Positions 1 to 64,000 of a stretch of 64,000 bases of DNA are shown one piece after another. The DNA is from Marinobacter salsuginis (GTDB taxonomy: Bacteria; Pseudomonadota; Gammaproteobacteria; Pseudomonadales; Oleiphilaceae), in contig NZ_BGZH01000001.1 in NCBI RefSeq assembly GCF_009617755.1, positions 682,001 through 746,000 of the forward strand, in the 5' to 3' direction. Position 1 is the first letter of the stretch. Every line of letters starts with the position of its first letter. Below the pieces are notes generated by a model. The model worked only from the letters and a program-made list of their open reading frames with translations, was not told the DNA's origin and ran no database searches. The translations under genes were made by a program, and so were the position numbers.

Positions 1-78
1 GATACTCAGGTGCTTTGAGAATTCTTTTGTACAGATACATTAATATGAAATGATCACGCTTTTGGCTTCGAAAAAGGA

Positions 79-1044
79 CTAAAATACACAATCCGCCGGC
101 ATTACTTTTCCTTCATGAGATACATAACAGGCTTCTACCTCCATCTTGTATCCAGTATTTCGCTCAACAGCGGATTGTATTTCCACAATAATCTCTAGTA
201 CATCCTTCGCTTTCGCATTCCCAGTGTTCACAATGAAGTTTGCATGCATCGGCGACACTTGTGCACCACCACGCTTGAACCCTTTGAATCCAATTTTCTC
301 AATTGCTGCTCCGGGAGGGCCAATCTCTGCATACATTGCAGGGTTGCTCTTGAAAACAGATCCGCAGTTGGGCAACTTTCGGGGGAATTTTTTGCGCCGC
401 CCCCGAAGTATCGATAGCATTTCTCTGCGTATTTCACGATTGTCACTTCTGCTATCGAACCTAAGAGTGGCTGCCGTTATGATCTCTCCATTACTTTGGA
501 AGACTGATTTCCTGTACGCAAACTCACATTCGTCTGCAGATCGCTCAATCACTTTACCGTCTGAAGCGACGCTCTGAACCTTGAGCACATTGCTTCCAAC
601 ACCCTTGCGTTGGCTGCCGCCATTCATGCAGATTAACCCGCCGAGGGTTCCAGGAATTCCGCAAATGTGTTCGGCACCTGCCAAACAGTTTTGCATCATG
701 GTACGTGAAAAACCTGGAACCCAAATCCCAGCTTCCGCAACCACCTCAGTACCTCTGACATACATCGACGCCATATTGTTCGCTATCTGAATGATGGGTG
801 CTCGGCAACCTTCATCAGCAAATAATAAATTGCTGGTTAGCCCAATAACCACAGGACGTATTTGCCGAAACAGCATCCACTTTCGTATCTCAGAAAGCTG
901 TGACGCCGACGAGGGCCGTATTACAACGTCTGCAGAGCCACCAATCCCCCATGCGCTAATCCGGGATAACGGAACCTGTTCCTGCAACCCTTCGGGACAA
1001 AGACTCTTCAATTCTTCGATTGCGCTTTGACTTAGTCGATCCAT
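79..1044 (-). CDS. murB: MurB paralogue in polysaccharide locus (UDP-N-acetylenolpyruvoylglucosamine reductase)
   Basis: This 321-residue protein matches FAD-dependent MurB, which reduces UDP-GlcNAc-enolpyruvate to UDP-MurNAc with NADPH. Visible signatures are the N-terminal FAD-binding part (WGIGGSADVV near residue 33, ICGIPGTLGGLICMNGG near 128) and the C-terminal CGSVFKSNP segment carrying the proton-donor serine, followed by GGAQVSPMHANFIVN and the final MEVEA glutamate. It looks intact. It overlaps the end of the upstream murA paralogue by 13 bases, so the two are surely co-transcribed. The locus is the 3' part of an exopolysaccharide operon and not a dcw cluster, so a role in making a sugar for the polymer is possible, but that is inference. 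It could also be the only MurB of the genome, which cannot be judged from this window. Confidence 0.85.
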   Translation of the reverse strand: MDRLSQSAIEELKSLCPEGLQEQVPLSRISAWGIGGSADVVIRPSSASQLSEIRKWMLFRQIRPVVIGLTSNLLFADEGCRAPIIQIANNMASMYVRGTEVVAEAGIWVPGFSRTMMQNCLAGAEHICGIPGTLGGLICMNGGSQRKGVGSNVLKVQSVASDGKVIERSADECEFAYRKSVFQSNGEIITAATLRFDSRSDNREIRREMLSILRGRRKKFPRKLPNCGSVFKSNPAMYAEIGPPGAAIEKIGFKGFKRGGAQVSPMHANFIVNTGNAKAKDVLEIIVEIQSAVERNTGYKMEVEACYVSHEGKVMPADCVF

Positions 1045-2288
1045 TCAGCAGCCGCTCCGAGCTCACGCAACTTTCTATCGAAATTGACGTAACCTCTTCC
1101 AATCTGCCAAGCATCTGAAATCAGCGTTTCATCTTTTGCTACAAGACCACAGAGAGCTAAAGCAGCTCCAGCTCTTAAATCGAGTGCACGAACTAGAGCT
1201 CCATTCAGATCTCCCCCGTTACCATGTAGAACCAACATGTCCCCCCGGATTTCATGCTTAACTCCCATTCGAGCCATTTCTTCAGCGTATCCATACCGCC
1301 CGGGGAAGCGTAAATCCACGATACGAGACTCTCCTTTTGCACACGCTCCCCACGCCGCTAAAATTGGCTGCACATCTGAATTAATCCCCGGGTGAGGACC
1401 AGTGCTGATTTCTATCGGGTAGCAGGTCCCTCCGCGAACGATGAGAGAGTCTTCATTTCGAAAAATTTTAGCGCCGGCAGATCGGAGATGGGCAAGCACG
1501 ACCTCCAAGTCCGCGTATGGGAAACCAGAAATCTCCACATCGCCACCTGTCATAACTGAGCCAACCAACCAGGTAATCGCCTCCATATTGTCTGCAATCA
1601 CCTCATGCTCTGTTCCTTGGAGTCCCTCAACCCCTTGGATCTCAATATGCTCTTGTCCGAAAACAGATATCTTCGCTCCCATTTTCCGCAGCATTGAAAT
1701 AAGATCCATTATTTCCGGCCGTATGTGCGGATTCCAGACGCGGGTAATTCCTTTTGCAAGCGTTCCACAAATAATTGCGTTTTCAGTTGCGCCCGTGGAT
1801 CGTAAAGGGAGGTGGATATCCGAGCCAACCAGCCCCCCTGAAGGTGCCGAACAGCAGAGGTACTCACCCTCCTCCCAGACTGTCGCTCCAAGCCTCTCAA
1901 GCAACATTACATGTAGATCGAACTTACGTTCACCTAGTTTACACCCGCCTGGAAGCGGAACTTTACCCTCTCCAAGACGGGTAGTAAGCGCACCAAGCAC
2001 CAAAAGGGTATTCCTGATTGAGCGCCCCTCCCAGTTCAACGTAGTGGATAGCCTTTTCCCCTCAGTTATCTCGATATGCTTGTCGTTTTCGCAAATCGTT
2101 GATTTACCCAGAGCTTCGACCATCCCAACGTGAATCTGCGCATCTAGCAAGGGCGCTGGATAATTGGTTAACGTCACTTTCTCTTCCGTAAGAAGACTTG
2201 CAGCCAAAAGCCTCAAAGCTGAATTTTTCGCACCTGAAATATCCACAACGCCCTGTAGCCGTGAGGGCCTAACTTTTAAAAAACTCAT
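1032..2288 (-). CDS. murA: MurA paralogue in polysaccharide locus (UDP-GlcNAc 1-carboxyvinyltransferase)
   Basis: This 418-residue EPSP-synthase-fold enzyme would transfer enolpyruvate from PEP to UDP-GlcNAc. The key MurA residues are kept: the GAKN lysine-asparagine pair near residues 21-22, the catalytic loop cysteine in LPGGCKLGERKFDLH (Cys116), the aspartate in PHPGINSDVQP, and the C-terminal DLRAG arginine. I chose the ATG at 2288 because it has an AGGAG site six bases upstream and the family N-terminus follows. An in-frame upstream start at 2339 would overlap the acetyltransferase gene. A second, more canonical MurA is encoded at 43723-44985. This copy diverges clearly from it (for example KLGERKFDLHV against [11 protein letters not shown]) and its DNA is more A+T rich, which suggests a specialised or transferred paralogue. 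Confidence 0.85.
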   Translation of the reverse strand: MSFLKVRPSRLQGVVDISGAKNSALRLLAASLLTEEKVTLTNYPAPLLDAQIHVGMVEALGKSTICENDKHIEITEGKRLSTTLNWEGRSIRNTLLVLGALTTRLGEGKVPLPGGCKLGERKFDLHVMLLERLGATVWEEGEYLCCSAPSGGLVGSDIHLPLRSTGATENAIICGTLAKGITRVWNPHIRPEIMDLISMLRKMGAKISVFGQEHIEIQGVEGLQGTEHEVIADNMEAITWLVGSVMTGGDVEISGFPYADLEVVLAHLRSAGAKIFRNEDSLIVRGGTCYPIEISTGPHPGINSDVQPILAAWGACAKGESRIVDLRFPGRYGYAEEMARMGVKHEIRGDMLVLHGNGGDLNGALVRALDLRAGAALALCGLVAKDETLISDAWQIGRGYVNFDRKLRELGAAAEWID

Positions 2289-2295
2289 TATTCTC

Positions 2296-2781
2296 CTAAC
2301 TCTCTTCAATATTCTGAGAAACAACCCTTGCAGGGGCACCTACGCAAACCGAATTATCGGGAACATCACGTAAAACAACGGAATTGGCACCGATAATGCA
2401 ATTTTTACCAATACTTATGTTTCCAACAACAACTGCGCCGGCAAAAATAACCGTGCCGGCGCCTATAGTTGGATAATTTCCGGCCTGCCAATCGCCCATT
2501 CTGGCTCCGCCAAGAGTCACATTCTGATATATCCGAACATTTGCCTCGACAACGCATCCATCGCCAATCACAATCGCAACTGGGTGGGGGAAAGAAACTG
2601 ACTCAGAAATTCTAGCAAGAGGCGAAATATAGAGGCCACGAGCCTGAAGCCTACGGGATAAAAATCGCGAGATCTTTTCATATCCTGATTTGCTAAGTCT
2701 GTTCATTACCCGAACCAATTCGTCACAACGTGCCGAATGCGACCCAAAAAACAACCTGAGCAAATTTATATTAGCTTTCAT
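2296..2781 (-). CDS. Hexapeptide-repeat O-acetyltransferase, serine acetyltransferase-like
   Basis: A 161-residue left-handed beta-helix acyltransferase. The C-terminal half (from about residue 65) shows hexapeptide repeats (IGDGCV, IGAGTV, VGNISIGKNCIIGANSVV) and ends with the typical GAPARVV element. It resembles CysE-type serine acetyltransferases, but the short N-terminal helical part and the position in a polysaccharide operon make a sugar O-acetyltransferase acting on the polymer or its precursor more likely. The ATG at 2781 overlaps the stop of the upstream flippase gene (ATGA), indicating translational coupling. A TTG two codons earlier is also possible. Confidence 0.75.
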   Translation of the reverse strand: MKANINLLRLFFGSHSARCDELVRVMNRLSKSGYEKISRFLSRRLQARGLYISPLARISESVSFPHPVAIVIGDGCVVEANVRIYQNVTLGGARMGDWQAGNYPTIGAGTVIFAGAVVVGNISIGKNCIIGANSVVLRDVPDNSVCVGAPARVVSQNIEES

Positions 2782-4094
2782 AAGCAATCGGCTCGAACCT
2801 GATCGGATTTTTTCTTAAGAATATGCATCACTAAAACAGAAACATAGATATAAAAAAAAGCCATTAAAATTGAGTACAGAAAAATAAATCTCGCGGCTGC
2901 AATTTTAGTAAAAAACACGAAACTGAAGAGAGCCAAGATAGAGAGGACTCTCACCACATTTATCCTAAGAAAGGTTGACTGATTGGCCATGATATTTAAG
3001 AGCTGGACCAGTGGTGCAGAGGTGAAATGAAATACGATGTAAATGCTCAACAAAGAGGCAAACTTTCCAGAAGCTTCCCACTCTTGGCCAAATACGAGAT
3101 AAAAAATCTGTTCGCCGAAAAAGAACAGTACAAGCCCCGAAGGAATAGACACCAAAAATAATTTTTTCTGGGTGTCTTTCGTCATTTGATAGATCCGATC
3201 AGAACCGCTTTTGCCAATAGCGGCAGCTTCTGCATACAGTGCTTTTCCCATTGCTTCTCCAACAAGCGTTACCGGTATCGCTAATGCCATCAACGCCAAA
3301 CTTAGTTGACCTGTTAATTCGGCACCATATACGGCGGCAGCGAAGAGCAAGGGAGCCTGCTGAGAGAACACCATAAGAAACTGGGAAGGCACGCGATAAA
3401 ATGGAAAATCCCTGTAGAAACCTGCAGCAGTGGCCAATCGGTTTGCCGTAATTGCCTGAGGAATACGAAAGAGATCGGTCTTGAAATCTCGAAGTAGCCA
3501 AAAGAGCCCTCCGCCCTTGGCTATGATCGCGCCCAGTAGAAGACCAAGTGGATTAAGCCCAACAACACCTAATCCAATGGTTGCAAGAGCACCCGCGCTG
3601 TTTTGAATAATATTTGTTTTAGCGATTATCCCGTATGCGCGTCTACGTGTCGCCCAGAAAGTCATTAATTCATAAGTTGCCGTAACTAGCACACCGATCC
3701 CAATTAACCACCACCAGGGAACAATCGCAGCCATTGAAAAAAAGTTTAGCATTGGCTCGGAGAAAATAGCCAAAGCAAGCATAATAAATGCTGTGCCAGC
3801 TAATATAAGGCCAAAGGAGAGAAGTAAGAGGTTTAAAGCAGTGCCTGTTTGGCGTGGCAATGGAAGAGTTAACACGTAGCGCAAAGACACAATTGGAGCA
3901 AGGATAGTGACCAATGAGGTAAATACTGCCAGCACACCAAAGCCTTCGGGAGTGTATATTCGAGTTGCGAATGGTATAGCCAAAAGACTTATCAGGCGAC
4001 CGAGTCCACTTCCGACAGCCATAGTCGCCATTCCTTTAAAGGCTCTGGCAGCGTCTTCGCTAAACAGCCGTTTTAAGCCTTTAGAATTTTTCAA
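2778..4094 (-). CDS. Wzx-type polysaccharide flippase (MOP superfamily)
   Basis: A 438-residue, strongly hydrophobic protein with about twelve predicted membrane segments. The N-terminal part (AVGSGLGRLISLLAIPFATRIYTPEGFGVLAVF) is typical of oligosaccharide flippases of the polysaccharide synthase family. It should move undecaprenyl-linked repeat units across the inner membrane. It sits between the Wzz gene and the acetyltransferase gene, overlapping the latter by four bases. The DNA is clearly richer in A+T than the housekeeping half of the window, as is common for Wzx genes. Substrate cannot be told from sequence. Confidence 0.88.
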   Translation of the reverse strand: MKNSKGLKRLFSEDAARAFKGMATMAVGSGLGRLISLLAIPFATRIYTPEGFGVLAVFTSLVTILAPIVSLRYVLTLPLPRQTGTALNLLLLSFGLILAGTAFIMLALAIFSEPMLNFFSMAAIVPWWWLIGIGVLVTATYELMTFWATRRRAYGIIAKTNIIQNSAGALATIGLGVVGLNPLGLLLGAIIAKGGGLFWLLRDFKTDLFRIPQAITANRLATAAGFYRDFPFYRVPSQFLMVFSQQAPLLFAAAVYGAELTGQLSLALMALAIPVTLVGEAMGKALYAEAAAIGKSGSDRIYQMTKDTQKKLFLVSIPSGLVLFFFGEQIFYLVFGQEWEASGKFASLLSIYIVFHFTSAPLVQLLNIMANQSTFLRINVVRVLSILALFSFVFFTKIAAARFIFLYSILMAFFYIYVSVLVMHILKKKSDQVRADCL

Positions 4095-4206
4095 TTACTG
4101 GTCTCGCTCACTGATGTTTTCCGGGTGACGGCAGATATGAGAGGTTTTTTATTCACAATCTATTCGTAATTTTTCGATAAGTTACCTAAAAATAGTCGAT
4201 GAGCCA

Positions 4207-5130
4207 CTAAGATGGACGGAACATTAACTGTTTCAATGAAACAATCAAAAAACCAAGAAACAGACCGAGCATTACTGCTATTACTACAATTGTAATTCGC
4301 TTCGGTTTGCTTGGCTCCTGCGGAATCACCGCAGGGTCTATAATCCTGAAAACATATTCACGTTGAGCACTGGCCAGCATTATTGTTCGCGTTTCACTTT
4401 CAATGAGCTGATAGAAAACCTGCTGCATGCCGGCGATGCTCGTCTCCGATAGCTTGTCTTCCAAATATTCAACCCTAGCTTCAGCCTCTTCGACATCCTG
4501 CTCTCGCATATGCTCGTTTATATCCCGGATTAACAAATCCACCCACTCTTTCGCAGCCTTTGGGGATAAACTGGACAAACTGAGCGTGATCATTCCATTG
4601 TCCTTGTTATCCACCATATTGAGCTTTTCTCTGAAAGCCAACACGAGATCCCAAGCAGAGGGCATTGCTCCCTTTACATTCTCGTACTGAAGCCATTCTG
4701 CGCTTTCATAATCATATAATTCTGGATCGTATTCCCACTCTTGAGTCTTCGGATCCCAGCCTTTTGTAGCTAAAAGCGGTGCCTCCAGACCGTGCTTTCG
4801 AATAAACCGAGTTAGGAATGCCCGGGATTGTAGTACTTCCTTAGCGATTGCGGTGGTATTTGTTTCTCCGCCTCCCAAGTCAACGCCTGCCAAGCTGGCC
4901 AAGCCGCTAAGTTGTCCTCCGAGTCTACTCCCTCCTTCATTCTGGGCGGGGGCTAAAAGCGCTGTTGCTTTGTAGATATTTGGCTGACTAAAAGCATAGG
5001 CCGCACCGATTATTCCAAAAACGATGACGCAAATGACTATTAACCATTTTCCTTGCCACAGCGCTAATACCAGCTCCCTTATATCTATTTGATCATCCGC
5101 GAAACTCTGTTTGTCAGGTATCTGGGTCAT
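4207..5130 (-). CDS. Wzz-family chain-length regulator / polysaccharide copolymerase
   Basis: A 307-residue inner-membrane protein with a transmembrane segment near residues 30-50 (WLIVICVIVFGIIGAAYAF), a long periplasmic, helical middle part, and a second transmembrane segment at the C-terminus preceded by the PQEPSKPKR proline-rich motif that marks Wzz proteins. No tyrosine-kinase domain is attached. I placed the start at the ATG at 5130, which overlaps the stop of the exporter gene by one base (TGATG). The longer open frame to 5196 lies inside that gene. Its partner is the SLBB exporter encoded directly upstream. Confidence 0.9.
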   Translation of the reverse strand: MTQIPDKQSFADDQIDIRELVLALWQGKWLIVICVIVFGIIGAAYAFSQPNIYKATALLAPAQNEGGSRLGGQLSGLASLAGVDLGGGETNTTAIAKEVLQSRAFLTRFIRKHGLEAPLLATKGWDPKTQEWEYDPELYDYESAEWLQYENVKGAMPSAWDLVLAFREKLNMVDNKDNGMITLSLSSLSPKAAKEWVDLLIRDINEHMREQDVEEAEARVEYLEDKLSETSIAGMQQVFYQLIESETRTIMLASAQREYVFRIIDPAVIPQEPSKPKRITIVVIAVMLGLFLGFLIVSLKQLMFRPS

Positions 5131-7631
5131 CACAGATTCCCCACCGCAGCGGCACCAAGTGCAATCTGGTAAACAATCTGGCTGACGTTTGTCCACAGTT
5201 CCAACTGATTCAGGCGGTCCACGTCGATTGGCATAATGATCGTGTCACCAGGTTCAAGCTGTTGGCTGCGACTGCCAAACCAGCGGCTTTTCTCGGGCAG
5301 CATTACGGAACCATCGGCTTTTACCACATAAACCCTGCTTTCGTCGGCCTGGCGCGTCGGCCCACCAGAGCGTTCGAGGTAGTCATCCACAGTTAAGCCG
5401 GCCTGGTGTAGGTGGCTGGTGGGGAATTGAACTTCGCCGAATACGGTGACGGACTGGGGAATGGTTGGAACAGTCAGCGTATCGCCATCCTGAAGGCGGA
5501 TCGCTTGGTAGTCTTCGTTATTCACAACCGCTTCGAGATTCACCACCATTCGACCGACCGGACGACTGCTTTGGACATCCTCAAGCAGATCCTCAACCTG
5601 TTGCGCTCGATCCGCACTCTCTCCTGCCAGTCCATCGCCTTCAAGCCGGACCCCGAGCAGGTCTCCCTGAAGGCGCTCTTCCGCTTCGCGAAGGCGTTGA
5701 GCTTCAAGGCGGCGTAACTTTTCCCTGGTGAATACCGCGCCTCTCGGAAACGCGTTATCAGTTAGTCCACCGGCGCGCTCAATAACTTCTTTGAGCGTTT
5801 CGCCGTCCCGGAAGGTGTACACGCCCGGGTAACGTACTTCGCCCTGCAGCTCGATGGTACTTGTCTTCGCAAATTCCGGGATGGATTTGATCAGAATCCT
5901 GTCCCTACTTTGCAACGCCAAGTTGCCGTTACCGGCCATGGCGTCAGCCAGATTTACATTGAGGATATTTGTCTTACCAATACCGTTTTCATCAGTTGTA
6001 TAGCGAGCGACTTCAGCGTGATAGAGAGAGGCAGAGTCCTTCAAACCACCTGCCACAAAAATCGCATCTGAGAGCTGCCTGGACGCCGGCATGGGATACT
6101 CACCCGGGTATCGAACGGGACCGGTAATGCGAATAGTCTTTTGCGGCGAAGAGGGAGTGGCTTGGCTCTTCAGGCGGCGTAGCACTGGCTCGAAAAGGCT
6201 TTCGCGAGTGAACTCCCGTCCCTCTTCACCGCCCTCCACTTTTCCGGCATCGGAAAAAATCAGCAGTTGGTCCTTCTCCTCAAGTAGAAGATCAAATGCA
6301 CTGCCCGAATTTTGTATAGCCTTGCGCAGCCGCAGGTTCAAAACCGAGATGGTGTCGGTCTTGTCATCGGTGCGAACGATTGCCGCGTAGCGCTTGTCCG
6401 CAACCGGTGTTAGGTCTGCGTCCAGGTTATTGATTATCGAACTCACACGCATGCCCGGCATCCAGGCGAAGCGGCCGGCACGGGTGGCTGCGCCACGGAT
6501 TTCAATGTACTGGCCAGTAATATCTGAAATAGAAGGAATAGTTACTATGTCACCCGCCTGGATTCGCGCACTCTTTCCTTTTGCTGCGGTGTAATCCGCC
6601 TCGGCAATGATTCTAAGGAAGTCCTCGTTGGTGCGTTCAATATTGATGCGCTGCGGGTACGCCTGAGGGGTGAGGCCACCGGCCATACTGACCAGGTCCT
6701 CGAGGGTGTTCTCACTTTCCAGCTCATAGAGCGCTGGGCGTTGGACCTCGCCCTCAATGCCCGCACGCCTGCCTACGGATGGAATAAAAATCACGTCGCC
6801 CGGCTGGAGACGGTTATCGTTTGAGCTGTCTCCCTTGAGCAGAAGATCGTATAGATCCAGGGTGCCTACCAGCTTTCCGTCGCGTTTGTGCTGGAGGTTT
6901 CTCAGCGATCCAGTTTGTTTGATGCCACCGGAGACGTACAAGGCGTTGGTGATGGTGGAGAGCGAACTGACTGAATAGGAACCGGGGTTACGCGCTTCGC
7001 CGAGCACGAATACCCGCATGCTGCGAAGCTCGCCCAACGATACGCTGGCCTGAACCCCAATGTATTGTTCAGATACCTGCTTGCGGATCTGCTCCCTGGC
7101 CTCATCAAAGCTCAAGCCCGCGATGCTCATGGGTCCAGATTGAGGAAAACTGATGGTGCCATCGCGGCCGATGGGCAGTTCCAGATTCTGGTTTTCCTTG
7201 CCCCAGAGCTGGATGCGCAATACATCTCCCGGGCCAAGGGTGTACTCGGAGGGGATGGGGATTTCGGTTACTGGAGCGAAGGTGGTTGGGCTGCCCCGAA
7301 ACAGCTCGTAACCAAAAGGCTTCAGACCACCGTTTTTTTCAGCAGCTTGCTGTCCTTTCTTCTCTTTCTCCTTATCTCTGGGCGTCTGCGCCAATTCCTC
7401 ATCCGAAGTACTTTCAGTCCGCTCGACTACCTGAACGTCTCGTGGTCGCTGATTGCGTTGCCGAGAGGATTGGAAGTCTTCCAGGTCAACACCATACTGG
7501 CTGGCCAGGGCTTCCTGCTGGGCTCTGGGCAGGCTCTGGAATTGCTCGATCTGGGATTGACTGATGGACTGGGCGATGGCTGCCACGGGGAGCAGCATGG
7601 CCAGGGGGAGCAAGAGATTCTTAAGCTTCAC
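5130..7631 (-). CDS. Wza-like outer-membrane polysaccharide export protein with multiple SLBB domains
   Basis: This 833-residue protein has a signal peptide (LLLPLAMLLPVAAIAQS), a low-complexity charged linker (about residues 55-100), then the poly_export motif around residues 128-215 (YTLGPGDVLRIQLWGKENQ) and a series of SLBB beta-grasp domains, recognisable by repeated elements such as VFVLGEARNPGSYSV, IRITGPVRYPGEYPM, IELQGEVRYPGVYTF and VTVFGEVQFPTSHLH. It should form the periplasmic/outer-membrane channel for the polymer. It is about twice the length of E. coli Wza because of the extra SLBB repeats. No lipobox cysteine is seen at the signal peptide, unlike classical Wza. It is translationally coupled to the Wzz gene. 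Confidence 0.92.
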   Translation of the reverse strand: MKLKNLLLPLAMLLPVAAIAQSISQSQIEQFQSLPRAQQEALASQYGVDLEDFQSSRQRNQRPRDVQVVERTESTSDEELAQTPRDKEKEKKGQQAAEKNGGLKPFGYELFRGSPTTFAPVTEIPIPSEYTLGPGDVLRIQLWGKENQNLELPIGRDGTISFPQSGPMSIAGLSFDEAREQIRKQVSEQYIGVQASVSLGELRSMRVFVLGEARNPGSYSVSSLSTITNALYVSGGIKQTGSLRNLQHKRDGKLVGTLDLYDLLLKGDSSNDNRLQPGDVIFIPSVGRRAGIEGEVQRPALYELESENTLEDLVSMAGGLTPQAYPQRINIERTNEDFLRIIAEADYTAAKGKSARIQAGDIVTIPSISDITGQYIEIRGAATRAGRFAWMPGMRVSSIINNLDADLTPVADKRYAAIVRTDDKTDTISVLNLRLRKAIQNSGSAFDLLLEEKDQLLIFSDAGKVEGGEEGREFTRESLFEPVLRRLKSQATPSSPQKTIRITGPVRYPGEYPMPASRQLSDAIFVAGGLKDSASLYHAEVARYTTDENGIGKTNILNVNLADAMAGNGNLALQSRDRILIKSIPEFAKTSTIELQGEVRYPGVYTFRDGETLKEVIERAGGLTDNAFPRGAVFTREKLRRLEAQRLREAEERLQGDLLGVRLEGDGLAGESADRAQQVEDLLEDVQSSRPVGRMVVNLEAVVNNEDYQAIRLQDGDTLTVPTIPQSVTVFGEVQFPTSHLHQAGLTVDDYLERSGGPTRQADESRVYVVKADGSVMLPEKSRWFGSRSQQLEPGDTIIMPIDVDRLNQLELWTNVSQIVYQIALGAAAVGNL

Positions 7632-7664
7632 AATTAGAGATCCGACGTTTTTGGTTCGATCAAT

Positions 7665-9146
7665 TTAAAAACGGTATGTCCAGGCGGCACCCAAAGACCA
7701 CTGGTCTTTTTCGCCACCCAAGTACTTAATTTTCTTATCGGTGGCTTGGAGCTTCAGGTCCAGCCATCCTTCAAACAATCTGGCTCCGTACCCTACATCA
7801 AGAATGGTTACGTTCTGATCAACATCGGGCACGGTATAAAATATTTCGTCGTTCGGCACGACCGTCCTAATAGCACCCTCTTTGTTAAGCCTTGCGAAAC
7901 TGACCTTGGCGCTCAGGTTTGTGCCATTCTTCAAGAAGTTGAAAGCTCCCAGGGTGACAGCCTCGGCATCACCATCAAAACTGGCGCCCATGCTGCGACC
8001 GAAATAGCGGTAGCCGGAACGATAGCGTGCATGCTCGTATGTCAGATTAGGCATCGCATCGCCCAGGAAGTCATCAGCCAATGTATTCGTGTACTCAACA
8101 AACCATTGCTGATCGGCCGCAAATAGCTGGGTGGTCCAATCTGCCCCGAAAAGCCAGGATTTCCTGGCCGGAAAGGCACCAGCTTCGTCTTCCCCCATCA
8201 TTTGGCCGTAAATGCCCATTGTTTGCTGGCCAACAGAGAAACCGTATCGAGCATCAACGCTGGCAAGTTGGTTGCCCGGATCGTTCTCCTCAAGCTGTCC
8301 ATTATCCCGGCCGATCAGGGCATTCCAGATAGTGGACGCCCCTTCCGGCCGCCCCTCTCCACCGAACATAATCGCACGGGAGAGGCCAATATCCAGGCCA
8401 TCGACGGGGCGGAAGGTAAAGCGCATGCCAATGAGTTTGGCATCCGGTACCGCGCGATCGCTCTCGTACTGTCCGGCCAGCGCTGTAAACTGCCAGGGGC
8501 CGACCCAGCTTAACCATGGGGTTTCGAAAGCGTGGGTATTGTTCCGATTAATCCAAAGCGCCGGCATCGGGCGGGCGTTGTTGGAGAGGATAAGGCTGGA
8601 CTGCCAGCCTGGCCCCCACCATCGGTCAATTGCACCCACACCGAGTACCCAGTTGCCGGCTGCTGCCGCAAGATAGGAGCCATCGATGCGCAGCTCTTTA
8701 TCATCATCGGGTTTATGGGCGTAGGCGGGGTTGAGCCCAAGGGCCCAGACTTCGCCCTGCCACTGAAGATCGATTGCCGTTCCAACCTTCGCAAGAGCAT
8801 TCCGATCGAACCCACGGATACCGGGAATCTCGCTGCTGCCATACAGACTGTACTCACCGCGAACACCAGGCTGCGCCTGCTGTTCCTGCTCGAAACGCAA
8901 GTAAGCCGCGGCAGAGCCTACGGACGAATGATCCGCACTCACACTGGGCTGCAAACCACTGTGAACGGCACTCCACATCAGCGGCCAGGTGCTTACAGTA
9001 CGGTCCATATGGCCACGGTCTGCCAACTTCTGAGCCGCGAACCTGGCCCGTGAATCCCCCGGCTCAAGCCAGGGCGCCGCCCAAAGGGGGGGGCTGCTCA
9101 AGCACGCTACCGCCCCACCGACCAGGGCCCAGTGTTTTAAGGTCAT
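7665..9146 (-). CDS. Wzi-family capsule assembly outer-membrane protein
   Basis: A 493-residue exported protein with a signal peptide (MTLKHWALVGGAVACLSS...LWAAP) and a pattern of alternating aromatic beta strands ending in a C-terminal phenylalanine (AAWTYRF), as in outer-membrane barrels. Motifs such as VGAIDRWWGPGWQSSLILS and NRNNTHAFETPWLSWVGPW are typical of the Wzi capsule-assembly family, whose members attach or organise surface polysaccharide. It is the first gene after a candidate promoter and is followed 33 bases on by the exporter gene. Start choice is uncertain: the ATG at 9146 has a weak ribosome site, while a TTG at 9209 has AAGGA four bases upstream and would add 21 residues. 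An ops element lies within codons 11-15. Confidence 0.85.
   Translation of the reverse strand: MTLKHWALVGGAVACLSSPPLWAAPWLEPGDSRARFAAQKLADRGHMDRTVSTWPLMWSAVHSGLQPSVSADHSSVGSAAAYLRFEQEQQAQPGVRGEYSLYGSSEIPGIRGFDRNALAKVGTAIDLQWQGEVWALGLNPAYAHKPDDDKELRIDGSYLAAAAGNWVLGVGAIDRWWGPGWQSSLILSNNARPMPALWINRNNTHAFETPWLSWVGPWQFTALAGQYESDRAVPDAKLIGMRFTFRPVDGLDIGLSRAIMFGGEGRPEGASTIWNALIGRDNGQLEENDPGNQLASVDARYGFSVGQQTMGIYGQMMGEDEAGAFPARKSWLFGADWTTQLFAADQQWFVEYTNTLADDFLGDAMPNLTYEHARYRSGYRYFGRSMGASFDGDAEAVTLGAFNFLKNGTNLSAKVSFARLNKEGAIRTVVPNDEIFYTVPDVDQNVTILDVGYGARLFEGWLDLKLQATDKKIKYLGGEKDQWSLGAAWTYRF
9103..9114 (-). promoter_or_regulatory. ops element (RfaH recruitment/pause site) inside wzi
   Basis: The minus strand reads GGCGGTAGCGTG, identical over 12 bases to the E. 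coli ops element at which paused RNA polymerase recruits RfaH. It is followed by CTTG. It lies about 140 nt downstream of the candidate transcription start near 9248 and falls in the wzi signal-peptide codons. A chance match of 12 bases anywhere in this window on either strand is expected less than once in a hundred windows, and an RfaH gene lies 1.1 kb upstream. In enterobacteria ops sits in untranslated leaders, so the in-frame position is unusual. Confidence 0.8.
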
Positions 9147-9255
9147 AAATATGAATAATCTGAAAATCGACAGGAAACAGACAAAAGGAAGGGAACAACT
9201 GAATCCCAACTATTTCCTTGTCGGTAGATGAATGTTCTGTTTCAGAAGCGTGACG

Positions 9256-9283
9256 ATTTTACGGCATCGCCCGTGACAAGCAA
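9256..9283 (-). promoter_or_regulatory. Candidate sigma-70 promoter for the wzi-led polysaccharide operon
   Basis: On the minus strand a -35-like TTGCTT is followed, 16 bases on, by a -10-like TAAAAT, giving a start near 9248. Two copies of TTGTCAC overlap the -35 region and could be an operator. The 157-base gap between wzz2 and wzi, together with the ops site shortly downstream, suggests that the export operon begins here. Based on motif reading only. Confidence 0.4.
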
Positions 9284-9366
9284 GTGACAAAAAGTCTGAC
9301 AGGTGCGGTTTCAGAGGCTTACCGCAGTAAAGAATTGTTAAAGGATCACAAATGCAGGGAAATCGA

Positions 9367-10125
9367 CTAACTTTCGCTCACCCTGGCCCTCATAACGCTG
9401 GCAAACTCCATAAAGAACGCGGAAAAAACACCTCCCATCAATCCGAGCATACCTGCCAAAACAACGATCAGGGTTCGCGCCGGACCAATAGGCTCCGAGC
9501 TTTTTCGGCTTTTAGCCAGAACTTCCATTGGTTGAATTGACTCCAGGGTCGCTTCCAGCGACAAGCGCTTTCCTACGGTTCCTGCTATTGCCTCGCCGGC
9601 GTCGTTGTAACTCTCCAACATGCCGACCGTCTGAGACAGAGACTCTATCTGGCTCTCAAGAGTCCCCTTTACAACCGACACTGCGGCCGACTGACTTTTC
9701 TCTAACTCATTGACCAAATGAGCGTGCGCCCGCCTCACCTCTTCACTCTGCTCAACTGAGGCTTCTGAAGACATTCGAATCAAAGCGGTACTCTCGGGGT
9801 TGACGAAGTTGATATCGAACGGCAAGGGTTGATTATGGCTTGCTTGATATATTGCCTGATATTCAGGAAGCCAACGATTCTCCAGAGTTGCAATAACAGT
9901 ACCCGGCTTTTCAATAAAGGTACCCGGCTCCTTCTCTGCAAGCCCAACGAGAGTGACGTATTCGTACTTGTGAGGCACGAAAAAAGCGTAAATGACCCCC
10001 AAAACCAGTGCAGAGAAAAATACTAGATAGAAGGTTCTCCGATGCTTCAGAAAAATAAAGGCCAGATCCACAAGACTAACTTCATCATCTGCCTCTGATC
10101 GACGCTCTCGCGGCATCTCTTCCAT
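9367..10125 (-). CDS. Second Wzz-family chain-length determinant
   Basis: A 252-residue protein with the Wzz layout: transmembrane segment near residues 31-52 (TFYLVFFSALVLGVIYAFFV), a periplasmic part with a predicted coiled region (about 125-185), and a C-terminal transmembrane segment (IVVLAGMLGLMGGVFSAFFMEFA). It is shorter than the other Wzz here (307 residues) and lies upstream of the export operon, after rfaH with a 93-base gap. Having two Wzz proteins in one locus may mean two polymers or two chain-length classes. A partial Wzz-like anchor for another complex is an alternative. Confidence 0.8.
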   Translation of the reverse strand: MEEMPRERRSEADDEVSLVDLAFIFLKHRRTFYLVFFSALVLGVIYAFFVPHKYEYVTLVGLAEKEPGTFIEKPGTVIATLENRWLPEYQAIYQASHNQPLPFDINFVNPESTALIRMSSEASVEQSEEVRRAHAHLVNELEKSQSAAVSVVKGTLESQIESLSQTVGMLESYNDAGEAIAGTVGKRLSLEATLESIQPMEVLAKSRKSSEPIGPARTLIVVLAGMLGLMGGVFSAFFMEFASVMRARVSES

Positions 10126-10218
10126 TTGCGCCCCTCTGGTGATGCTTTAAGCCAAGGATGCCTCTACTCGGCGCGGGAACCGAATACCCATTATTTTTCT
10201 GGGCAAAGGCCACAACAG

Positions 10219-10698
10219 TTACTTCTTTATAGCAGATACCGGGACTCTTATGCTCTGCTGCTTTTGCATAAAGTTGACAAGCACGATTGCCCGCTCTTCG
10301 CCGTCATAGGCCTGAAAAATAGCATTGATGCCCTCGAAGGGCCCCTCGCTCAGCTGTACGGCCTGCCCCGGCTTGATACCGCCCTGTTCTGCCACTGAGT
10401 CGAGGCTCTCTTTGATATGCCGGATCACGGCATCGTTTATAGGCGCGGGTTTGTTGGCGAAGCCGACAATCCTCAACACACCGCGGGTGGAACGAAGCTT
10501 GGACCACCTGGGGTCAGTCTGCTCAAGGTTTACGAACAGATAGCCAGGGAACAAGGGTTCCAGTTTCTTCGAGCGCTTTCCGCCCTTGATCCTCTCCACA
10601 CTGATTTTTGGGTAAAAGCAGGCGATGTCTTGGTTCTGAAGGTGCTGAAGAGCGCGGTCGCCCTGAGCGGGCTTGTGTTGAAGTGCGTACCAGGTCAT
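10219..10698 (-). CDS. rfaH: RfaH, specialised NusG paralogue (operon-specific antiterminator)
   Basis: The 159-residue protein aligns along its length with E. coli RfaH: MTWYALQHKPAQGDRALQHL at the N-terminus, the conserved EPLFPGYLFVNLE core of the NGN domain (about 47-60), STRGVLRIVGF, and a C-terminal KOW domain (LSEGPFEGINAIF). RfaH binds RNA polymerase paused at ops sites and prevents termination in long surface-polysaccharide operons. Its start overlaps the end of cysQ (ATGA), so it is expressed from the cysQ promoter. The perfect ops match in wzi nearby supports this identity and its target. Confidence 0.92.
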   Translation of the reverse strand: MTWYALQHKPAQGDRALQHLQNQDIACFYPKISVERIKGGKRSKKLEPLFPGYLFVNLEQTDPRWSKLRSTRGVLRIVGFANKPAPINDAVIRHIKESLDSVAEQGGIKPGQAVQLSEGPFEGINAIFQAYDGEERAIVLVNFMQKQQSIRVPVSAIKK

Positions 10699-11471
10699 GG
10701 CCGGGGACTGTACCAGCTTCCCGATGCAACGAAATACGGATTTAACACATTCTGCTTACCATATTTGAGGGGTTCCCCATCCAGTGTCTGCACTTTGCCG
10801 CCGGCAGCCATCAGCACGGCTTGCGCAGCACCGGTATCCCACTCAGAGGTAGGGCCCAGCCGTGGATAGATATCTGCATGCCCCTCGGCGATTCGGCATA
10901 ATTTGAGGGAACTGCCCGCCTGCACCAGCTCATGCTCACCCAATGCCTCGATGAATGCCCGGGTTTCCTCGTTCAGGTGGTTTTTGCTGGCAACAACCCG
11001 TTTCAGGGGTTTAGGTTCTGCCACACAGATGTGATGGACCCTGCCCGTGCGGTCCCGCATATGAGCGCCCTCTCCCACAATGCCCCAGAACGCCTCTTTC
11101 AGGGCAGGCGCGATGACAACCCCCATCACCGGCTGACCATCTTCGATCATGGCGATATTTACCGTGAACTCGCCGGTGCGCTGGGTGAAGTCCTTTGTAC
11201 CGTCGACGGGATCCACCAGCCAGAAGCGCCGCCAGTGTTTGCGCTCTTCCCAGGGGATATCACTGCCCTCCTCCGAGAGGATCGGGATATCCCGGCTGAT
11301 GCTTCTAAGTCCATGGGTGATGATGTCGTGGGCAGCGGTGTCTGCAGCGGTAATGGGCGAATCATCTGCCTTGTAGCTCACCTTGAAGTCAGACTGGTAA
11401 ATGTGCAGCACTTTCTCACTGGCCGCATCAGCCACTTTTATCACGTCCGGGAGGATGGAGCTGTAATGCAT
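10695..11471 (-). CDS. cysQ: CysQ, 3'(2'),5'-bisphosphate nucleotidase
   Basis: A 258-residue member of the inositol monophosphatase superfamily that hydrolyses 3'-phosphoadenosine 5'-phosphate to AMP in sulfur assimilation. The metal-binding signatures are visible: EEGSD near residue 68, WLVDPVDGTKDF near 84-95, and SEWDTGAAQAVL near 208-219. It is the promoter-proximal gene of a cysQ-rfaH unit, overlapping rfaH by four bases. It is divergent from the beta-CASP gene, with a 90-base shared upstream region. Confidence 0.92.
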   Translation of the reverse strand: MHYSSILPDVIKVADAASEKVLHIYQSDFKVSYKADDSPITAADTAAHDIITHGLRSISRDIPILSEEGSDIPWEERKHWRRFWLVDPVDGTKDFTQRTGEFTVNIAMIEDGQPVMGVVIAPALKEAFWGIVGEGAHMRDRTGRVHHICVAEPKPLKRVVASKNHLNEETRAFIEALGEHELVQAGSSLKLCRIAEGHADIYPRLGPTSEWDTGAAQAVLMAAGGKVQTLDGEPLKYGKQNVLNPYFVASGSWYSPRP

Positions 11472-11561
11472 GTGATTCGCTTCCTGCTTCAGATCAAAAC
11501 GTTATGAACTATCATAGGCAATAGTAACACTCCCTCAATAAAGAACGAGAAGGATGGCTCT

Positions 11562-12923
11562 ATGAAACTTCGCTTCCTCGGCGGCACAGGCACAGTCACT
11601 GGCTCCCGCTACCTTCTATCAGATGAGAAACATCGGGTATTGGTGGATTGTGGCATGTACCAGGGCGTCAAAACCTTGCGCCGGCGCAACTGGGCGAAGT
11701 TTCCTGTGGATCCTTCCTCCATTGATGCGGTGGTTCTCACCCATGCGCACATAGACCACTCTGGGTACCTTCCCGCCCTGGTGAAGAATGGATTCAAGGG
11801 CAAGGTTTACTGCACCAAAGCCACCCATGAACTGTGCAAGGTTCTGCTGCCAGATGCCGGCTTTCTGCAGGAGGAAGATGCGAAGTACGCGTTTCGCAAG
11901 AAATTCTCCAAGCACGAAAAACCGGAACCGCTGTTCACCGAGAAAGACGCCTGGGAAGCCCTCAAGCACTTCGAGTCTCTGCACTACCACGAGACGTTCG
12001 AGCCGGTAAAAGGGTTCCAGGTAACCTTTACCCCGGCGGGTCATATTCTGGGCTCGTCCTGTGTGCATGTTCATCACAAGGGCGCAGACAGAACCGTGGT
12101 GTTCAGCGGTGACGTTGGGCGTCAGAACGACATCATCATGCGCCCGCCGGAGCCGCTTCAGAAGGCCGATGTGCTGATCTGCGAATCAACCTACGGGGAT
12201 CGGGCCCACGGAGAAACGGATCCGGAGGCGGAACTGGCTGAAATCATTACCCGCACGGCGGGGCGTGGCGGCATCGTGCTTCTACCGGCCTTTGCCGTTG
12301 GGCGGGCGCAGATGCTGTTGTATGTGATTCACAAAATTATGGGGGACGGGAAGATACCCAAACTGCCGGTTTTCCTGAACAGCCCCATGGCCATCAAGGC
12401 TACTGAGATTTTCTGCAAGCATCATAAAGAGCACAAACTGAACGCCGCTCAATGCGAACTGATTGACGAAAAAACCGAATTTGTCCGCAAGGTGGAGGAA
12501 TCCATTGAACTGGATGCGGTGCGCTACCCCTGCGTGATTATTTCCGCCAGTGGAATGGCTAGCGGTGGACGGGTCCTACACCACCTGAAAACGCTACTCC
12601 CAAATCCCCGCAACAGCGTGGTGTTCGCTGGTTTCCAGGCGCCTGGCACCCGCGGTGATGCACTGGTGAACGGTGCGGAATCAGTGAAGATCCACGGTGA
12701 GTACTGGCCTGTGAAGGCGGAGATTCATAACCTGGATTCTCTCTCTGCACATGGTGACTACAATGAGATTCTGGCGTGGCTGGAGCAAAGCTCTTTGAAC
12801 CCCAAAAAGGTTTACGTCACTCACGGGGAGATGGTCTCGAGTGACGTTATGCGCAAACGGATTCGGGATAAGTTTGGCTGGGATGTTGAGGTGCCCGAGT
12901 TGTTTGAGGAGGTCGAAATCTAG
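11562..12923 (+). CDS. Beta-CASP metallo-beta-lactamase fold RNA-processing exonuclease-like protein
   Basis: A 453-residue protein of the CPSF73/Ysh1-like beta-CASP nuclease family. The metal-binding motif HAHIDHSG (about residues 64-71), the AGHILGSS histidine and GDVGRQND are present, followed by the beta-CASP region (PAFAVGRAQ, SASGMASGGRVLHHL, VFAGFQAPGTRG) and the C-terminal DSLSAHGD and YVTHGE histidines. These mark an active single- or double-strand RNA nuclease of bacterial type. A good AAGGA ribosome site precedes the ATG. It stands alone between divergent cysQ and the convergent second pilin gene. The biological substrate in gammaproteobacteria is not known to me. Confidence 0.88.
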   Translation: MKLRFLGGTGTVTGSRYLLSDEKHRVLVDCGMYQGVKTLRRRNWAKFPVDPSSIDAVVLTHAHIDHSGYLPALVKNGFKGKVYCTKATHELCKVLLPDAGFLQEEDAKYAFRKKFSKHEKPEPLFTEKDAWEALKHFESLHYHETFEPVKGFQVTFTPAGHILGSSCVHVHHKGADRTVVFSGDVGRQNDIIMRPPEPLQKADVLICESTYGDRAHGETDPEAELAEIITRTAGRGGIVLLPAFAVGRAQMLLYVIHKIMGDGKIPKLPVFLNSPMAIKATEIFCKHHKEHKLNAAQCELIDEKTEFVRKVEESIELDAVRYPCVIISASGMASGGRVLHHLKTLLPNPRNSVVFAGFQAPGTRGDALVNGAESVKIHGEYWPVKAEIHNLDSLSAHGDYNEILAWLEQSSLNPKKVYVTHGEMVSSDVMRKRIRDKFGWDVEVPELFEEVEI

Positions 12924-12944
12924 GCCTCCACCTGACTATACTCA

Positions 12945-13343
12945 TCAAGAATTGAGACCTGCACCCTCGGCACATTGCTCATCAGAGATCGGTGCCACGC
13001 CCGTTATTGCGTATGTCACGCTGCCGCGGTCATTAACGGTCGCTACCAAACTACAGGCTTCATTGGTGTACGTGATGTCTGCTGTCACGCCAAGGTCTGC
13101 CGCTGGAGCTATAGATAGCGCAGAATCCGCCGCTATGGCTGTGTTCAGTTCGTCGCAGCCGTTACCCGTTTGAGTACACACCTGCAGTTTCACCACAAAA
13201 GGTGTAGTCGACTTCATTGCAGCGCCGCCCTGGGCGCTGGCTACGTAGGTTTGATATGCCGGGATAGCGACGGCCGCAAGAATGCCGATGATCGCCACGA
13301 CAATCATCAACTCGATCAATGTAAAGCCTTTTTGAGTACGCAT
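12945..13343 (-). CDS. Type IVa pilin, second copy
   Basis: A 132-residue prepilin with a six-residue leader ending in glycine (MRTQKG) cut before Phe, the glutamate at +5 and the classic hydrophobic helix [22 protein letters not shown]. The C-terminal domain has paired cysteines that may form one or two disulfide loops. The last residues are EGAGLNS, so the chain ends in serine, as in pilins glycosylated at the C-terminal serine. It is similar to the other pilin here (14997-15425), but clearly divergent in the surface domain. It has its own sigma-54 promoter and its end lies 21 bases from the end of the convergent beta-CASP gene. Confidence 0.9.
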
Positions 13344-13386
13344 TTACTTCTGACACTCCGCCTTGAATTCACTCTACACGTACCCA

Positions 13387-13403
13387 AGCAATACATGTGC
13401 CAA
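13387..13403 (-). promoter_or_regulatory. Sigma-54 promoter of the second pilin gene
   Basis: The minus strand reads TTGGCACATGTATTGCT: a full -24 (TTGGCAC) and -12 (TTGCT) element with the correct spacing. Transcription should start near 13375, about 30 nt before the ATG. The match to the RpoN consensus is essentially perfect. PilR-type activators normally drive such pilin promoters. Confidence 0.85.
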
Positions 13404-13451
13404 AGAAAATTCTATTGGATTTCAACACTCTAATTGGGGAATTGAGGACAA

Positions 13452-14894
13452 CTACTGTCGCGGAAAGTCACCATGTGACCAAAAACGTGGTGAATAGATT
13501 GATCCCTGGCCCTTATAGGTCTGCCGGTCTTCGATATTGTCTTTGTAATAACGCACAACCTCGCCCATCCAAAAAAATCCAGAAACGAGGCACACTACAA
13601 GCACAACACCAACTGAAACGTTCTTTGCGAAGAACACTAAAGGCCGGCTCGTGCGCTCTCGGGTAGCAACTACGGGAGACTGAAATTTACCAAGAAACAT
13701 AGACAATACGAGGAAACCGACCAGCATTGAAGCAGGAGCCATAAACACAGCAGACACACCGGCGTGCACAAATGCCCCAACCGTAGAAGCCATAAGGCCC
13801 GCCATGATTGTTTCTGCCTTTCTCGAAGACCGATGCTCAATGGTCCGAGCCAACACCGATTTTCCAACTCCCGCGACTGCAAATCCGAAGGCAGCGATGC
13901 TGATCCACCCATATTCAGCAGCCCACAGCAAGTACATGTTGTGGGGGTGTCCGAGATGGCTTGAATTATCAAGGGTGTCCGTGATTATACTATGAGTCAA
14001 CCAAGATTGAGGCCCCATACCAAAGGGGAAGTTCACCAAACTCATTTCCCAGGCTTCTCGCCACAGCGGTAGCCGACCCGAGGAATTCAGATCCACACTC
14101 CGCGGCTCTGCAAACCCGAAGAGCATCCAAGGCACAATCAGAGTTAAAACCAACCACAGAATAATCCCTCCAGCCATCTGTCCGACCGCGGCCCTCAACC
14201 ACACGAGAGCAGCTTTTCTCAGGAGCAGACCTACCAGGGCTGCACCGACGATAAGCCCGAGAATGGAACCTCTGGCAGAAGTTGTTATCAGCATCCACCA
14301 CCAAATGGCACCCGAAGAGAAAATAAGAAAACGAACCAAGGGCAAAGCCGACAGCGATTCACAACGCTGAGCCACTGCGAGCAGCGGAATTAGCCAAGTC
14401 GCAAGATGACTCCAGTAGCGAATATTGGGAACCCCCCACGTGATTACTTCATCAATGTCTGGATTCTTGTCTGATAGCGCAAGGCCATAGTTCATAAGGG
14501 AAACGCAACCATACAGCAATGCAAGGATGCCAATAAGAATGCTCGCTCTGCCTATGGCGATGTCCAATTCTTCTATTCTGGAAAGATAAGCACCAAACAG
14601 GAAAACTGAAAGGAAAAAGAACCCGAACATCAGAGGCTCTACTCGATAAGTCGAGATGCATAGCTCGCCGAGCACGAACACAGTTAGAAAGGGTAATATC
14701 CAAAAAAGCCAATCGCCCGAAGAGTCCGTTCGACGAAAGGCCAACTTTTGGAACAAGAGAAAGCAAGTTGTTAACCAGATCGCAATGCAAAGAACGAAGC
14801 GCTGATCGGAATACGCCCACGAGGTGCCGGGCAGCAGCACGGCGAACAGCCCAACTCCAGTAAGCAGCAGCGTCAAACCCAACAACAATGGCAT
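13452..14894 (-). CDS. Wzy/WaaL-family membrane protein, probable pilin O-oligosaccharyltransferase (TfpO/PglL-like)
   Basis: A 480-residue protein with about eleven to twelve hydrophobic segments and a large loop containing HLGHPHNMYLLWAAEYG (about residue 310-326), the hallmark HPHN motif of O-antigen ligases and pilin oligosaccharyltransferases. Its place directly downstream of a pilin gene, and between two pilins that both end in serine, matches the pilA-tfpO arrangement of Pseudomonas and Acinetobacter, where the enzyme adds a glycan to the C-terminal serine. It is separated from the upstream pilin by a terminator, so expression would depend on read-through. A general O-antigen ligase remains possible. 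Confidence 0.75.
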   Translation of the reverse strand: MPLLLGLTLLLTGVGLFAVLLPGTSWAYSDQRFVLCIAIWLTTCFLLFQKLAFRRTDSSGDWLFWILPFLTVFVLGELCISTYRVEPLMFGFFFLSVFLFGAYLSRIEELDIAIGRASILIGILALLYGCVSLMNYGLALSDKNPDIDEVITWGVPNIRYWSHLATWLIPLLAVAQRCESLSALPLVRFLIFSSGAIWWWMLITTSARGSILGLIVGAALVGLLLRKAALVWLRAAVGQMAGGIILWLVLTLIVPWMLFGFAEPRSVDLNSSGRLPLWREAWEMSLVNFPFGMGPQSWLTHSIITDTLDNSSHLGHPHNMYLLWAAEYGWISIAAFGFAVAGVGKSVLARTIEHRSSRKAETIMAGLMASTVGAFVHAGVSAVFMAPASMLVGFLVLSMFLGKFQSPVVATRERTSRPLVFFAKNVSVGVVLVVCLVSGFFWMGEVVRYYKDNIEDRQTYKGQGSIYSPRFWSHGDFPRQ

Positions 14895-14904
14895 TTCGTT
14901 GGCT

Positions 14905-14940
14905 CACCCTCAAAAAAAAACCCCCATGCTTCGCACGAGG
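14905..14940 (-). terminator. Rho-independent terminator after the major pilin gene
   Basis: On the minus strand the sequence AGCCCTCGTGCGAAGCATGGGG forms a stem with a small GAA loop and one G-T pair, followed by a run of nine T. It lies about 55 bases after the pilin stop and before the glycosyltransferase gene, which would make the pilin message far more abundant than that of the enzyme. Confidence 0.75.
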
Positions 14941-14996
14941 GCTTTCCGATCGACTTTGGCAAGAAGATTTGTTATGTCTTGCCTATGACTCGACGA

Positions 14997-15425
14997 TTAG
15001 CTGTCAAGTCCTGCGCCGTCCAAACACTGCTGAACGTCCACAGTCGCGTCAGCCGCGACGGCCATGGTGTAGTCCACGATTCCGCTCGGTGCAACCTCAG
15101 CAGTGAGAACACACTGACCGTTGTCCCAAGTCAGATCGATATCAGCGCCTTGAGCAGCGGCGGTGCCGTTTGCAAAACTCAGCTGATCGACAGCAGCAAC
15201 AGCTTCAGTCAGGGAAGTACCGTTTGCACCATCGCAGTCGATACCAGTCTGGGTACAAACCTGAGCCTTACCGACGTAAGGGTTGATGCCCTTCATTACC
15301 GCACTACCTTGGGAAGTTGCGACGTACTCCTGATAAGCAGGAATCGCAACTGCCGCCAGAATACCGATAATCGCTACAACGATCATCAGTTCGATCAAGG
15401 TAAAACCCTTTTGCATTGTCTTCAT
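14997..15425 (-). CDS. pilA: Type IVa major pilin (PilA-like)
   Basis: A 142-residue prepilin: leader MKTMQKG cut before Phe, Glu at +5, N-terminal helix [27 protein letters not shown], then a beta-rich domain with four cysteines and the ending CLDGAGLDS. The final serine is the expected glycan acceptor if the neighbouring enzyme is TfpO-like. A strong terminator downstream and a sigma-54 promoter upstream fit a highly expressed major pilin. It is divergent from pilB, the usual arrangement in pseudomonads. Confidence 0.93.
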
Positions 15426-15486
15426 GAGTCAATCTCTCCGATTTTTGGTCAGTCTCGCTCAAGCCAGAGCGGCCTGACTCATAGAA

Positions 15487-15503
15487 AGCATCAAGCGTGC
15501 CAA
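15487..15503 (-). promoter_or_regulatory. Sigma-54 promoter of pilA
   Basis: The minus strand reads TTGGCACGCTTGATGCT: a perfect -24 box TTGGCACG and a -12 box ATGCT with the invariant GC, correctly spaced. The start would be near 15475, about 50 nt before the pilA ATG. The remaining 312 bases between pilA and pilB (15426-15737) hold this promoter and the unrecognised pilB promoter, with no gene seen. Confidence 0.85.
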
Positions 15504-15737
15504 AACCTAAAGTTAAAAAATAGCTATTTAAAATCAGAAACTTAGACCGAAATGACAATCAAGCCACTCTGCCGACTAAAGGTTCAGTAGGTCGCGCTTC
15601 GTCAGGGAGTGACAATTTTTGTCACGAAAACTTCAGTTAATGACCTTGCTTTCCAAACTCACCGTGTCCATCTAAACTCTCTCCTATTCACTCTGAACGC
15701 AGTTTCAGCCACTTATAAGACTCTCTTGAACGATTCT

Positions 15738-17453
15738 ATGGCAACTGACAGCAGCAAAGTAACTCTCACCGGCTTGGCACGACGTTTCGTTGAGGACGGG
15801 CTTCTAGACGAAGCGACTGCGAAAGACGCATTCATTCAAGCCTCACAAAATCGAATACCGTTGATCACCTACCTGGTTCAGAACAACCTGGCAGATAGCA
15901 GCGGGCTGGCATTCTCGGCTGCCATGGAATTCGGTGTTTCTGTATTGGATCTCTCGGCGTTTGCGACGGAAATGATTCCGGAGAAGGTTGTCGACGAAAA
16001 GCTGATCCGGAAGCACAACGCTCTGCCTATTTACAAGCGCGGAAACCGGCTGTTTATTGCGGTTTCTGACCCAACCAATATCCAGGCGCTTGATGAGTTC
16101 AAATTCAACACAGGCCTGAGCACCGATGCGGTATTGGTAGACGATGCGAAACTCCGTGATTCTATCGAGAAATATCTGGAGTCTCAGGATACCTCCATGG
16201 GGGATCTCGAGGATGCAGACCTCGAGGGCGTAGAGACAGAGGGCGGCGAACAAGAGGACGACAACGCCGTTACTGCCAGTGACGTGGACGACGCCCCCAT
16301 CGTTAAGTATGTGAACAAGATGCTTCTGGATGCGATTCGCGGTGGCGCATCGGATGTTCACTTTGAACCCTATGAAAAAATATATCGGGTTCGGTACCGC
16401 ACGGACGGTATTTTGAAGGAAGTGTCGCGGCCTTCCATCAAGTTGGCGCCAAAAATTTCTGCCCGGGTAAAAATCATGGCGCAGCTCGATATTTCCGAGC
16501 GGCGTGTGCCTCAGGATGGCCGGATTAAGATGAAACTGTCCAAGACCAAGGCCATCGATTTCCGGGTGAACACCCTCCCCACCCTTTGGGGCGAGAAGAT
16601 CGTGCTGCGGATTCTCGATCCTAGCCAGGCCAAGCTGGGCATTGATGTTCTCGGTTATGAGGAAGACCAGAAGCAGATCTACCTTGAAGCGCTTGAACAA
16701 CCTCAAGGCATGATCCTGGTAACCGGACCAACTGGCTCCGGTAAAACGGTTTCGCTCTATACAGGCCTGAACATCCTGAACACCGCCGAAAGGAATATCT
16801 CTACTGCCGAGGATCCAGCCGAGATCAACCTTGAAGGTATTAACCAGGTTAACGTGAATACCAAGGTGGGGCTTGGCTTTGCGGAAGCGTTGAGAGCTTT
16901 CCTCCGTCAGGACCCCGACGTAATCATGGTGGGCGAGATTCGGGACCTGGAGACCGCCAATATAGCGATCAAGGCGGCACAAACCGGTCACCTTGTACTT
17001 TCTACCCTTCACACCAACAGCGCCGCTGAAACGCTTACCCGCATGATGAACATGGGCGTTCCCTCATTCAACATCGCTACATCCGTGAGTGTGATTATCG
17101 CGCAGCGACTGGGCCGACGGCTTTGCAACAGCTGCAAGCAGGCTGCAGACATCCCCAAAGACGTGCTTTTGGCGGAGGGGTTCACACAGGAACAAATTGA
17201 TACAGGCTTCACGTTGTACCGCCCCAAAGGCTGTGATAAATGCAATGGAGGATATAAAGGCCGCGTTGGTATTTACGAAGTGGTCAAGATTACCGACGAG
17301 CTGGCAAACATGATTATGGAAGAGGCCAGCTCTATCAAAATTGCTAAACAGGCTCAGGCAGACGGTTTCCGTAATCTGCGGCAGGCAGCGCTTCTGAAAG
17401 TGATTCAGGGTGTGACCAGTCTTGAGGAAGCCAACCGCGTGACGAAGGATTAG
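15738..17453 (+). CDS. pilB: PilB, type IV pilus extension ATPase
   Basis: A 571-residue GspE/PilB-family hexameric ATPase that powers pilin polymerisation. It has the N-terminal MshEN-type domain, Walker A GPTGSGKT near residue 330, the Asp box, Walker B-like DPDVIMVGEIRD near 393, and a C-terminal zinc site made of two CxxC motifs (CNSC and CDKC). I chose ATG 15738 (MATDSSK) because it gives the family length. The open frame extends to 15609 without a ribosome site. pilC follows two bases after the stop. Confidence 0.95.
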   Translation: MATDSSKVTLTGLARRFVEDGLLDEATAKDAFIQASQNRIPLITYLVQNNLADSSGLAFSAAMEFGVSVLDLSAFATEMIPEKVVDEKLIRKHNALPIYKRGNRLFIAVSDPTNIQALDEFKFNTGLSTDAVLVDDAKLRDSIEKYLESQDTSMGDLEDADLEGVETEGGEQEDDNAVTASDVDDAPIVKYVNKMLLDAIRGGASDVHFEPYEKIYRVRYRTDGILKEVSRPSIKLAPKISARVKIMAQLDISERRVPQDGRIKMKLSKTKAIDFRVNTLPTLWGEKIVLRILDPSQAKLGIDVLGYEEDQKQIYLEALEQPQGMILVTGPTGSGKTVSLYTGLNILNTAERNISTAEDPAEINLEGINQVNVNTKVGLGFAEALRAFLRQDPDVIMVGEIRDLETANIAIKAAQTGHLVLSTLHTNSAAETLTRMMNMGVPSFNIATSVSVIIAQRLGRRLCNSCKQAADIPKDVLLAEGFTQEQIDTGFTLYRPKGCDKCNGGYKGRVGIYEVVKITDELANMIMEEASSIKIAKQAQADGFRNLRQAALLKVIQGVTSLEEANRVTKD

Positions 17454-17455
17454 AC

Positions 17456-18676
17456 ATGGCAGAGAAAGCAGAAAAGCTCCAGGCGTTCGTTTGGGAAGGC
17501 AAAGACAAAAAAGGGAATAAGGCAACCGGTGAGGTTTCAGGAACCAACCTTGCACTTGTAAAAGCGCAGCTTCGCAAACAGGGCATTGTGCCAAGCAAGG
17601 TAAAGAAAAAGTCGAAACCGCTTTTCGGTGGCAGTAAGAAGATCACCCCCTTCGACATAGCGATGCTCACGCGCCAGCTTGCCACGATGATGAAGGCTGG
17701 CGTTCCCCTGGTTCAGAGCTTTGACATTGTTGCCGATGGCCTGGAGAACAAGGGGCTACAGGAACTCATTCTTAATATCAGGAATGATATTGCGTCAGGC
17801 ACTAGTTTCGCAGGTGCCTTGCGCAAGCACCCCCGGCATTTCAACGATCTGTACTGCAGCCTTGTGGACTCTGGCGAAAAAGCAGGTGCTCTTGAGCAGA
17901 TGCTGGACCGGATTGCCACTTATCTGGAAAAGAGTGAGTTGCTGAAGAAGAAGGTCAAGAAAGCGATGACCTACCCAGCGGCCGTTGTTGTTGTCGCTAT
18001 TATCGTAACAGCGATCTTGCTTGTTAAGGTCGTCCCTCAGTTTGAAGCGTTGTTCACCGGCTTCGGTGCCGATCTACCAGTTTTCACCCAGATGGTGGTA
18101 AACCTTTCGGAGTGGATGCAGAAATGGTGGTTCATCTGTTTGATAGGAATTGTTGGCTTTATTTTTCTTTTCAGGGAAGCCAAGTACAGATCTAAGAAGT
18201 TCTCAGACGCTATAGACAAGTACACTCTTAAGCTCCCGGTTATTGGCGAAGTTCTCGACAAATCCGCGGTTGCCAGATTTGGGCGGGTCCTATCTACCAC
18301 CTTTGCCGCCGGTGTACCATTGGTAGACGCTCTGGAGTCGGTAGCAAATGCGACCGGCAACGCCGTATACCGTGATGGCATCAACAGCATCAAAGACGAG
18401 GTTGCAAGCGGTACCCAATTACAGGCAGCTATGCGGAATGCTGACATCTTCCCGGTAATGGCTGTTCAGTTGACTGCCATCGGTGAGGAATCCGGTAACC
18501 TGGATGAAATGCTCTCCAAAGTTGCCGATCATTACGAAGCCGTCGTTGACGATCTGGTTGATAATCTCTCGGCCCTCATGGAACCTTTGATTATGTCGGT
18601 TCTGGGTGTGCTGGTTGGCGGCTTGATCATTGCCATGTACCTGCCGATATTCCAGATGGGCCAGGTCGTTGGCTAA
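17456..18676 (+). CDS. pilC: PilC, type IV pilus inner-membrane platform protein
   Basis: The 406-residue protein has two T2SF domains (about residues 70-190 and 273-396; IAMLTRQLATMMKAGVPL and ARFGRVLSTTFAAGVPL begin the two repeats) and three main membrane segments (about 173-195, 222-240 and at the C-terminus VLGVLVGGLIIAMYLPIF). It anchors the pilus machine and works with PilB. It is in an operon with pilB and pilD. Confidence 0.95.
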   Translation: MAEKAEKLQAFVWEGKDKKGNKATGEVSGTNLALVKAQLRKQGIVPSKVKKKSKPLFGGSKKITPFDIAMLTRQLATMMKAGVPLVQSFDIVADGLENKGLQELILNIRNDIASGTSFAGALRKHPRHFNDLYCSLVDSGEKAGALEQMLDRIATYLEKSELLKKKVKKAMTYPAAVVVVAIIVTAILLVKVVPQFEALFTGFGADLPVFTQMVVNLSEWMQKWWFICLIGIVGFIFLFREAKYRSKKFSDAIDKYTLKLPVIGEVLDKSAVARFGRVLSTTFAAGVPLVDALESVANATGNAVYRDGINSIKDEVASGTQLQAAMRNADIFPVMAVQLTAIGEESGNLDEMLSKVADHYEAVVDDLVDNLSALMEPLIMSVLGVLVGGLIIAMYLPIFQMGQVVG

Positions 18677-18709
18677 AAGGCTCTACCGAACGTTCCTCTG
18701 CATCAAGGC

Positions 18710-18738
18710 GGGGTTAGAAGGAAGTTTCTCCTGACCCC
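18710..18738. other. Imperfect hairpin between pilC and pilD
   Basis: GGGGTTAGAAGGA and TTCTCCTGACCCC are complementary except for three mismatches, with a three-base loop. No T run follows on the plus strand, so it is not a clear terminator. It may tune pilD expression or mRNA stability, or be fortuitous. Confidence 0.35.
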
Positions 18739-18768
18739 GAATTCGCTCGCCTGATTCTCGGATAATTG

Positions 18769-19644
18769 ATGATTACTCTGGACGCCTTTCTCAATACTCC
18801 CTGGCTTCTTTTTCTCTCTGTTACCCTCGTGTCTCTCTGCGTCGGCAGCTTTCTGAATGTTGTGATTCTGAGGCTGCCGAAAATGATGCACCAAGACTGG
18901 CGCTGCCAGTGCGAGGAATTCCTTGAGGTTCCGGAAAAGCAGCGCAAGCAGGAAGAGCGGATTACGCTCGCCAAGCCGGCTTCCAACTGCCCGTCCTGCG
19001 GCCACGGCATTCGAGCTTGGGAAAATATTCCGGTGGTCAGTTGGTTGATGCTTCGGGGTAAATGCGCTTCGTGCAAAGCACCCATCTCACCGCGCTATCC
19101 GATTATTGAGGCAGTCACAGCGGTTTTCTCGGTGGTGACCATTGCCGTCATCGGACCAAATGAGTCGGCGCTCTGGGCCCTGCTGTTGGTTTGGGCTCTG
19201 GTGGCTTTGACAGTTATTGATTTCGACACTCAACTACTGCCAGACAGCATTACCCTGCCCCTGATGTGGCTCGGATTGGTGCTGAATTATTTTGCAGTCA
19301 TGACCGATTTCAACAGCGCGTTCTGGGGGGCAGTGGTCGGTTATCTGGCTTTATGGTCCGTCTACTGGCTGTTCAAGCTGGTTACGGGCAAGGAAGGCAT
19401 GGGGCACGGAGACTTCAAACTGCTTGCCGCACTCGGCGCCTGGCTGGGGTGGCAGTTGTTGCCCGCGGTTATCTTGCTTTCCTCGGTGGTTGGAGCGGTT
19501 GTCGGTATCAGCCTGATGGTGTTCAAGCAGCATGGGCGCGAGGTACCGATTCCATTCGGGCCTTACCTGGCGACTGCCGGCCTGCTCTGTTTGTGGTTCG
19601 GGACTGAAATTCAGGCGTTCTGGTACGGATTCCTGGGAGTCTGA
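18769..19644 (+). CDS. pilD: PilD, prepilin leader peptidase / N-methyltransferase
   Basis: A 291-residue bifunctional inner-membrane aspartic protease (A24 family). It keeps the N-terminal LCVGSFLNVVILRLP, the cytoplasmic zinc tetracysteine (CPSCGHG and CASCKAP), and both catalytic aspartate motifs (DFDTQLLPD and GHGDFKLLAALG). It cleaves and methylates the two pilins of this window. ATG 18769 directly follows an in-frame TTG, and ATG is preferred. coaE starts three bases after the stop. Confidence 0.95.
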   Translation: MITLDAFLNTPWLLFLSVTLVSLCVGSFLNVVILRLPKMMHQDWRCQCEEFLEVPEKQRKQEERITLAKPASNCPSCGHGIRAWENIPVVSWLMLRGKCASCKAPISPRYPIIEAVTAVFSVVTIAVIGPNESALWALLLVWALVALTVIDFDTQLLPDSITLPLMWLGLVLNYFAVMTDFNSAFWGAVVGYLALWSVYWLFKLVTGKEGMGHGDFKLLAALGAWLGWQLLPAVILLSSVVGAVVGISLMVFKQHGREVPIPFGPYLATAGLLCLWFGTEIQAFWYGFLGV

Positions 19645-19647
19645 TTC

Positions 19648-20247
19648 ATGAAAATTGCTGGCCTGACCGGCGGCATTGGTTCCGGGAAATCCACTGTGGC
19701 TCGCCTGTTCGGTGAGCTTGGCGTGCACTGGGTGGATGCCGATGATGTTGCCCGAGAAGTGGTTGAGCCGGGAACTCCGGCGCTCGAACGGATTGCGAAG
19801 CATTTTGGTAAGCATATTCTCACATCCGAGGGTGCCCTGGATCGGGCTCAACTACGCGGAATCGTCTTCCAGCAACCAGAAGAGCGAGCATGGCTGGAGT
19901 CTCTGCTACACCCAATCATTCGTGACGAGTTGATTCGGCAGTTGAACCCGGAAAACTACCAGCTTCCCTATGTGCTTCTGGTTTCCCCTCTCCTCCTCGA
20001 GACCGACCAGCACGAGTTAGTTGATAAAATTTTCGTGATCGATGTGCCCAAAGACGTCCAACTCGAACGCACCATGGCCCGGGACACCAACTCCCGGGAG
20101 CAGGTGGAGCGCATTATTGCGGCGCAGATATCACGCGAGGATCGGCTGGCGCGGGCGGATGAAGTGATTGATAATGACCGCCCTCTGGATGATGTAACGC
20201 GTCAGGTGCGGGAGCTGCATGAAAGATTGTTGGTGGACTTTGGCTGA
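19648..20247 (+). CDS. coaE: Dephospho-CoA kinase
   Basis: A 199-residue P-loop kinase with GLTGGIGSGKSTVARLF at the N-terminus and the DADDVAREVVEPG substrate segment near residue 31. It catalyses the last step of coenzyme A synthesis. The order pilB-pilC-pilD-coaE-(yacG) is standard in pseudomonads. Here several genes separate coaE from yacG. Confidence 0.95.
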   Translation: MKIAGLTGGIGSGKSTVARLFGELGVHWVDADDVAREVVEPGTPALERIAKHFGKHILTSEGALDRAQLRGIVFQQPEERAWLESLLHPIIRDELIRQLNPENYQLPYVLLVSPLLLETDQHELVDKIFVIDVPKDVQLERTMARDTNSREQVERIIAAQISREDRLARADEVIDNDRPLDDVTRQVRELHERLLVDFG

Positions 20248-21334
20248 CTGGTTTTTCCGCTCTCGTTTTGCAGGTTTTGCCGCGGCACTGTCTCTGACAT
20301 TCTCTTCCCCGGGCCACACCATTGAGCCGGTGTTTGAGGTTCGGGAGCGTTCGGTGGCGGAGATTCTGTCCCCGGCTGAACTACCAATCGGATTCTACAC
20401 CTTTGAACCGGAAGAATACTGGGCCGAACCGCGTGATTCCTACTGGCTGAAGTTCAGCAACTGGGTGTTGCGACAGGAGCGCCTCCACGGGCAGAAGGTC
20501 CAGACGGTTGGCCAGTGGGCGGACCGGACACTATCCGGCAGCGAGCACAATCTGCCCAACAACGAGAGCTATCTTCGAATTGGCTTTGCTACAGAATCCG
20601 AATATGGCGACCCGGCACAGTTTGAGCCGGAGGCCCGATTTCGGCTGGACATTCCCACCACCCGACGCAAACTGCGCCTGGTTATCGAAAGCGAAAGCGA
20701 GGACCTGATTCCTCTCGGAGAGCGCCAGCGGGACCGCCAGCTTACGGAGCCGGAGCGATCTGATACAGAAGCCACGGGCGCTTTGCGCTACCTGACCCAA
20801 ATTGGCGATGCCATCAACTTCTCCAATGACGTGGGTGTGCGTCTTCGGCTTCCTCCGGATGCTTTCTGGCGGGCAACGGCTGAAAAGCGCTGGCGGCTTG
20901 ACGATAAATGGGTTCTGAACGCCCAACAGCGCTTTTATTATTTTCATCAGGACGGCTGGGGCGAGCGAACCTGGGTTGGCGTTGGTCGCCCGGTTGGGAA
21001 TGACTGGTATTTCCGCTCCTCTTCAGAACTGGAATGGGTGCACAACGATAAGGAATTTGTGGCGGGCCAGATCTTCAGTATGCGCAAGCGCATGAATAAT
21101 CGGTTGGTCGTGACGCCGAGACTAGGCCTGCTAGGGGAAAGCAAACCCTCCTGGCGCACAACTTCTGCATTCACCGATATCACATTTCGCTATCGGCTCC
21201 ACAGCAACTGGCTTTACGCGGAGCTGATTCCTGCGCTGGAATTCCCCCGAGAAGACAGCTTTAAAGACCGGGCGTCTGTGGTGTTCCGGGTAGAGATGTT
21301 TTTCTCCGGTACTATCGAGGATGATCGTTTGTAA
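20219..21334 (+). CDS. Unknown exported protein, possible outer-membrane beta structure
   Basis: A 371-residue protein that I do not recognise. The N-terminus (FAGFAAALSLTFSSPGHT) looks like a signal peptide. The rest is rich in alternating polar and hydrophobic stretches with many Arg, Trp and Tyr residues (for example WVLNAQQRFYYFHQDGWGERTW, LHSNWLYAELIPALEF), suggesting beta strands of an outer-membrane or periplasmic protein. Its start overlaps the end of coaE by 29 bases and its stop overlaps the trmO start by one base, so translation is coupled to both. No catalytic motif is evident. Confidence 0.65.
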   Translation: MKDCWWTLADWFFRSRFAGFAAALSLTFSSPGHTIEPVFEVRERSVAEILSPAELPIGFYTFEPEEYWAEPRDSYWLKFSNWVLRQERLHGQKVQTVGQWADRTLSGSEHNLPNNESYLRIGFATESEYGDPAQFEPEARFRLDIPTTRRKLRLVIESESEDLIPLGERQRDRQLTEPERSDTEATGALRYLTQIGDAINFSNDVGVRLRLPPDAFWRATAEKRWRLDDKWVLNAQQRFYYFHQDGWGERTWVGVGRPVGNDWYFRSSSELEWVHNDKEFVAGQIFSMRKRMNNRLVVTPRLGLLGESKPSWRTTSAFTDITFRYRLHSNWLYAELIPALEFPREDSFKDRASVVFRVEMFFSGTIEDDRL

Positions 21335-22077
21335 TGCCGAGACACCTCTCAAAGCCGGCGGCCGAGGCCCTTACCCTCACGCCAATTGCTATTACCCGCT
21401 CCTGCTTCCGGGACAAGTTCGGGGTGCCACGCCAACCTGGGCTGACCCGTCATGCCCGGGCCGACCTGATCATACAGCCACCGTTTGACCGGGAAGATGC
21501 GTTTCGGGGGCTGGAAACCGCCAGCCACCTGTGGCTGACCTTTCAGTTTCACGAGGCGGTGCGGGCAGAATGGCGGCCCGTGGTGCGCCCTCCCCGGCTA
21601 GGCGGTAACCGCAAGATGGGTGTATTTGCCAGTCGCTCACCGTTTCGCCCAAACAGTCTCGGTTTGTCCGTGGTCCGTAATGAAGGGCTGATTCGCAAAG
21701 ACGGTGAGCTTATCCTGCGCATCAGCGATCATGACCTGATCGAAGGCACGCCAATTCTCGACATCAAGCCCTACCTGCCCTTCGCCGATTCCGTGCCCGA
21801 AGCCACCCTTGGCTGGGCAGACTCTCCGCCCACGGAACGGCTGGAGGTGGTTTTTCTGCCGGAAGCGGAAGCCCAGATTCGTCAACTTTCACCGGGAGAC
21901 TATCCGGAACTCCGCCCCCTCATAGAGGATGTGGTCGCTTACGATCCAAGGCCCTCTTTTCGCAGAGGACGGGAAGAAGAACGCATCTACGGCGCGCATC
22001 TATACGACCTGAACGTGCGATTCCGATTCGTGAATGATCATTCACGAAAACGTGTCGAAGTGCTGACGGTCTGTTAA
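21334..22077 (+). CDS. trmO: TrmO, tRNA (t6A37-N6)-methyltransferase (TsaA family)
   Basis: A 247-residue beta-barrel SAM enzyme of the UPF0066/TsaA family, which methylates threonylcarbamoyl-adenosine 37 in tRNA-Thr. Conserved elements are FGVPRQPGL, ASHLWLTFQFHE, and the strong signature GVFASRSPFRPNSLGLSVV. The C-terminal YDPRPSFRRGREEERIYG is also family-typical. It is coupled to the upstream unknown gene by TAATG. Confidence 0.93.
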   Translation: MPRHLSKPAAEALTLTPIAITRSCFRDKFGVPRQPGLTRHARADLIIQPPFDREDAFRGLETASHLWLTFQFHEAVRAEWRPVVRPPRLGGNRKMGVFASRSPFRPNSLGLSVVRNEGLIRKDGELILRISDHDLIEGTPILDIKPYLPFADSVPEATLGWADSPPTERLEVVFLPEAEAQIRQLSPGDYPELRPLIEDVVAYDPRPSFRRGREEERIYGAHLYDLNVRFRFVNDHSRKRVEVLTVC

Positions 22078-22120
22078 ACTCCTTCTGGTGATTTTGTAGT
22101 CGACACAGGGAATATGTGCC

Positions 22121-24472
22121 TTGCCTTCAACACGTTTGTTCAAACGATTGGGAATACGGCCATTGGCAGCAAGGTTGCTCGCCTACGTATTACTGTTCAG
22201 CGTGTTTCTCTCTCTGGTGGCCACCGGCGTTCAGCTGATTGGTGAGTTCGAGCGGCGGAAGAATGACCTTCTGAACGACCAGACCCGGGCGGCCGAGCTG
22301 GTTTCCGGGAGCATGAGCAACAACATCTGGCTGATGAATTTCAGCGAGGTGGCCAACGCCCTGGATGATATGAAGGCGGTGCCCGCGGTCCAGTATGGTC
22401 GGGTGGTGACCAGCACCGGCGAAACCTTCACAACCGGCACCTACCCCGAAGGCCGGGTGCTCTCCCAGACGTTCCCCCTGGTGTTCGACCGCTCCAGCAC
22501 CCGCAGCCCGGAAAATGTGGGCACACTGACGGTTACCTCCTCCATCGACCAGATATACACGGACCTGCGCAACCGCGCCCTGCTGAACCTGCTGTTCCAA
22601 TCAATCGTGGTGATGCTGGGAACCCTGGGGCTGCTGGTGATCGTTCGTCTAACGCTGTCCCGGCACCTGGAAGCCATGGCAGATTACGCAGCCCGGCTGA
22701 ATCTGGACGCGCTGGTCGACCCGCTGAAACTCAGACGCAAAACCCGGAAAACGCCAGACGAGCTCTCGGAACTGGAGCAGGCCCTGAACAAGATGCGCCT
22801 GCAAATCCTCGAGGACACCCGCTCCCTGCGCCAGACCACGATCCAGTCCCAGGGTGAGCGTGACGAAGCCGTACGCGCCAACCACGCCAAGAACCAGTTC
22901 CTGGCCAATGTAAGCCACGAACTGCGCATTCCTCTGCAATCCGTGCTGGGCTACGCCAACCTTTTGACCGACACGCCCCTGGACCAGGAGCAGCGGGAAT
23001 ACGTTCAAACACTCTTGAGTGCCTCAGAGAGCCTTTCGGCCATTATCAATGACTTGCTGGACATCTCCAGCATGGAAGCTGGCAAGCTGGTACTGGATGA
23101 CATTCCTTTTGATCTGAGGGAAACCCTCAATGATCTGGTGCACATGCTGGGCTCCCGGGCCCGGGAGAAGGGTCTGGCACTGGAGCTTCGGATCGACGAG
23201 AACCTGCCCTGGGCCCTGAAAGGCGACCCGGTGCGAATTCGCCAAATCCTGCTCAACCTGACATCCAACGCCATCAAGTTTACCGATTCCGGCCATGTGC
23301 TGATCAGTATCGAGGTGCTGGGGCGCCGCGACGACAGGGCGCGCATTCGCATTGCGGTGGAAGACACGGGTGTAGGAATCAATCCGGAAGACGTTCCGCT
23401 GGTTTATGAGCCCTACGTGCAACTGGGCCAGCAGTTCCAGCGCCAGCTCCCCGGTGCAGGCCTGGGCCTCACCATTTGCCGCCAACTGGTTGGCCTGATG
23501 GACGGCTCTATGGATCTGGAGAGCCGCCCTGGCGAGGGCTCAACATTCTGGATGGAACTCACGTTGCCCATTGCCCCGGAGAATGCCGCCCGGGTTCGCC
23601 CGGATACCAGAATGGTGAAGAATCGCCGGATTCTGGTGGTGGATTCCTACGAGTTATCCCGCAAAATCACCCTGGAAATGCTGTCCCGGCACGACGTCCA
23701 CATTGAGGCGGTAAAGTCCGCTGGCGAGGCCCTGACATCCCTGCGTACGGCGTTCGATGGCCAGCAGCCGTTCGACGCGATCATCCTGGATGGATTCGTG
23801 CCAGATATGGACAGCGATCTGCTGTGCCGTCAAATCAGGAGCAATCCGCTCTGGGCAGACATGCGTCTGCTGATTCTGTCGTCCAACCCGCAACGGGGCG
23901 ACGCCGAACATTTCCGCCAGGCCGGTGCCGATGCCTTCCTGAGCAAATCTCTGCGTGAATCCTGCCTGACTCCGATTCTCAACCAGTTGTTTGTTGATGC
24001 CGCCAGGGACGAACGGCGTTTCCTGACCCGGTTCTCACTGCAGGCGGTTACCGACACGGCGCGGCGCCGGGAACTCCCCTGTGGTCGCATGAAGGTTTTG
24101 CTGGTGGAAGATAATCCGGTCAACCGTACCCTTACCCGCAGGCTGCTTGAGAAACTGGGCTGTGACGTGATGACCGCCAACGACGGCGAGGCGGCAGCCA
24201 GCCTGTGGCAGTGGCATCCCTTCGACCTGGTCTTCATGGACTGCGTGATGCCCCGAGTGGACGGTTTTGAAGCCACCCGCCGCCTGCGGGAGTGGGAGAC
24301 CGCCCATAACCGCGCGCGAATCCCGGTGGTCGCACTAACAGCCAGCGCCATGGAAGAAGACGAAGAGCGCTGCCGCCGGAGCGGTATGGATTCTTTCGTT
24401 GCCAAGCCTGTCAATATTGAAATGCTGCGGGCAGTACTGGAACAATATTGTCAGGCGTCTGCTGCCTCCTGA
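22121..24472 (+). CDS. Hybrid sensor histidine kinase with two receiver domains
   Basis: A 783-residue membrane kinase: transmembrane segments near 16-38 and 147-170 enclose a small periplasmic domain, followed by a HAMP-like linker, a HisKA domain with the phospho-accepting histidine in NVSHELRIPLQS (about His266), an HATPase domain (NLTSNAIKFTD, DTGVGI, GAGLGLTIC), a first receiver domain (acidic residue in ILDGFVPDMD, about 557) and a second receiver domain (VEDNPVNRTL, FMDCVMPRVDGFEATRR, about Asp707). There is no C-terminal HPt domain, so it is not a full BarA/GacS equivalent. Translation seems to start at TTG 22121, since no in-frame ATG or GTG precedes the membrane segment. Signal and partner are unknown. 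Confidence 0.88.
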   Translation: MPSTRLFKRLGIRPLAARLLAYVLLFSVFLSLVATGVQLIGEFERRKNDLLNDQTRAAELVSGSMSNNIWLMNFSEVANALDDMKAVPAVQYGRVVTSTGETFTTGTYPEGRVLSQTFPLVFDRSSTRSPENVGTLTVTSSIDQIYTDLRNRALLNLLFQSIVVMLGTLGLLVIVRLTLSRHLEAMADYAARLNLDALVDPLKLRRKTRKTPDELSELEQALNKMRLQILEDTRSLRQTTIQSQGERDEAVRANHAKNQFLANVSHELRIPLQSVLGYANLLTDTPLDQEQREYVQTLLSASESLSAIINDLLDISSMEAGKLVLDDIPFDLRETLNDLVHMLGSRAREKGLALELRIDENLPWALKGDPVRIRQILLNLTSNAIKFTDSGHVLISIEVLGRRDDRARIRIAVEDTGVGINPEDVPLVYEPYVQLGQQFQRQLPGAGLGLTICRQLVGLMDGSMDLESRPGEGSTFWMELTLPIAPENAARVRPDTRMVKNRRILVVDSYELSRKITLEMLSRHDVHIEAVKSAGEALTSLRTAFDGQQPFDAIILDGFVPDMDSDLLCRQIRSNPLWADMRLLILSSNPQRGDAEHFRQAGADAFLSKSLRESCLTPILNQLFVDAARDERRFLTRFSLQAVTDTARRRELPCGRMKVLLVEDNPVNRTLTRRLLEKLGCDVMTANDGEAAASLWQWHPFDLVFMDCVMPRVDGFEATRRLREWETAHNRARIPVVALTASAMEEDEERCRRSGMDSFVAKPVNIEMLRAVLEQYCQASAAS

Positions 24473-24534
24473 GAGCAACTTCCTGACATACGGGCACAGA
24501 CATCCAGACACCTTTCCAAACCCCGAAGGCAACC

Positions 24535-24723
24535 ATGAACGTTGAATGCCCAACCTGCAAAAAGTCCGTGGAATGGACCGAGACCAACCCCTGGCGCCCA
24601 TTCTGTTCCGAGCGCTGCAAATTGATCGACCTGGGGGCCTGGGCCAACGAGGAATACCGGGTACCCGCAGAAAATGCATCACCGGAGGACCTGGACCAGG
24701 ACGGCGAAACCACCCGGCACTGA
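24535..24723 (+). CDS. yacG: YacG, DNA gyrase inhibitor / zinc-binding protein
   Basis: A 62-residue protein with the four-cysteine zinc motif [10 protein letters not shown]...[22 protein letters not shown], nearly the full family signature. YacG binds GyrB and inhibits gyrase. It usually follows coaE, and here four genes lie between them. It is followed by a 112-base gap before the YfaZ-like gene. Confidence 0.93.
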
Positions 24724-24835
24724 ACGCCGAAAAATGAAAGTTAACGGGGACTTACTGGCATTTAAGTTGAGTGGCCTGGTACACCCCGTTAACATACCGG
24801 CAATTCTGCTAAAAACGTAACGAAGGTGCACACAT

Positions 24836-25393
24836 ATGAAAGCGTCCCGGATTTCTCTCTTGGTTCTCTCACTGGCGGCCGCGCCGGCATTTGCGGCGGA
24901 TGCCGATCTCAGCCTTACCAACGACTCGGTGAAAGGCCAGGTTAACTTCTTCAACACCAACAATGATGTCCAGCTTGGCGCCGGTTACACCTACCACGAA
25001 GGCGGCCGCGACATTTTCAATGCCGATTTCCACGCTCAGGGCCGCACCGCTATCGGTAACCTGCCCACCACCGCGGGCATCGGGATGCGTGGTATCTTCT
25101 GGGATCAGAGCCGTGCAGATGGCGGAGCGCTTGGGCTCGGCGGTTTCGCCACCGTGAACATCCCGAATGTTCCTGGTTTGTCATTCACCGGCGGCCTTCA
25201 CTACGCGCCGAGCATTCTTTCGTTCGGCGATTCAGACGATATGACCAGTCTGGAACTCCGTGGCAGCTATCGCGTTATCCGCAACGCCGAGCTCTTTGCC
25301 GGCTACCGTTATCTGAACACCGATATTGAGAACTCGTCACGAGACGTCAATCTCGATGAGGGCGTTATGGCGGGCATGAAGATTTTCTTCTGA
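24836..25393 (+). CDS. YfaZ-family outer-membrane protein
   Basis: A 185-residue protein with a signal peptide (MKASRISLLVLSLAAAPAFAA) and a small beta-barrel pattern with repeated glycine-rich strands, ending in a C-terminal phenylalanine (GVMAGMKIFF), as expected for an outer-membrane protein. It resembles the YfaZ family, of unknown function. A strong terminator follows 17 bases after the stop, so it forms its own unit. Confidence 0.78.
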   Translation: MKASRISLLVLSLAAAPAFAADADLSLTNDSVKGQVNFFNTNNDVQLGAGYTYHEGGRDIFNADFHAQGRTAIGNLPTTAGIGMRGIFWDQSRADGGALGLGGFATVNIPNVPGLSFTGGLHYAPSILSFGDSDDMTSLELRGSYRVIRNAELFAGYRYLNTDIENSSRDVNLDEGVMAGMKIFF

Positions 25394-25409
25394 TTCCAGC
25401 CCCTCCGAA

Positions 25410-25436
25410 ACGGGCCCGGCTTCTCGGGCCCGTTTT
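25410..25436 (+). terminator. Rho-independent terminator after the YfaZ-like gene
   Basis: ACGGGCCCG and CGGGCCCGT flank a five-base loop, and TTTT follows. The stem is nine perfect G+C-rich pairs, giving a confident intrinsic terminator. Confidence 0.88.
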
Positions 25437-25549
25437 CTGTTCTCTTCGCAACACGGCCGCGCCATAACCCTTTCGTGCTTTTCCTCACGCTTTCCCGATA
25501 ATCTGACTGTTAGACTGTTTGCCTGTATTTTCTGCACGGATAGCCAGGC

Positions 25550-27721
25550 ATGCGTTTCACACTCGGTTTATTGCTCTCCTCAACTCTGTTGCTCACCGCC
25601 GGCTGCGGCAGCGGCGAAGACGCCATTGAAGGCGCGGCCAGCCAGCCCAACGATTTCGCTGGAAACAAGAATCCAGTGGATGATTTCAGTACCGGCAGTA
25701 CCGGCGACTCCAACAACGCAGGCGGCCTTGCCAGCAACGAAGTCCGGGTGACCATGGAGATACCGGATGGAGTCACCAGCGAGGGCGAGCTTACCCGCCG
25801 AAACCTGAGAATCGTTCAGCCGGAAAGGGTGAGCGTTTACTACACCAATCAGACCCTGTCTGTGCTGGATGAACCCTCGATTTCCACGCGCACCGACAGC
25901 GAAGGCTTCACCATTATCGAGTTTACCGATGGCCTGCCCCTGGGGCCGGATGTGATTATCGATGCCACTTACGGCAATACCCGCATGCGCGCCCTGGCCG
26001 CCGATGCCGACCGGGATGTGAAGGTGAATCCTTTCTCCGAGTATCTGATACGCAACACGCTCAGCAGCTACACGGCCGGTGAGTTCCAGATCATAATGGA
26101 TTGCGTTGCCGATGCCGGTGGCGAGCTGTGCCTGAACAAATATGTGTGGTCCACCCTGGCCGATCAGGTGCACGACTTTGAAATTGATATTCCCTCGAAT
26201 ATAGGCCTGGGCGGCGCCCTGGATGTACTGGAAAATCGGGGAGACTTTGCCCGGTACGTAAGCGCCATGGCCGACTACGCCGTGCTGGACGAAACTTCTT
26301 CGGGCAAGATCAGCGCCAGTTCGGCTGACTATAACGCGGTATTTCTGGGCATGGAACTGGGGCAAACGTTTCTGGAATCCTCCCTCAGCGGATCGGGGCA
26401 ATGGGGTGTTCGTACTGCTCAAGAAGAGGTGCTGACGGACAATAACGGCACCGGCTATGTCTACCCGGCCCTGACACTTACCAGCTTCGATGCCTTCAAT
26501 ATTCGCGTTACGTCCCTGGCTAACGATATCCCCTACGATCGGGAAACCCTGATTCATCAGGATGGCAACAATTTCTTTGTGCGCGGCTCCGAGAACTGGG
26601 AACGTAACACCCACTCCTCCTCTCCCGGGGCTGCCACCTTGCTGGAAGACACTCGGTTACTGGCTGGCCGGGCGCTTTACCAGAGTATTACCGGTCGTGG
26701 CAGCTCCAAGATCATTGGCTGGACCCGTAATCCCTACTACCTGGATGCCTTCACCAGCACTCCGGTGGATGAAACCACCGGGCCTGACCGGGTGATCAGC
26801 GGCTATTTCAGTGCCGGCAAGGCCATTGAACTGGAAGCTGAGGGCGACCAGTTGCAGCGGCTCACTACGCTGGAAGACCAGTATCTGTCTGTTCTCGAGA
26901 TAAACCTGCTGCGACAGGAAGGCTTTGACGCTGGCACTTTGAACGGCCGGGACTACAACGTTGTTTACCTGGCAAATCGGTTCAGCGATGGGACTGCACC
27001 TTTGACCATCGAAGCCGGTATTGGTCAGTGGCAAATCAATGGCGGCACGGTCAGCCAATCCCAGAGCTATACAACGGTACAGCGCGGTAACTCGGGCACT
27101 GTCACTACGGACCCCACCGGCTCCCGAACAGACTCCTGGACCCTGAGCTCCCGCACTGCTCGGCTCAGCAATGGCGATGCGGATATTGGTCGATTGAACC
27201 TGGACATCACCACCGCCTCCGGAAATTTCGAACAACCGGATATTGGTGTAGGCGCCAGCACACCGGACGGCTCCCTCATGGCATTCAACCTGGACGACAG
27301 CCCACTGGGTGACGGGCTCCTCGTGGCTGGCGAGCAAACCACCAACAGTGCACCGGCCACGGGCCAGTTCAGGCTTCAGGGCGTGGCCCTGGCCCTGACA
27401 ACGGATACAAACCGGCTCCGCCATTTCGACAATGCCGTACTGACCATCGACTCCTCCAGTGCCGCAACACTGTCACCGGTAGCAATTACCAGCACCCATT
27501 CTGTCGATAACGAGGCAGTGACAAAACCGGCCCTTGAGACCCTGCCGGACATCGCCCTGACCTACACCCAATCCGGCGGTGGGCAGGTGCAGTTCACCAG
27601 CGGAAGCCTTGTTCTCGATGGCTTTCACACAGCAAGTCAGGACCAGTTTTACCTGCGCTTCCGAACTACCGAGGCCAGCGAGGAACAGATAGGCCTCGTG
27701 ATTGCCACGAGATTGCCCTGA
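25550..27721 (+). CDS. Large unknown lipoprotein
   Basis: A 723-residue protein with a clear lipobox (LLLTAGCGSGED, cysteine near residue 19), so it should be lipid-anchored in the outer membrane or periplasmic face. The first 60 mature residues are a disordered Ser/Gly/Asn-rich linker. The remainder is rich in Thr, Ser and short beta-like stretches and has few cysteines. I recognise no domain. A pattern of carboxylate- and Asp-rich turns (NLDDSPLGDGLL, DADRDVKVN) is compatible with a secreted beta-sandwich or propeller. It stands alone between a terminator and the Bax-like gene. High G+C and even codon use argue for a real gene. Confidence 0.75.
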   Translation: MRFTLGLLLSSTLLLTAGCGSGEDAIEGAASQPNDFAGNKNPVDDFSTGSTGDSNNAGGLASNEVRVTMEIPDGVTSEGELTRRNLRIVQPERVSVYYTNQTLSVLDEPSISTRTDSEGFTIIEFTDGLPLGPDVIIDATYGNTRMRALAADADRDVKVNPFSEYLIRNTLSSYTAGEFQIIMDCVADAGGELCLNKYVWSTLADQVHDFEIDIPSNIGLGGALDVLENRGDFARYVSAMADYAVLDETSSGKISASSADYNAVFLGMELGQTFLESSLSGSGQWGVRTAQEEVLTDNNGTGYVYPALTLTSFDAFNIRVTSLANDIPYDRETLIHQDGNNFFVRGSENWERNTHSSSPGAATLLEDTRLLAGRALYQSITGRGSSKIIGWTRNPYYLDAFTSTPVDETTGPDRVISGYFSAGKAIELEAEGDQLQRLTTLEDQYLSVLEINLLRQEGFDAGTLNGRDYNVVYLANRFSDGTAPLTIEAGIGQWQINGGTVSQSQSYTTVQRGNSGTVTTDPTGSRTDSWTLSSRTARLSNGDADIGRLNLDITTASGNFEQPDIGVGASTPDGSLMAFNLDDSPLGDGLLVAGEQTTNSAPATGQFRLQGVALALTTDTNRLRHFDNAVLTIDSSSAATLSPVAITSTHSVDNEAVTKPALETLPDIALTYTQSGGGQVQFTSGSLVLDGFHTASQDQFYLRFRTTEASEEQIGLVIATRLP

Positions 27722-27770
27722 GCCCGGCAGCATCCGACAAAACCCAACAGGCAGACGCTTACGTATAACC

Positions 27771-27779
27771 TGTTATAAT
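27771..27779 (+). promoter_or_regulatory. Extended -10 promoter of the Bax-like gene
   Basis: TGTTATAAT is a perfect extended -10 element (TGnTATAAT). There is no good -35 box, which is usual for extended -10 promoters. The predicted start near 27786 leaves a 25-nt leader containing a GAGAGG ribosome site before ATG 27811. Confidence 0.6.
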
Positions 27780-27810
27780 TGTTGCCATATCGACTTTTAC
27801 GAGAGGTTTT

Positions 27811-28746
27811 ATGTCTGCAGGTAAACGTGCGGCCATGTTGATGGTTCCCTTGATTGCGTTTGCGATCGGGGGAGGGTTCTATACGCCACAGGCGAGCGTT
27901 GACCGGGGCAATTCTGATAACTCGGGTTCCGAACCTGCCCTTTCCTCCCTGCCACCACTGCCGCACTGGGCCAACGACGACCTTCCGGATTTCTCTCAAT
28001 ACGTCGACACAACTGAGAAGAAAGCCGCCTTCTTTTCGTTTCTATATCCAAGGATTGTCCTGGCCAACTCCCGGATTCTGATTGAACGCGACTACCTCGA
28101 CAGTCTTTCCGACAAGGCAACCCTGACCAGCAAGGAATACAACTGGCTGGCGCAGCAATCCGAGAGGCTGAGAGTGGACGCCAAGCCGGGCAGCGAGGAG
28201 CAATTTTCCCTGTTACGCAAGCGTCTGGATGTAATTCCACCGTCACTGATCCTGGCCCAGGCTGCCAACGAATCTGCCTGGGGCACCTCCCGCTTTGCGA
28301 CCGAGGGCAACAATCTGTTCGGCCAGTGGTGTTTTTCCAAGGGCTGTGGCCTGGTGCCGCTTGGGCGTGCTGAGGGCGCCAGCCATGAGGTGGCGAAGTT
28401 CTCTTCGCCGTACCGGTCGGTTCGCGCCTATATTCAGAACCTGAACCGCCATCCCACGTACCAATTGCTGCGGGACGTTCGCCTCAAGGATCGCCGAAAC
28501 GATACGCCTCTGTCCGGCCTGGAACTGGCGGAAGGCCTGCTCGGCTATTCCGAACGGGGCGAAGAGTATATAGAAGAGATCCGGGCAATGATTCATTACA
28601 ACAACCTTGAGTTCTATGATGACAATTTCCGCAGCGTCGTCAGTAACCTCGATCCCGGCAGCCTGGAGCAGCTGGCCTCGACGGACGCACCAAACGGGTT
28701 GTTGCCCCGCCAATCCTCACTGAACACGGACCCGGCTGAAGGCTAG
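27811..28746 (+). CDS. Bax-like glucosaminidase-domain protein
   Basis: A 311-residue protein with an N-terminal signal or anchor (MLMVPLIAFAIGGGF) and a peptidoglycan N-acetylglucosaminidase-type domain over about residues 140-265. The conserved core is ILAQAANESAWGTSRFATEGNNLFGQWCF, which includes the catalytic glutamate of the family. It resembles E. coli Bax and should trim peptidoglycan in the periplasm. The acyltransferase gene follows 12 bases after the stop. Confidence 0.85.
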   Translation: MSAGKRAAMLMVPLIAFAIGGGFYTPQASVDRGNSDNSGSEPALSSLPPLPHWANDDLPDFSQYVDTTEKKAAFFSFLYPRIVLANSRILIERDYLDSLSDKATLTSKEYNWLAQQSERLRVDAKPGSEEQFSLLRKRLDVIPPSLILAQAANESAWGTSRFATEGNNLFGQWCFSKGCGLVPLGRAEGASHEVAKFSSPYRSVRAYIQNLNRHPTYQLLRDVRLKDRRNDTPLSGLELAEGLLGYSERGEEYIEEIRAMIHYNNLEFYDDNFRSVVSNLDPGSLEQLASTDAPNGLLPRQSSLNTDPAEG

Positions 28747-28758
28747 AGACCCTACCCC

Positions 28759-29673
28759 ATGCTCGATTTTCTCCCCGCGCCGCTGAAGGGGACTTTGGCG
28801 GCCCTGCTGATCTTGTGTAACACATTGGTGCTGTTTCCGGTTCTTCTGGTATTCGCCCTGCTGAAACTCGTGCTACCGATCACGTCCGTTCGCAAGGGCT
28901 GCACGGTGGTACTCAGCAACATTGCGTGGGTCTGGATCGGTTTCAACAATCTGCTGATGGATCTGTTACACAAGGTCGAATGGGATGTGCGGGGCGTTGA
29001 GAATCTGAGCCGGGAGCACTGGTATTTTGTTACCTGCAACCACCAGAGCTGGGCCGATATTCCTGCCATTCAGTACGTGCTCAACAGCCGGATCCCGCTG
29101 CTGAAGTTCTTCCTGAAAAAACAGCTGATCTGGGTGCCGTTGCTCGGCGTTGCCTGGTGGGCACTGGATTTCCCGTTTATGCACCGTCATACCAAGGAGC
29201 AGTTAGCAAAACGCCCGGAACTGAAAGGCAAGGATGTGGCAGCCACCCAGGCCGCCTGCGAAAAGTTTCGCTACACACCGGTGACCATCTTCAACTTTAT
29301 GGAAGGCACGCGGTTTACACCCGAGAAACATGATCGCCAGAATTCACCCTACAAGCACCTATTGAAACCAAGAGCAGGCGGAACGGCTTTTGTACTGGGT
29401 GCTATGGGCGAAATGATCCACACCATGCTTGATGTCACCATCGTGTATCCGGACGGCCGCGCCGGCTTTTGGGATTATCTGTGTGGGCGGATCCGCAGGA
29501 TTATTATTGATGTGCGGACGCGCGAAATACCCGGCGAGTTTCTGGGAATGGATTACGAAAACAACCGGGAAACCCGAGTCGCATTCCAGCGCTGGGTCAG
29601 TGAGATCTGGGCCGAGAAGGATGCGCGAATCGAGGCGCTTAAAGCAGCCCCAACTCCCGGGCCCGGACGATAG
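28759..29673 (+). CDS. 1-acyl-glycerol-3-phosphate acyltransferase family protein (YihG-like)
   Basis: A 304-residue membrane acyltransferase with the catalytic NHQSWADIPA motif (NHx4D, about residue 95) and the acceptor-binding FMEGTRFTPEKH motif (about 182). An N-terminal hydrophobic segment anchors it to the inner membrane. It resembles E. coli YihG and BslA-type enzymes that acylate lysophosphatidic acid. The gene follows the Bax-like gene closely and its end overlaps the end of the convergent regulator gene by 35 bases. Confidence 0.88.
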   Translation: MLDFLPAPLKGTLAALLILCNTLVLFPVLLVFALLKLVLPITSVRKGCTVVLSNIAWVWIGFNNLLMDLLHKVEWDVRGVENLSREHWYFVTCNHQSWADIPAIQYVLNSRIPLLKFFLKKQLIWVPLLGVAWWALDFPFMHRHTKEQLAKRPELKGKDVAATQAACEKFRYTPVTIFNFMEGTRFTPEKHDRQNSPYKHLLKPRAGGTAFVLGAMGEMIHTMLDVTIVYPDGRAGFWDYLCGRIRRIIIDVRTREIPGEFLGMDYENNRETRVAFQRWVSEIWAEKDARIEALKAAPTPGPGR

Positions 29674-32341
29674 CCTGAGTCCGGGATTTCACTTCCAGTT
29701 TGGCATTGATTCGGCGGGCATGGGTTTTCACCGTGTGGAGGGAAATGTGCAGTTTGTCGGCAATTTCTTGGTTTGACAGCCCTTTGGCAATCAACTCAAG
29801 CACGCCCTGTTCCCTCTCGCTGATCGGTTCCGCCAAAGCGTCAGCACCGGCTGAGCCGGCACGCAACTCGAAAAGCTCACCCAGCGCCTCTTTGAACGCA
29901 CTGTCCGGCAACTGACCAAAGCCCTTTGCCATCAACTCCTGAAGCTCATTCCGCAGCTCCCTGAACGGACTGATGAAGTGCTCTGCCTCCGCCTCGGTAA
30001 CAACGTTGGACAGAATCTTAACGGCAACCACGGGCCCCTTTTCATCCAGAACAATCACCGCCTCCAGCAGACGCATGTGAATCTCCACGCCCCAGGGAAT
30101 CGCGCCCTGATAACGCTCACGGATTCCCTGAAGAGTCTCCCGGGCGCGGATCAGGTCACCACGGGCGAGATCAACCCGCACCTGCAGGCAGTCCAGAAGC
30201 CCTGGCATCATTGGGAACAGCTCAGGCACACAGCCAGCTTCCCGATATGGGGCCAGCTTACGAACTGCCTGATCGGCGCTGTCGATCTGGTTCTGGGCCA
30301 GCCAGCAATTTGCCTTCAGTGCTTCAAGCACCGGCACAAACAGCGATTCGTCGACTTGCCAGGAATGCATGGTTCTCTCGGCCCTGCCAATCCATACAAA
30401 AGCGTCTTCAAGCCTGCCCTGGGCCTTGCACATCAGCACGCGGATCGTCATTGCCAGCAGCAGGCCCAGATCGCGGGTCTGTTCGGCATGACGCCCGCAG
30501 GTAACCAGCAAACGGTCTGCTTCGGCTTCCCGCCCCTGATGCCAGAGCACCAGTACGAGGTTCAACTGTAGCCGGGTTTCCCCAATACGGGCGGGGCGAG
30601 ACAGTTCCTGCATGGCGGTATCAAGGCCAGTGCGCAGTAACTGCTCGGCGTGTTTCAGTGCGCCTTTGCCCAGTTCAATCCGGGCATGGGCATAAACCGC
30701 CAGGGCTTCAGAACCGGAATCGCCCGCTTCCCTGGCCAGTCTCGAGGCAGCGCGATTCGCTTCCCGCGCTTCCTGGAATCTACCTGCTGCACAAAGGGCA
30801 CTGGAGCGGACCATCTGGGTAACCAGTTGGCCCTGGGTACTGAGCTCACCCTCTGCCAGGGCCCTATCCGCCATTTCCAGGGCCGGGCCAACACTTCCCT
30901 CTCCGCGCAGAATAAAGGCTTTGAGTGCGCAAATGCGCGGAGCCTGTTCTTTCAGGTCAGGCTCAGCCAGGCCGTCAATCAGGGCTCGCGCCTGACGGAA
31001 CTGCCCACCAATCGCATGAACCCAGCTATAGACGATCCTGAGCCGCACGCTCCGTTCCAGCAGCTGTGCGGGAAGGCTCTTGCGGAGGCGAAGCAGTGAA
31101 GCCGTATCCTGCCCCAGCAACAGGGCTTCTGACCCCTCGGAAGCAATGCGGATCACCTCGTCGGCATCGCCAGCCAAAAGGGCATACTTGAGCGCTTCCG
31201 GGAACTGGTCACGCACACCAAACCACCGACTTGCCTGAAGCATACGCTCCGAATACCCGGCCATCGCCGGCAATTTCAGCCATTCCTGCAACAACGGATT
31301 GATGCGGTACCAGCGCCCACGACCCGGCATGGACTTAAGCGGCAGCCCCCGCTCAACGGCCTGGGAAGGAACGAAACCCGCTTCAGGCAGGAGGGGCTCA
31401 AGTGCCAGGAAGAGCTCATCGGAACACAGCTCAAGCTCGGCAATGCCGCGCATGGAGCGCATCTGGCCCGGTGTCAGAGTGCCAAGGACCGATTCCTTGA
31501 GAAACCGCTCAACACTGGGCGTTTCCTGAATCGGTTTCCTTTCAACATTCTGGAAAACTTCTCGACGATAAAGCGCTAATGGCGTTGCCCAACCCTCGGT
31601 CATGTCATAGAGGTTGTCGACAGCCACGCTGGTCAGTCCGCTGTTTGCCGTGGCCGAACGGAAAAACTCGAAGGTTTCTGAACGGGAGAGTTCCAGCGCT
31701 TCTGGTCCAATCCGGATAAAGCGGTTTTCCAGCTCGAGACTGTGTGTTTCAAACGGCAAAGCCTTGCGCGAAATCAGCACGATGGAGGAGCCTGCCGGAA
31801 AATCGATCACCAATTGCTGAAGCAGGTCCACAACGGCGGGGTTGCTGAGATTCTGGAGGTTGTCCAACACCAGCACTCTTGGCTGATCTGAACCCTTGCG
31901 GGCCAGCGCCACCTGCATCATTGACAGGATATCCGAGAAGGTCGCGCCACTCTGCAAGCCCTGCTCCGGCGTTTCGGGGAGATCGAGGGCGGTGGCGAGC
32001 AAGGTCAGAAAACGGGAGGGCGCATTGTCCTGAGAGTTAAGGGCAACCCACCGAACCTGTTCAGCAGTCATTTCTGCACTGCGAAGCGCATTCACCACGG
32101 CATGGGATTTTCCGTAGCCACAGGGCGCCTCTATAAACAGAACACTTCTGGGACTCAGCGCTTCGGAGATCTTGCCATCAAGCCTGGGCCGGGCCAGTGA
32201 ATCAGACGGAATCGGCGGAAGCTGAACCCGCTGTCTTAGCAAGTCTCTGACCAGTTCACCTCGCTGTAGACCACTATTCGCCGACTGAAATTCATCGTTG
32301 GCTGCACAGCCATCATTGAATGGTTTCACGCACTGCCCCAT
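29639..32341 (-). CDS. MalT-like large ATP-binding LuxR-family regulator (LAL)
   Basis: A 900-residue regulator with a STAND-type NTPase domain near the N-terminus (Walker A APCGYGKSH at about 72-80, Walker B-like RVLVLDNLQNL), a long helical TPR-like middle part (about 400-800), and a C-terminal LuxR-type helix-turn-helix (REQGVLELIAKGLSNQEIAD, HISLHTVKTHARRI). Such proteins oligomerise on ligand and ATP binding and activate transcription. It lies downstream of the DUF1302-DUF1329 genes in the same orientation, after a terminator, and may control them. The ligand is unknown. Confidence 0.88.
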   Translation of the reverse strand: MGQCVKPFNDGCAANDEFQSANSGLQRGELVRDLLRQRVQLPPIPSDSLARPRLDGKISEALSPRSVLFIEAPCGYGKSHAVVNALRSAEMTAEQVRWVALNSQDNAPSRFLTLLATALDLPETPEQGLQSGATFSDILSMMQVALARKGSDQPRVLVLDNLQNLSNPAVVDLLQQLVIDFPAGSSIVLISRKALPFETHSLELENRFIRIGPEALELSRSETFEFFRSATANSGLTSVAVDNLYDMTEGWATPLALYRREVFQNVERKPIQETPSVERFLKESVLGTLTPGQMRSMRGIAELELCSDELFLALEPLLPEAGFVPSQAVERGLPLKSMPGRGRWYRINPLLQEWLKLPAMAGYSERMLQASRWFGVRDQFPEALKYALLAGDADEVIRIASEGSEALLLGQDTASLLRLRKSLPAQLLERSVRLRIVYSWVHAIGGQFRQARALIDGLAEPDLKEQAPRICALKAFILRGEGSVGPALEMADRALAEGELSTQGQLVTQMVRSSALCAAGRFQEAREANRAASRLAREAGDSGSEALAVYAHARIELGKGALKHAEQLLRTGLDTAMQELSRPARIGETRLQLNLVLVLWHQGREAEADRLLVTCGRHAEQTRDLGLLLAMTIRVLMCKAQGRLEDAFVWIGRAERTMHSWQVDESLFVPVLEALKANCWLAQNQIDSADQAVRKLAPYREAGCVPELFPMMPGLLDCLQVRVDLARGDLIRARETLQGIRERYQGAIPWGVEIHMRLLEAVIVLDEKGPVVAVKILSNVVTEAEAEHFISPFRELRNELQELMAKGFGQLPDSAFKEALGELFELRAGSAGADALAEPISEREQGVLELIAKGLSNQEIADKLHISLHTVKTHARRINAKLEVKSRTQAIVRARELGLL

Positions 32342-32506
32342 TTAACTCCGGCCTGAACTGCCTCGCACCGCCGGAAAAGTGGATCTTGCACTGACTTTTG
32401 AGTGGCGACCGGCATCGGGTACGCCTTTAGTATGATAGGAAGGTTAAACCAATTGAGGGGTAGGCTGCAAAATTTTGACGTGAAAGGATTTTCTCAGGTG
32501 TAAAAA

Positions 32507-32540
32507 AAACGGCGGGCCATGGGGCCCGCCGTTTTTCAGA
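32507..32540. terminator. Bidirectional terminator after the DUF1329 gene
   Basis: CGGCGGGCC and GGCCCGCCG form a nine-pair stem around a short loop, with eight A on the left and TTTTT on the right. It can therefore terminate on either strand, and for the DUF1329 transcript (minus strand) the T run is eight long. It lies about 20 bases after the DUF1329 stop. Confidence 0.9.
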
Positions 32541-32555
32541 TCTTCAGATGATCCG

Positions 32556-33917
32556 TTACCGGGTACCTGCGCGGCGCAGTGCGGCCGGCGTGTAATCCCG
32601 TGAGCGACGCTCAACGCCGAACTCGTACGGATTCTCTTCTTCGTTGGTCAGGCCCAGTGCAAGGTAGCGGCCAGAGAGCAGGTCGTACAGAGTCTCGATG
32701 GCGTACCAAGGCACGTTCTGATCATAGAACTGCATGTTGTGGGCTTCGGCAACGCGCCACAGCTCGCCACGACCGTCGTAATGATCAATAACCGATGCCT
32801 GCCAGGAGTCTTCGTCAATGTAGAAGTCACGCTGGGCGTAGATGTGACGGGCGCCATCCTTCAGGGTTGCCCTTACGTGCCACACGCGGTGCAGCTCGTA
32901 GCGGGTGTATTCCTGATTGATGTGGCCAGCCTTGATGATCTGGTCATACGTAAGACTCGGGTCAACCAGCTTGTAGGAGTTGTACGGAATGTACATTTCC
33001 TTTTTGCCGATCAACTCCCAGTTGTATCGATCCGGAGCACCGTTGAACATGTCGAAGTTGTCAGACGTACGCATACCGTCAGCTGCTGTACCCGGTCCGT
33101 CATAGGCTACCTGGGGTGCACGACGAACACGGCGCTGACCGGCGTTGTATACCCAGGCACGGCGAGGCTCTGCAACCTGGTCAATGGTTTCGTGTACCAG
33201 CAGAACGTTACCCGCCAGACGCGCCGGCGCGGTGATGGCCTGCTTGAAGTAGAACAGTACGTTCGGATCCATGCCTGGCTCGTAGTCTGCCAGGTAGGTC
33301 CGCCAGGTCAGCTCGTCCTGGAATTTGACCACCGAGAAGTCACCACCTTCTGTCGGGGTTACCTGGCCAACGTTACGCTGAACAGAACCACCACGGTAGC
33401 GGGTAATATGGTTCCAGATCGCTTCCAGACCGTTCTGGGGAATCGGGAACGGTGTGGCGGACTGATAGTTGCCCAGACCATTACCGTCTTTAATGAGCTC
33501 CACCTCTGTCGCGTTCTCGACTGTCTGCTCCATTACCTCCTGTGGGTAAGCGGCGGTACGATGGGTTTCGTACACAGGCATGAAGTAATCGTCGTAACGC
33601 TCAATCATCGCGACCTGACCCGGGGACAGGTTGTCCTTGTATTGCTCGACATTGCTCTGATCGATGGTGAACTTCGGCTGCTCATTCGGGAACGGATTCA
33701 CATAGATTCCGTCATTCTTGTAACCGGCCGGTGGAGTTGTAAGGCCTCCAGTCCAGGCGGGAATCGCACCGCCATTACCGGATTTTTCTGCACCCATCGG
33801 TGTCAGCGAGTTACCCAGCTTGGCCGCTTCTTCAGCAGAAACCGCACCCCAGGCCTGGCCAGCAAACATGCTTGCTGCCAATACGCCTGTGGCCAGTAGT
33901 TTCTTGTTCAGTTTCAT
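32556..33917 (-). CDS. DUF1329 family exported protein
   Basis: A 453-residue protein with a signal peptide (LLATGVLAASMFAGQAWG) and family-typical stretches such as GGLTTPPAGYKNDGIYVNPFPNEQP and VLLVHETIDQVAEPRRAWVYNAGQRRVRRAPQVAYD. DUF1329 proteins resemble LolB/LppX-like outer-membrane lipid carriers and nearly always pair with a DUF1302 barrel, as here, 34 bases downstream of it. They are often linked to RND-type exporters and to hydrophobic substrate use, but no exporter is in this window. The AGGGA ribosome site is good. Confidence 0.88.
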   Translation of the reverse strand: MKLNKKLLATGVLAASMFAGQAWGAVSAEEAAKLGNSLTPMGAEKSGNGGAIPAWTGGLTTPPAGYKNDGIYVNPFPNEQPKFTIDQSNVEQYKDNLSPGQVAMIERYDDYFMPVYETHRTAAYPQEVMEQTVENATEVELIKDGNGLGNYQSATPFPIPQNGLEAIWNHITRYRGGSVQRNVGQVTPTEGGDFSVVKFQDELTWRTYLADYEPGMDPNVLFYFKQAITAPARLAGNVLLVHETIDQVAEPRRAWVYNAGQRRVRRAPQVAYDGPGTAADGMRTSDNFDMFNGAPDRYNWELIGKKEMYIPYNSYKLVDPSLTYDQIIKAGHINQEYTRYELHRVWHVRATLKDGARHIYAQRDFYIDEDSWQASVIDHYDGRGELWRVAEAHNMQFYDQNVPWYAIETLYDLLSGRYLALGLTNEEENPYEFGVERRSRDYTPAALRRAGTR

Positions 33918-33951
33918 TTAAATTCCCTCGTTCAACGAATTCTTTCCGGGT

Positions 33952-35844
33952 TCAGAATGAGTATGAAACGCTAGCACTCACGAAATCGCGGTCAGTCAAC
34001 TCGTTATACGGCTTGCCGCCGAAAAAGTTTGTGTAACCGATATTACCGGTGATTTTGTTCTGGTAGACCGCCTGCAGAGACAGGCCAATGGCCTTGCTAC
34101 CTTCATTGAAGGCGCCGCCCGGCTGTGGGCTGTAACCCTCAACATCGTGGCTCCAGGCCAGCTGCGGTGAAAGGTTAACACCGGCCAGCGCGTTCGGGTA
34201 ATCCCAAACCAGGCGGGTACGGTAACCCCAGGAGAAGTCCGTTGTGAAGCCTTCGTTGTTACAGTAGTTGGTGTTGATGTTGGCACCACCGTCGGAACAG
34301 ATGTCGATTGGGCCGAACGGGAGAGTACCAATACCGAAGGTGCCTGAACGACCGTAACGAGCTTCGTCGTAATCCGGCAGGTCATGCACATAAGTTGCAC
34401 CGAACTCCGTGATCAAAGACAGCCGACTGGCGCCCATTACCTGATCGAAGAACTTGATCAGCGTAAACTGAGCCTGGGACACATTGAAACGATCGTATCC
34501 GGCGACCGGCTTGCCAGCCAGGTTTGCACCCGGATTTTCTGCAAGACGCTGCGCTTCCAGCTTACTAAGTGGGTCACCTGCTGGATCACGCTGCTGCAAG
34601 CCACCAAAGATCAATTCAAAAGCGTTCCACTGCAAAGGCACGTTGTCGCGGAAGCTGTATTCAGCGCCCAGCGACCAGCCACCGGGTGTGGTGGTGTTGA
34701 TGCTGATGCCGTACAGGTTGATGTTCTCCGGGTACTCGATGAAGTAGCTCGGGAAGCTGGAGAACGGCAGGCTCGGATCGTTCTGCTGCGTCGAAGTCGG
34801 GCTGGATGGGTTGTTCACCAGACCACTGACGTATGGCAGACGACTGTTGTACTTGATGTAGTAGAAACCCAGCTCTGAGTCATTCAGCTCAGGTACATAC
34901 CAGCGCACGGCCACACCAAACTGGTCTTTGGAATCCGCTTCCTGGTCTCCAATCCGAGGCGCGATGAAGCCCTGTGCAAAGGCCTGGGAATCCGGTAGCT
35001 GGCCAGCGAGAAGTACCGGGCCGCAACCATCAGCTGCGAAATCGTTGGTGGAGAAGAAGGTACCACAGTCGTCCGGACGAACCGGCTCCCAGTCTGCCTG
35101 TACGAAGGTCTCAACGGTGACGTTCTCTGTGATACCCGCAGACATGTAGAACATCTCGACCGGGAGAAGCGCGTCTTTCAGTTCAGAGCCCGGCGCCCGG
35201 AAGGCGGGAACATCCACCGGGTTGATGACGTTGATGCCGCCCGGGATAAAGGTGCTCTCGCCCCAGCTCACAACCTGCTTGCCGTAGCGAAGGCTGACCG
35301 GAACATTACCGAAATACCAGTCAGAGAAAATGTAGGCGTCGAGGATTTCACCACCGGAGGCATTGTCTTTGGCTTCCGGGTTCAGCTCGCGCTGCTGACC
35401 CACGTAATCTACTGCGCGGCTTTCATCTTTCAACTCAAAGTCGTACCAGTACCTGCCACGAAGTAAACCACCAACCCTGGTCAGGTAGGGGTTGTCGACG
35501 TAGTAGTTCAGGTAAAGTTCGCTGTTGCCTTTGACGATCTTGGAATAGGTATCGCCACTCTCGAAGTTGAGGTTACCGTCATCATAGTTGTTCGTGGAGG
35601 CACCAATATTCGCGAGCGAGCCACCGGGGGCATACTCAGGGCCAAGGTTACCCTGGGCGATCAGACGCTTGTCCCGATCCTCAACTCGCCAACCTGCACC
35701 CGCAGAGAGCGTGGTGTTGAACTGGGCTTCCACGTCTCCCATGTAAAACGATAAGGCTGCTGCGTTGCCAGACATACCGGCTGCAACGGCCACGGCCAGC
35801 GGTAATTTGGTCCAACGCTGCCATTGATGTGTTTTTCTTGTCAT
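33952..35844 (-). CDS. DUF1302 family outer-membrane protein
   Basis: A 630-residue predicted outer-membrane beta-barrel with a signal peptide (LPLAVAVAAGMSGNAAALSF), many amphipathic strands (FDYELKDESRAVDYV-like repeats, GKQVVSWGESTFIPGGINVINPVD near residue 190) and a C-terminal phenylalanine (FVSASVSYSF). It is probably a channel or receptor for a hydrophobic compound and acts with the DUF1329 protein encoded next. I chose ATG 35844, because a GTG at 35898 lacks a ribosome site and would add residues before the signal peptide. The 5' region carries two of the repeat elements described below. Confidence 0.85.
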   Translation of the reverse strand: MTRKTHQWQRWTKLPLAVAVAAGMSGNAAALSFYMGDVEAQFNTTLSAGAGWRVEDRDKRLIAQGNLGPEYAPGGSLANIGASTNNYDDGNLNFESGDTYSKIVKGNSELYLNYYVDNPYLTRVGGLLRGRYWYDFELKDESRAVDYVGQQRELNPEAKDNASGGEILDAYIFSDWYFGNVPVSLRYGKQVVSWGESTFIPGGINVINPVDVPAFRAPGSELKDALLPVEMFYMSAGITENVTVETFVQADWEPVRPDDCGTFFSTNDFAADGCGPVLLAGQLPDSQAFAQGFIAPRIGDQEADSKDQFGVAVRWYVPELNDSELGFYYIKYNSRLPYVSGLVNNPSSPTSTQQNDPSLPFSSFPSYFIEYPENINLYGISINTTTPGGWSLGAEYSFRDNVPLQWNAFELIFGGLQQRDPAGDPLSKLEAQRLAENPGANLAGKPVAGYDRFNVSQAQFTLIKFFDQVMGASRLSLITEFGATYVHDLPDYDEARYGRSGTFGIGTLPFGPIDICSDGGANINTNYCNNEGFTTDFSWGYRTRLVWDYPNALAGVNLSPQLAWSHDVEGYSPQPGGAFNEGSKAIGLSLQAVYQNKITGNIGYTNFFGGKPYNELTDRDFVSASVSYSF

Positions 35845-36129
35845 TGGAAGGCTACTCCATTGTTGTTCTGAGTCGCTGCTCTGATTATTGGTGTTCACGA
35901 TGTATTGGAGGCTTCATGCACAGTGCTCGTGATGTTGGCACTATAGCTAACGCCTTCAGGCGCTTTGATCAGTCAAAAGTATGATTTTGCTCTCATCCCT
36001 CTGTTAACGCCGTTTGCCGCCGGGTTTCTTCGCACAGAATCACTATAGACAACAAATTTGGATGCAACCACTTTGGTTTTGGTGGTTTTTTCGCGGTTTC
36101 TATTGGCGCCGCGAGTTGGGCGAAGCGCC

Positions 36130-36233
36130 GAGGGGAGGAATGTTTCTCCAGGAACCGCTACGAGCACATCCGTGTGCGCTTGACGTCGGCCATCCTTGGC
36201 CGCCGACATTCCCGGAGAAACATTCATCCCCTC
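36130..36233 (-). repeat. Repeat element A: variable-arm, double CsrA-loop element
   Basis: Arms 36130-36149 and 36214-36233 are complementary over 20 bases with one mismatch. The core has two hairpins. On the minus strand they are GGCCAAGGATGGCC (36188-36201) and GCACACGGATGTGC (36164-36177), with loops CAAGGATG and CACGGATG. Both fit CANGGAYG, the CsrA/RsmA consensus. The core is nearly identical to elements B and C, while the arms share no sequence with them. In this orientation the GGA loops would be present in RNA reading from thiolase towards the DUF1302 gene. Confidence 0.75.
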
Positions 36234-36311
36234 AACGCCAGGCCATTGAGTTGGCTTTCAACTGAGCACGCGAAAAAGGATTTTTAGGAACGTATACCCG
36301 GAGATATGGTC

Positions 36312-36417
36312 GGCCGGGGCGGGAGCCCTTCCCGAAACTGTCGGCAGCATGGATGCTGCCGTCAAGCTTACAGGGACGTATTTACAGCGTGTTTCGGGAA
36401 GGGCTCCCGCCTCGGCC
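36312..36417 (+). repeat. Repeat element D: variable-arm, double CsrA-loop element (divergent core)
   Basis: Arms 36312-36338 and 36391-36417 are complementary over 27 bases with one mismatch. On the plus strand the core shows hairpin GGCAGCATGGATGCTGCC (36343-36360) with loop CATGGATG, the shared linker GTCAAGC, then TACAGGGACGTA (36369-36380) with loop CAGGGACG. Both loops fit CANGGAYG, and the second is close to the CsrA SELEX consensus. The core differs in sequence from A to C outside these motifs, so it is a subfamily. It ends 13 bases from the thiolase stop codon. Confidence 0.72.
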
Positions 36418-36429
36418 AGACTCCGAAGC

Positions 36430-37614
36430 TTAGAGCATCTCGATAGCCATAGCGGTTGCTTCACCACCACCGATGCACAGGGCCGCAACGCCTTTCTTTT
36501 TGCCATAGCGTTGAAGGGCGTACATGAGGGTTACCAGCAGGCGGGAGCCGGTTGAGCCGACGGGGTGGCCCTGGGCGCAGGCGCCGCCGTGGATGTTGAC
36601 TTTCTCGGGATCCAGGCCGAGTTCGCGGATGGGCATCATTGCGACCATGGCGAAGGCTTCGTTGATTTCGAAGAGGTCGACGTCGTCTTTGCTCCAACCG
36701 GTTTTGCCGAACAGGGTTTCGATGGCGCCAACCGGGGCGCAGGTGAACTCGGACGGGTGCTGGGATTGGGTGCTGTGGCCAACGATGCGGGCCAGTGGCT
36801 TGAGGCCTCGCTTTTCGGCTTCGGATTCACGCATCAGGAGCAGCGCCGAGGCGCCGTCGGAAATTGATGAGGCGTTGGCGGCTGTTACGGTGCCGTCTTT
36901 CGCGAAGGCCGGACGCAGGCTCGGGATTTTCTCGATATTGGCGTTGTGAGGCTGCTCATCATCCTCGACAACGACCTCGCCTTTGCGACTCTTGACGGTA
37001 ACCGGGATGATCTCCTCTTTAAGCAGCCCTTCTTCGATGGCTTTCTTCGCCCGCGTGAGGGAGGTGATGGCGTACTCGTCCATTTCTTCACGGGTGTAGC
37101 CTTTCTTATCGGCCATTTCCTGGGCGAACGCCCCCATCAGGCGACCGGTTTCAGCGTCTTCCAGGCCATCCAGGAACATGTGATCCTGGGGTGCCTGGCC
37201 AGGGCCCATGCGGTAGCCGCTGCGGACGCCCTGCAGAATGTAAGGGGCGTTGGACATGCTCTCCATGCCGCCGGCAACCATGATGTCGTTGGTGCCGGCT
37301 TTGATCAGGTCGTGGGCGAACATAGCGGCCTTCATGCCGGAACCGCAGAGTTTGTTGATGGTGGTGGCGCCGGTGTGGTCCGGAAGACCGGCCTTGCGCA
37401 TGGCCTGGCGTGCCGGGCCCTGCTTGAGGCCGGCGGGCAGGACGTTGCCCATGATAACTTCCTGCACATCCGTAGGCTGAAGGCCAGCGCGCTTGACGGC
37501 CTCGGCGATGGTGATGGCACCCAGGTCGGTTGCGCTGACGCTGGCCAGGCTACCCTGGAATCCGCCCATGGGGGTGCGGACACCGCTGACGATGACGACG
37601 TTGTCTGTGCTCAT
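36430..37614 (-). CDS. Acetyl-CoA acetyltransferase (thiolase)
   Basis: A 394-residue biosynthetic-type thiolase. The nucleophile Cys90 lies in NKLCGSGMKA. The catalytic NEAFA and GGACAQGHPVGSTGSR histidine segments and the second cysteine in CIGGGEATAMAIE are all present. It condenses or cleaves acetoacetyl-CoA, in fatty acid or ketone body metabolism, or PHB synthesis. It follows zapE in the same direction but a REP-like palindrome lies between. Element D follows its stop. Confidence 0.93.
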   Translation of the reverse strand: MSTDNVVIVSGVRTPMGGFQGSLASVSATDLGAITIAEAVKRAGLQPTDVQEVIMGNVLPAGLKQGPARQAMRKAGLPDHTGATTINKLCGSGMKAAMFAHDLIKAGTNDIMVAGGMESMSNAPYILQGVRSGYRMGPGQAPQDHMFLDGLEDAETGRLMGAFAQEMADKKGYTREEMDEYAITSLTRAKKAIEEGLLKEEIIPVTVKSRKGEVVVEDDEQPHNANIEKIPSLRPAFAKDGTVTAANASSISDGASALLLMRESEAEKRGLKPLARIVGHSTQSQHPSEFTCAPVGAIETLFGKTGWSKDDVDLFEINEAFAMVAMMPIRELGLDPEKVNIHGGACAQGHPVGSTGSRLLVTLMYALQRYGKKKGVAALCIGGGEATAMAIEML

Positions 37615-37640
37615 TTCTGAATCTCTCTGTTGATTGTATG

Positions 37641-37680
37641 GTAGGTTTTTGTCGGACTACGCTTCGCTAATCCGACCTAC
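37641..37680. repeat. REP-like palindrome between zapE and thiolase genes
   Basis: GTAGGT and ACCTAC bracket GTCGGA and TCCGAC around TACGCTTCGCTA, giving an imperfect hairpin. The core resembles a palindrome (GTCGGATTAGCGAAGCGTAA type) that I know from intergenic regions of many proteobacteria. It has no similarity to elements A-D. Confidence 0.6.
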
Positions 37681-37697
37681 TCAGGGCTGTTTTCTTT

Positions 37698-38831
37698 TTA
37701 TGGTTTATGGGGCGCTTCGAGGTATTCCCGGGACTGCATTTCCAGCAGGCGGGATTCGGTGCGCTCGAATTCAAAGCCAAGGCGGCCGCCAGCATAGAGT
37801 TCGGTGATCGGTGCAGCGGCAGAGATGATGACTTTGACGTTGCGGTCGTAGAACTCATCGATCATGTTGATGAAACGGCGAGCCTGGTCATCTTTTTCTT
37901 TGCCCAGGATGGGCACATTGCTGACGATGATGGCGTGGAACTGCCGTGCCATTTCGATGTAATCATTCTGGCTTCGGGGGCCGTCGCACACGTCTTTGAA
38001 ATCAAACCACACCACGTCGTCCGCATGGGCCTGGGCCGGGATTTTTCGACCATTGATTTCCATGGTTTTGCTGTGTTTACCGGCTTCGACCGCCAGGGCA
38101 TCGAAGCTCTTCCGAAGGCTGACGTCCGCTTCCTCGTCAAGGGGGGAGTGGAACAGCTCCGCCTGCTCGAGAGTCCTCAGTCGGTAATCAACTCCGCCAT
38201 CCACGTTGACCACATCGGTGTGTTTCTTGACCAGATCGATCGCGGGCAGGAATCTCGCACGCTGAAGCCCGTCCTTGTATAGGCCGTCTGGTACGATATT
38301 AGAGGTGCAAACCAGGGTAACTCCGCGGCTGAACAGCCCGTCCATCAGGGTGGCCAAGATCATGGCGTCACCAATGTCTGACACAAAAAACTCATCGAAG
38401 CAGATAACCCGGGTTTCATCGGCGAATTTTTTGGAGACCAGCTCCAGCGGGTTCTTTTCGCCTTTGAGGGATTTGAGTTCGTTGTGTACCCGCTGCATGA
38501 AGCGGTGGAAATGAACCCGCATCTTGCGATCGAAGGGCAGCGACTCGTAGAAAGTATCCATCAGGTAGGTTTTGCCGCGGCCTACTCCACCCCAGAAATA
38601 CAGCCCCTTGACCGGCTCTTCCTTGCCTTTTTTGAGCTTGCGCAAAAGTTTGGCCTTGGGCTTGCTGCGATCCCTTTCGGCTTCCACCAGTTTGTCGTAC
38701 AGTGATTGAAGGCGCTTGACGGCATCTTCCTGGGCCGAGTCCTTCTGGAAATCGGGGCGTTCAAGATCCTTCTGGTAGCGTTGCCAAGGGGTCATGTTCG
38801 CACTGGTTTCGGAGGACATCGCAGCTGTCAT
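37698..38831 (-). CDS. zapE: ZapE/AFG1-family cell-division ATPase
   Basis: A 377-residue AAA+ P-loop ATPase with Walker A GGVGRGKTYLMD near residue 77, Walker B VICFDEFFVSDIGDAM, and the AFG1 stretch RPVHFHRFM-like VHFHRFMQRVHNELK. ZapE associates with the Z ring at low oxygen or high temperature in E. coli. The start is uncertain: in-frame ATGs at 38882, 38831 and 38819 all lack a strong ribosome site. 38831 was taken as a compromise with family length. It is divergent from zapG. Confidence 0.9.
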   Translation of the reverse strand: MTAAMSSETSANMTPWQRYQKDLERPDFQKDSAQEDAVKRLQSLYDKLVEAERDRSKPKAKLLRKLKKGKEEPVKGLYFWGGVGRGKTYLMDTFYESLPFDRKMRVHFHRFMQRVHNELKSLKGEKNPLELVSKKFADETRVICFDEFFVSDIGDAMILATLMDGLFSRGVTLVCTSNIVPDGLYKDGLQRARFLPAIDLVKKHTDVVNVDGGVDYRLRTLEQAELFHSPLDEEADVSLRKSFDALAVEAGKHSKTMEINGRKIPAQAHADDVVWFDFKDVCDGPRSQNDYIEMARQFHAIIVSNVPILGKEKDDQARRFINMIDEFYDRNVKVIISAAAPITELYAGGRLGFEFERTESRLLEMQSREYLEAPHKP

Positions 38832-39025
38832 CAGGTATTCCCGGAAGTTGAACGTAAATTTGGGCGCCGTATTGTCTCGCATTTAGCGATTTTTCGCCAC
38901 GTTGGCCACCTTTGCGGCAATACGACGATAGGCGCAGGCCGCAATCATGGGATGATGGAGCCTGGGGCGTTATACTCGGCTTGCAGGGGCTTGGCTCACT
39001 TCTAAGTAAAAGGACGACACAGCAT

Positions 39026-39466
39026 ATGACAAACCTGATTCTGGCAGCGATTGCCGCATTGGTTGTTGGCATTGTCATCGGGGTATTTGTTGGCCGTTCC
39101 GGGCAGGGAACGACGCTTCGGCAGCGCCGGGCGGAACAGCAGATTGAGGAACTGAGAAGCGAATATACCCGCTACCAGGCCCAGGTGAATGAACATTTCA
39201 TGGAGTCGGCCCATCTGCTGCGCCGTTTCAACGATGCCTATCGCGATGTAAACCAGCACATGGCCCGGGGCGCCAACCGTCTTTGCAATGATGAGGACTG
39301 GATGGAAGAGTTGGCTCATGAGACTTCCAAGAAGCGCCTGGAGGAAGTCCGCGAGGACGCTTCCGAGCCACCACGGGATTATGCGCCGAAGACGGATCCG
39401 AAGGATTCCGGGACGCTTGCCGAGGACTTTGGGCTCAAGAAGGGTGATAAGGCTCAGCAGGCCTGA
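39026..39466 (+). CDS. zapG: ZapG/YhcB-family inner-membrane protein (DUF1043)
   Basis: A 146-residue protein with one N-terminal membrane segment (LILAAIAALVVGIVIGVFVG) followed by a cytoplasmic coiled-coil (RQRRAEQQIEELRSEYTRYQAQV) and the DUF1043 element VNEHFMESAHLLRRFNDAYRDVNQHMA. YhcB links cell-envelope growth and division. Start at ATG 39026 has AAAAGGA upstream; longer frames to 38912 have none. Its divergent neighbour zapE is the usual gammaproteobacterial arrangement. Confidence 0.9.
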   Translation: MTNLILAAIAALVVGIVIGVFVGRSGQGTTLRQRRAEQQIEELRSEYTRYQAQVNEHFMESAHLLRRFNDAYRDVNQHMARGANRLCNDEDWMEELAHETSKKRLEEVREDASEPPRDYAPKTDPKDSGTLAEDFGLKKGDKAQQA

Positions 39467-39529
39467 TTCGTTCAAGGCCTGACCTTAATTCGGCGGTCGG
39501 GCCATCGTAAGACTTCTAATTTCGGTGAG

Positions 39530-39641
39530 TGGGCGGGTCGGACACCCCTGTCCGGGAACCGCTACGAGCACATCCATGTGCGCTTGACGTCGGCCATCCT
39601 TGGCCGCCGACATTCCCGGACAGGGGTGTCCGACCCGCCCA
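39530..39641 (-). repeat. Repeat element B: variable-arm, double CsrA-loop element with perfect 28-bp arms
   Basis: Arms 39530-39557 and 39614-39641 are perfectly complementary over 28 bases. Minus-strand core hairpins are GGCCAAGGATGGCC (39592-39605) and GCACATGGATGTGC (39568-39581), loops CAAGGATG and CATGGATG, both fitting CANGGAYG. Each arm is also a small palindrome (CGGACA-CCCC-TGTCCG). It lies in the 251-base gap between the convergent ends of zapG and the Nif3-like gene, and its GGA strand is the Nif3 transcript strand (3' side). Confidence 0.77.
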
Positions 39642-39717
39642 GCCAGATTCTGTGCAATTCGCCTTGAGAATGAAACATCGCTCAGATTAAGGCTTCAAAC
39701 TCAGTTCGTACTAGCTT

Positions 39718-40461
39718 TTAAACCGGGTTGTCGCAATCAATAAACTTGTGGGTTACCCCAAACTCTTGGGCTAGCGCCTTTCCGAGAGCCTGCACACCAT
39801 AACGCTCGGTCGCGTGGTGTCCGGCAGCGTAGTAATGAATTCCACACTCCCTTGCCGTGTGCGTCGTCGGCTCGGAGATTTCACCGCTTATATAAGCGTC
39901 GAGCCCCGCCTCCTGAGCTGTATTAATAAACCCCTGCGCAGCACCGGTACACCAACCTACCCTCTTGATCGAAGTCGGACCTTCGCCAACCCAGAGCGGT
40001 TCACGGTGGAGCTGTCTTGCAATATGGAGACCGAATTTCTCGGGAGACATTGCTTCTGCCAGCTCGCCTTCCCAGACCAGACCGCCGAGCGGGCGCGGGT
40101 TCTTGATGTTGAGGATATCCGCCAGCTGACGGTTATTGCCGTATTCGGGGTGGTCATCCAGTGGGAGGTGGTAGGCAACGAGATTGATGTCGTTGTCGAG
40201 AAGCTGTTTCAAGCGTTCTCGTTTCATCCCCTGAATACGTTGATCCTCGCCTTTCCAGAAGTAACCGTGGTGGACGAGGATCATATCGGCGTTTGCTTCG
40301 ATGGCGGCTTCGATGAGCGCTTTTGAGGCAGTTACGCCAGAAATGACGGTTTTAATTTCGGACGTGCCTTCAACCTGTAAGCCATTGGGACAGTAATCCT
40401 GGAAATCATCGGGCTGGAGCCATTCGTTGATTTTATTCAGAATCTCATTTCGACTGGCCAT
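39718..40461 (-). CDS. Nif3-like dinuclear metal centre protein (YbgI family)
   Basis: A 247-residue Nif3/DUF34 protein with family motifs DYCPNGLQVEG near residue 18, MILVHHGYFWKG near 62, YHLPLDDHPEYGNN near 97, and C-terminal YYAAGHHATERYGV, which supply the histidines and glutamate of the dinuclear metal site. Proposed GTP cyclohydrolase-like or chaperone-like roles are unproven. I chose ATG 40461, with GGAG upstream; the open frame to 40539 runs into repeat element C and is spurious. Confidence 0.9.
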   Translation of the reverse strand: MASRNEILNKINEWLQPDDFQDYCPNGLQVEGTSEIKTVISGVTASKALIEAAIEANADMILVHHGYFWKGEDQRIQGMKRERLKQLLDNDINLVAYHLPLDDHPEYGNNRQLADILNIKNPRPLGGLVWEGELAEAMSPEKFGLHIARQLHREPLWVGEGPTSIKRVGWCTGAAQGFINTAQEAGLDAYISGEISEPTTHTARECGIHYYAAGHHATERYGVQALGKALAQEFGVTHKFIDCDNPV

Positions 40462-40498
40462 AAAAACTCCATTTAGGACTATTTCCGGAAGGTTCGAC

Positions 40499-40608
40499 GA
40501 GGGAGGCAGATGCACCTTCCCGGGAATGTCGCCGGCCATGGATGGCCGGGGTCAAGCGCACATGGATGTGCTCGTAGCGGTTCCTGGGAAGGGGCATCTG
40601 CCTCCCTC
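40499..40608 (+). repeat. Repeat element C: variable-arm, double CsrA-loop element
   Basis: Arms 40499-40526 and 40581-40608 are complementary over 28 bases with two mismatches. Plus-strand core hairpins are GGCCATGGATGGCC (40534-40547) and GCACATGGATGTGC (40558-40571), both with loop CATGGATG, fitting CANGGAYG, with GGA motifs 24 bases apart. The core equals elements A and B in reverse orientation. It fills most of the gap between the Nif3-like start and the hisC end, where the GGA strand is opposite to both flanking genes. Confidence 0.75.
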
Positions 40609-40627
40609 TACCCGCCAACTTAGCAGG

Positions 40628-41680
40628 CTAGAGGGACCGGAGCCCCCCGATCAAGGCATCGTTCTGCTCAACAGTGCCAATGGTAATGCGCAGGAATTCG
40701 CTGATTCGAGGCTTATTGAAGTGCCGGACGATAATACCCTGCTCTCTCAGGCCTTTGGCCAAAACCCCACCAGACTGCTCTTTGTGACGGGCAAAGATGA
40801 AGTTTGCCTTGGAGGGTAACACCTCGAATCCAAGATCTTCGAGGGCGGCAGTTACGCGCTCGCGCTCGGAGATCACGCCATCACAGCACTTCCGGAACCA
40901 GGCTTCATCTTCGTAGGCCGCTTTAGCGCCAGCCAGGGCCAGGCGGTCCAGGGGGTAGCTGTTGAAGCTGTTCTTGACCCGGTTCAATGCCTCGATGAGG
41001 TCGGGATGGCCAACGGCGAAACCCACCCGCAAACCGGCAAGAGACCGTGCCTTGGAAAGGGTCTGTGACACCAGCAGGTTCGGGTACTTGTCGACAAGGG
41101 TGATGGCAGACTCGCCACCGAAATCAATGTAGGCCTCATCCACAACGACAACGCGATCCGGGTTGGCAGCCAGGATTTCTTCCACATGCTGCAACCCAAG
41201 ATACATTCCGGTTGGCGCATTGGGGTTCGGGAAGATCACGCCACCGTTGGGCTGCTTGAAGTCGTCCGGGTTGATTTCGAAGCTTTCTGTCAGCGGTACT
41301 CTTTTGCTCTCGATGTTATAGAGGCCACAGTACACCGGGTAAAAGCTGTAGGTGATGTCCGGAAACAGGATCGGTTCGCCATGCTGGAACAGGCCAAAGA
41401 AGATGTGGGCCAGGACTTCATCCGAGCCATTGCCCAGGAAGACCTGCTCCGGCTTTACCTTGTGGTACGCCGCAATGGTCTGGCGCAGGCTTTCCCCTTC
41501 CGGGTCCGGATATAGGCGCAGGCTGTCGTTCAGTTCAGCCTGAATGGCTTCGACAACTTTTGGTGAGGGGCCAAAAGGGTTTTCGTTGGTGTTCAGCTTC
41601 ACCAGGTTAGCCATTTTTGGCTGTTCCCCAGGAACATAGGGAACCAGATCATTGACCAAAGGACTCCAGAATTTACTCAT
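40628..41680 (-). CDS. hisC: Histidinol-phosphate aminotransferase
   Basis: A 350-residue fold-type I PLP aminotransferase of histidine synthesis. Visible motifs are NENPFGPSP at the N-terminus, GNGSDEV near 82, FPNPNAPTG near 150, DEAYIDFG near 180, the PLP lysine in [20 protein letters not shown] near 212, and the final RITIGT. It is the last gene of hisG-hisD-hisC, three bases after hisD. Confidence 0.95.
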
Positions 41681-41683
41681 AAA

Positions 41684-42988
41684 TCAGTCCTTAATCCGAT
41701 ATTCCGCCGACCGTGCGTGAGCGGTTAAGCCCTCGCCACGTGCCAGAACCGACGCCACACGCCCCATACGATCTGCACCGGCAGCGCTGAAGCCGATAAT
41801 GGAGGACCGTTTCTGGAAGTCGTAGACACCCAGCGGCGAGGAGAACCGAGCTGTGCCGCTGGTAGGCAGCACGTGGTTCGGGCCTGCGCAGTAGTCGCCA
41901 AGGGCTTCTGCGGTGTAACGGCCCATGAAGATAGCGCCTGCGTGACGGATGTCTTGCAGCATGGCTTCGGGGTCTTCAACCGACAGCTCCAGGTGCTCCG
42001 GGGCGATCCGGTTGGACACTTCGGCGGCTTGTTTCAGGTCGGCGACCTGGATCAGCGCAGCGCGGTCGGTCATGGAGGTGCGAATGATGTCAGCACGCTC
42101 CATGGTTGGCAGCAGTTTGTTGATGCTGGTTTCAACGGCGTCCAGGAATTCCGCATCCGGGCTGATCAGGATGGATTGGGCCTGTTCGTCGTGCTCCGCC
42201 TGGGAGAAGAGGTCCATGGCAATCCAGTCGGGATCGGTTTTGCCGTCGCTGATCACGAGGATTTCCGAGGGGCCGGCGATCATGTCGATGCCGACGACGC
42301 CGAAAACTTCGCGCTTGGCGGTGGCGACGAAAATGTTGCCGGGGCCGACGATTTTATCCACTGCCGGGATGGTTTCCGTGCCATAGGCCAGCGCGCCGAC
42401 GGCCTGGGCGCCACCAACGGTAAACACGCGGTCAACACCGGCAATCGCTGCGGAAGCCAGTACCATGTCATTCACCACGCCATCCGGTGTCGGAACAACC
42501 ATCACCACTTCACTGACGCCAGCAACCTTGGCAGGAATAGCATTCATCAGCACCGAGGACGGATAGGCGGCTTTGCCACCGGGCACGTACAGGCCCGCCC
42601 GATCCAGCGGCGTTACCTTCTGGCCGAGCACGGTTCCGTCCTCGTCTTCATACTGCCAGGACTTCTGGTTCTGGCGCTCGTGATAATCACGGATCCGCTC
42701 AGCGGCTTTTTCCAGTGCCGCGCGCTGGTCCTCAGGAATCGCTTCGAGGGCCTGCTGCAATCGACTCTGGTCCATTTCCAGCTCGGCAACGGACCCAATC
42801 TTCAGGCGATCGAACTTTTCGGTAAATTCCAGAACCGCCTGGTCGCCACGGGTTTTCACCTCATGCAAGATATGACGCACCGACTCGTTCACCTGATGAT
42901 CAACGCTGTCGTCCCAGGCCAGCAGTTTGGCCAACGCATCGTTAAAGTCACTTTGGGAAGCGTTCAATCGGGTGATCTTGGCGGTCAT
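41684..42988 (-). CDS. hisD: Histidinol dehydrogenase
   Basis: A 434-residue zinc enzyme carrying out the last two NAD-dependent oxidations of histidine synthesis. Conserved: [67 protein letters not shown] and the catalytic APEHLEL glutamate-histidine pair. It lies between hisG and hisC with only 52 and 3 bases separating them. Confidence 0.96.
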
Positions 42989-43040
42989 ATCTCAAATCCT
43001 GTATGGGATTAACAACTAACTACTGCTGACCGGCTCGAAT

Positions 43041-43682
43041 TCAGAGCCGGCGTTTCTCAACGGCTTCAGACATCTTTTCAATTATGGGGTTGATGCGCTC
43101 GTGTTTCATCTTCATGGACGCGCGATTAACCACCAGTCGGCTGCTGATATGCTCAATCAGCTCTCGGGCCTCGAGGCCGTTTGCCTTAAGCGTGTTGCCG
43201 GTATCCACAATATCGACGATCTCGTCAGCCAGGCCCAGAATCGGAGCCAGCTCCATGGCGCCATAAAGCTTGATGATGTCTGCCTGGCGACCCTGGGCCG
43301 AGTAGTACCGGCGAGCCAGGTTGACGAATTTCGTGGCCACCTTGATACGACCGGCTGGCGGCGTCTGATCTTTCGGGCCGGCGGTCATCAGGCGGCAACG
43401 GGAAATGTTCAGGTCCAGTGGCTCATATAGCCCTTCGCCACCATGCTCCATCAAAACGTCCTTGCCGGTCACGCCGAGGTCGGCACCGCCATACTGAACA
43501 TAGGTCGGCACATCCGTAGCGCGGATGATCAACACCCGGACATTCGGGTCCGTTGTCGGGAAAACCAGTTTGCGGGACTTTTTGACGTCGTCGATCAGCT
43601 CGATGCCCGCATCTGCGAGCAGAGGCAGGGTTTCTTCCAGGATTCGTCCCTTCGACAAGGCGATGGTGATGGAATCTGTCAT
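43041..43682 (-). CDS. hisG: ATP phosphoribosyltransferase, short form
   Basis: A 213-residue HisG of the short (HisGS) type, lacking the C-terminal regulatory domain of the long form. It has [16 protein letters not shown] at the N-terminus, [21 protein letters not shown], and the PRPP-binding [17 protein letters not shown] loop. Short-form enzymes need the HisRS-like subunit HisZ for activity and feedback by histidine; no hisZ is in this window. The ATG at 43682 is chosen by family length, since the longer frame to 43817 overlaps murA. Confidence 0.94.
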
Positions 43683-43722
43683 GGATTCTTCCGGTTTCCC
43701 GTATTGTCTGGATGGATATCTT

Positions 43723-45256
<1,534 letters not shown>

Positions 45257-45360
45257 AGAAAATCCTCGGGTGTTTTAAAATCAGGGGCGAGATTGTAACC
45301 AATTCCGGCGCTCGGGTCAGCTTTACTGTCTTGTAAACAGAGGGCCCGAGACCTGAAAAT

Positions 45361-45693
45361 TCAGTGGGGTGCCTGGGAAGTTTCCGGGCGAAAACCCGTA
45401 AGCTGGTCATCCAGGTTGCTCAGGGCCGCCAGAGAAGCCAGTCGACTACTGACACCCCGGAATGACAGGGTAATACCGGTTTGATGCGCCAGGCGCTGCC
45501 AGCAGAGCAGCATAGAGAGCACCACACTGTGGGCGGTGACCAGACCATCGAGGTCGATAACCAGGTTCCCGGATACCGAGCGGATCAGTTTCTCGCCCTC
45601 TATCCGCAAGCTCACCACCGTGTCCGGAGTAACCTCTCCAGACACAATCAGCGCTTCATCGGAAAGCTGAACCCGAGGCACACCTGCCGTCAT
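45361..45693 (-). CDS. mlaB: MlaB, STAS-domain protein of the Mla lipid transporter
   Basis: A 110-residue STAS domain protein (residues 20-100, with LVIDLDGLVTAHSVVLSMLLCWQRLA around the usual regulatory threonine/serine position). MlaB stabilises the MlaFE ATPase complex in the inner membrane. It overlaps mlaC by four bases and ends the mlaFEDCB operon. Confidence 0.85.
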   Translation of the reverse strand: MTAGVPRVQLSDEALIVSGEVTPDTVVSLRIEGEKLIRSVSGNLVIDLDGLVTAHSVVLSMLLCWQRLAHQTGITLSFRGVSSRLASLAALSNLDDQLTGFRPETSQAPH

Positions 45694-46343
45694 GAGTTGT
45701 CCACTTCCCGCTCCAGGTTCAGCGATTCAACGGCATCGCTCCAGCCGTCAATCACCACCTGAATCTGGCCGCGGTTTTCCTCCATTTCCTGGCTGAACCG
45801 ATCCCTGAAGGCCAGACCGATGTTCACGCCCTCAACAATCACGTTTTCCATCAACCATTTGCCTTCGGAGTTCTTGTACATCGAGTAGGTCACCGGGTAA
45901 CGGTTTCCGGATGCGCTGATAACCTCCATCTGAACGGAGGCGCGGTCGTCACTCTGAGGGTTGATGGTCGCTTCTTTGACCTGGATCTCGAAATCTTCGG
46001 CATTGACCAGCGCCTGCGCGTAGCTGTCAAACAGGCTGCGCTTGAACTTGACCACGAATTCGTCCCGCTGCTCGGGCGTGGTCTGCCGGGCGTAACGCCC
46101 CATCACTCGCGCAGCAATGCGACGGAAGTCCACGAAATCCGTCAACGCCTTGTCCATGCTCTCGTAGAATGCTTCCGGATCTCGCTCGTACAGCCCGCGC
46201 TCTTCATTGAGCTTTTCAACGAGCCGCTGGGTGTTTTCATCCACATAGTTCCGGAGATCCTCCGCTTCACCAGCGTGAGCCGGCATAACGAGAACCAGAG
46301 CCATCAGAAGGCCAAGCAGAATGTGGTGTTTTAGTGCAAACAT
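45690..46343 (-). CDS. mlaC: MlaC, periplasmic phospholipid shuttle
   Basis: A 217-residue periplasmic lipid carrier with a signal peptide (HILLGLLMALVLVMPAHAGEA). The family stretch DFVDFRRIAARVMGRYARQTTPEQRDEFVVKFKRSLFDSYAQAL and the C-terminal VNIGLAFRDRFSQEM are present. It shuttles phospholipids between MlaA at the outer membrane and MlaFEDB at the inner membrane. Confidence 0.93.
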   Translation of the reverse strand: MFALKHHILLGLLMALVLVMPAHAGEAEDLRNYVDENTQRLVEKLNEERGLYERDPEAFYESMDKALTDFVDFRRIAARVMGRYARQTTPEQRDEFVVKFKRSLFDSYAQALVNAEDFEIQVKEATINPQSDDRASVQMEVISASGNRYPVTYSMYKNSEGKWLMENVIVEGVNIGLAFRDRFSQEMEENRGQIQVVIDGWSDAVESLNLEREVDNS

Positions 46344-46375
46344 CAGGATCTCCTGTTAAATCTTCCCGGCCCGAG

Positions 46376-46825
46376 TCAGCGGCCCGATGCAAAGTTGCTG
46401 ATCAATCGCTCCAGGTTCATGGCCGACTGCGTTGAATAGAAGGTATCGCCTTCCTTCAGCGAATCCATCTCGGCCCCGATCGATATATCAATGTACTGTT
46501 CACCGAGCAGGCCGGATGTACGTATAACTGCGGAACTGTCCGAGGGGATATTGTCGACGTCCGAGTGAATCGACATTTCCACCCGCGCCTGAAATGTCTC
46601 TTTGTTCAGGCTAATGGATTCAATGGTGCCCACGGTCACCCCTGCCATGGAGACTCGCCCCCGTGGCGTAAGCCCACCGGTATCGTTGAAATTGGCGTAG
46701 ATCGTGTAGGTGCTGTCGGCCGACTTCGGCGACAGCCCGCTCACCTGCAATGCGAGGAAAAGCAGCGCCGCGCAGCCTGCGATCATGAACAGCCCAACGA
46801 TGATTTCAGTGGTTCTCTGTGCCAT
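46376..46825 (-). CDS. mlaD: MlaD, membrane-anchored MCE-domain protein
   Basis: A 149-residue protein with an N-terminal membrane anchor (EIIVGLFMIAGCAALLFLALQV) and one MCE domain (GLTPRGRVSMAGVTVGTIESISL and TSGLLGEQYIDISIG). It forms the hexameric periplasmic ring of the Mla transporter. I chose ATG 46825 (MAQRTTE), which has GGAG just upstream. A frame to 46873 overlaps mlaE and has no family match. Confidence 0.93.
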   Translation of the reverse strand: MAQRTTEIIVGLFMIAGCAALLFLALQVSGLSPKSADSTYTIYANFNDTGGLTPRGRVSMAGVTVGTIESISLNKETFQARVEMSIHSDVDNIPSDSSAVIRTSGLLGEQYIDISIGAEMDSLKEGDTFYSTQSAMNLERLISNFASGR

Positions 46826-46859
46826 TTCCGGCTCCGGTATTCTCTCGTTAATCGATGAT

Positions 46860-47642
46860 TCAGAAATCGCCAAACATCACAGCGGTCAGCACAAAATCCA
46901 GCCCCAGCACGGCCAGCGAGGAGTACACCACGGTTTTGGTGGTCGCCGAACTGATACCTGCCGAGGTCGGCACACAGTCATAACCCTGATAAACCGCGAT
47001 CCAGGCGCAGACAAAGCCGAAAACAACGCTTTTAATGACGCCGTTCAGGACGTCATCCACAAAATCCACCGACGACTGCATGTTGCCCCAGAAGGAACCT
47101 TCAAACACGCCTAGCCAGTCTACACCCACCAGCATTCCGCCCCAGATACCGACCACCGAGAAAATCACGGCAAGCACCGGCATGGCGATAAACCCGGCCC
47201 AGAGCCGGGGCGCAATAACCCGCCGCAGCGGGTCCACGCCCATCATCTCCATGCTGGACAGTTGCTCGGTGGCTTTCATCAGACCGATCTCAGCTGTCAG
47301 CGCCGAGCCCGCCCGGCCCGCAAACAATAGCGCAGTCACAACAGGCCCGAGTTCACGCACCAGAGTCAGGGCTATCATCTGACCGATGGCCGCTTCAGAA
47401 CCGTAATCACTCAGGATCGTATACCCCTGCAACCCGAGGACCATGCCAATAAACAGACCGGACACCACGATGATGGCCAGGGACAGCACACCAACAGCGT
47501 AAAGCTGTTTCAGCAGGAGCGGGAAACCGGTGGCCGGCCTGGGCACCCCTCCCAGAACGCCCGCCAGGAAACGACCGGATCGGCCGAATGAGGAGACTAT
47601 ATCAAGCCCGAGACGACCGAAGGACGCAATTCTTTCGATCAA
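46860..47642 (-). CDS. mlaE: MlaE, permease of the Mla lipid ABC transporter
   Basis: A 260-residue permease with about five to six membrane segments and the MlaE signature [50 protein letters not shown]. It sits in the inner membrane with MlaF, MlaB and MlaD. Its start overlaps the mlaF stop by four bases. Confidence 0.95.
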
Positions 47643-48451
47643 GAGGCACCCCCGGACAACCCGAAGTCCTGAGCGGCGCCATCCGCGGGGTAATGGAACG
47701 GCACCGGGCCGTCTGGCTGCCCCTGGAGGAACTGCTGCACCTGCCCGGAGGGATGGGCCCGCAACTCTTCCGGCGTGCCTTCACCGATCACCTTGCCGTC
47801 CGAGATGATGCAGGCGTGATGGCAGATGCTCAGGGACTCGGGCACGTCGTGGGAGACCAGCACGCTGGTCAGCCCCATGGAACCGTTCAGATCACGGATC
47901 AGCTTGACCAGAACGCCCATGGCAATCGGGTCCTGGCCCGCAAATGGCTCGTCGTACATGATCAGCTCCGGATCGAGGGCAATGCTTCGGGCCAGAGCCA
48001 CGCGGCGGGTCATGCCTCCGGACAATTCCGAGGGCATCAACTGTCGGGCACCACGCAACCCAACGGCTTCCAGCTTCATCAGGACGATGTCGCGAATCAT
48101 GTCTTCCGGAAGTTTTGTATGAACCCGAAGCGGGAAGGCGACGTTCTCGAACACGCTCAGATCCGTAAACAGTGCCCCACTCTGGAACAGCATGCCCATC
48201 TTTTCGCGGAGGCTGTAGAGGGCCTTACGCTTGAGCTTCGGGACCTCATGACCATCCACCACGATACTGCCGGAATCCGGCTTGAGCTGACCACCAATGA
48301 GGCGCAGTAGTGTGGTTTTACCGGTTCCGCTGGGCCCCATGATCGCGGTAATCTTTCCGCGCGGAATGTCCAGGCTGACACCGTCGAAGATACGGCGCCC
48401 GGAGCGGGAGAACACGACATCCTTGAGCGATATGTAAGCCGGCGAATTCAT
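47639..48451 (-). CDS. mlaF: MlaF, ATPase of the Mla lipid ABC transporter
   Basis: A 270-residue ABC ATPase with Walker [13 protein letters not shown] loop FQSGALF, signature [19 protein letters not shown] and Walker [14 protein letters not shown]. It powers phospholipid movement across the envelope and keeps the outer leaflet free of phospholipid. It is the first gene of mlaFEDCB-ibaG and is divergent from kdsD. Confidence 0.95.
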
Positions 48452-48586
48452 AGTCCTTACCTTTCAAAGAGGGGCTACATTATGCCAAGGAGCGTTCAAG
48501 CTCAATCCAAACAGCCCAAAATGTACTGATAGCAATGATCAGTTTGACTGAACTTTCGGTAAGCGGGCATCGTTGCCGGGTGGAAA

Positions 48587-48595
48587 TGGTATACT
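48587..48595 (+). promoter_or_regulatory. Extended -10 promoter of the kdsD-lpt unit
   Basis: TGGTATACT (TGnTATACT) is a good extended -10 element at 48587-48595, without a clear -35. It predicts a start near 48602 and a leader of about 38 nt to ATG 48640, which argues against the longer upstream kdsD frame. Confidence 0.55.
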
Positions 48596-48639
48596 CTGCC
48601 CAACATTTTCAATGTCCCGACAGCCAGGCCCAAAGCCCG

Positions 48640-49620
48640 ATGACCGAACCGACACCTAACGATTTCCGATCCTCTGCCATACGCGCCATCCGCATCGAGC
48701 GCGACGCCATTGATGCCCTTGAGAACCGGATCGACGACCAGTTCACCCGGGCCTGCGAAGTCATCATGAACTGCAAGGGCCGCGTGGTGGTGACCGGCAT
48801 GGGAAAATCCGGCCACATCGGCAACAAGATTGCGGCCACCCTGGCAAGTACCGGCACGCCCTCTTTTTTCGTGCATCCCGGCGAGGCAAGCCACGGTGAC
48901 ATGGGCATGATCACGCCTCAGGATGTGGTGATTGCGATCTCCAACAGTGGCAGCACCAGCGAGGTGGTCACCATTCTGCCGCTGATCAAACGCATGGGTG
49001 CCCCCCTGATCAGCATGACAGGCAATGCCAGCTCCATCCTGGCCCGGGAAGCCGTCGCCAACCTGGACGTCAGCGTGATGGTGGAAGCCTGCCCCCTGGG
49101 CCTTGCCCCCACCTCCTCGACAACGGCCACCCTGGTCATGGGCGACGCTCTTGCAGTTGCCCTGCTCGAAGCTCGCGGCTTCAGTGCCGAGGATTTTGCC
49201 TTCTCGCACCCCGGCGGCAGCTTGGGGCGCCGGCTTCTGCTCCGGGTATCCGACATCATGCACACAGGTGACCAGATTCCGGTCGTCAACGAGAGCACAC
49301 TTCTCAGTGGCGCACTCCTGGAAATCTCCCGCAAGGGGCTTGGCATGACCACCGTCGTCAATCAGGAGGGCACCCTCACCGGAATATTTACGGACGGTGA
49401 CCTGCGCCGGACCCTGGATCGGTCAGTGGACATTCATAGTACCCCCATCAGCGAGGTGATGACCCGGAATGGCAAAACCATTCAGGCCGATCATCTTGCG
49501 GCGGAAGCGCTCAATATCATGGAGGAAATGAAGATCAATGCCCTGCCGGTGACGGACGACGCAGGTGCTCTGGTTGGCGCCATCAACATGCATGACCTGC
49601 TGCGGGCCGGCGTAATCTAA
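48640..49620 (+). CDS. kdsD: KdsD, D-arabinose 5-phosphate isomerase
   Basis: A 326-residue protein: a SIS sugar-isomerase domain (VVVTGMGKSGHIGNKIAATLASTGTPSFFVHPGEASHGDMGM near residue 50) and two C-terminal CBS domains (about 205-325). It converts ribulose 5-phosphate to arabinose 5-phosphate for KDO synthesis. It starts the conserved kdsD-kdsC-lptC-lptA-lptB-rpoN-hpf cluster. The start at 48640 agrees with the promoter and family length. Confidence 0.95.
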   Translation: MTEPTPNDFRSSAIRAIRIERDAIDALENRIDDQFTRACEVIMNCKGRVVVTGMGKSGHIGNKIAATLASTGTPSFFVHPGEASHGDMGMITPQDVVIAISNSGSTSEVVTILPLIKRMGAPLISMTGNASSILAREAVANLDVSVMVEACPLGLAPTSSTTATLVMGDALAVALLEARGFSAEDFAFSHPGGSLGRRLLLRVSDIMHTGDQIPVVNESTLLSGALLEISRKGLGMTTVVNQEGTLTGIFTDGDLRRTLDRSVDIHSTPISEVMTRNGKTIQADHLAAEALNIMEEMKINALPVTDDAGALVGAINMHDLLRAGVI

Positions 49621-49642
49621 GGGCTATGGGGAGCTATGTGAT

Positions 49643-50191
49643 ATGACGCACCAATGGCCGAACTCCTTGCTTACAAAGGCTGCCAGAATCCGACTGATTG
49701 CCCTCGATGTCGACGGCATTATGAGCGATGGCAAGCTTTACTTCAGCGCCAACGGCGATGAACTGAAGGCATTCAACATCCTCGACGGCCTGGGGTTGAA
49801 ACAGCTTATGGCAGCCGGCATTACCGTCGCCGTTATTACCGGCCGGCAGTCGCCGCTGACTGAGAAACGGATGCGGGATCTTGGCATACCTCACCTTATG
49901 CAGGGGCGCGAAGATAAGAAAGTGGCCCTGCAGGAGCTTGTCAGCACCATGGACATTGGACCGGAAGCCATCGCCTATATGGGCGACGATTTGCCTGACC
50001 TGCCGGCACTAAGGTTCGCCGGGCTCGGCATCACCGTACCCAACGGTTACTGGCTGGTGCAGCAACATGCCGACTACTGCACCCACGCTCGAGGCGGAGA
50101 AGGTGCGGTGCGGGAAGCCTGCGATCTGCTGCTTACCGCCCACGGCAAGCTTGATTCTACACTGGCACCCTATCTGGAGCCCGAGGCGTGA
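49643..50191 (+). CDS. kdsC: KdsC, KDO 8-phosphate phosphatase
   Basis: A 182-residue C0-type HAD phosphatase with the nucleophile motif LIALDVDGIMSDG (Asp at about 20), the second motif VITGRQS and the metal-binding MGDDLPDLPAL. It removes phosphate from KDO 8-phosphate. Its stop overlaps the GTG start of lptC (GTGA). Confidence 0.95.
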   Translation: MTHQWPNSLLTKAARIRLIALDVDGIMSDGKLYFSANGDELKAFNILDGLGLKQLMAAGITVAVITGRQSPLTEKRMRDLGIPHLMQGREDKKVALQELVSTMDIGPEAIAYMGDDLPDLPALRFAGLGITVPNGYWLVQQHADYCTHARGGEGAVREACDLLLTAHGKLDSTLAPYLEPEA

Positions 50192-50772
50192 ACTGGCTAC
50201 CGGACCGGCCCTGGCTGCGAACCCTGGCGCTGGCTGGCACCGTTGTGGCAGCCGTCTTTTTGCTCTGGCAAAGCGATGAGCCGCCGGTCATCGATGATGA
50301 GGCAGCGGCGCTGAGGGGCGATGCCGAGCCGGACGGCTTTGTGGTGAATGGTCGGTACACTTCCTTCGACGAATCAGGGAACCTGAAGATCCGGTTCTCC
50401 AGCCCTCGCATCGAACAGTTCGAGGAAGGCAACCTGGCTACCATGGACTCTCCCCGTGCCGAACTCTATGGCGGCGACGGCGCCCTACCCTGGATTGTTG
50501 AAGCCGAGAATGGCAGCCTGCTACAGAACCAGAACCTGGTGTACCTGACGGACAATGTCCGGATTCAGCGCACGATTGGAGAACGGGACGCCACCCTGAC
50601 AACATCAACCCTGACCCTGGATAACGACCGGGGCATGGTATATACAGATGCACCCGTAGAAATACGCGACGTTACCGGTATTACCCGGGCCACGGGCATG
50701 AAAGCGTGGATAGACGAGCGGATTCTGGAACTGAACTCCCAGGTGGAAGGACGCTATGAAACCGGAAACTAA
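50188..50772 (+). CDS. lptC: LptC, inner-membrane LPS export bridge protein
   Basis: A 194-residue protein with one N-terminal membrane segment (TLALAGTVVAAVFLLW) and a periplasmic beta-jellyroll domain with the family pattern YTSFDESGNLKIRFSSPRIEQF and TLTLDNDRGMVYTDAPVEI. It connects LptBFG to LptA. GTG start is coupled to kdsC and the end overlaps lptA by 17 bases. Confidence 0.92.
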   Translation: MNWLPDRPWLRTLALAGTVVAAVFLLWQSDEPPVIDDEAAALRGDAEPDGFVVNGRYTSFDESGNLKIRFSSPRIEQFEEGNLATMDSPRAELYGGDGALPWIVEAENGSLLQNQNLVYLTDNVRIQRTIGERDATLTTSTLTLDNDRGMVYTDAPVEIRDVTGITRATGMKAWIDERILELNSQVEGRYETGN

Positions 50773-51322
50773 CCGATACCGGCGCTTGCTGGTTGCCCTG
50801 CTGACAGCCGCGATGATCGGCCCGGCGGCGGCTTTCGACCTTGATTCCGACACCCCCATCAAGGTTACCGCAGACAATGCACGCCTCGATGACGGTCAGG
50901 GCATTGCCACCTACACCGGGGATGTAGAACTTGAGCAGGGCACCACTCGGCTGAACGCGGACCGGGTGGTCCTCTATCGCTCCGAGGACGGGCTGAGCCG
51001 GATCGAAGCCTCCGGCACCCCGGCCAGATACCGGCAGCCGGCGCGAGAGGGCGAAGGAGAAACCGATGCACGCGCCCTGAACATTACCTGGTCAGCCACC
51101 GACAGTCGGCTGACCTTTGAACGGGAAGCAGTCATCGAGCAGAATGGCAACCTGTTCCGTGGCGACGTCATTCATTATGATACCGCCGGCCGGGTAGTGA
51201 CCGCTGAAGGCGGCGGAGACACGGGCGAAGGCAGCGGCCGGGTAGAGATGGTGATTCAGCCACGCAGCGCCGACAGACGCACTGACAGACAGGAAACCGA
51301 TGGCAGTTCTGAGAGCCAGTAA
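50756..51322 (+). CDS. lptA: LptA, periplasmic LPS transport protein
   Basis: A 188-residue protein with a signal peptide ([19 protein letters not shown]) and an OstA-like beta-jellyroll ([42 protein letters not shown]). It forms the periplasmic bridge between LptC and LptD. It overlaps lptC and lptB, so translation is coupled. Confidence 0.94.
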
Positions 51323-52025
51323 CCTGGCAAAGAGTTACAAGCAGAAAAAAGTGGTGATCGATGTTTCCCTGGAAATTCGCAGTGGGGAGATAGTGGGGCT
51401 GCTTGGCCCCAACGGCGCCGGGAAAACCACCTGCTTCTACATGATCGTCGGGCTGGTCCCTGCCGATCGTGGCCGTATCACCATCGACAGCCGGGATATT
51501 ACGCCACTGCCGATGCACGGACGCGCCCAGCAAGGCATCGGATACCTGCCCCAGGAAGCCTCGGTGTTCCGTAAATTGTCGGTACGCGACAACATCATGG
51601 CGATCCTCGAAACCCGTCGGGGGCTGGGCAAAGCGGATCGAGAGAAAAAACTCGAGGAGTTGTTGGAAGAATTCCACATAACCCATATCCGGGACAGCGT
51701 TGGGATGGCCCTATCGGGCGGTGAACGGCGACGGGTGGAAATTGCCCGGGCGCTGGCCATGGAACCGGCCTTCATACTTCTGGATGAGCCCTTCGCCGGT
51801 GTCGATCCGATATCCGTAAGCGATATCAAGCACATCATCCGGCATCTGCGTGACAAGGGTATTGGCGTACTGATTACCGATCATAACGTGCGAGAGACCC
51901 TGGACATCTGCGAGAACGCCTACATTGTCTCCGGAGGCCACATCATCGCCTCCGGCAATGCCGATGCGATCCTGGCCAACCAGCAAGTCAAGGAAGTCTA
52001 CCTGGGCGATGAATTCAGGCTGTGA
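51300..52025 (+). CDS. lptB: LptB, ATPase of the LPS ABC transporter
   Basis: A 241-residue ABC ATPase: Walker [15 protein letters not shown]-loop [10 protein letters not shown], signature [20 protein letters not shown], Walker [17 protein letters not shown] and the switch histidine in [10 protein letters not shown]. It energises LPS extraction from the inner membrane. It overlaps lptA by 23 bases. Confidence 0.96.
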
Positions 52026-52182
52026 CACCGAAAGGCTCATTGTTTTGATGACCTGTAGCAAGTAAACTCGGCAAAGAACTTGCTAGGGTAAAATAAAACG
52101 ACGGCAAGTAACCGGCATATATAGAATTTTTCACGACTTATGACACAAAGCGCTGATGAGTGACGGATCCTGAACCATGGTT

Positions 52183-53703
52183 ATGAAAGCCTCCTTACAG
52201 TTAAAGCTGGGTCAGAGCCTGACCATGACGCCCCAGCTGCAACAGGCGATCCGGCTTCTCCAGCTCTCCACCCTCGACCTCCAACAGGAAATCCAGCAGG
52301 CACTGGAATCCAACCCCATGCTGGAGACATCCGAGGACGATGATCAGGCTGACGCAACCTCCGAGAACGACGAGCGCGAGACTAGCGAGAAAGAATCCGC
52401 GGCCGAGTCAGCGCCGGAACCTTCGAGCGACTGGGACGAATCAGAGAACGGCCCGGACTGGTCCTCCGAGAACGACATTCCGGACAACATTCCGGACGAC
52501 CTGCCGGTAGACACCGCTTGGGACGACATCTACCAGTCCGCGCCCGCGCCGGCCGCCCGCAACGACGACGAGAACGATCACGATTTCGAGACCCGCAACT
52601 CGCCCACCGAAACACTTCAGGATCACTTGGAATGGCAGCTCAATCTGACCCCGCTGAGTGAACGGGACCAGGCCATTGCCCATGCCCTGATGGACGCTGT
52701 GGATGAGCGCGGCTATCTCACCAGCCCTCTGGAAGAAATCCACGCCGGACTGCTGGATGAGAACGAGGAAGACCCTCTGGAACTGGATGAAGTGGAAGCC
52801 GTCTTGCACCGCCTCCAGCACTTTGATCCGCCAGGGGTGTTTGCCCGGGATCTGCAGGAATGCCTGCTGATCCAGCTCAACCAGCTACCACCCGAGACGC
52901 CCTGGCTGGCCCAGGCGCGACTGGTGATTACCCACTACATCAATCTGCTGGGCAACCGTGACTACGCCCAGTTGCTGCGGCGCAGCCGTCTGAAAGAAGA
53001 CCAGTTGCGAGAGGTTCTGGCTCTGATCACCGGCCTTAACCCGCGGCCGGGCGACGTGATTGATCGCGCCGAACCCGACTATGTCATTCCGGACGTTATC
53101 GTTCGCAAGCACAATGGCCGCTGGCGTGTTGAGCTGAATCCGGAAATTGCCCCGCGCATTCGGGTGAATGCCAGCTATGCTTCACTTATAAGGCGTGCGG
53201 ACAGCAGTGCCGACAACACCTACCTGCGTGATCAGTTGCAGGAGGCCAAGTGGTTTATCAAGAGCCTGCAGAGCCGCAATGAGACCCTGTTGAAAGTGGC
53301 GACCCGTATTGTCGAACACCAGCAGGGATTCCTGGATCACGGCGAAGAAGCCATGAAGCCGCTGATTCTTTCAGACATCGCCCAGGCGGTAGAAATGCAT
53401 GAATCGACGATTTCACGGGTAACCACCCAAAAATACATGCATACCCCCAGGGGCATTTTCGAATTGAAATATTTCTTCTCCAGCCACGTCAGCACTGACG
53501 AGGGCGGTGAATGCTCCTCCACGGCCATCCGGGCGATGATCAAGAAGCTGATTGCTGCGGAAACGCCCAAAAAGCCGTTGAGCGACAGTAAAATTGCAGC
53601 CATGCTAGGAGAACAGGGAATCAAGGTTGCGCGACGCACCGTTGCCAAGTACCGGGAGGCCATGCACATTCCGCCGTCCAACGAGCGCAAGCGGCTGGTC
53701 TGA
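52183..53703 (+). CDS. rpoN: RpoN, RNA polymerase sigma-54 factor
   Basis: A 506-residue sigma-54 with the glutamine-rich region I ([23 protein letters not shown]), an acidic region II (about residues 50-120), the core-binding domain and the C-terminal DNA-binding domain with the RpoN box [10 protein letters not shown]. It needs AAA+ activators and should read the two pilin promoters of this window. ATG 52183 matches the Pseudomonas start; an ATG two codons upstream (52177) is possible. A 157-base gap separates it from lptB. Confidence 0.96.
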
Positions 53704-53736
53704 ATACCCTGGTGCGGGACGCAACACCGTATTCGC

Positions 53737-53780
53737 CGGCGCACAATGCGCCAGCACCCAGACCGGCTCCCGGGAGCCGG
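53737..53780 (+). other. Two hairpins between rpoN and hpf
   Basis: GGCGCA-CAA-TGCGCC (about 53739-53753) and the perfect 18-base palindrome CCGGCTCCCGGGAGCCGG (53763-53780) lie in the 100-base gap just upstream of the hpf ribosome site (AGGAG, 53792). No T run follows, so they are not intrinsic terminators. They may stabilise the hpf message or modulate read-through. Confidence 0.5.
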
Positions 53781-53803
53781 CACGATGACAACAGGAGACG
53801 CCT

Positions 53804-54112
53804 ATGCAACTCAATATTTCAGGCCATCACGTAGAACTGACTCCCGCACTGAAAGATTACGTTTCAGAGAAGTTCGAAAAGCTCGAGCGTCACTTCGACC
53901 ACATCAGTAACTGCCAGGTGACCCTGGAAGTGGAAAAGGTGCGCCAGATTGCGGAAGCCACGTTGCACGTGGTTGGTGGTGAGATTCACGCAAAGGCAGA
54001 AAACGAGGACATGTACGCAGCCATCGATGCCCTGATCGATAAACTGGACCGCCAGATCCTCAAGCACAAGGAAAAGAATGTAGACCGGATGCACGGAAAC
54101 GGCTCTCGCTAA
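53804..54112 (+). CDS. hpf: HPF, ribosome hibernation promoting factor (short form)
   Basis: A 102-residue beta-alpha-beta-beta-beta-alpha protein of the YfiA/HPF family: MQLNISGHHVELTPALKDYVSEKFEKLERHFDHI, EATLHVVGGEIHAKAENEDMYAAIDALIDKLDRQILKHKEK. It binds the 30S decoding centre and promotes 100S ribosome dimers in resting cells. It is the last gene before a terminator. Confidence 0.95.
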   Translation: MQLNISGHHVELTPALKDYVSEKFEKLERHFDHISNCQVTLEVEKVRQIAEATLHVVGGEIHAKAENEDMYAAIDALIDKLDRQILKHKEKNVDRMHGNGSR

Positions 54113-54143
54113 CTGGCTGTTTTCATGCAAGTCATCTAATCGA

Positions 54144-54179
54144 GCTGCGACATGAACAACGTGTCGCAGCCTTTTTTTT
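54144..54179 (+). terminator. Rho-independent terminator after hpf
   Basis: GCTGCGACA and TGTCGCAGC are perfectly complementary over nine bases, with a nine-base loop and a run of eight T at 54172-54179. It ends the rpoN-hpf transcript only 20 bases before the ptsN start. Confidence 0.92.
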
Positions 54180-54199
54180 AACGGAAACGCAGTCGATCC

Positions 54200-54670
54200 A
54201 TGAGCGACACATCCCTGACCATAGACACTATCCTTGTTCCGGAGCTCACCCTCTGCAGGGTACCTGCGTCCAGCAAGAAACGGGCCCTGGAGTTTATTGC
54301 CGAGCAAATAAACCACCAGGACAATACGCTCAGCGAGACCCAACTCTTCAACAACCTCATTTCCCGTGAGCGCCTGGGCAGTACCGGCATTGGCCAGGGG
54401 ATCGCCATTCCCCATTGTCGCCTGGAGGGCCTTGATCACGTGGTGGGCGTGCTGATGACGCTCGAAGAAAGCGTTGAGTTCGATGCCATCGACAATCAGC
54501 CGGTGGATCTGATTTTTGCCCTGATCGTCCCGAAAGAGGCAACCAGCGAACACCTGGAGCTGCTCAGCCAACTGGCGGAGAAGTTCAATGAGCGGTCGTT
54601 CTGTGATCGCCTCCGGCAATGTGAGGACGCCGGCACGCTGTACCAGCGCATGACCGCCTCAGGCGGCTGA
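54200..54670 (+). CDS. ptsN: PtsN, EIIA-Ntr of the nitrogen PTS
   Basis: A 156-residue EIIA protein of the mannitol/fructose fold. The phosphorylated histidine is in GIGQGIAIPHCRL (about His72). It receives phosphate from NPr and regulates potassium, nitrogen and envelope functions. It is separated from hpf by a strong terminator and begins the ptsN-rapZ-npr-mgtE unit. Confidence 0.95.
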   Translation: MSDTSLTIDTILVPELTLCRVPASSKKRALEFIAEQINHQDNTLSETQLFNNLISRERLGSTGIGQGIAIPHCRLEGLDHVVGVLMTLEESVEFDAIDNQPVDLIFALIVPKEATSEHLELLSQLAEKFNERSFCDRLRQCEDAGTLYQRMTASGG

Positions 54671-54698
54671 TTTTCATTGCAGTGGAGGTGATTTGGTC

Positions 54699-55583
54699 AT
54701 GAAGCTGATTATCGTCAGTGGCAGGTCCGGTTCGGGTAAAAGTACCGCGCTTCATGTGCTGGAGGACCTCGGGTTCTACTGCATCGACAATCTTCCCATT
54801 GGCTTGCTCTTTCCTCTCACCCGGGAAGCAGCGAGCCAGACCAAGCCCGGCCGGCTCGGCAAGATGGCGGTCAGCATTGATGCGCGCAACCTTTCCGGCG
54901 AGCTCGCCAATTTCGAGGAAATTTACCGGCGCCTCCAGGAGACCGGGGTTACCGTTGAAATTATCTTCCTTGATGCCGACGAGCAGTCACTTCTCCAGCG
55001 TTTCCACGCCACCCGCAGAAAACACCCGCTGAGTGACGACAAGACCTCCCTCAGGGAAGCCATTACCAGCGAGAAGAAGCTGCTTGAACCACTGTCCAAG
55101 CTTTCCGACCTGTATGTGAACACCACCGGTATGTCGATGTACGAACTTCGGGATATGGTGAAGCAGAGAGTTGTGGGCCGGAAGGATCAGGAGCTGGCAC
55201 TGCTGTTCCAGTCGTTTGGCTTCAAGCACGGAGTACCGCTGGATTCCGACTATGTTTTCGATGTTCGCTGTTTGCCCAACCCTTATTGGGATACCAGTCT
55301 GCGGAAGTACGTGGGCACGGATCAGCCGGTTATCGAATTTCTGGAAAAAGAACCGGCGAGCCGGAAGATGATCGACGACCTGAAGGCCTTCCTGGATACC
55401 TGGCTGCCTTCTTTCGCAGACAGCAACCGCAGCTATATGACGATTTCCATTGGCTGTACCGGCGGCCAGCACCGTTCAGTGTATGTTTGCGAGCAATTGG
55501 GCGACTACTTCCGGCAGCGTTACAGCAATGTGCAGGTACGCCATACCGAACTGCCACACCTTCAGACCCGGGAAGAGATCTGA
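54699..55583 (+). CDS. rapZ: RapZ, RNase adapter protein
   Basis: A 294-residue P-loop protein with Walker A SGRSGSGKST near residue 6 and the C-terminal RNA-binding/phosphofructokinase-like domain containing SIGCTGGQHRSVYV. RapZ guides RNase E to sRNAs of the GlmYZ type and senses glucosamine 6-phosphate. ATG 54699 is favoured over a TTG at 54693. It lies between ptsN and npr as usual. Confidence 0.95.
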   Translation: MKLIIVSGRSGSGKSTALHVLEDLGFYCIDNLPIGLLFPLTREAASQTKPGRLGKMAVSIDARNLSGELANFEEIYRRLQETGVTVEIIFLDADEQSLLQRFHATRRKHPLSDDKTSLREAITSEKKLLEPLSKLSDLYVNTTGMSMYELRDMVKQRVVGRKDQELALLFQSFGFKHGVPLDSDYVFDVRCLPNPYWDTSLRKYVGTDQPVIEFLEKEPASRKMIDDLKAFLDTWLPSFADSNRSYMTISIGCTGGQHRSVYVCEQLGDYFRQRYSNVQVRHTELPHLQTREEI

Positions 55584-55590
55584 TCGAACC

Positions 55591-55860
55591 ATGATTCGCC
55601 GCCCGATTACCATTATCAACAAGCTGGGTTTGCACGCGCGCGCCACGGCCAAACTCGTTAACACGGCATCCAGATTCGACAGCAGTGTGCGGATTAGTGG
55701 CAAGGGCCGGGATGTAGACGCAAAAAACATCATGCAGGTGATGATGCTGGCCGCCAGCAAAGGGACCGATGTGGAGCTTATTGCCGATGGTCCGGATGAG
55801 GAGCAGGCCATAGAGGCCCTGGCCGAACTGATCAACGATTACTTCGGCGAAGGTGAGTAA
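55591..55860 (+). CDS. ptsO: NPr, HPr-like phosphocarrier of the nitrogen PTS
   Basis: An 89-residue HPr-family protein: active-site His15 in LGLHARATAK and the second signature DAKNIMQVMMLAASKG. The regulatory serine (position 46 of Gram-positive HPr) is replaced by asparagine, so HPr-kinase control is not expected. It passes phosphate from PtsP to PtsN. The gene is seven bases after rapZ. Confidence 0.95.
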   Translation: MIRRPITIINKLGLHARATAKLVNTASRFDSSVRISGKGRDVDAKNIMQVMMLAASKGTDVELIADGPDEEQAIEALAELINDYFGEGE

Positions 55861-55869
55861 AATAAACAC

Positions 55870-57231
55870 ATGACCGATATTCTGGAAAAAAGCCAGGCCC
55901 GCCAGCGCCTTCGCTCACTGAGCGAGGCCCTGGACAGTGGCGCACTGAAACAGGTTGCCCGCATCCTGAACGGTGGCCTGAGCCCCAGTGATATTGCCCA
56001 TCTGCTCGAATCCTCTCCGCCCCGCCAGCGTGCCCTGCTCTGGAACCTGGTAGACAAAGAGCTGGAGGGCGAGGTTCTCCAGTATCTCAGCGATGATATC
56101 CGGGGTTACTTCCTGAGCCAGTTGAACGCCCAGGAACTGGCCGACATCATCGAGGATTTCGAATCCGACGACCTGGCGGACCTGCTGCAGCAGCTGCCGG
56201 ATACGGTTATCCAGGAAGTCCTGGAGACCATGGACGAGCAGGACCGGCAACGGGTAGAGGAAGTGCTCTCCTACCCGGAGGACACCGCCGGCGGCTTGAT
56301 GAATACGGACACCATCACGGTGCGTCCGGACATCAGTATTGACGTTGTACTCCGCTACCTGCGCCGACACCGCAACCTTCCCCCCATGACCGACAGTCTG
56401 ATCGTGGTGAGCCGGAGGGATGATTTCATTGGCATGCTGCCGATTACCAAGATGCTGGTATCCAACCCCGCCTCCACCGTGCGGGAAGTGATGGATACCG
56501 ACATCGAGCCGATTCCCGTAAGCCTCTCCGACACCAAGGTAGCGACATTGTTTGAACGCTACGATCTGATCTCGGCGCCGGTGGTGAACGAGGAAGGCCG
56601 GCTTCTGGGCCGCATCACCATCGACGACGTGGTAGACGTTATCCGGGAGGATGCTGACCACTCCCTGATGAGCATGGCCGGTCTGGACGAGGACGAGGAC
56701 ACCTTCGCGCCGGTGTGGAAGACATCGCGCCGCCGCGCCGTCTGGCTGGGAATCAACCTGATCACCGCCCTGATTGCATCGGCGGTGATCGGTTTATTCG
56801 AGGAAACCATCGCCAAGGTAGTCGCTCTGGCGGTGCTGATGCCTATCGTCGCGAGCATGGGCGGCATTGCCGGCAGCCAGACCCTCACCCTCGTCATCCG
56901 AGGGATGGCGGTCGGGCAAATCAGTGGTGCCAATGTAAAATGGTTGCTGAACCGGGAGTTCCTGTCGGGCATCCTGAATGGAATGCTGTGGGCCGCCGTT
57001 GTTGCCGGCGCCGCCATGCTCTGGTTCCAGGATTTGCTGATAGGAGCCATTATCGCTGCCGCGCTGGTGATCAATCTGGTTGCAGCTGCCCTCGTCGGCA
57101 CGGTCCTGCCACTGTTTCTCAAATCCCGCAACATCGACCCGGCCCTGGCAGGCAGCGTGATTCTCACGACCGTTACGGACGTGGTCGGTTTTATGGCGTT
57201 TCTCGGCCTTGCGACGATTTTCTATGCTTAA
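55870..57231 (+). CDS. mgtE: MgtE magnesium transporter
   Basis: A 453-residue MgtE: an N-terminal magnesium-sensor superhelix (about 1-130), two CBS domains (about 140-260; MNTDTITVRPDISIDVVLRYLRRH and MDTDIEPIPVSLSDTKVATLFERYDLISAPVV) and five C-terminal membrane helices with the conserved PIVASMGGIAGSQTLTLVIRG pore segment. It follows npr by nine bases. Confidence 0.95.
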   Translation: MTDILEKSQARQRLRSLSEALDSGALKQVARILNGGLSPSDIAHLLESSPPRQRALLWNLVDKELEGEVLQYLSDDIRGYFLSQLNAQELADIIEDFESDDLADLLQQLPDTVIQEVLETMDEQDRQRVEEVLSYPEDTAGGLMNTDTITVRPDISIDVVLRYLRRHRNLPPMTDSLIVVSRRDDFIGMLPITKMLVSNPASTVREVMDTDIEPIPVSLSDTKVATLFERYDLISAPVVNEEGRLLGRITIDDVVDVIREDADHSLMSMAGLDEDEDTFAPVWKTSRRRAVWLGINLITALIASAVIGLFEETIAKVVALAVLMPIVASMGGIAGSQTLTLVIRGMAVGQISGANVKWLLNREFLSGILNGMLWAAVVAGAAMLWFQDLLIGAIIAAALVINLVAAALVGTVLPLFLKSRNIDPALAGSVILTTVTDVVGFMAFLGLATIFYA

Positions 57232-57246
57232 ACGGATGTCGGATTT

Positions 57247-57774
57247 ATGAAAGATCACCAAGACAACGACGCGCCAGAATACGACGGTCCCAGCAAATCC
57301 CAGTTGAAACGGGAGATGCATGCCCTGCAGGATCTTGGCAAGCGGATGCTCGATCTGAGCAATGATCAGCTGGAAACGCTGCCGATCAGCGACACACTTC
57401 GTGCCGCCATCGAAGAATCCCGGCGCATCCGCCAGAACGAGGCGAAACGGCGGCATCTGCAATACATCGGCAAGGTGATTCGCCAAGAAGATGATCCCGA
57501 GGCCCTGGCAAAAGCCATTGATGCCTTCGACGCCGGTAGCGAAGAGCACACCCGCCGGCATCACCTGGCGGAGCGCTGGCGGGATCGAATGATTTCGGAA
57601 GGGGACTCGGTTGTTGGGGAATTCTTCAGCTATTGCCCCAGCGCCGACATGCAGCATCTGCGCAACCTTGCCCGCAACGCCCGCAAGGATGTAGAGAAGC
57701 AAAAGAACACCGGCCAGGCCCGAAAACTCTTCCGGTACCTTCGGGAATGCATCGACGACGCTGAGGCGATGTGA
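57247..57774 (+). CDS. darP: DarP/YjgA ribosome-associated protein
   Basis: A 175-residue DUF615 protein with SKSQLKREMHALQDLGKRMLDL and the QLETLPISDTLRAAIEESRRI segment. It binds late 50S assembly intermediates and helps peptidyl transferase centre maturation. It ends 43 bases before the convergent nitrilase-like gene. Confidence 0.93.
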   Translation: MKDHQDNDAPEYDGPSKSQLKREMHALQDLGKRMLDLSNDQLETLPISDTLRAAIEESRRIRQNEAKRRHLQYIGKVIRQEDDPEALAKAIDAFDAGSEEHTRRHHLAERWRDRMISEGDSVVGEFFSYCPSADMQHLRNLARNARKDVEKQKNTGQARKLFRYLRECIDDAEAM

Positions 57775-57817
57775 ACCTGTGAAGTCAGGGGCAGATGACG
57801 GTTCATCTGCCCTGCTT

Positions 57818-58663
57818 TCAGCCTTTGAGCCGACGGTGCTCCCACACTGGCATCCGGGTGCGCAGGTTGGCCACCTGATCCAGGTCCAGCTCGGCGGCAA
57901 CCAGTCCCGGGCCTTCACCCATTTCCGTCACCACCCGCCCCCAGGGATCACAGATCAGGCTGTGGCCATAGGTGCGCCGGCGCTCGCTGTTCTGACCACC
58001 CTGGCCCGGCGCCACTACCCATACCTGGTTTTCGATAGCCCGCGCCCGGATCAACGGATACCAGTGAGCATCACCCGTCTGCCAGGTAAAAGCGCTCGGC
58101 AGGCAAATCCAGTCCACATTCTGCTCCCGCAACAGCCGGAACAGCTCCGGGAAGCGCAGGTCGTAACAGATCGCCAGCCCCAGCTTCCCAGCGGGCGTGT
58201 CCACGGTCACCACCTGCTCGCCGGGCTCGAAGGTGTCGGATTCCCGATACTGGCCATGGGCGTCTTCGACCATGGCGTCGAACAGGTGGATCTTGTCGTA
58301 GCGGGCAACTTCCCGGCCCTGATCGCCAAACACCAGGCAGGTCGCCCGAACCCGATCTTCGATCTCAGAACCATCCGGTCGCTTGGCCACAGGCATTGAT
58401 CCGCCCACGATCCAGATTCCGTGCTTTCGGGCCTGCTCCGCCAGAAATGCTCTGATTACGGGCTCAGGGCCGGCTTCCTGACGGCCACAATCGATCATCT
58501 GAGACGTGGCCAGAACTGCAAAATTCTCTGGCAGCACCGCGACAGAAGCCCCCTCTGCGGCGGCCTCCTTCAACAGCTTTTGCGCTTCAGCCAGGTTGGC
58601 CTCGATATCATGGCCGCTGACCATCTGTATGGCCGCAACCCGGTTGGAAACACGCTTGCTCAT
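57818..58663 (-). CDS. Nitrilase-superfamily amidase (Nit1/YbeM-like)
   Basis: A 281-residue carbon-nitrogen hydrolase with the Glu-Lys-Cys triad visible: Glu46 in VLPENFAV, Lys124 in YDKIHLFD and Cys166 in LAICYDLRFPELFR. Members beside yhdP and rng are usually deaminated-glutathione amidases. It is 30 bases downstream of yhdP in the same direction. Confidence 0.9.
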   Translation of the reverse strand: MSKRVSNRVAAIQMVSGHDIEANLAEAQKLLKEAAAEGASVAVLPENFAVLATSQMIDCGRQEAGPEPVIRAFLAEQARKHGIWIVGGSMPVAKRPDGSEIEDRVRATCLVFGDQGREVARYDKIHLFDAMVEDAHGQYRESDTFEPGEQVVTVDTPAGKLGLAICYDLRFPELFRLLREQNVDWICLPSAFTWQTGDAHWYPLIRARAIENQVWVVAPGQGGQNSERRRTYGHSLICDPWGRVVTEMGEGPGLVAAELDLDQVANLRTRMPVWEHRRLKG

Positions 58664-58693
58664 AACTGCCTCCGCTATTGCCGAACAGAAAAC

Positions 58694-61600
58694 TCACTCA
58701 CCGGTATCGAAGACCCGCTGCAGATCCACCTCCGGCTCATCCCATGTACCGGTCACACTGTAGGTTGCGCTGGTCAGCCTGCTCAGAGGATCGCCCAGAA
58801 TCTTGTCCAGTACAAACAGAGCGCCGCCAATCGGCGCTCCTGCCCCCATAAGCAAAGCGGCCAGGGGTAAGTTCTGGGTCAGAGGTAACACAACCACAAG
58901 TCGCATATCCAGATCTTCGCTGGCCATATTGGTGGTACCACTGAGCTTGAAAGCGCCCGATGGGCCCACAATCTGAAGTTCCGGATCCATGGTCAGCAAT
59001 CCGTTGATAATTTGCGCCTTCCCCGAGATCGCGTCAAAGGCCACGCCCCGCTCATACAGATCAGAGAAGTCGAGCTTCAGCCGGCGCCAGAGTGTGTCGG
59101 AGTTCAGCAGATTGAAGACACGGAACAGTTGAGCTGTGTTGTTTCGTTCAAGGATGACCCCCTCATCCAGTCGCAGGCTTACGGAACCGCTGAGTTCGGG
59201 TATGGAGAACTCATCCGGGCGGCCGGGCCAGTCCAGGTCCAGCTCGATGTTCGTGCCCTCGTTGGTAACCGGCATTTCGGCATTCAACAATTCATTCAAG
59301 TCCGACAGGGCACCACCGCTTATCGAGCCTTTGAACCGGCTGGTTTCACGGTCTCCGACGATGCTCCAGGTCATATCTCCCAGCAGGGTCAGGGAGTTGA
59401 GGCGACCCTCGATGTCGTTCACCTGCAGCCGGAAAGGCTCAGGGCGAAGCCGGAAGGCCCACTGCCCTAGGGATTCTTCATTCAGCCGAAGTTCAGCGAT
59501 CGACACATCGATATCTGGCCAACTGCCCATGTCCAGCGCCCGGAAGGCTTCCAGCTGTTCTTCCAGCGTTAATAATTCTTCGGACTCCTCACGGGGGGTC
59601 TCGCTACGGACGAGCCGTAGCACCTGAAAATCAGCCTTCACTGTCTCGCCGCTCGTCGGAATCACCAACCGGCCTTCGGCGCGTCGGGAACTGGTGTTGA
59701 CCACCCAGCGGTCATCAAGGTCGAGCGCATTGATCTCGATGTCGCTCAGGACCTCTGGGCCAAGATAGAGCCGCCCCAGGCGCAGATCAAACCCGGTTTC
59801 TTTCCACAACAGATCGAACGTAGCCCGGTTTTCCCAATCACCGGTAATGCCGAGACCGCCGGAAGCGGATGGATTGATCGTGGCCCGCAGCGGAGCGGCC
59901 TCACTCGCTGTTTTTGACAGCGGCTCCGGCCAGTCCACTGACAGTCCCTCTAGACTGGAGCGAACGCGAATTCCGGATGTTGACTGGGCTCCTACATCCA
60001 GTTCGGCGCTGTAGGCAACTTTACCCTGCAGACCAAACCCGGAGTCCGTTGACAGCCCGGCTTTGGCGAACACTTCCGGTACCCGGAGAGAGCCGGACTG
60101 GCGAATGCTGAGTGCATTGCCGGCGCGGGCCTTGCTGAAGGCGATGGTTACCGGCTCGCCGAAAAACTCTGCAGCCAGGGGGCCACCCGAGAATCCATCT
60201 TCACTGTGATAGGTCAGCGCGCCACGAACCGATTGCCATTCCAGCCCGGCGGCCGGATAGGACACCGCGCCCTCCTCGACGGCAATACTCGCTTCAACCA
60301 CGGGCAGCTGGTCCGAGCCCAGCGGCAGATCAATGCCCAGATCCAGCTGATACTGACCGCGGTACTGAAGCTTTTGAGCCTCCGTCCCTGCCATATCACC
60401 CAACGGACTGTTTTCCATCCAGTAACCAACCGACTCGCCCGGCACCCGAGCCGAGGCATCCACCCTTATTCGGGTACCTTGATCAGAGGGAATAACCCGG
60501 ACTGTTCCGGAAGCCAGATCCAGGCCTCCGGTTCGCCCTTCCTCCAGACGGACCAAGGTATCACCATTATGAACCCTGACATTGCCCCGGGCGCCTGTGA
60601 CTACTGGCCAGGCGTCATCGTAACGAACGGACGCCTGGTCAAACTCATAGATCATGGACGTCACAAAGGACCCTTTCGGAGCATCCGAGCCTATCTGGCC
60701 ATGGCCGAAGAAGGTTCCCGAGGTGATATCGGCCTCAAGGATCGCCGTGGTAAGCCAGTCATACAGTCCCTGATTGACCGCTTTGACCGGAACAAAGTCT
60801 GCCAGCATCCCGGCATTGCCGTTTTTCACCGAAACCTTGAGACCAAGGTTGTCCTCGCCTTCGCGATCCATCCTCAGGTCAAAAGCACCGTCGAGTTCTG
60901 TGGCTTCGCCATAACGCATTCGAACGCCGTCTGAAAAGACCCGGGTAATGGCACCATCCAGCTGCCAGGCCACGTCCCCCTCAATTTCCGGGAAGGACCA
61001 GGCGCCACCGAAAAGCTGGGGAAACTCGAGAGAGACAGGAGACTGCCCCGCCGCAATTCGGACATAGCCCTTTTGCCTGTCGAGAAAGATCTCACCGTTG
61101 GCGGAGGTGATGCCGGGTGCGCCGCCGTGGGCCCTCACGCTGACCTCGCGCAAACGTCCCGAGAGCTCGAAATCCTCCGGTGCGCCATCGGGGAAGAAGA
61201 TCTTCAGTTGATCAAGGAAACCGCCCGGGCGATAGTTTCCCAGAGCACGGAGCGCGCGCTCCGGGAGTATCGGAAGCCTGGCCGCAAGGCGGCGGGTGGG
61301 CGCGAGTGGCAGGGCATCGGCGATCACGGACATGCCGCCATCCGACGGCGCCAGCCTCAGGCTGAAGGGGGAAACCACGTCACCATCCCAGGTCCACTGG
61401 AGCTGCTTCAGGTGCCACTCCCCGAGTGCGAAGGCGCCGGTTTCGACCAGGGTTTCATCGGTCATCACGCTATCGTGGCGACGCCAGCCGAATCTGGCCT
61501 GGATATCCTCCAGGGGCGCCAGGGATTCGTACCCGACACCCAGTTGCAGGTAGGGTGTTCGAACGGTTCCGGTCACCTGTTGCAGCAGGCCGTTGCGGAA

Positions 61601-62449
61601 CGTGAGCCAGGCCTCGCCGCCAAGATCGAACCCTTCCACCCGAAGCGTCCGCCACTGGTATTCGTCGATCAGCCCATCGAACAGCCGACCGGAATCCACA
61701 TCAAGGTACAGCTGACCGGTAAAATCGCCCCGAAAAAAGTGACGACCTACCAAAGCAAAGCTGGCCAACTGCTGGGTGGTACCGGACTGCATGGCGCGGC
61801 CAGACGCATGAAACAAGCCACGGCGATAATCAAGGTCCAGTTGGGGAATGTCCAGGTGACGAAGATTGCCCTGATTATCCCGGATGCCCAAATTGACCCG
61901 GGTGATTTTCACATAGGGATCGGACAGCCAGTTGCCGGCAAGCTCCAGCCACTCCTGCAACTGGTTGCTCACTGGTTCCGGTATGTCCGCCCCCCTCACA
62001 GCGACGTCACCACCCCGTTCCTGGTTGACGGTCAGCTCAAGACCGTCTGCCTGGAAGTCCTCAAAGACGATCCTCAGGCGGGTCAGCGAGGCGAGCGCAT
62101 CAAAACGGATGTTCAGATGCTGGAGATTCGCTACAACGACGCCGGTATCAGGGTGACTGATCTGAATGTCCCGAGCGGTGAATGCAGGATCCAGCCAGTA
62201 CCACTGGGAGGAAAGACCGCCGATGCTGACATCATGGCCCAGTCGATTGGACAACTCCTGTGCCAGATCATCGCGAAAGCTGTCCACATTCTGGGTTAGC
62301 TGGCGCCCAAGCCCGGCGTACAGTGCCAGGAGCACAAGCAGAGCCAACAGCATCCACCAGATCAGACTGGCTAGCCGCGCCAATAGCCGAACTGGAGGAC
62401 TCTCGGGCAGGTTCTCCGGAAGCGGCGGTTCGTGATCAGCGGAGGACAT
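58694..62449 (-). CDS. yhdP: YhdP, AsmA-like intermembrane phospholipid transport protein
   Basis: A 1251-residue protein with one N-terminal membrane helix (LIWWMLLALLVLLALYAGLG) and a long periplasmic beta-rich body of the TamB/AsmA/YhdP bridge type. The C-terminal part (VFNLLNSDTLWRRLKLDFSDLYERGVAFD, GAFKLSGTTNMASEDLDMRLVVVLPLTQNLPLAALLMGAGAPIGGALFVLDKILG) is the DUF3971/AsmA2 signature. YhdP carries phospholipid to the outer membrane. It lies between rng and the nitrilase gene as in pseudomonads. Confidence 0.94.
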   Translation of the reverse strand: MSSADHEPPLPENLPESPPVRLLARLASLIWWMLLALLVLLALYAGLGRQLTQNVDSFRDDLAQELSNRLGHDVSIGGLSSQWYWLDPAFTARDIQISHPDTGVVVANLQHLNIRFDALASLTRLRIVFEDFQADGLELTVNQERGGDVAVRGADIPEPVSNQLQEWLELAGNWLSDPYVKITRVNLGIRDNQGNLRHLDIPQLDLDYRRGLFHASGRAMQSGTTQQLASFALVGRHFFRGDFTGQLYLDVDSGRLFDGLIDEYQWRTLRVEGFDLGGEAWLTFRNGLLQQVTGTVRTPYLQLGVGYESLAPLEDIQARFGWRRHDSVMTDETLVETGAFALGEWHLKQLQWTWDGDVVSPFSLRLAPSDGGMSVIADALPLAPTRRLAARLPILPERALRALGNYRPGGFLDQLKIFFPDGAPEDFELSGRLREVSVRAHGGAPGITSANGEIFLDRQKGYVRIAAGQSPVSLEFPQLFGGAWSFPEIEGDVAWQLDGAITRVFSDGVRMRYGEATELDGAFDLRMDREGEDNLGLKVSVKNGNAGMLADFVPVKAVNQGLYDWLTTAILEADITSGTFFGHGQIGSDAPKGSFVTSMIYEFDQASVRYDDAWPVVTGARGNVRVHNGDTLVRLEEGRTGGLDLASGTVRVIPSDQGTRIRVDASARVPGESVGYWMENSPLGDMAGTEAQKLQYRGQYQLDLGIDLPLGSDQLPVVEASIAVEEGAVSYPAAGLEWQSVRGALTYHSEDGFSGGPLAAEFFGEPVTIAFSKARAGNALSIRQSGSLRVPEVFAKAGLSTDSGFGLQGKVAYSAELDVGAQSTSGIRVRSSLEGLSVDWPEPLSKTASEAAPLRATINPSASGGLGITGDWENRATFDLLWKETGFDLRLGRLYLGPEVLSDIEINALDLDDRWVVNTSSRRAEGRLVIPTSGETVKADFQVLRLVRSETPREESEELLTLEEQLEAFRALDMGSWPDIDVSIAELRLNEESLGQWAFRLRPEPFRLQVNDIEGRLNSLTLLGDMTWSIVGDRETSRFKGSISGGALSDLNELLNAEMPVTNEGTNIELDLDWPGRPDEFSIPELSGSVSLRLDEGVILERNNTAQLFRVFNLLNSDTLWRRLKLDFSDLYERGVAFDAISGKAQIINGLLTMDPELQIVGPSGAFKLSGTTNMASEDLDMRLVVVLPLTQNLPLAALLMGAGAPIGGALFVLDKILGDPLSRLTSATYSVTGTWDEPEVDLQRVFDTGE

Positions 62450-62489
62450 CCAGGCCCCTTAACCCGGTAACCGGCGCGGTTTCCCGGGT

Positions 62490-63971
62490 TCAGAGCAGAA
62501 CCACATCATACTGCTCCTGGCTGTAGAACGGCTCCACTTGGAACCGAATGGTCTTGCTGATGAAAGTCTCAAGATCGGCGACGTTGTCAGACTCCTCATC
62601 CAGCAGGCGGTCCACCACGCTCTGGGAGGCCATCACCAGATAGCTTTCGGCATCGTAGGCACGATTGACCCGAAGAATTTCCCGGAAAACTTCATAACAC
62701 ACGGTTTCGGTGGTTTTCAGGAAACCGCGTCCGTCACAGATCGGGCAGGGTTCGCAAAGCACCTGGCCCAGGCTCTCGGTGGTGCGCTTGCGGGTCATTT
62801 CCACCAGGCCCAGCTCGGACACCCCGGTAATCTTGGTCTTGGCGTGATCCCGTTCCAGCATCTTTTCCAGCATCCGGTGCACCTGGCGCTGGTGCTCGGG
62901 ATCTTCCATGTCGATGAAATCGATGATTATGATACCGCCCAGGTTCCGCAACCGAAGCTGGCGGCTGATCGCCCGGGCTGCTTCCAGATTGGTCTTGAAA
63001 ATGGTCTCTTCCAGGTTACGGTGACCAACAAACGCGCCGGTGTTGATATCGATAGTGGTCATGGCCTCGGTCTGGTCGATGATCACATAACCGCCGGACT
63101 TGAGCTGGACCTTTCGGCTCAGGGCTTTCTGGATTTCATCTTCCACCGAGTAGAGGTCAAAGATGGGCCGCTCGCCGGGGTAGTACTCTACCTTGTCGGC
63201 GAATTCCGTAACGAACTCTTCAACAAACTCCATCACCCTCTGGTGGCTCTCGCGGCTGTCGATGCGTACCTTTTCAGTCTGCGGTCGGATCAGGTCACGG
63301 ATGGTGCGGATAAACAGCGGCAAATCCTGGTATACAACGGCCGGGGCCTGAACCCGGGCAATTCGCTCTTGTATGGACTGGCTCAACCGGTGCAGATAGG
63401 CCATATCGCCAATCAGGTCCTCAGGCGAGGCCGCTTCTGCAGCCGTCCGGATGATGTAACCACCCTGAACATCCTGATCTGCCGCTGCCGCCTCCTCGAC
63501 GAGGGTTTTCAGGCGCGCTCGCTCGGCATCATCCTCAATGCGCTGCGAAATGCCAACGTGACTGACGCCGGGCATGAACACCAGATACCTTGAAGGGATT
63601 GAAAGCTGGGTGGTTAGACGGGCGCCCTTGGTACCAATCGGGTCCTTGGTAACCTGAACCACCAGGGACTGGCCCTCCCGGAGCAGGCTGCGGATATCCG
63701 GGACGGTCTTCGGGGTGTCGGCAGGCTCATCGCCATTGGACTGACTCGGAACCACATCGGAGGCATGGATAAATGCAGCCCGTTCCAGACCAATATCGAC
63801 GAACGCGGCTTCCATGCCCGGCAAAACACGCACCACTTTGCCCTTGTAAATGTTACCGACAATGCCTTTCCTGCTGGTGCGCTCTATGTAGGCTTCCTGC
63901 AGCATGCCGTTTTCAACCAGAGCCACCCGCGTTTCCACCGGGGTGACGTTGATAAGAATCTCTTCACTCAT
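62490..63971 (-). CDS. rng: Ribonuclease G
   Basis: A 493-residue RNase E/G-family endonuclease: S1 domain near residues 35-85 (KGIVGNIYKGKVVRVLPGMEAAFVDIG), the RNase H-like/DNase I-like catalytic part with metal-binding aspartates in MTTIDINTGAFVG and IIIIDFIDM, and a short zinc-link-like CEPCPICDGRG near 407. It lacks the long C-terminal scaffold of RNase E, so RNase G is the right call. It matures 16S rRNA and cuts mRNA. The gene is complete; its upstream neighbour lies beyond the window. Confidence 0.96.
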   Translation of the reverse strand: MSEEILINVTPVETRVALVENGMLQEAYIERTSRKGIVGNIYKGKVVRVLPGMEAAFVDIGLERAAFIHASDVVPSQSNGDEPADTPKTVPDIRSLLREGQSLVVQVTKDPIGTKGARLTTQLSIPSRYLVFMPGVSHVGISQRIEDDAERARLKTLVEEAAAADQDVQGGYIIRTAAEAASPEDLIGDMAYLHRLSQSIQERIARVQAPAVVYQDLPLFIRTIRDLIRPQTEKVRIDSRESHQRVMEFVEEFVTEFADKVEYYPGERPIFDLYSVEDEIQKALSRKVQLKSGGYVIIDQTEAMTTIDINTGAFVGHRNLEETIFKTNLEAARAISRQLRLRNLGGIIIIDFIDMEDPEHQRQVHRMLEKMLERDHAKTKITGVSELGLVEMTRKRTTESLGQVLCEPCPICDGRGFLKTTETVCYEVFREILRVNRAYDAESYLVMASQSVVDRLLDEESDNVADLETFISKTIRFQVEPFYSQEQYDVVLL

Positions 63972-64000
63972 AATGTTTGGCTCTCCAGACTGCGCGGCCA

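Follow-up and report, generated by a model that had tools for sequence, protein, structure and literature searches.

The decoy RNAs of the Csr/Rsm systems (RsmX/Y/Z, CsrB/C) carry ANGGA in hairpin loops and bind CsrA/RsmA. According to the excerpted text of one source, a genome holds up to about nine genes for such decoys, the sets comprising RsmX1-5, Y and Z in DC3000 and RsmZ1-7 and Y1-2 in Azotobacter (PMC7366521). Two decoys are reported from Alcanivorax (PMC9788540) and three, from one spacer, from Alteromonas (PMC5864184); the accessible sections of these two papers do not describe a dispersed family of the kind presented here. The binding motif of Rsm/CsrA is CANGGANG (PMC6849547; PMC3945005), and in SELEX experiments ACA and GGA were 100% conserved, with the GGA located within a hairpin loop (PMC4347634). 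A further RNA, TwoAYGGAY, was introduced by Weinberg in 2010 and is listed as Rfam RF01731 (PMC2864571, seen as excerpts); binding of CsrA to it was predicted in 2014.

In this study we describe a dispersed family that is related to TwoAYGGAY and hence is not wholly new. Both consist of an outer stem enclosing two hairpins with AYGGAY loops, the second loop base being any base in the dispersed family as opposed to Y in TwoAYGGAY. The opinion expressed in the preliminary description of this DNA, that no such repeat family was known, thus has to be given up. What is new is the copy number, the dispersal, the random orientation to genes, the head-to-head pairing and the conservation of the loops at one orthologous site.

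Four elements in Marinobacter salsuginis

The window analysed here is a stretch of 64,000 nucleotides from M. salsuginis, and it contains four elements, each with two GGA hairpins inside an outer stem. Element A (36125..36238, minus strand) has stem arms at 36125-36154 and 36209-36238, and its loops, which like all those given here were read from the sequence and are listed with hairpin 1 first, are CAAGGATG at 36191..36198 and CACGGATG at 36167..36174. Element D (36312..36417, plus strand; arms 36312-36338 and 36391-36417) carries the loops CATGGATG (36348..36355) and CAGGGACG (36371..36378); it adjoins the 3' end of a gene which, from its sequence, we take to be thiolase-like, and is antisense to that gene. 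Downstream of a presumably NIF3-like gene lies element B (39530..39641, minus strand), whose arms (39530-39558 and 39613-39641) form a stem of 29 bp with zero mismatches around the loops CAAGGATG (39595..39602) and CATGGATG (39571..39578). Element C (40499..40608, plus strand; arms 40499-40526 and 40581-40608) has CATGGATG in both loops (40537..40544 and 40561..40568); it is situated between the NIF3-like gene and what we assume to be a hisC-like gene, antisense to both, and gives a sub-threshold match of 30 bits to TwoAYGGAY.

Folding z-scores of the four elements range from -8.0 to -10.1, with a long outer stem in each; in the minimum-energy fold of element D the first GGA hairpin forms and the second does not. 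From first G to first G the two loops are 24 nt apart in A, B and C and 23 nt in D. The positions of the elements, the eight loop sequences on the GGA strand and the GGA spacing of 23-24 nt had all been reported in the preliminary description and were reproduced here.

A dispersed family with conserved loops

A covariance model in which the training loops were masked by N (R1, E up to 0.1) recovered 87 copies in the M. salsuginis genome, that is, 96 rows minus 8 opposite-strand duplicates and one weak row that was not fetched. As this loop-masked model still finds so many copies, the four elements are not a matter of chance, and the loop-blind search of the genome and of relatives in the genus places them in a dispersed family. 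Within the genus the loop-masked model detected copies in 60 of 61 genomes, at 0 to at least 76 per species; at the level of the order an unmasked model matched 115 of 293 genomes, which represent 56 of the 118 genera sampled. The number of copies sets the family apart from the Csr/Rsm decoys, for which the excerpted source gives up to about nine genes (PMC7366521).

The outer stem measures 23-37 bp in 83 of the 87 own-genome copies and its sequence is private to each copy, while the inner part holds two hairpins with ANGGA hexaloops. Four broken copies were noted in the own genome (437149, 907548, 1481913 and 1644897). In the loop-blind search hairpin 1 read ANGGA in 220 of 222 copies and hairpin 2 in 217 of the 218 that could be scored, the finder for hairpin 2 favouring a GGA register where several registers fit; the loops were 23-25 nt apart in all 217 measurable copies. 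A pattern scan with N6 loops, which covered 88 unique loops from named genomes, gave A in 88, G in 88, G in 87 and A in 87 of them, and GGA was lost in two; the N position was changed in 14 loops and the last base in 22 (N versus GGA change, p 1e-7, relatedness ignored). Hence the two-site ANGGA modules proposed for the four elements are found in nearly all copies, and GGA is nearly invariant while N varies, so that GGA is not lost as often as other bases. The proposal that loop variation falls only at N and Y stands insofar as variation is confined to positions left open by the published motif; the supposed Y takes any base, as that motif allows (T 135, C 72, A 9 and G 2 in 218 hairpin-2 loops).

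This evidence on the loops comes from R1 and the N6-loop scan. For the alignment A5 and the model R2 derived copies without two ANGGA had been excluded beforehand (76 of 77 rows kept), and invariant loops there, being pre-selected, are no evidence. In one later copy set 55 of 57 rows were used, one partial and one opposite-strand row having been dropped, and 15 of its 41 loci had originally been obtained with the loop-aware R2.

The conserved loop letters equal the published Rsm/CsrA motif, and 5'-CANGGANG-3' occurs with its GGA in a predicted hairpin loop; hairpin 2 (ACANGGAYGT) corresponds to the SELEX core. A canonical CsrA is encoded in the genome, which confirms the presence of the csrA gene.

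In the M. salsuginis genome the TwoAYGGAY model gave 27 rows, each on a copy of the family and none reaching the cut-off of 43 bits (best 41.8); these sites were part of the training set of R1, and their recovery by R1 is by construction. Across the order the TwoAYGGAY model matched 24 of 145 genomes at E up to 0.001 and passed its cut-off in 13 of 145, and four genomes had 15-16 TwoAYGGAY rows of 17 candidates scored, several of them in head-to-head pairs. R2 matches the Rfam site at the centre of 14 out of 29 loci overall and of 9 of the 19 fetched above-cut-off loci, at E below 1e-6 in six (L258, L259, L260, L269, L281, L283) and at 0.004-0.008 in three (L282, L284, L286), whereas the other 10 of the 19 have no R2 match at the site. 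G.A mismatches adjoin hairpin 1 in several subtypes and resemble the tandem G.A reported for TwoAYGGAY in the excerpted text of PMC4333381. A high-copy dispersed family is not described in those parts of the TwoAYGGAY literature that were accessible.

Selection on the GGA strand and the setting of the copies

The stems diverge with compensatory change and the loops stay ANGGA. In the covariation analysis 95.1% of cells were paired, 24 of 30 pairs showed double changes, and double-change cells numbered 605 as compared with 89-160 in slid controls. Outer stems read on the GGA strand contain G.T 152 times and A.C 18 times (p 1e-27), both kinds being scored symmetrically during stem extension, and in a fixed window of 17 pairs the ratio is 37 : 4. 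Selection therefore sees the GGA strand, either as RNA or as single-stranded DNA.

The latter possibility leads to mobile DNA. REPs and BIMEs are palindromes scattered over intergenic regions and frequently arranged as inverted pairs; a single REP is 20-40 nt long. The family resembles them in being dispersed, intergenic and palindromic; it differs in its length of about 110 nt, its branched fold and the head-to-head arrangement of its close pairs (32 of 32 cases read in the genus). The copies might thus be a non-autonomous, REP- or MITE-like mobile repeat whose single-stranded DNA hairpins are read by a transposase, with the loops as contacts of this transposase and not of CsrA. High copy number, the intergenic position of all 87 copies (by gene calls made in this analysis), random orientation and the variation from 0 to at least 76 copies between species would fit such a repeat, as would one site that is occupied in one and empty in the other of two relatives (L152 versus L156), the ends of the element carrying an identical 6-bp repeat, and a hairpin of one DNA strand would likewise tolerate G.T more than A.C. 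We nevertheless consider this origin unlikely. No recent duplicates are seen: the identity of the 26-nt arms between nearest neighbours has a median of 0.69 and a maximum of 0.88 (83 copies), as against the 0.98 at which arms within one copy pair. One subtype pattern had 0 matches in viral contigs. Moreover, the hisC/NIF3 site, followed across species in 21 orthologous copies, keeps the GGA of either loop in 21 of 21 and shows compensatory change in 14 of 18 outer pairs, which is unexpected of a decaying insertion.

The surroundings of the copies bear on a different possibility, namely that they serve in cis as CsrA sites within the leader or tail of an mRNA, where read-through RNA from neighbouring genes would carry the module and CsrA would set the stability or translation of that mRNA. 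At least one neighbour reads in the GGA direction for 63 of the 87 copies, and many copies are separated from a gene end by no more than some tens of bases. However, the other 24 are antisense to both neighbours and still show 20 G.T and no A.C, and at the hisC/NIF3 site the orientation flips between species (11 antisense, 10 sense). Because of such flips, a copy that is antisense now may have acquired its G.T pairs while it was still oppositely oriented. Relative to their neighbouring genes the copies are oriented at random (20 sense and 24 antisense in tandem spacers), and the UTR setting of the preliminary description is not supported as such. On balance a cis-acting role seems improbable to us. 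Still less credible is that the copies are strong palindromes serving as two-way terminators or mRNA 3' ends, with loops kept for some other reason: the stems are very stable and many copies are near stop codons, but a U-run follows on the GGA strand in 0 of 219 copies and on the other strand in 11 of 219, and this reading would leave unexplained both the GGA kept in the two loops and their spacing of 23-25 nt.

Promoter signs are weak. The box TATATC, 10-20 nt upstream of the stem, is exact in 8 of 178 flanks and present in 27 at up to one mismatch; this bin exceeds the other bins, and the same stretch of the opposite strand is equally high (31). It does not depend on context, occurring in 12 of 42 cases with the upstream gene pointing away and in 13 of 42 otherwise. 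Motif discovery returned as top 5' motif a short AAGTCTGA-like stretch beside the stem; with greater motif widths it returned a distinct REP-like repeat and no promoter. The motif that we take to be the GacA upstream site was found in 0 of 222 5' flanks at up to one mismatch and in three at two mismatches. A genome scan for RsmZ (RF00166) gave two weak rows, none above the cut-off, and sub-cut-off signals appeared equally in 8 of 14 control genomes; the scan for other Csr/Rsm RNA families covered the 64-kb window. Classical Rsm/Csr decoys are GacA-driven, whereas the dispersed family has no GacA site and no RsmZ match above the cut-off.

A possible role in CsrA titration

We regard it as rather probable that the 87 copies are predicted RNA modules related to TwoAYGGAY, the loops of which likely hold the halves of a CsrA dimer, and that together they form a genome-wide CsrA decoy. 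The GGA strand would be transcribed in sense as well as antisense settings, from own or cryptic promoters, the outer stem might shield the RNA, and one CsrA dimer could span both loops of a module. Titration of CsrA would then be the benefit that keeps each copy; this decoy action we infer from loops, stems and strand. More tentatively, and with some doubt on our side, the family might be a distributed sponge in which each genome has some 80-90 small RNA genes transcribed separately, frequently arranged as divergent head-to-head pairs with a common promoter region. CsrA activity would then be set by the copy number and location of these genes and not by one or two decoys under GacA control.

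If the decoy reading is true, 87 copies with about 170 likely CsrA sites would change the view of CsrA titration in the genus and the order. It would also give TwoAYGGAY, which had no assigned function at its listing in 2010, a role open to testing.

Family size and relation to TwoAYGGAY

The four window repeats, elements A, D, B and C, are each ~110 nt long and have an outer stem of 27-31 bp, whose sequence varies between copies and is complementary inside each copy. This stem encloses two hairpins with ANGGAY hexaloops, each closed by a C-G pair. A scan of the window gave no match above the Rfam cut-offs. Element C scored 30 bits against TwoAYGGAY (RF01731; cut-off 43) at relaxed thresholds, and an RF01731 search of the whole genome gave 27 rows, none above the cut-off (top score 41.8 bits). 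We aligned these 27 rows with the four window elements, replaced both loops by N and built a loop-blind covariance model (R1) from the alignment. It returned 96 rows at E <=0.1 from the genome; eight were the opposite strand of a listed site and one weak row was left out, leaving 87 copies, all intergenic according to genes predicted by our own codon-usage script.

Of 61 genomes sampled from the genus, source genome included, R1 detected copies in 60, the number in each ranging from 2 to at least 76 (76 candidates scored), and none was found in the other genome. Across the order, a loop-aware model (R2) matched 115 of 293 genomes, in 56 of 118 genera (14 candidates scored per genome); R1 matched 28 of 34 genomes of other genera, those 34 having been picked for their R2 matches. 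With a subtype pattern, 78 of 80 stretches among the matches listed belonged to Marinobacter and the remainder to Idiomarina and a Rhodopirellula MAG. One locus in another genus of the order (L242) holds a same-strand tandem array of six rows (five full, one partial) spaced by ~227 nt.

TwoAYGGAY was described in 2010 as a probable RNA, probably not cis-regulatory, from gut samples, gamma-Proteobacteria and Clostridiales (PMC2864571). In 2014 it was proposed to sequester CsrA, on the basis of matches to a CsrA-binding motif (PMC4333381). RF01731 matched 24 of 145 genomes of the order at E <=0.001, 13 above the cut-off; R2 matched nine of 19 fetched over-cut-off sites, six of them strongly, and missed 10. 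From the sub-cut-off scores and this partial cross-matching, the window elements are regarded as relatives of TwoAYGGAY, not as members under Rfam's rule. In the accessible literature on TwoAYGGAY, Marinobacter palindromes, CsrA and repeats, and Marinobacter CsrA or sRNAs (most subscription journals lay outside this scope), no description of the high-copy dispersed form was found.

Conservation of loops, stems and strand

We collected 227 copies, 222 of them unique (87 rows from the source genome, the others from relatives). ANGGA stands in hairpin 1 of 220 of the 222, and in hairpin 2 of 217 of the 218 with a C-G closed three-pair stem, a count that leaves out four copies truncated or altered in that stem. 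GGA-to-GGA spacing is 23-25 nt in 217 measured copies. A separate pattern scan with the loop as N6 gave at least 116 stretches, of which 80 were fetched; in their 88 unique loops A, G, G and A are kept in 88, 88, 87 and 87, N is altered in 14 and the last base in 22. Two papers give the Rsm motif as 5'-CANGGANG-3' (PMC6849547; PMC3945005), and in the SELEX consensus RUACARGGAUGU, ACA and GGA are fully conserved, with GGA within a hairpin loop (PMC4347634). CANGGANG occurs twice in 43 of 55 copies from other genera, about one third of whose loci were fetched with the loop-aware R2; ten more retain GGA, though their loop is shorter or has a different closing pair, and in the remaining two, both from L229, one GGA is lost. 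At C1:437149 and C1:1644897 in the source genome, and in relatives at L141, L143 and L167 near NIF3, a different sequence with GAAGCGAAGCTTCATGCGA-like letters takes the place of the element's 3' half; the junction lies close to the GGA of hairpin 2, and that loop may be its insertion point.

Among 76 diverse copies 95.1% of cells are paired, 24 of 30 pairs show double changes and covariation is 0.671, against 0.077-0.179 in slid controls, the scored structure being drawn from those same sequences. That the copies are a mobile parasite is made less likely by their 26-nt arms, which in 83 copies have a median nearest-neighbour identity of 0.69 (none reaches 0.9) and pair at 0.98 inside a copy versus 0.61 across copies. 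Such divergence together with pairing within copies fits old copies, each separately maintained.

With symmetric scoring, non-Watson-Crick pairs of the outer stems comprise 152 G·T and 18 A·C; the ratio is 37 : 4 in a fixed window of the stems and 20 : 0 in copies antisense to both neighbours. This excess indicates that selection acts on the GGA strand, as RNA or single-stranded DNA, because G·T is a wobble on that strand and C·A on the opposite one. Since orientation flips during evolution, G·T pairs of a now-antisense copy may have been acquired earlier.

Orientation, pairing and the hisC/NIF3 site

Orientation relative to neighbouring genes is random: 24 of the 87 copies are antisense to both, 24 convergent, 20 sense to both and 19 divergent (sense versus antisense, p 0.65). 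Neighbouring copies within 400 nt of each other face head-to-head in all 10 cases from the source genome and in 22 of 22 at other loci of the genus (p 5e-20 against an expectation of one in four, relatedness ignored). Within 1000 nt the counts are 14 of 15 and 34 of 39, respectively. Outside the genus, 8 of 13 are head-to-head; the rest comprise four same-strand spacings, all from a single tandem array, and one tail-to-tail pair. REP-like palindromes of the GTAGGTCGGATTAG...CTAATCCGACCTAC type lie at ~37641-37680 of the window and in the spacers of the head-to-head pairs C1:436837/437149, 585409/585678 and 761115/761387; a motif derived from them occurs in ~13% of 5' flanks. In 3' flanks, ~10-55 nt beyond the outer stem, T is depleted (~0.15) and A raised (~0.35), and many copies carry a CAGGCTAG-like motif there.

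At the spacer between hisC-like and NIF3-like genes, where element C sits, 30 loci were fetched out of 60 genomes with NIF3. Full copies were found in 21 (11 antisense and 10 sense to NIF3), partial copies in three and no element in six, which include L151, with an assembly gap in a palindrome at the site, and L162, which ends soon past the gene start. GGA is present in both loops of all 21 full copies; loop substitutions are confined to N and the last position, and compensatory changes are seen in 14 of 18 outer pairs. One pair of relatives differs in having or lacking the element, with GGCCGG at both element ends, which may reflect either deletion between short repeats or insertion. By eye, a TATAGTC-like box stands beside the NIF3 start in many species with an antisense element and was not seen in those with a sense element.

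Predicted role in CsrA binding

RNA would be produced from the GGA strand. Evidence for promoters is weak and shows no strand specificity; no GacA site was found in the flanks of the collected copies, and no U-run terminator in the copies. The CsrA of the source genome starts MLILTRRVGETLMVGDD and keeps the RNA-contact residues leucine 4 and arginine 44. Because the two-loop fold of the GGA strand is conserved, including at a site traced from species to species, CsrA/RsmA is known from other work to bind loops of this type and CsrA is encoded, the GGA-loop modules likely bind CsrA. From the 87 copies without consistent gene context, the predicted role would extend further: together they would likely serve as a shared CsrA decoy.
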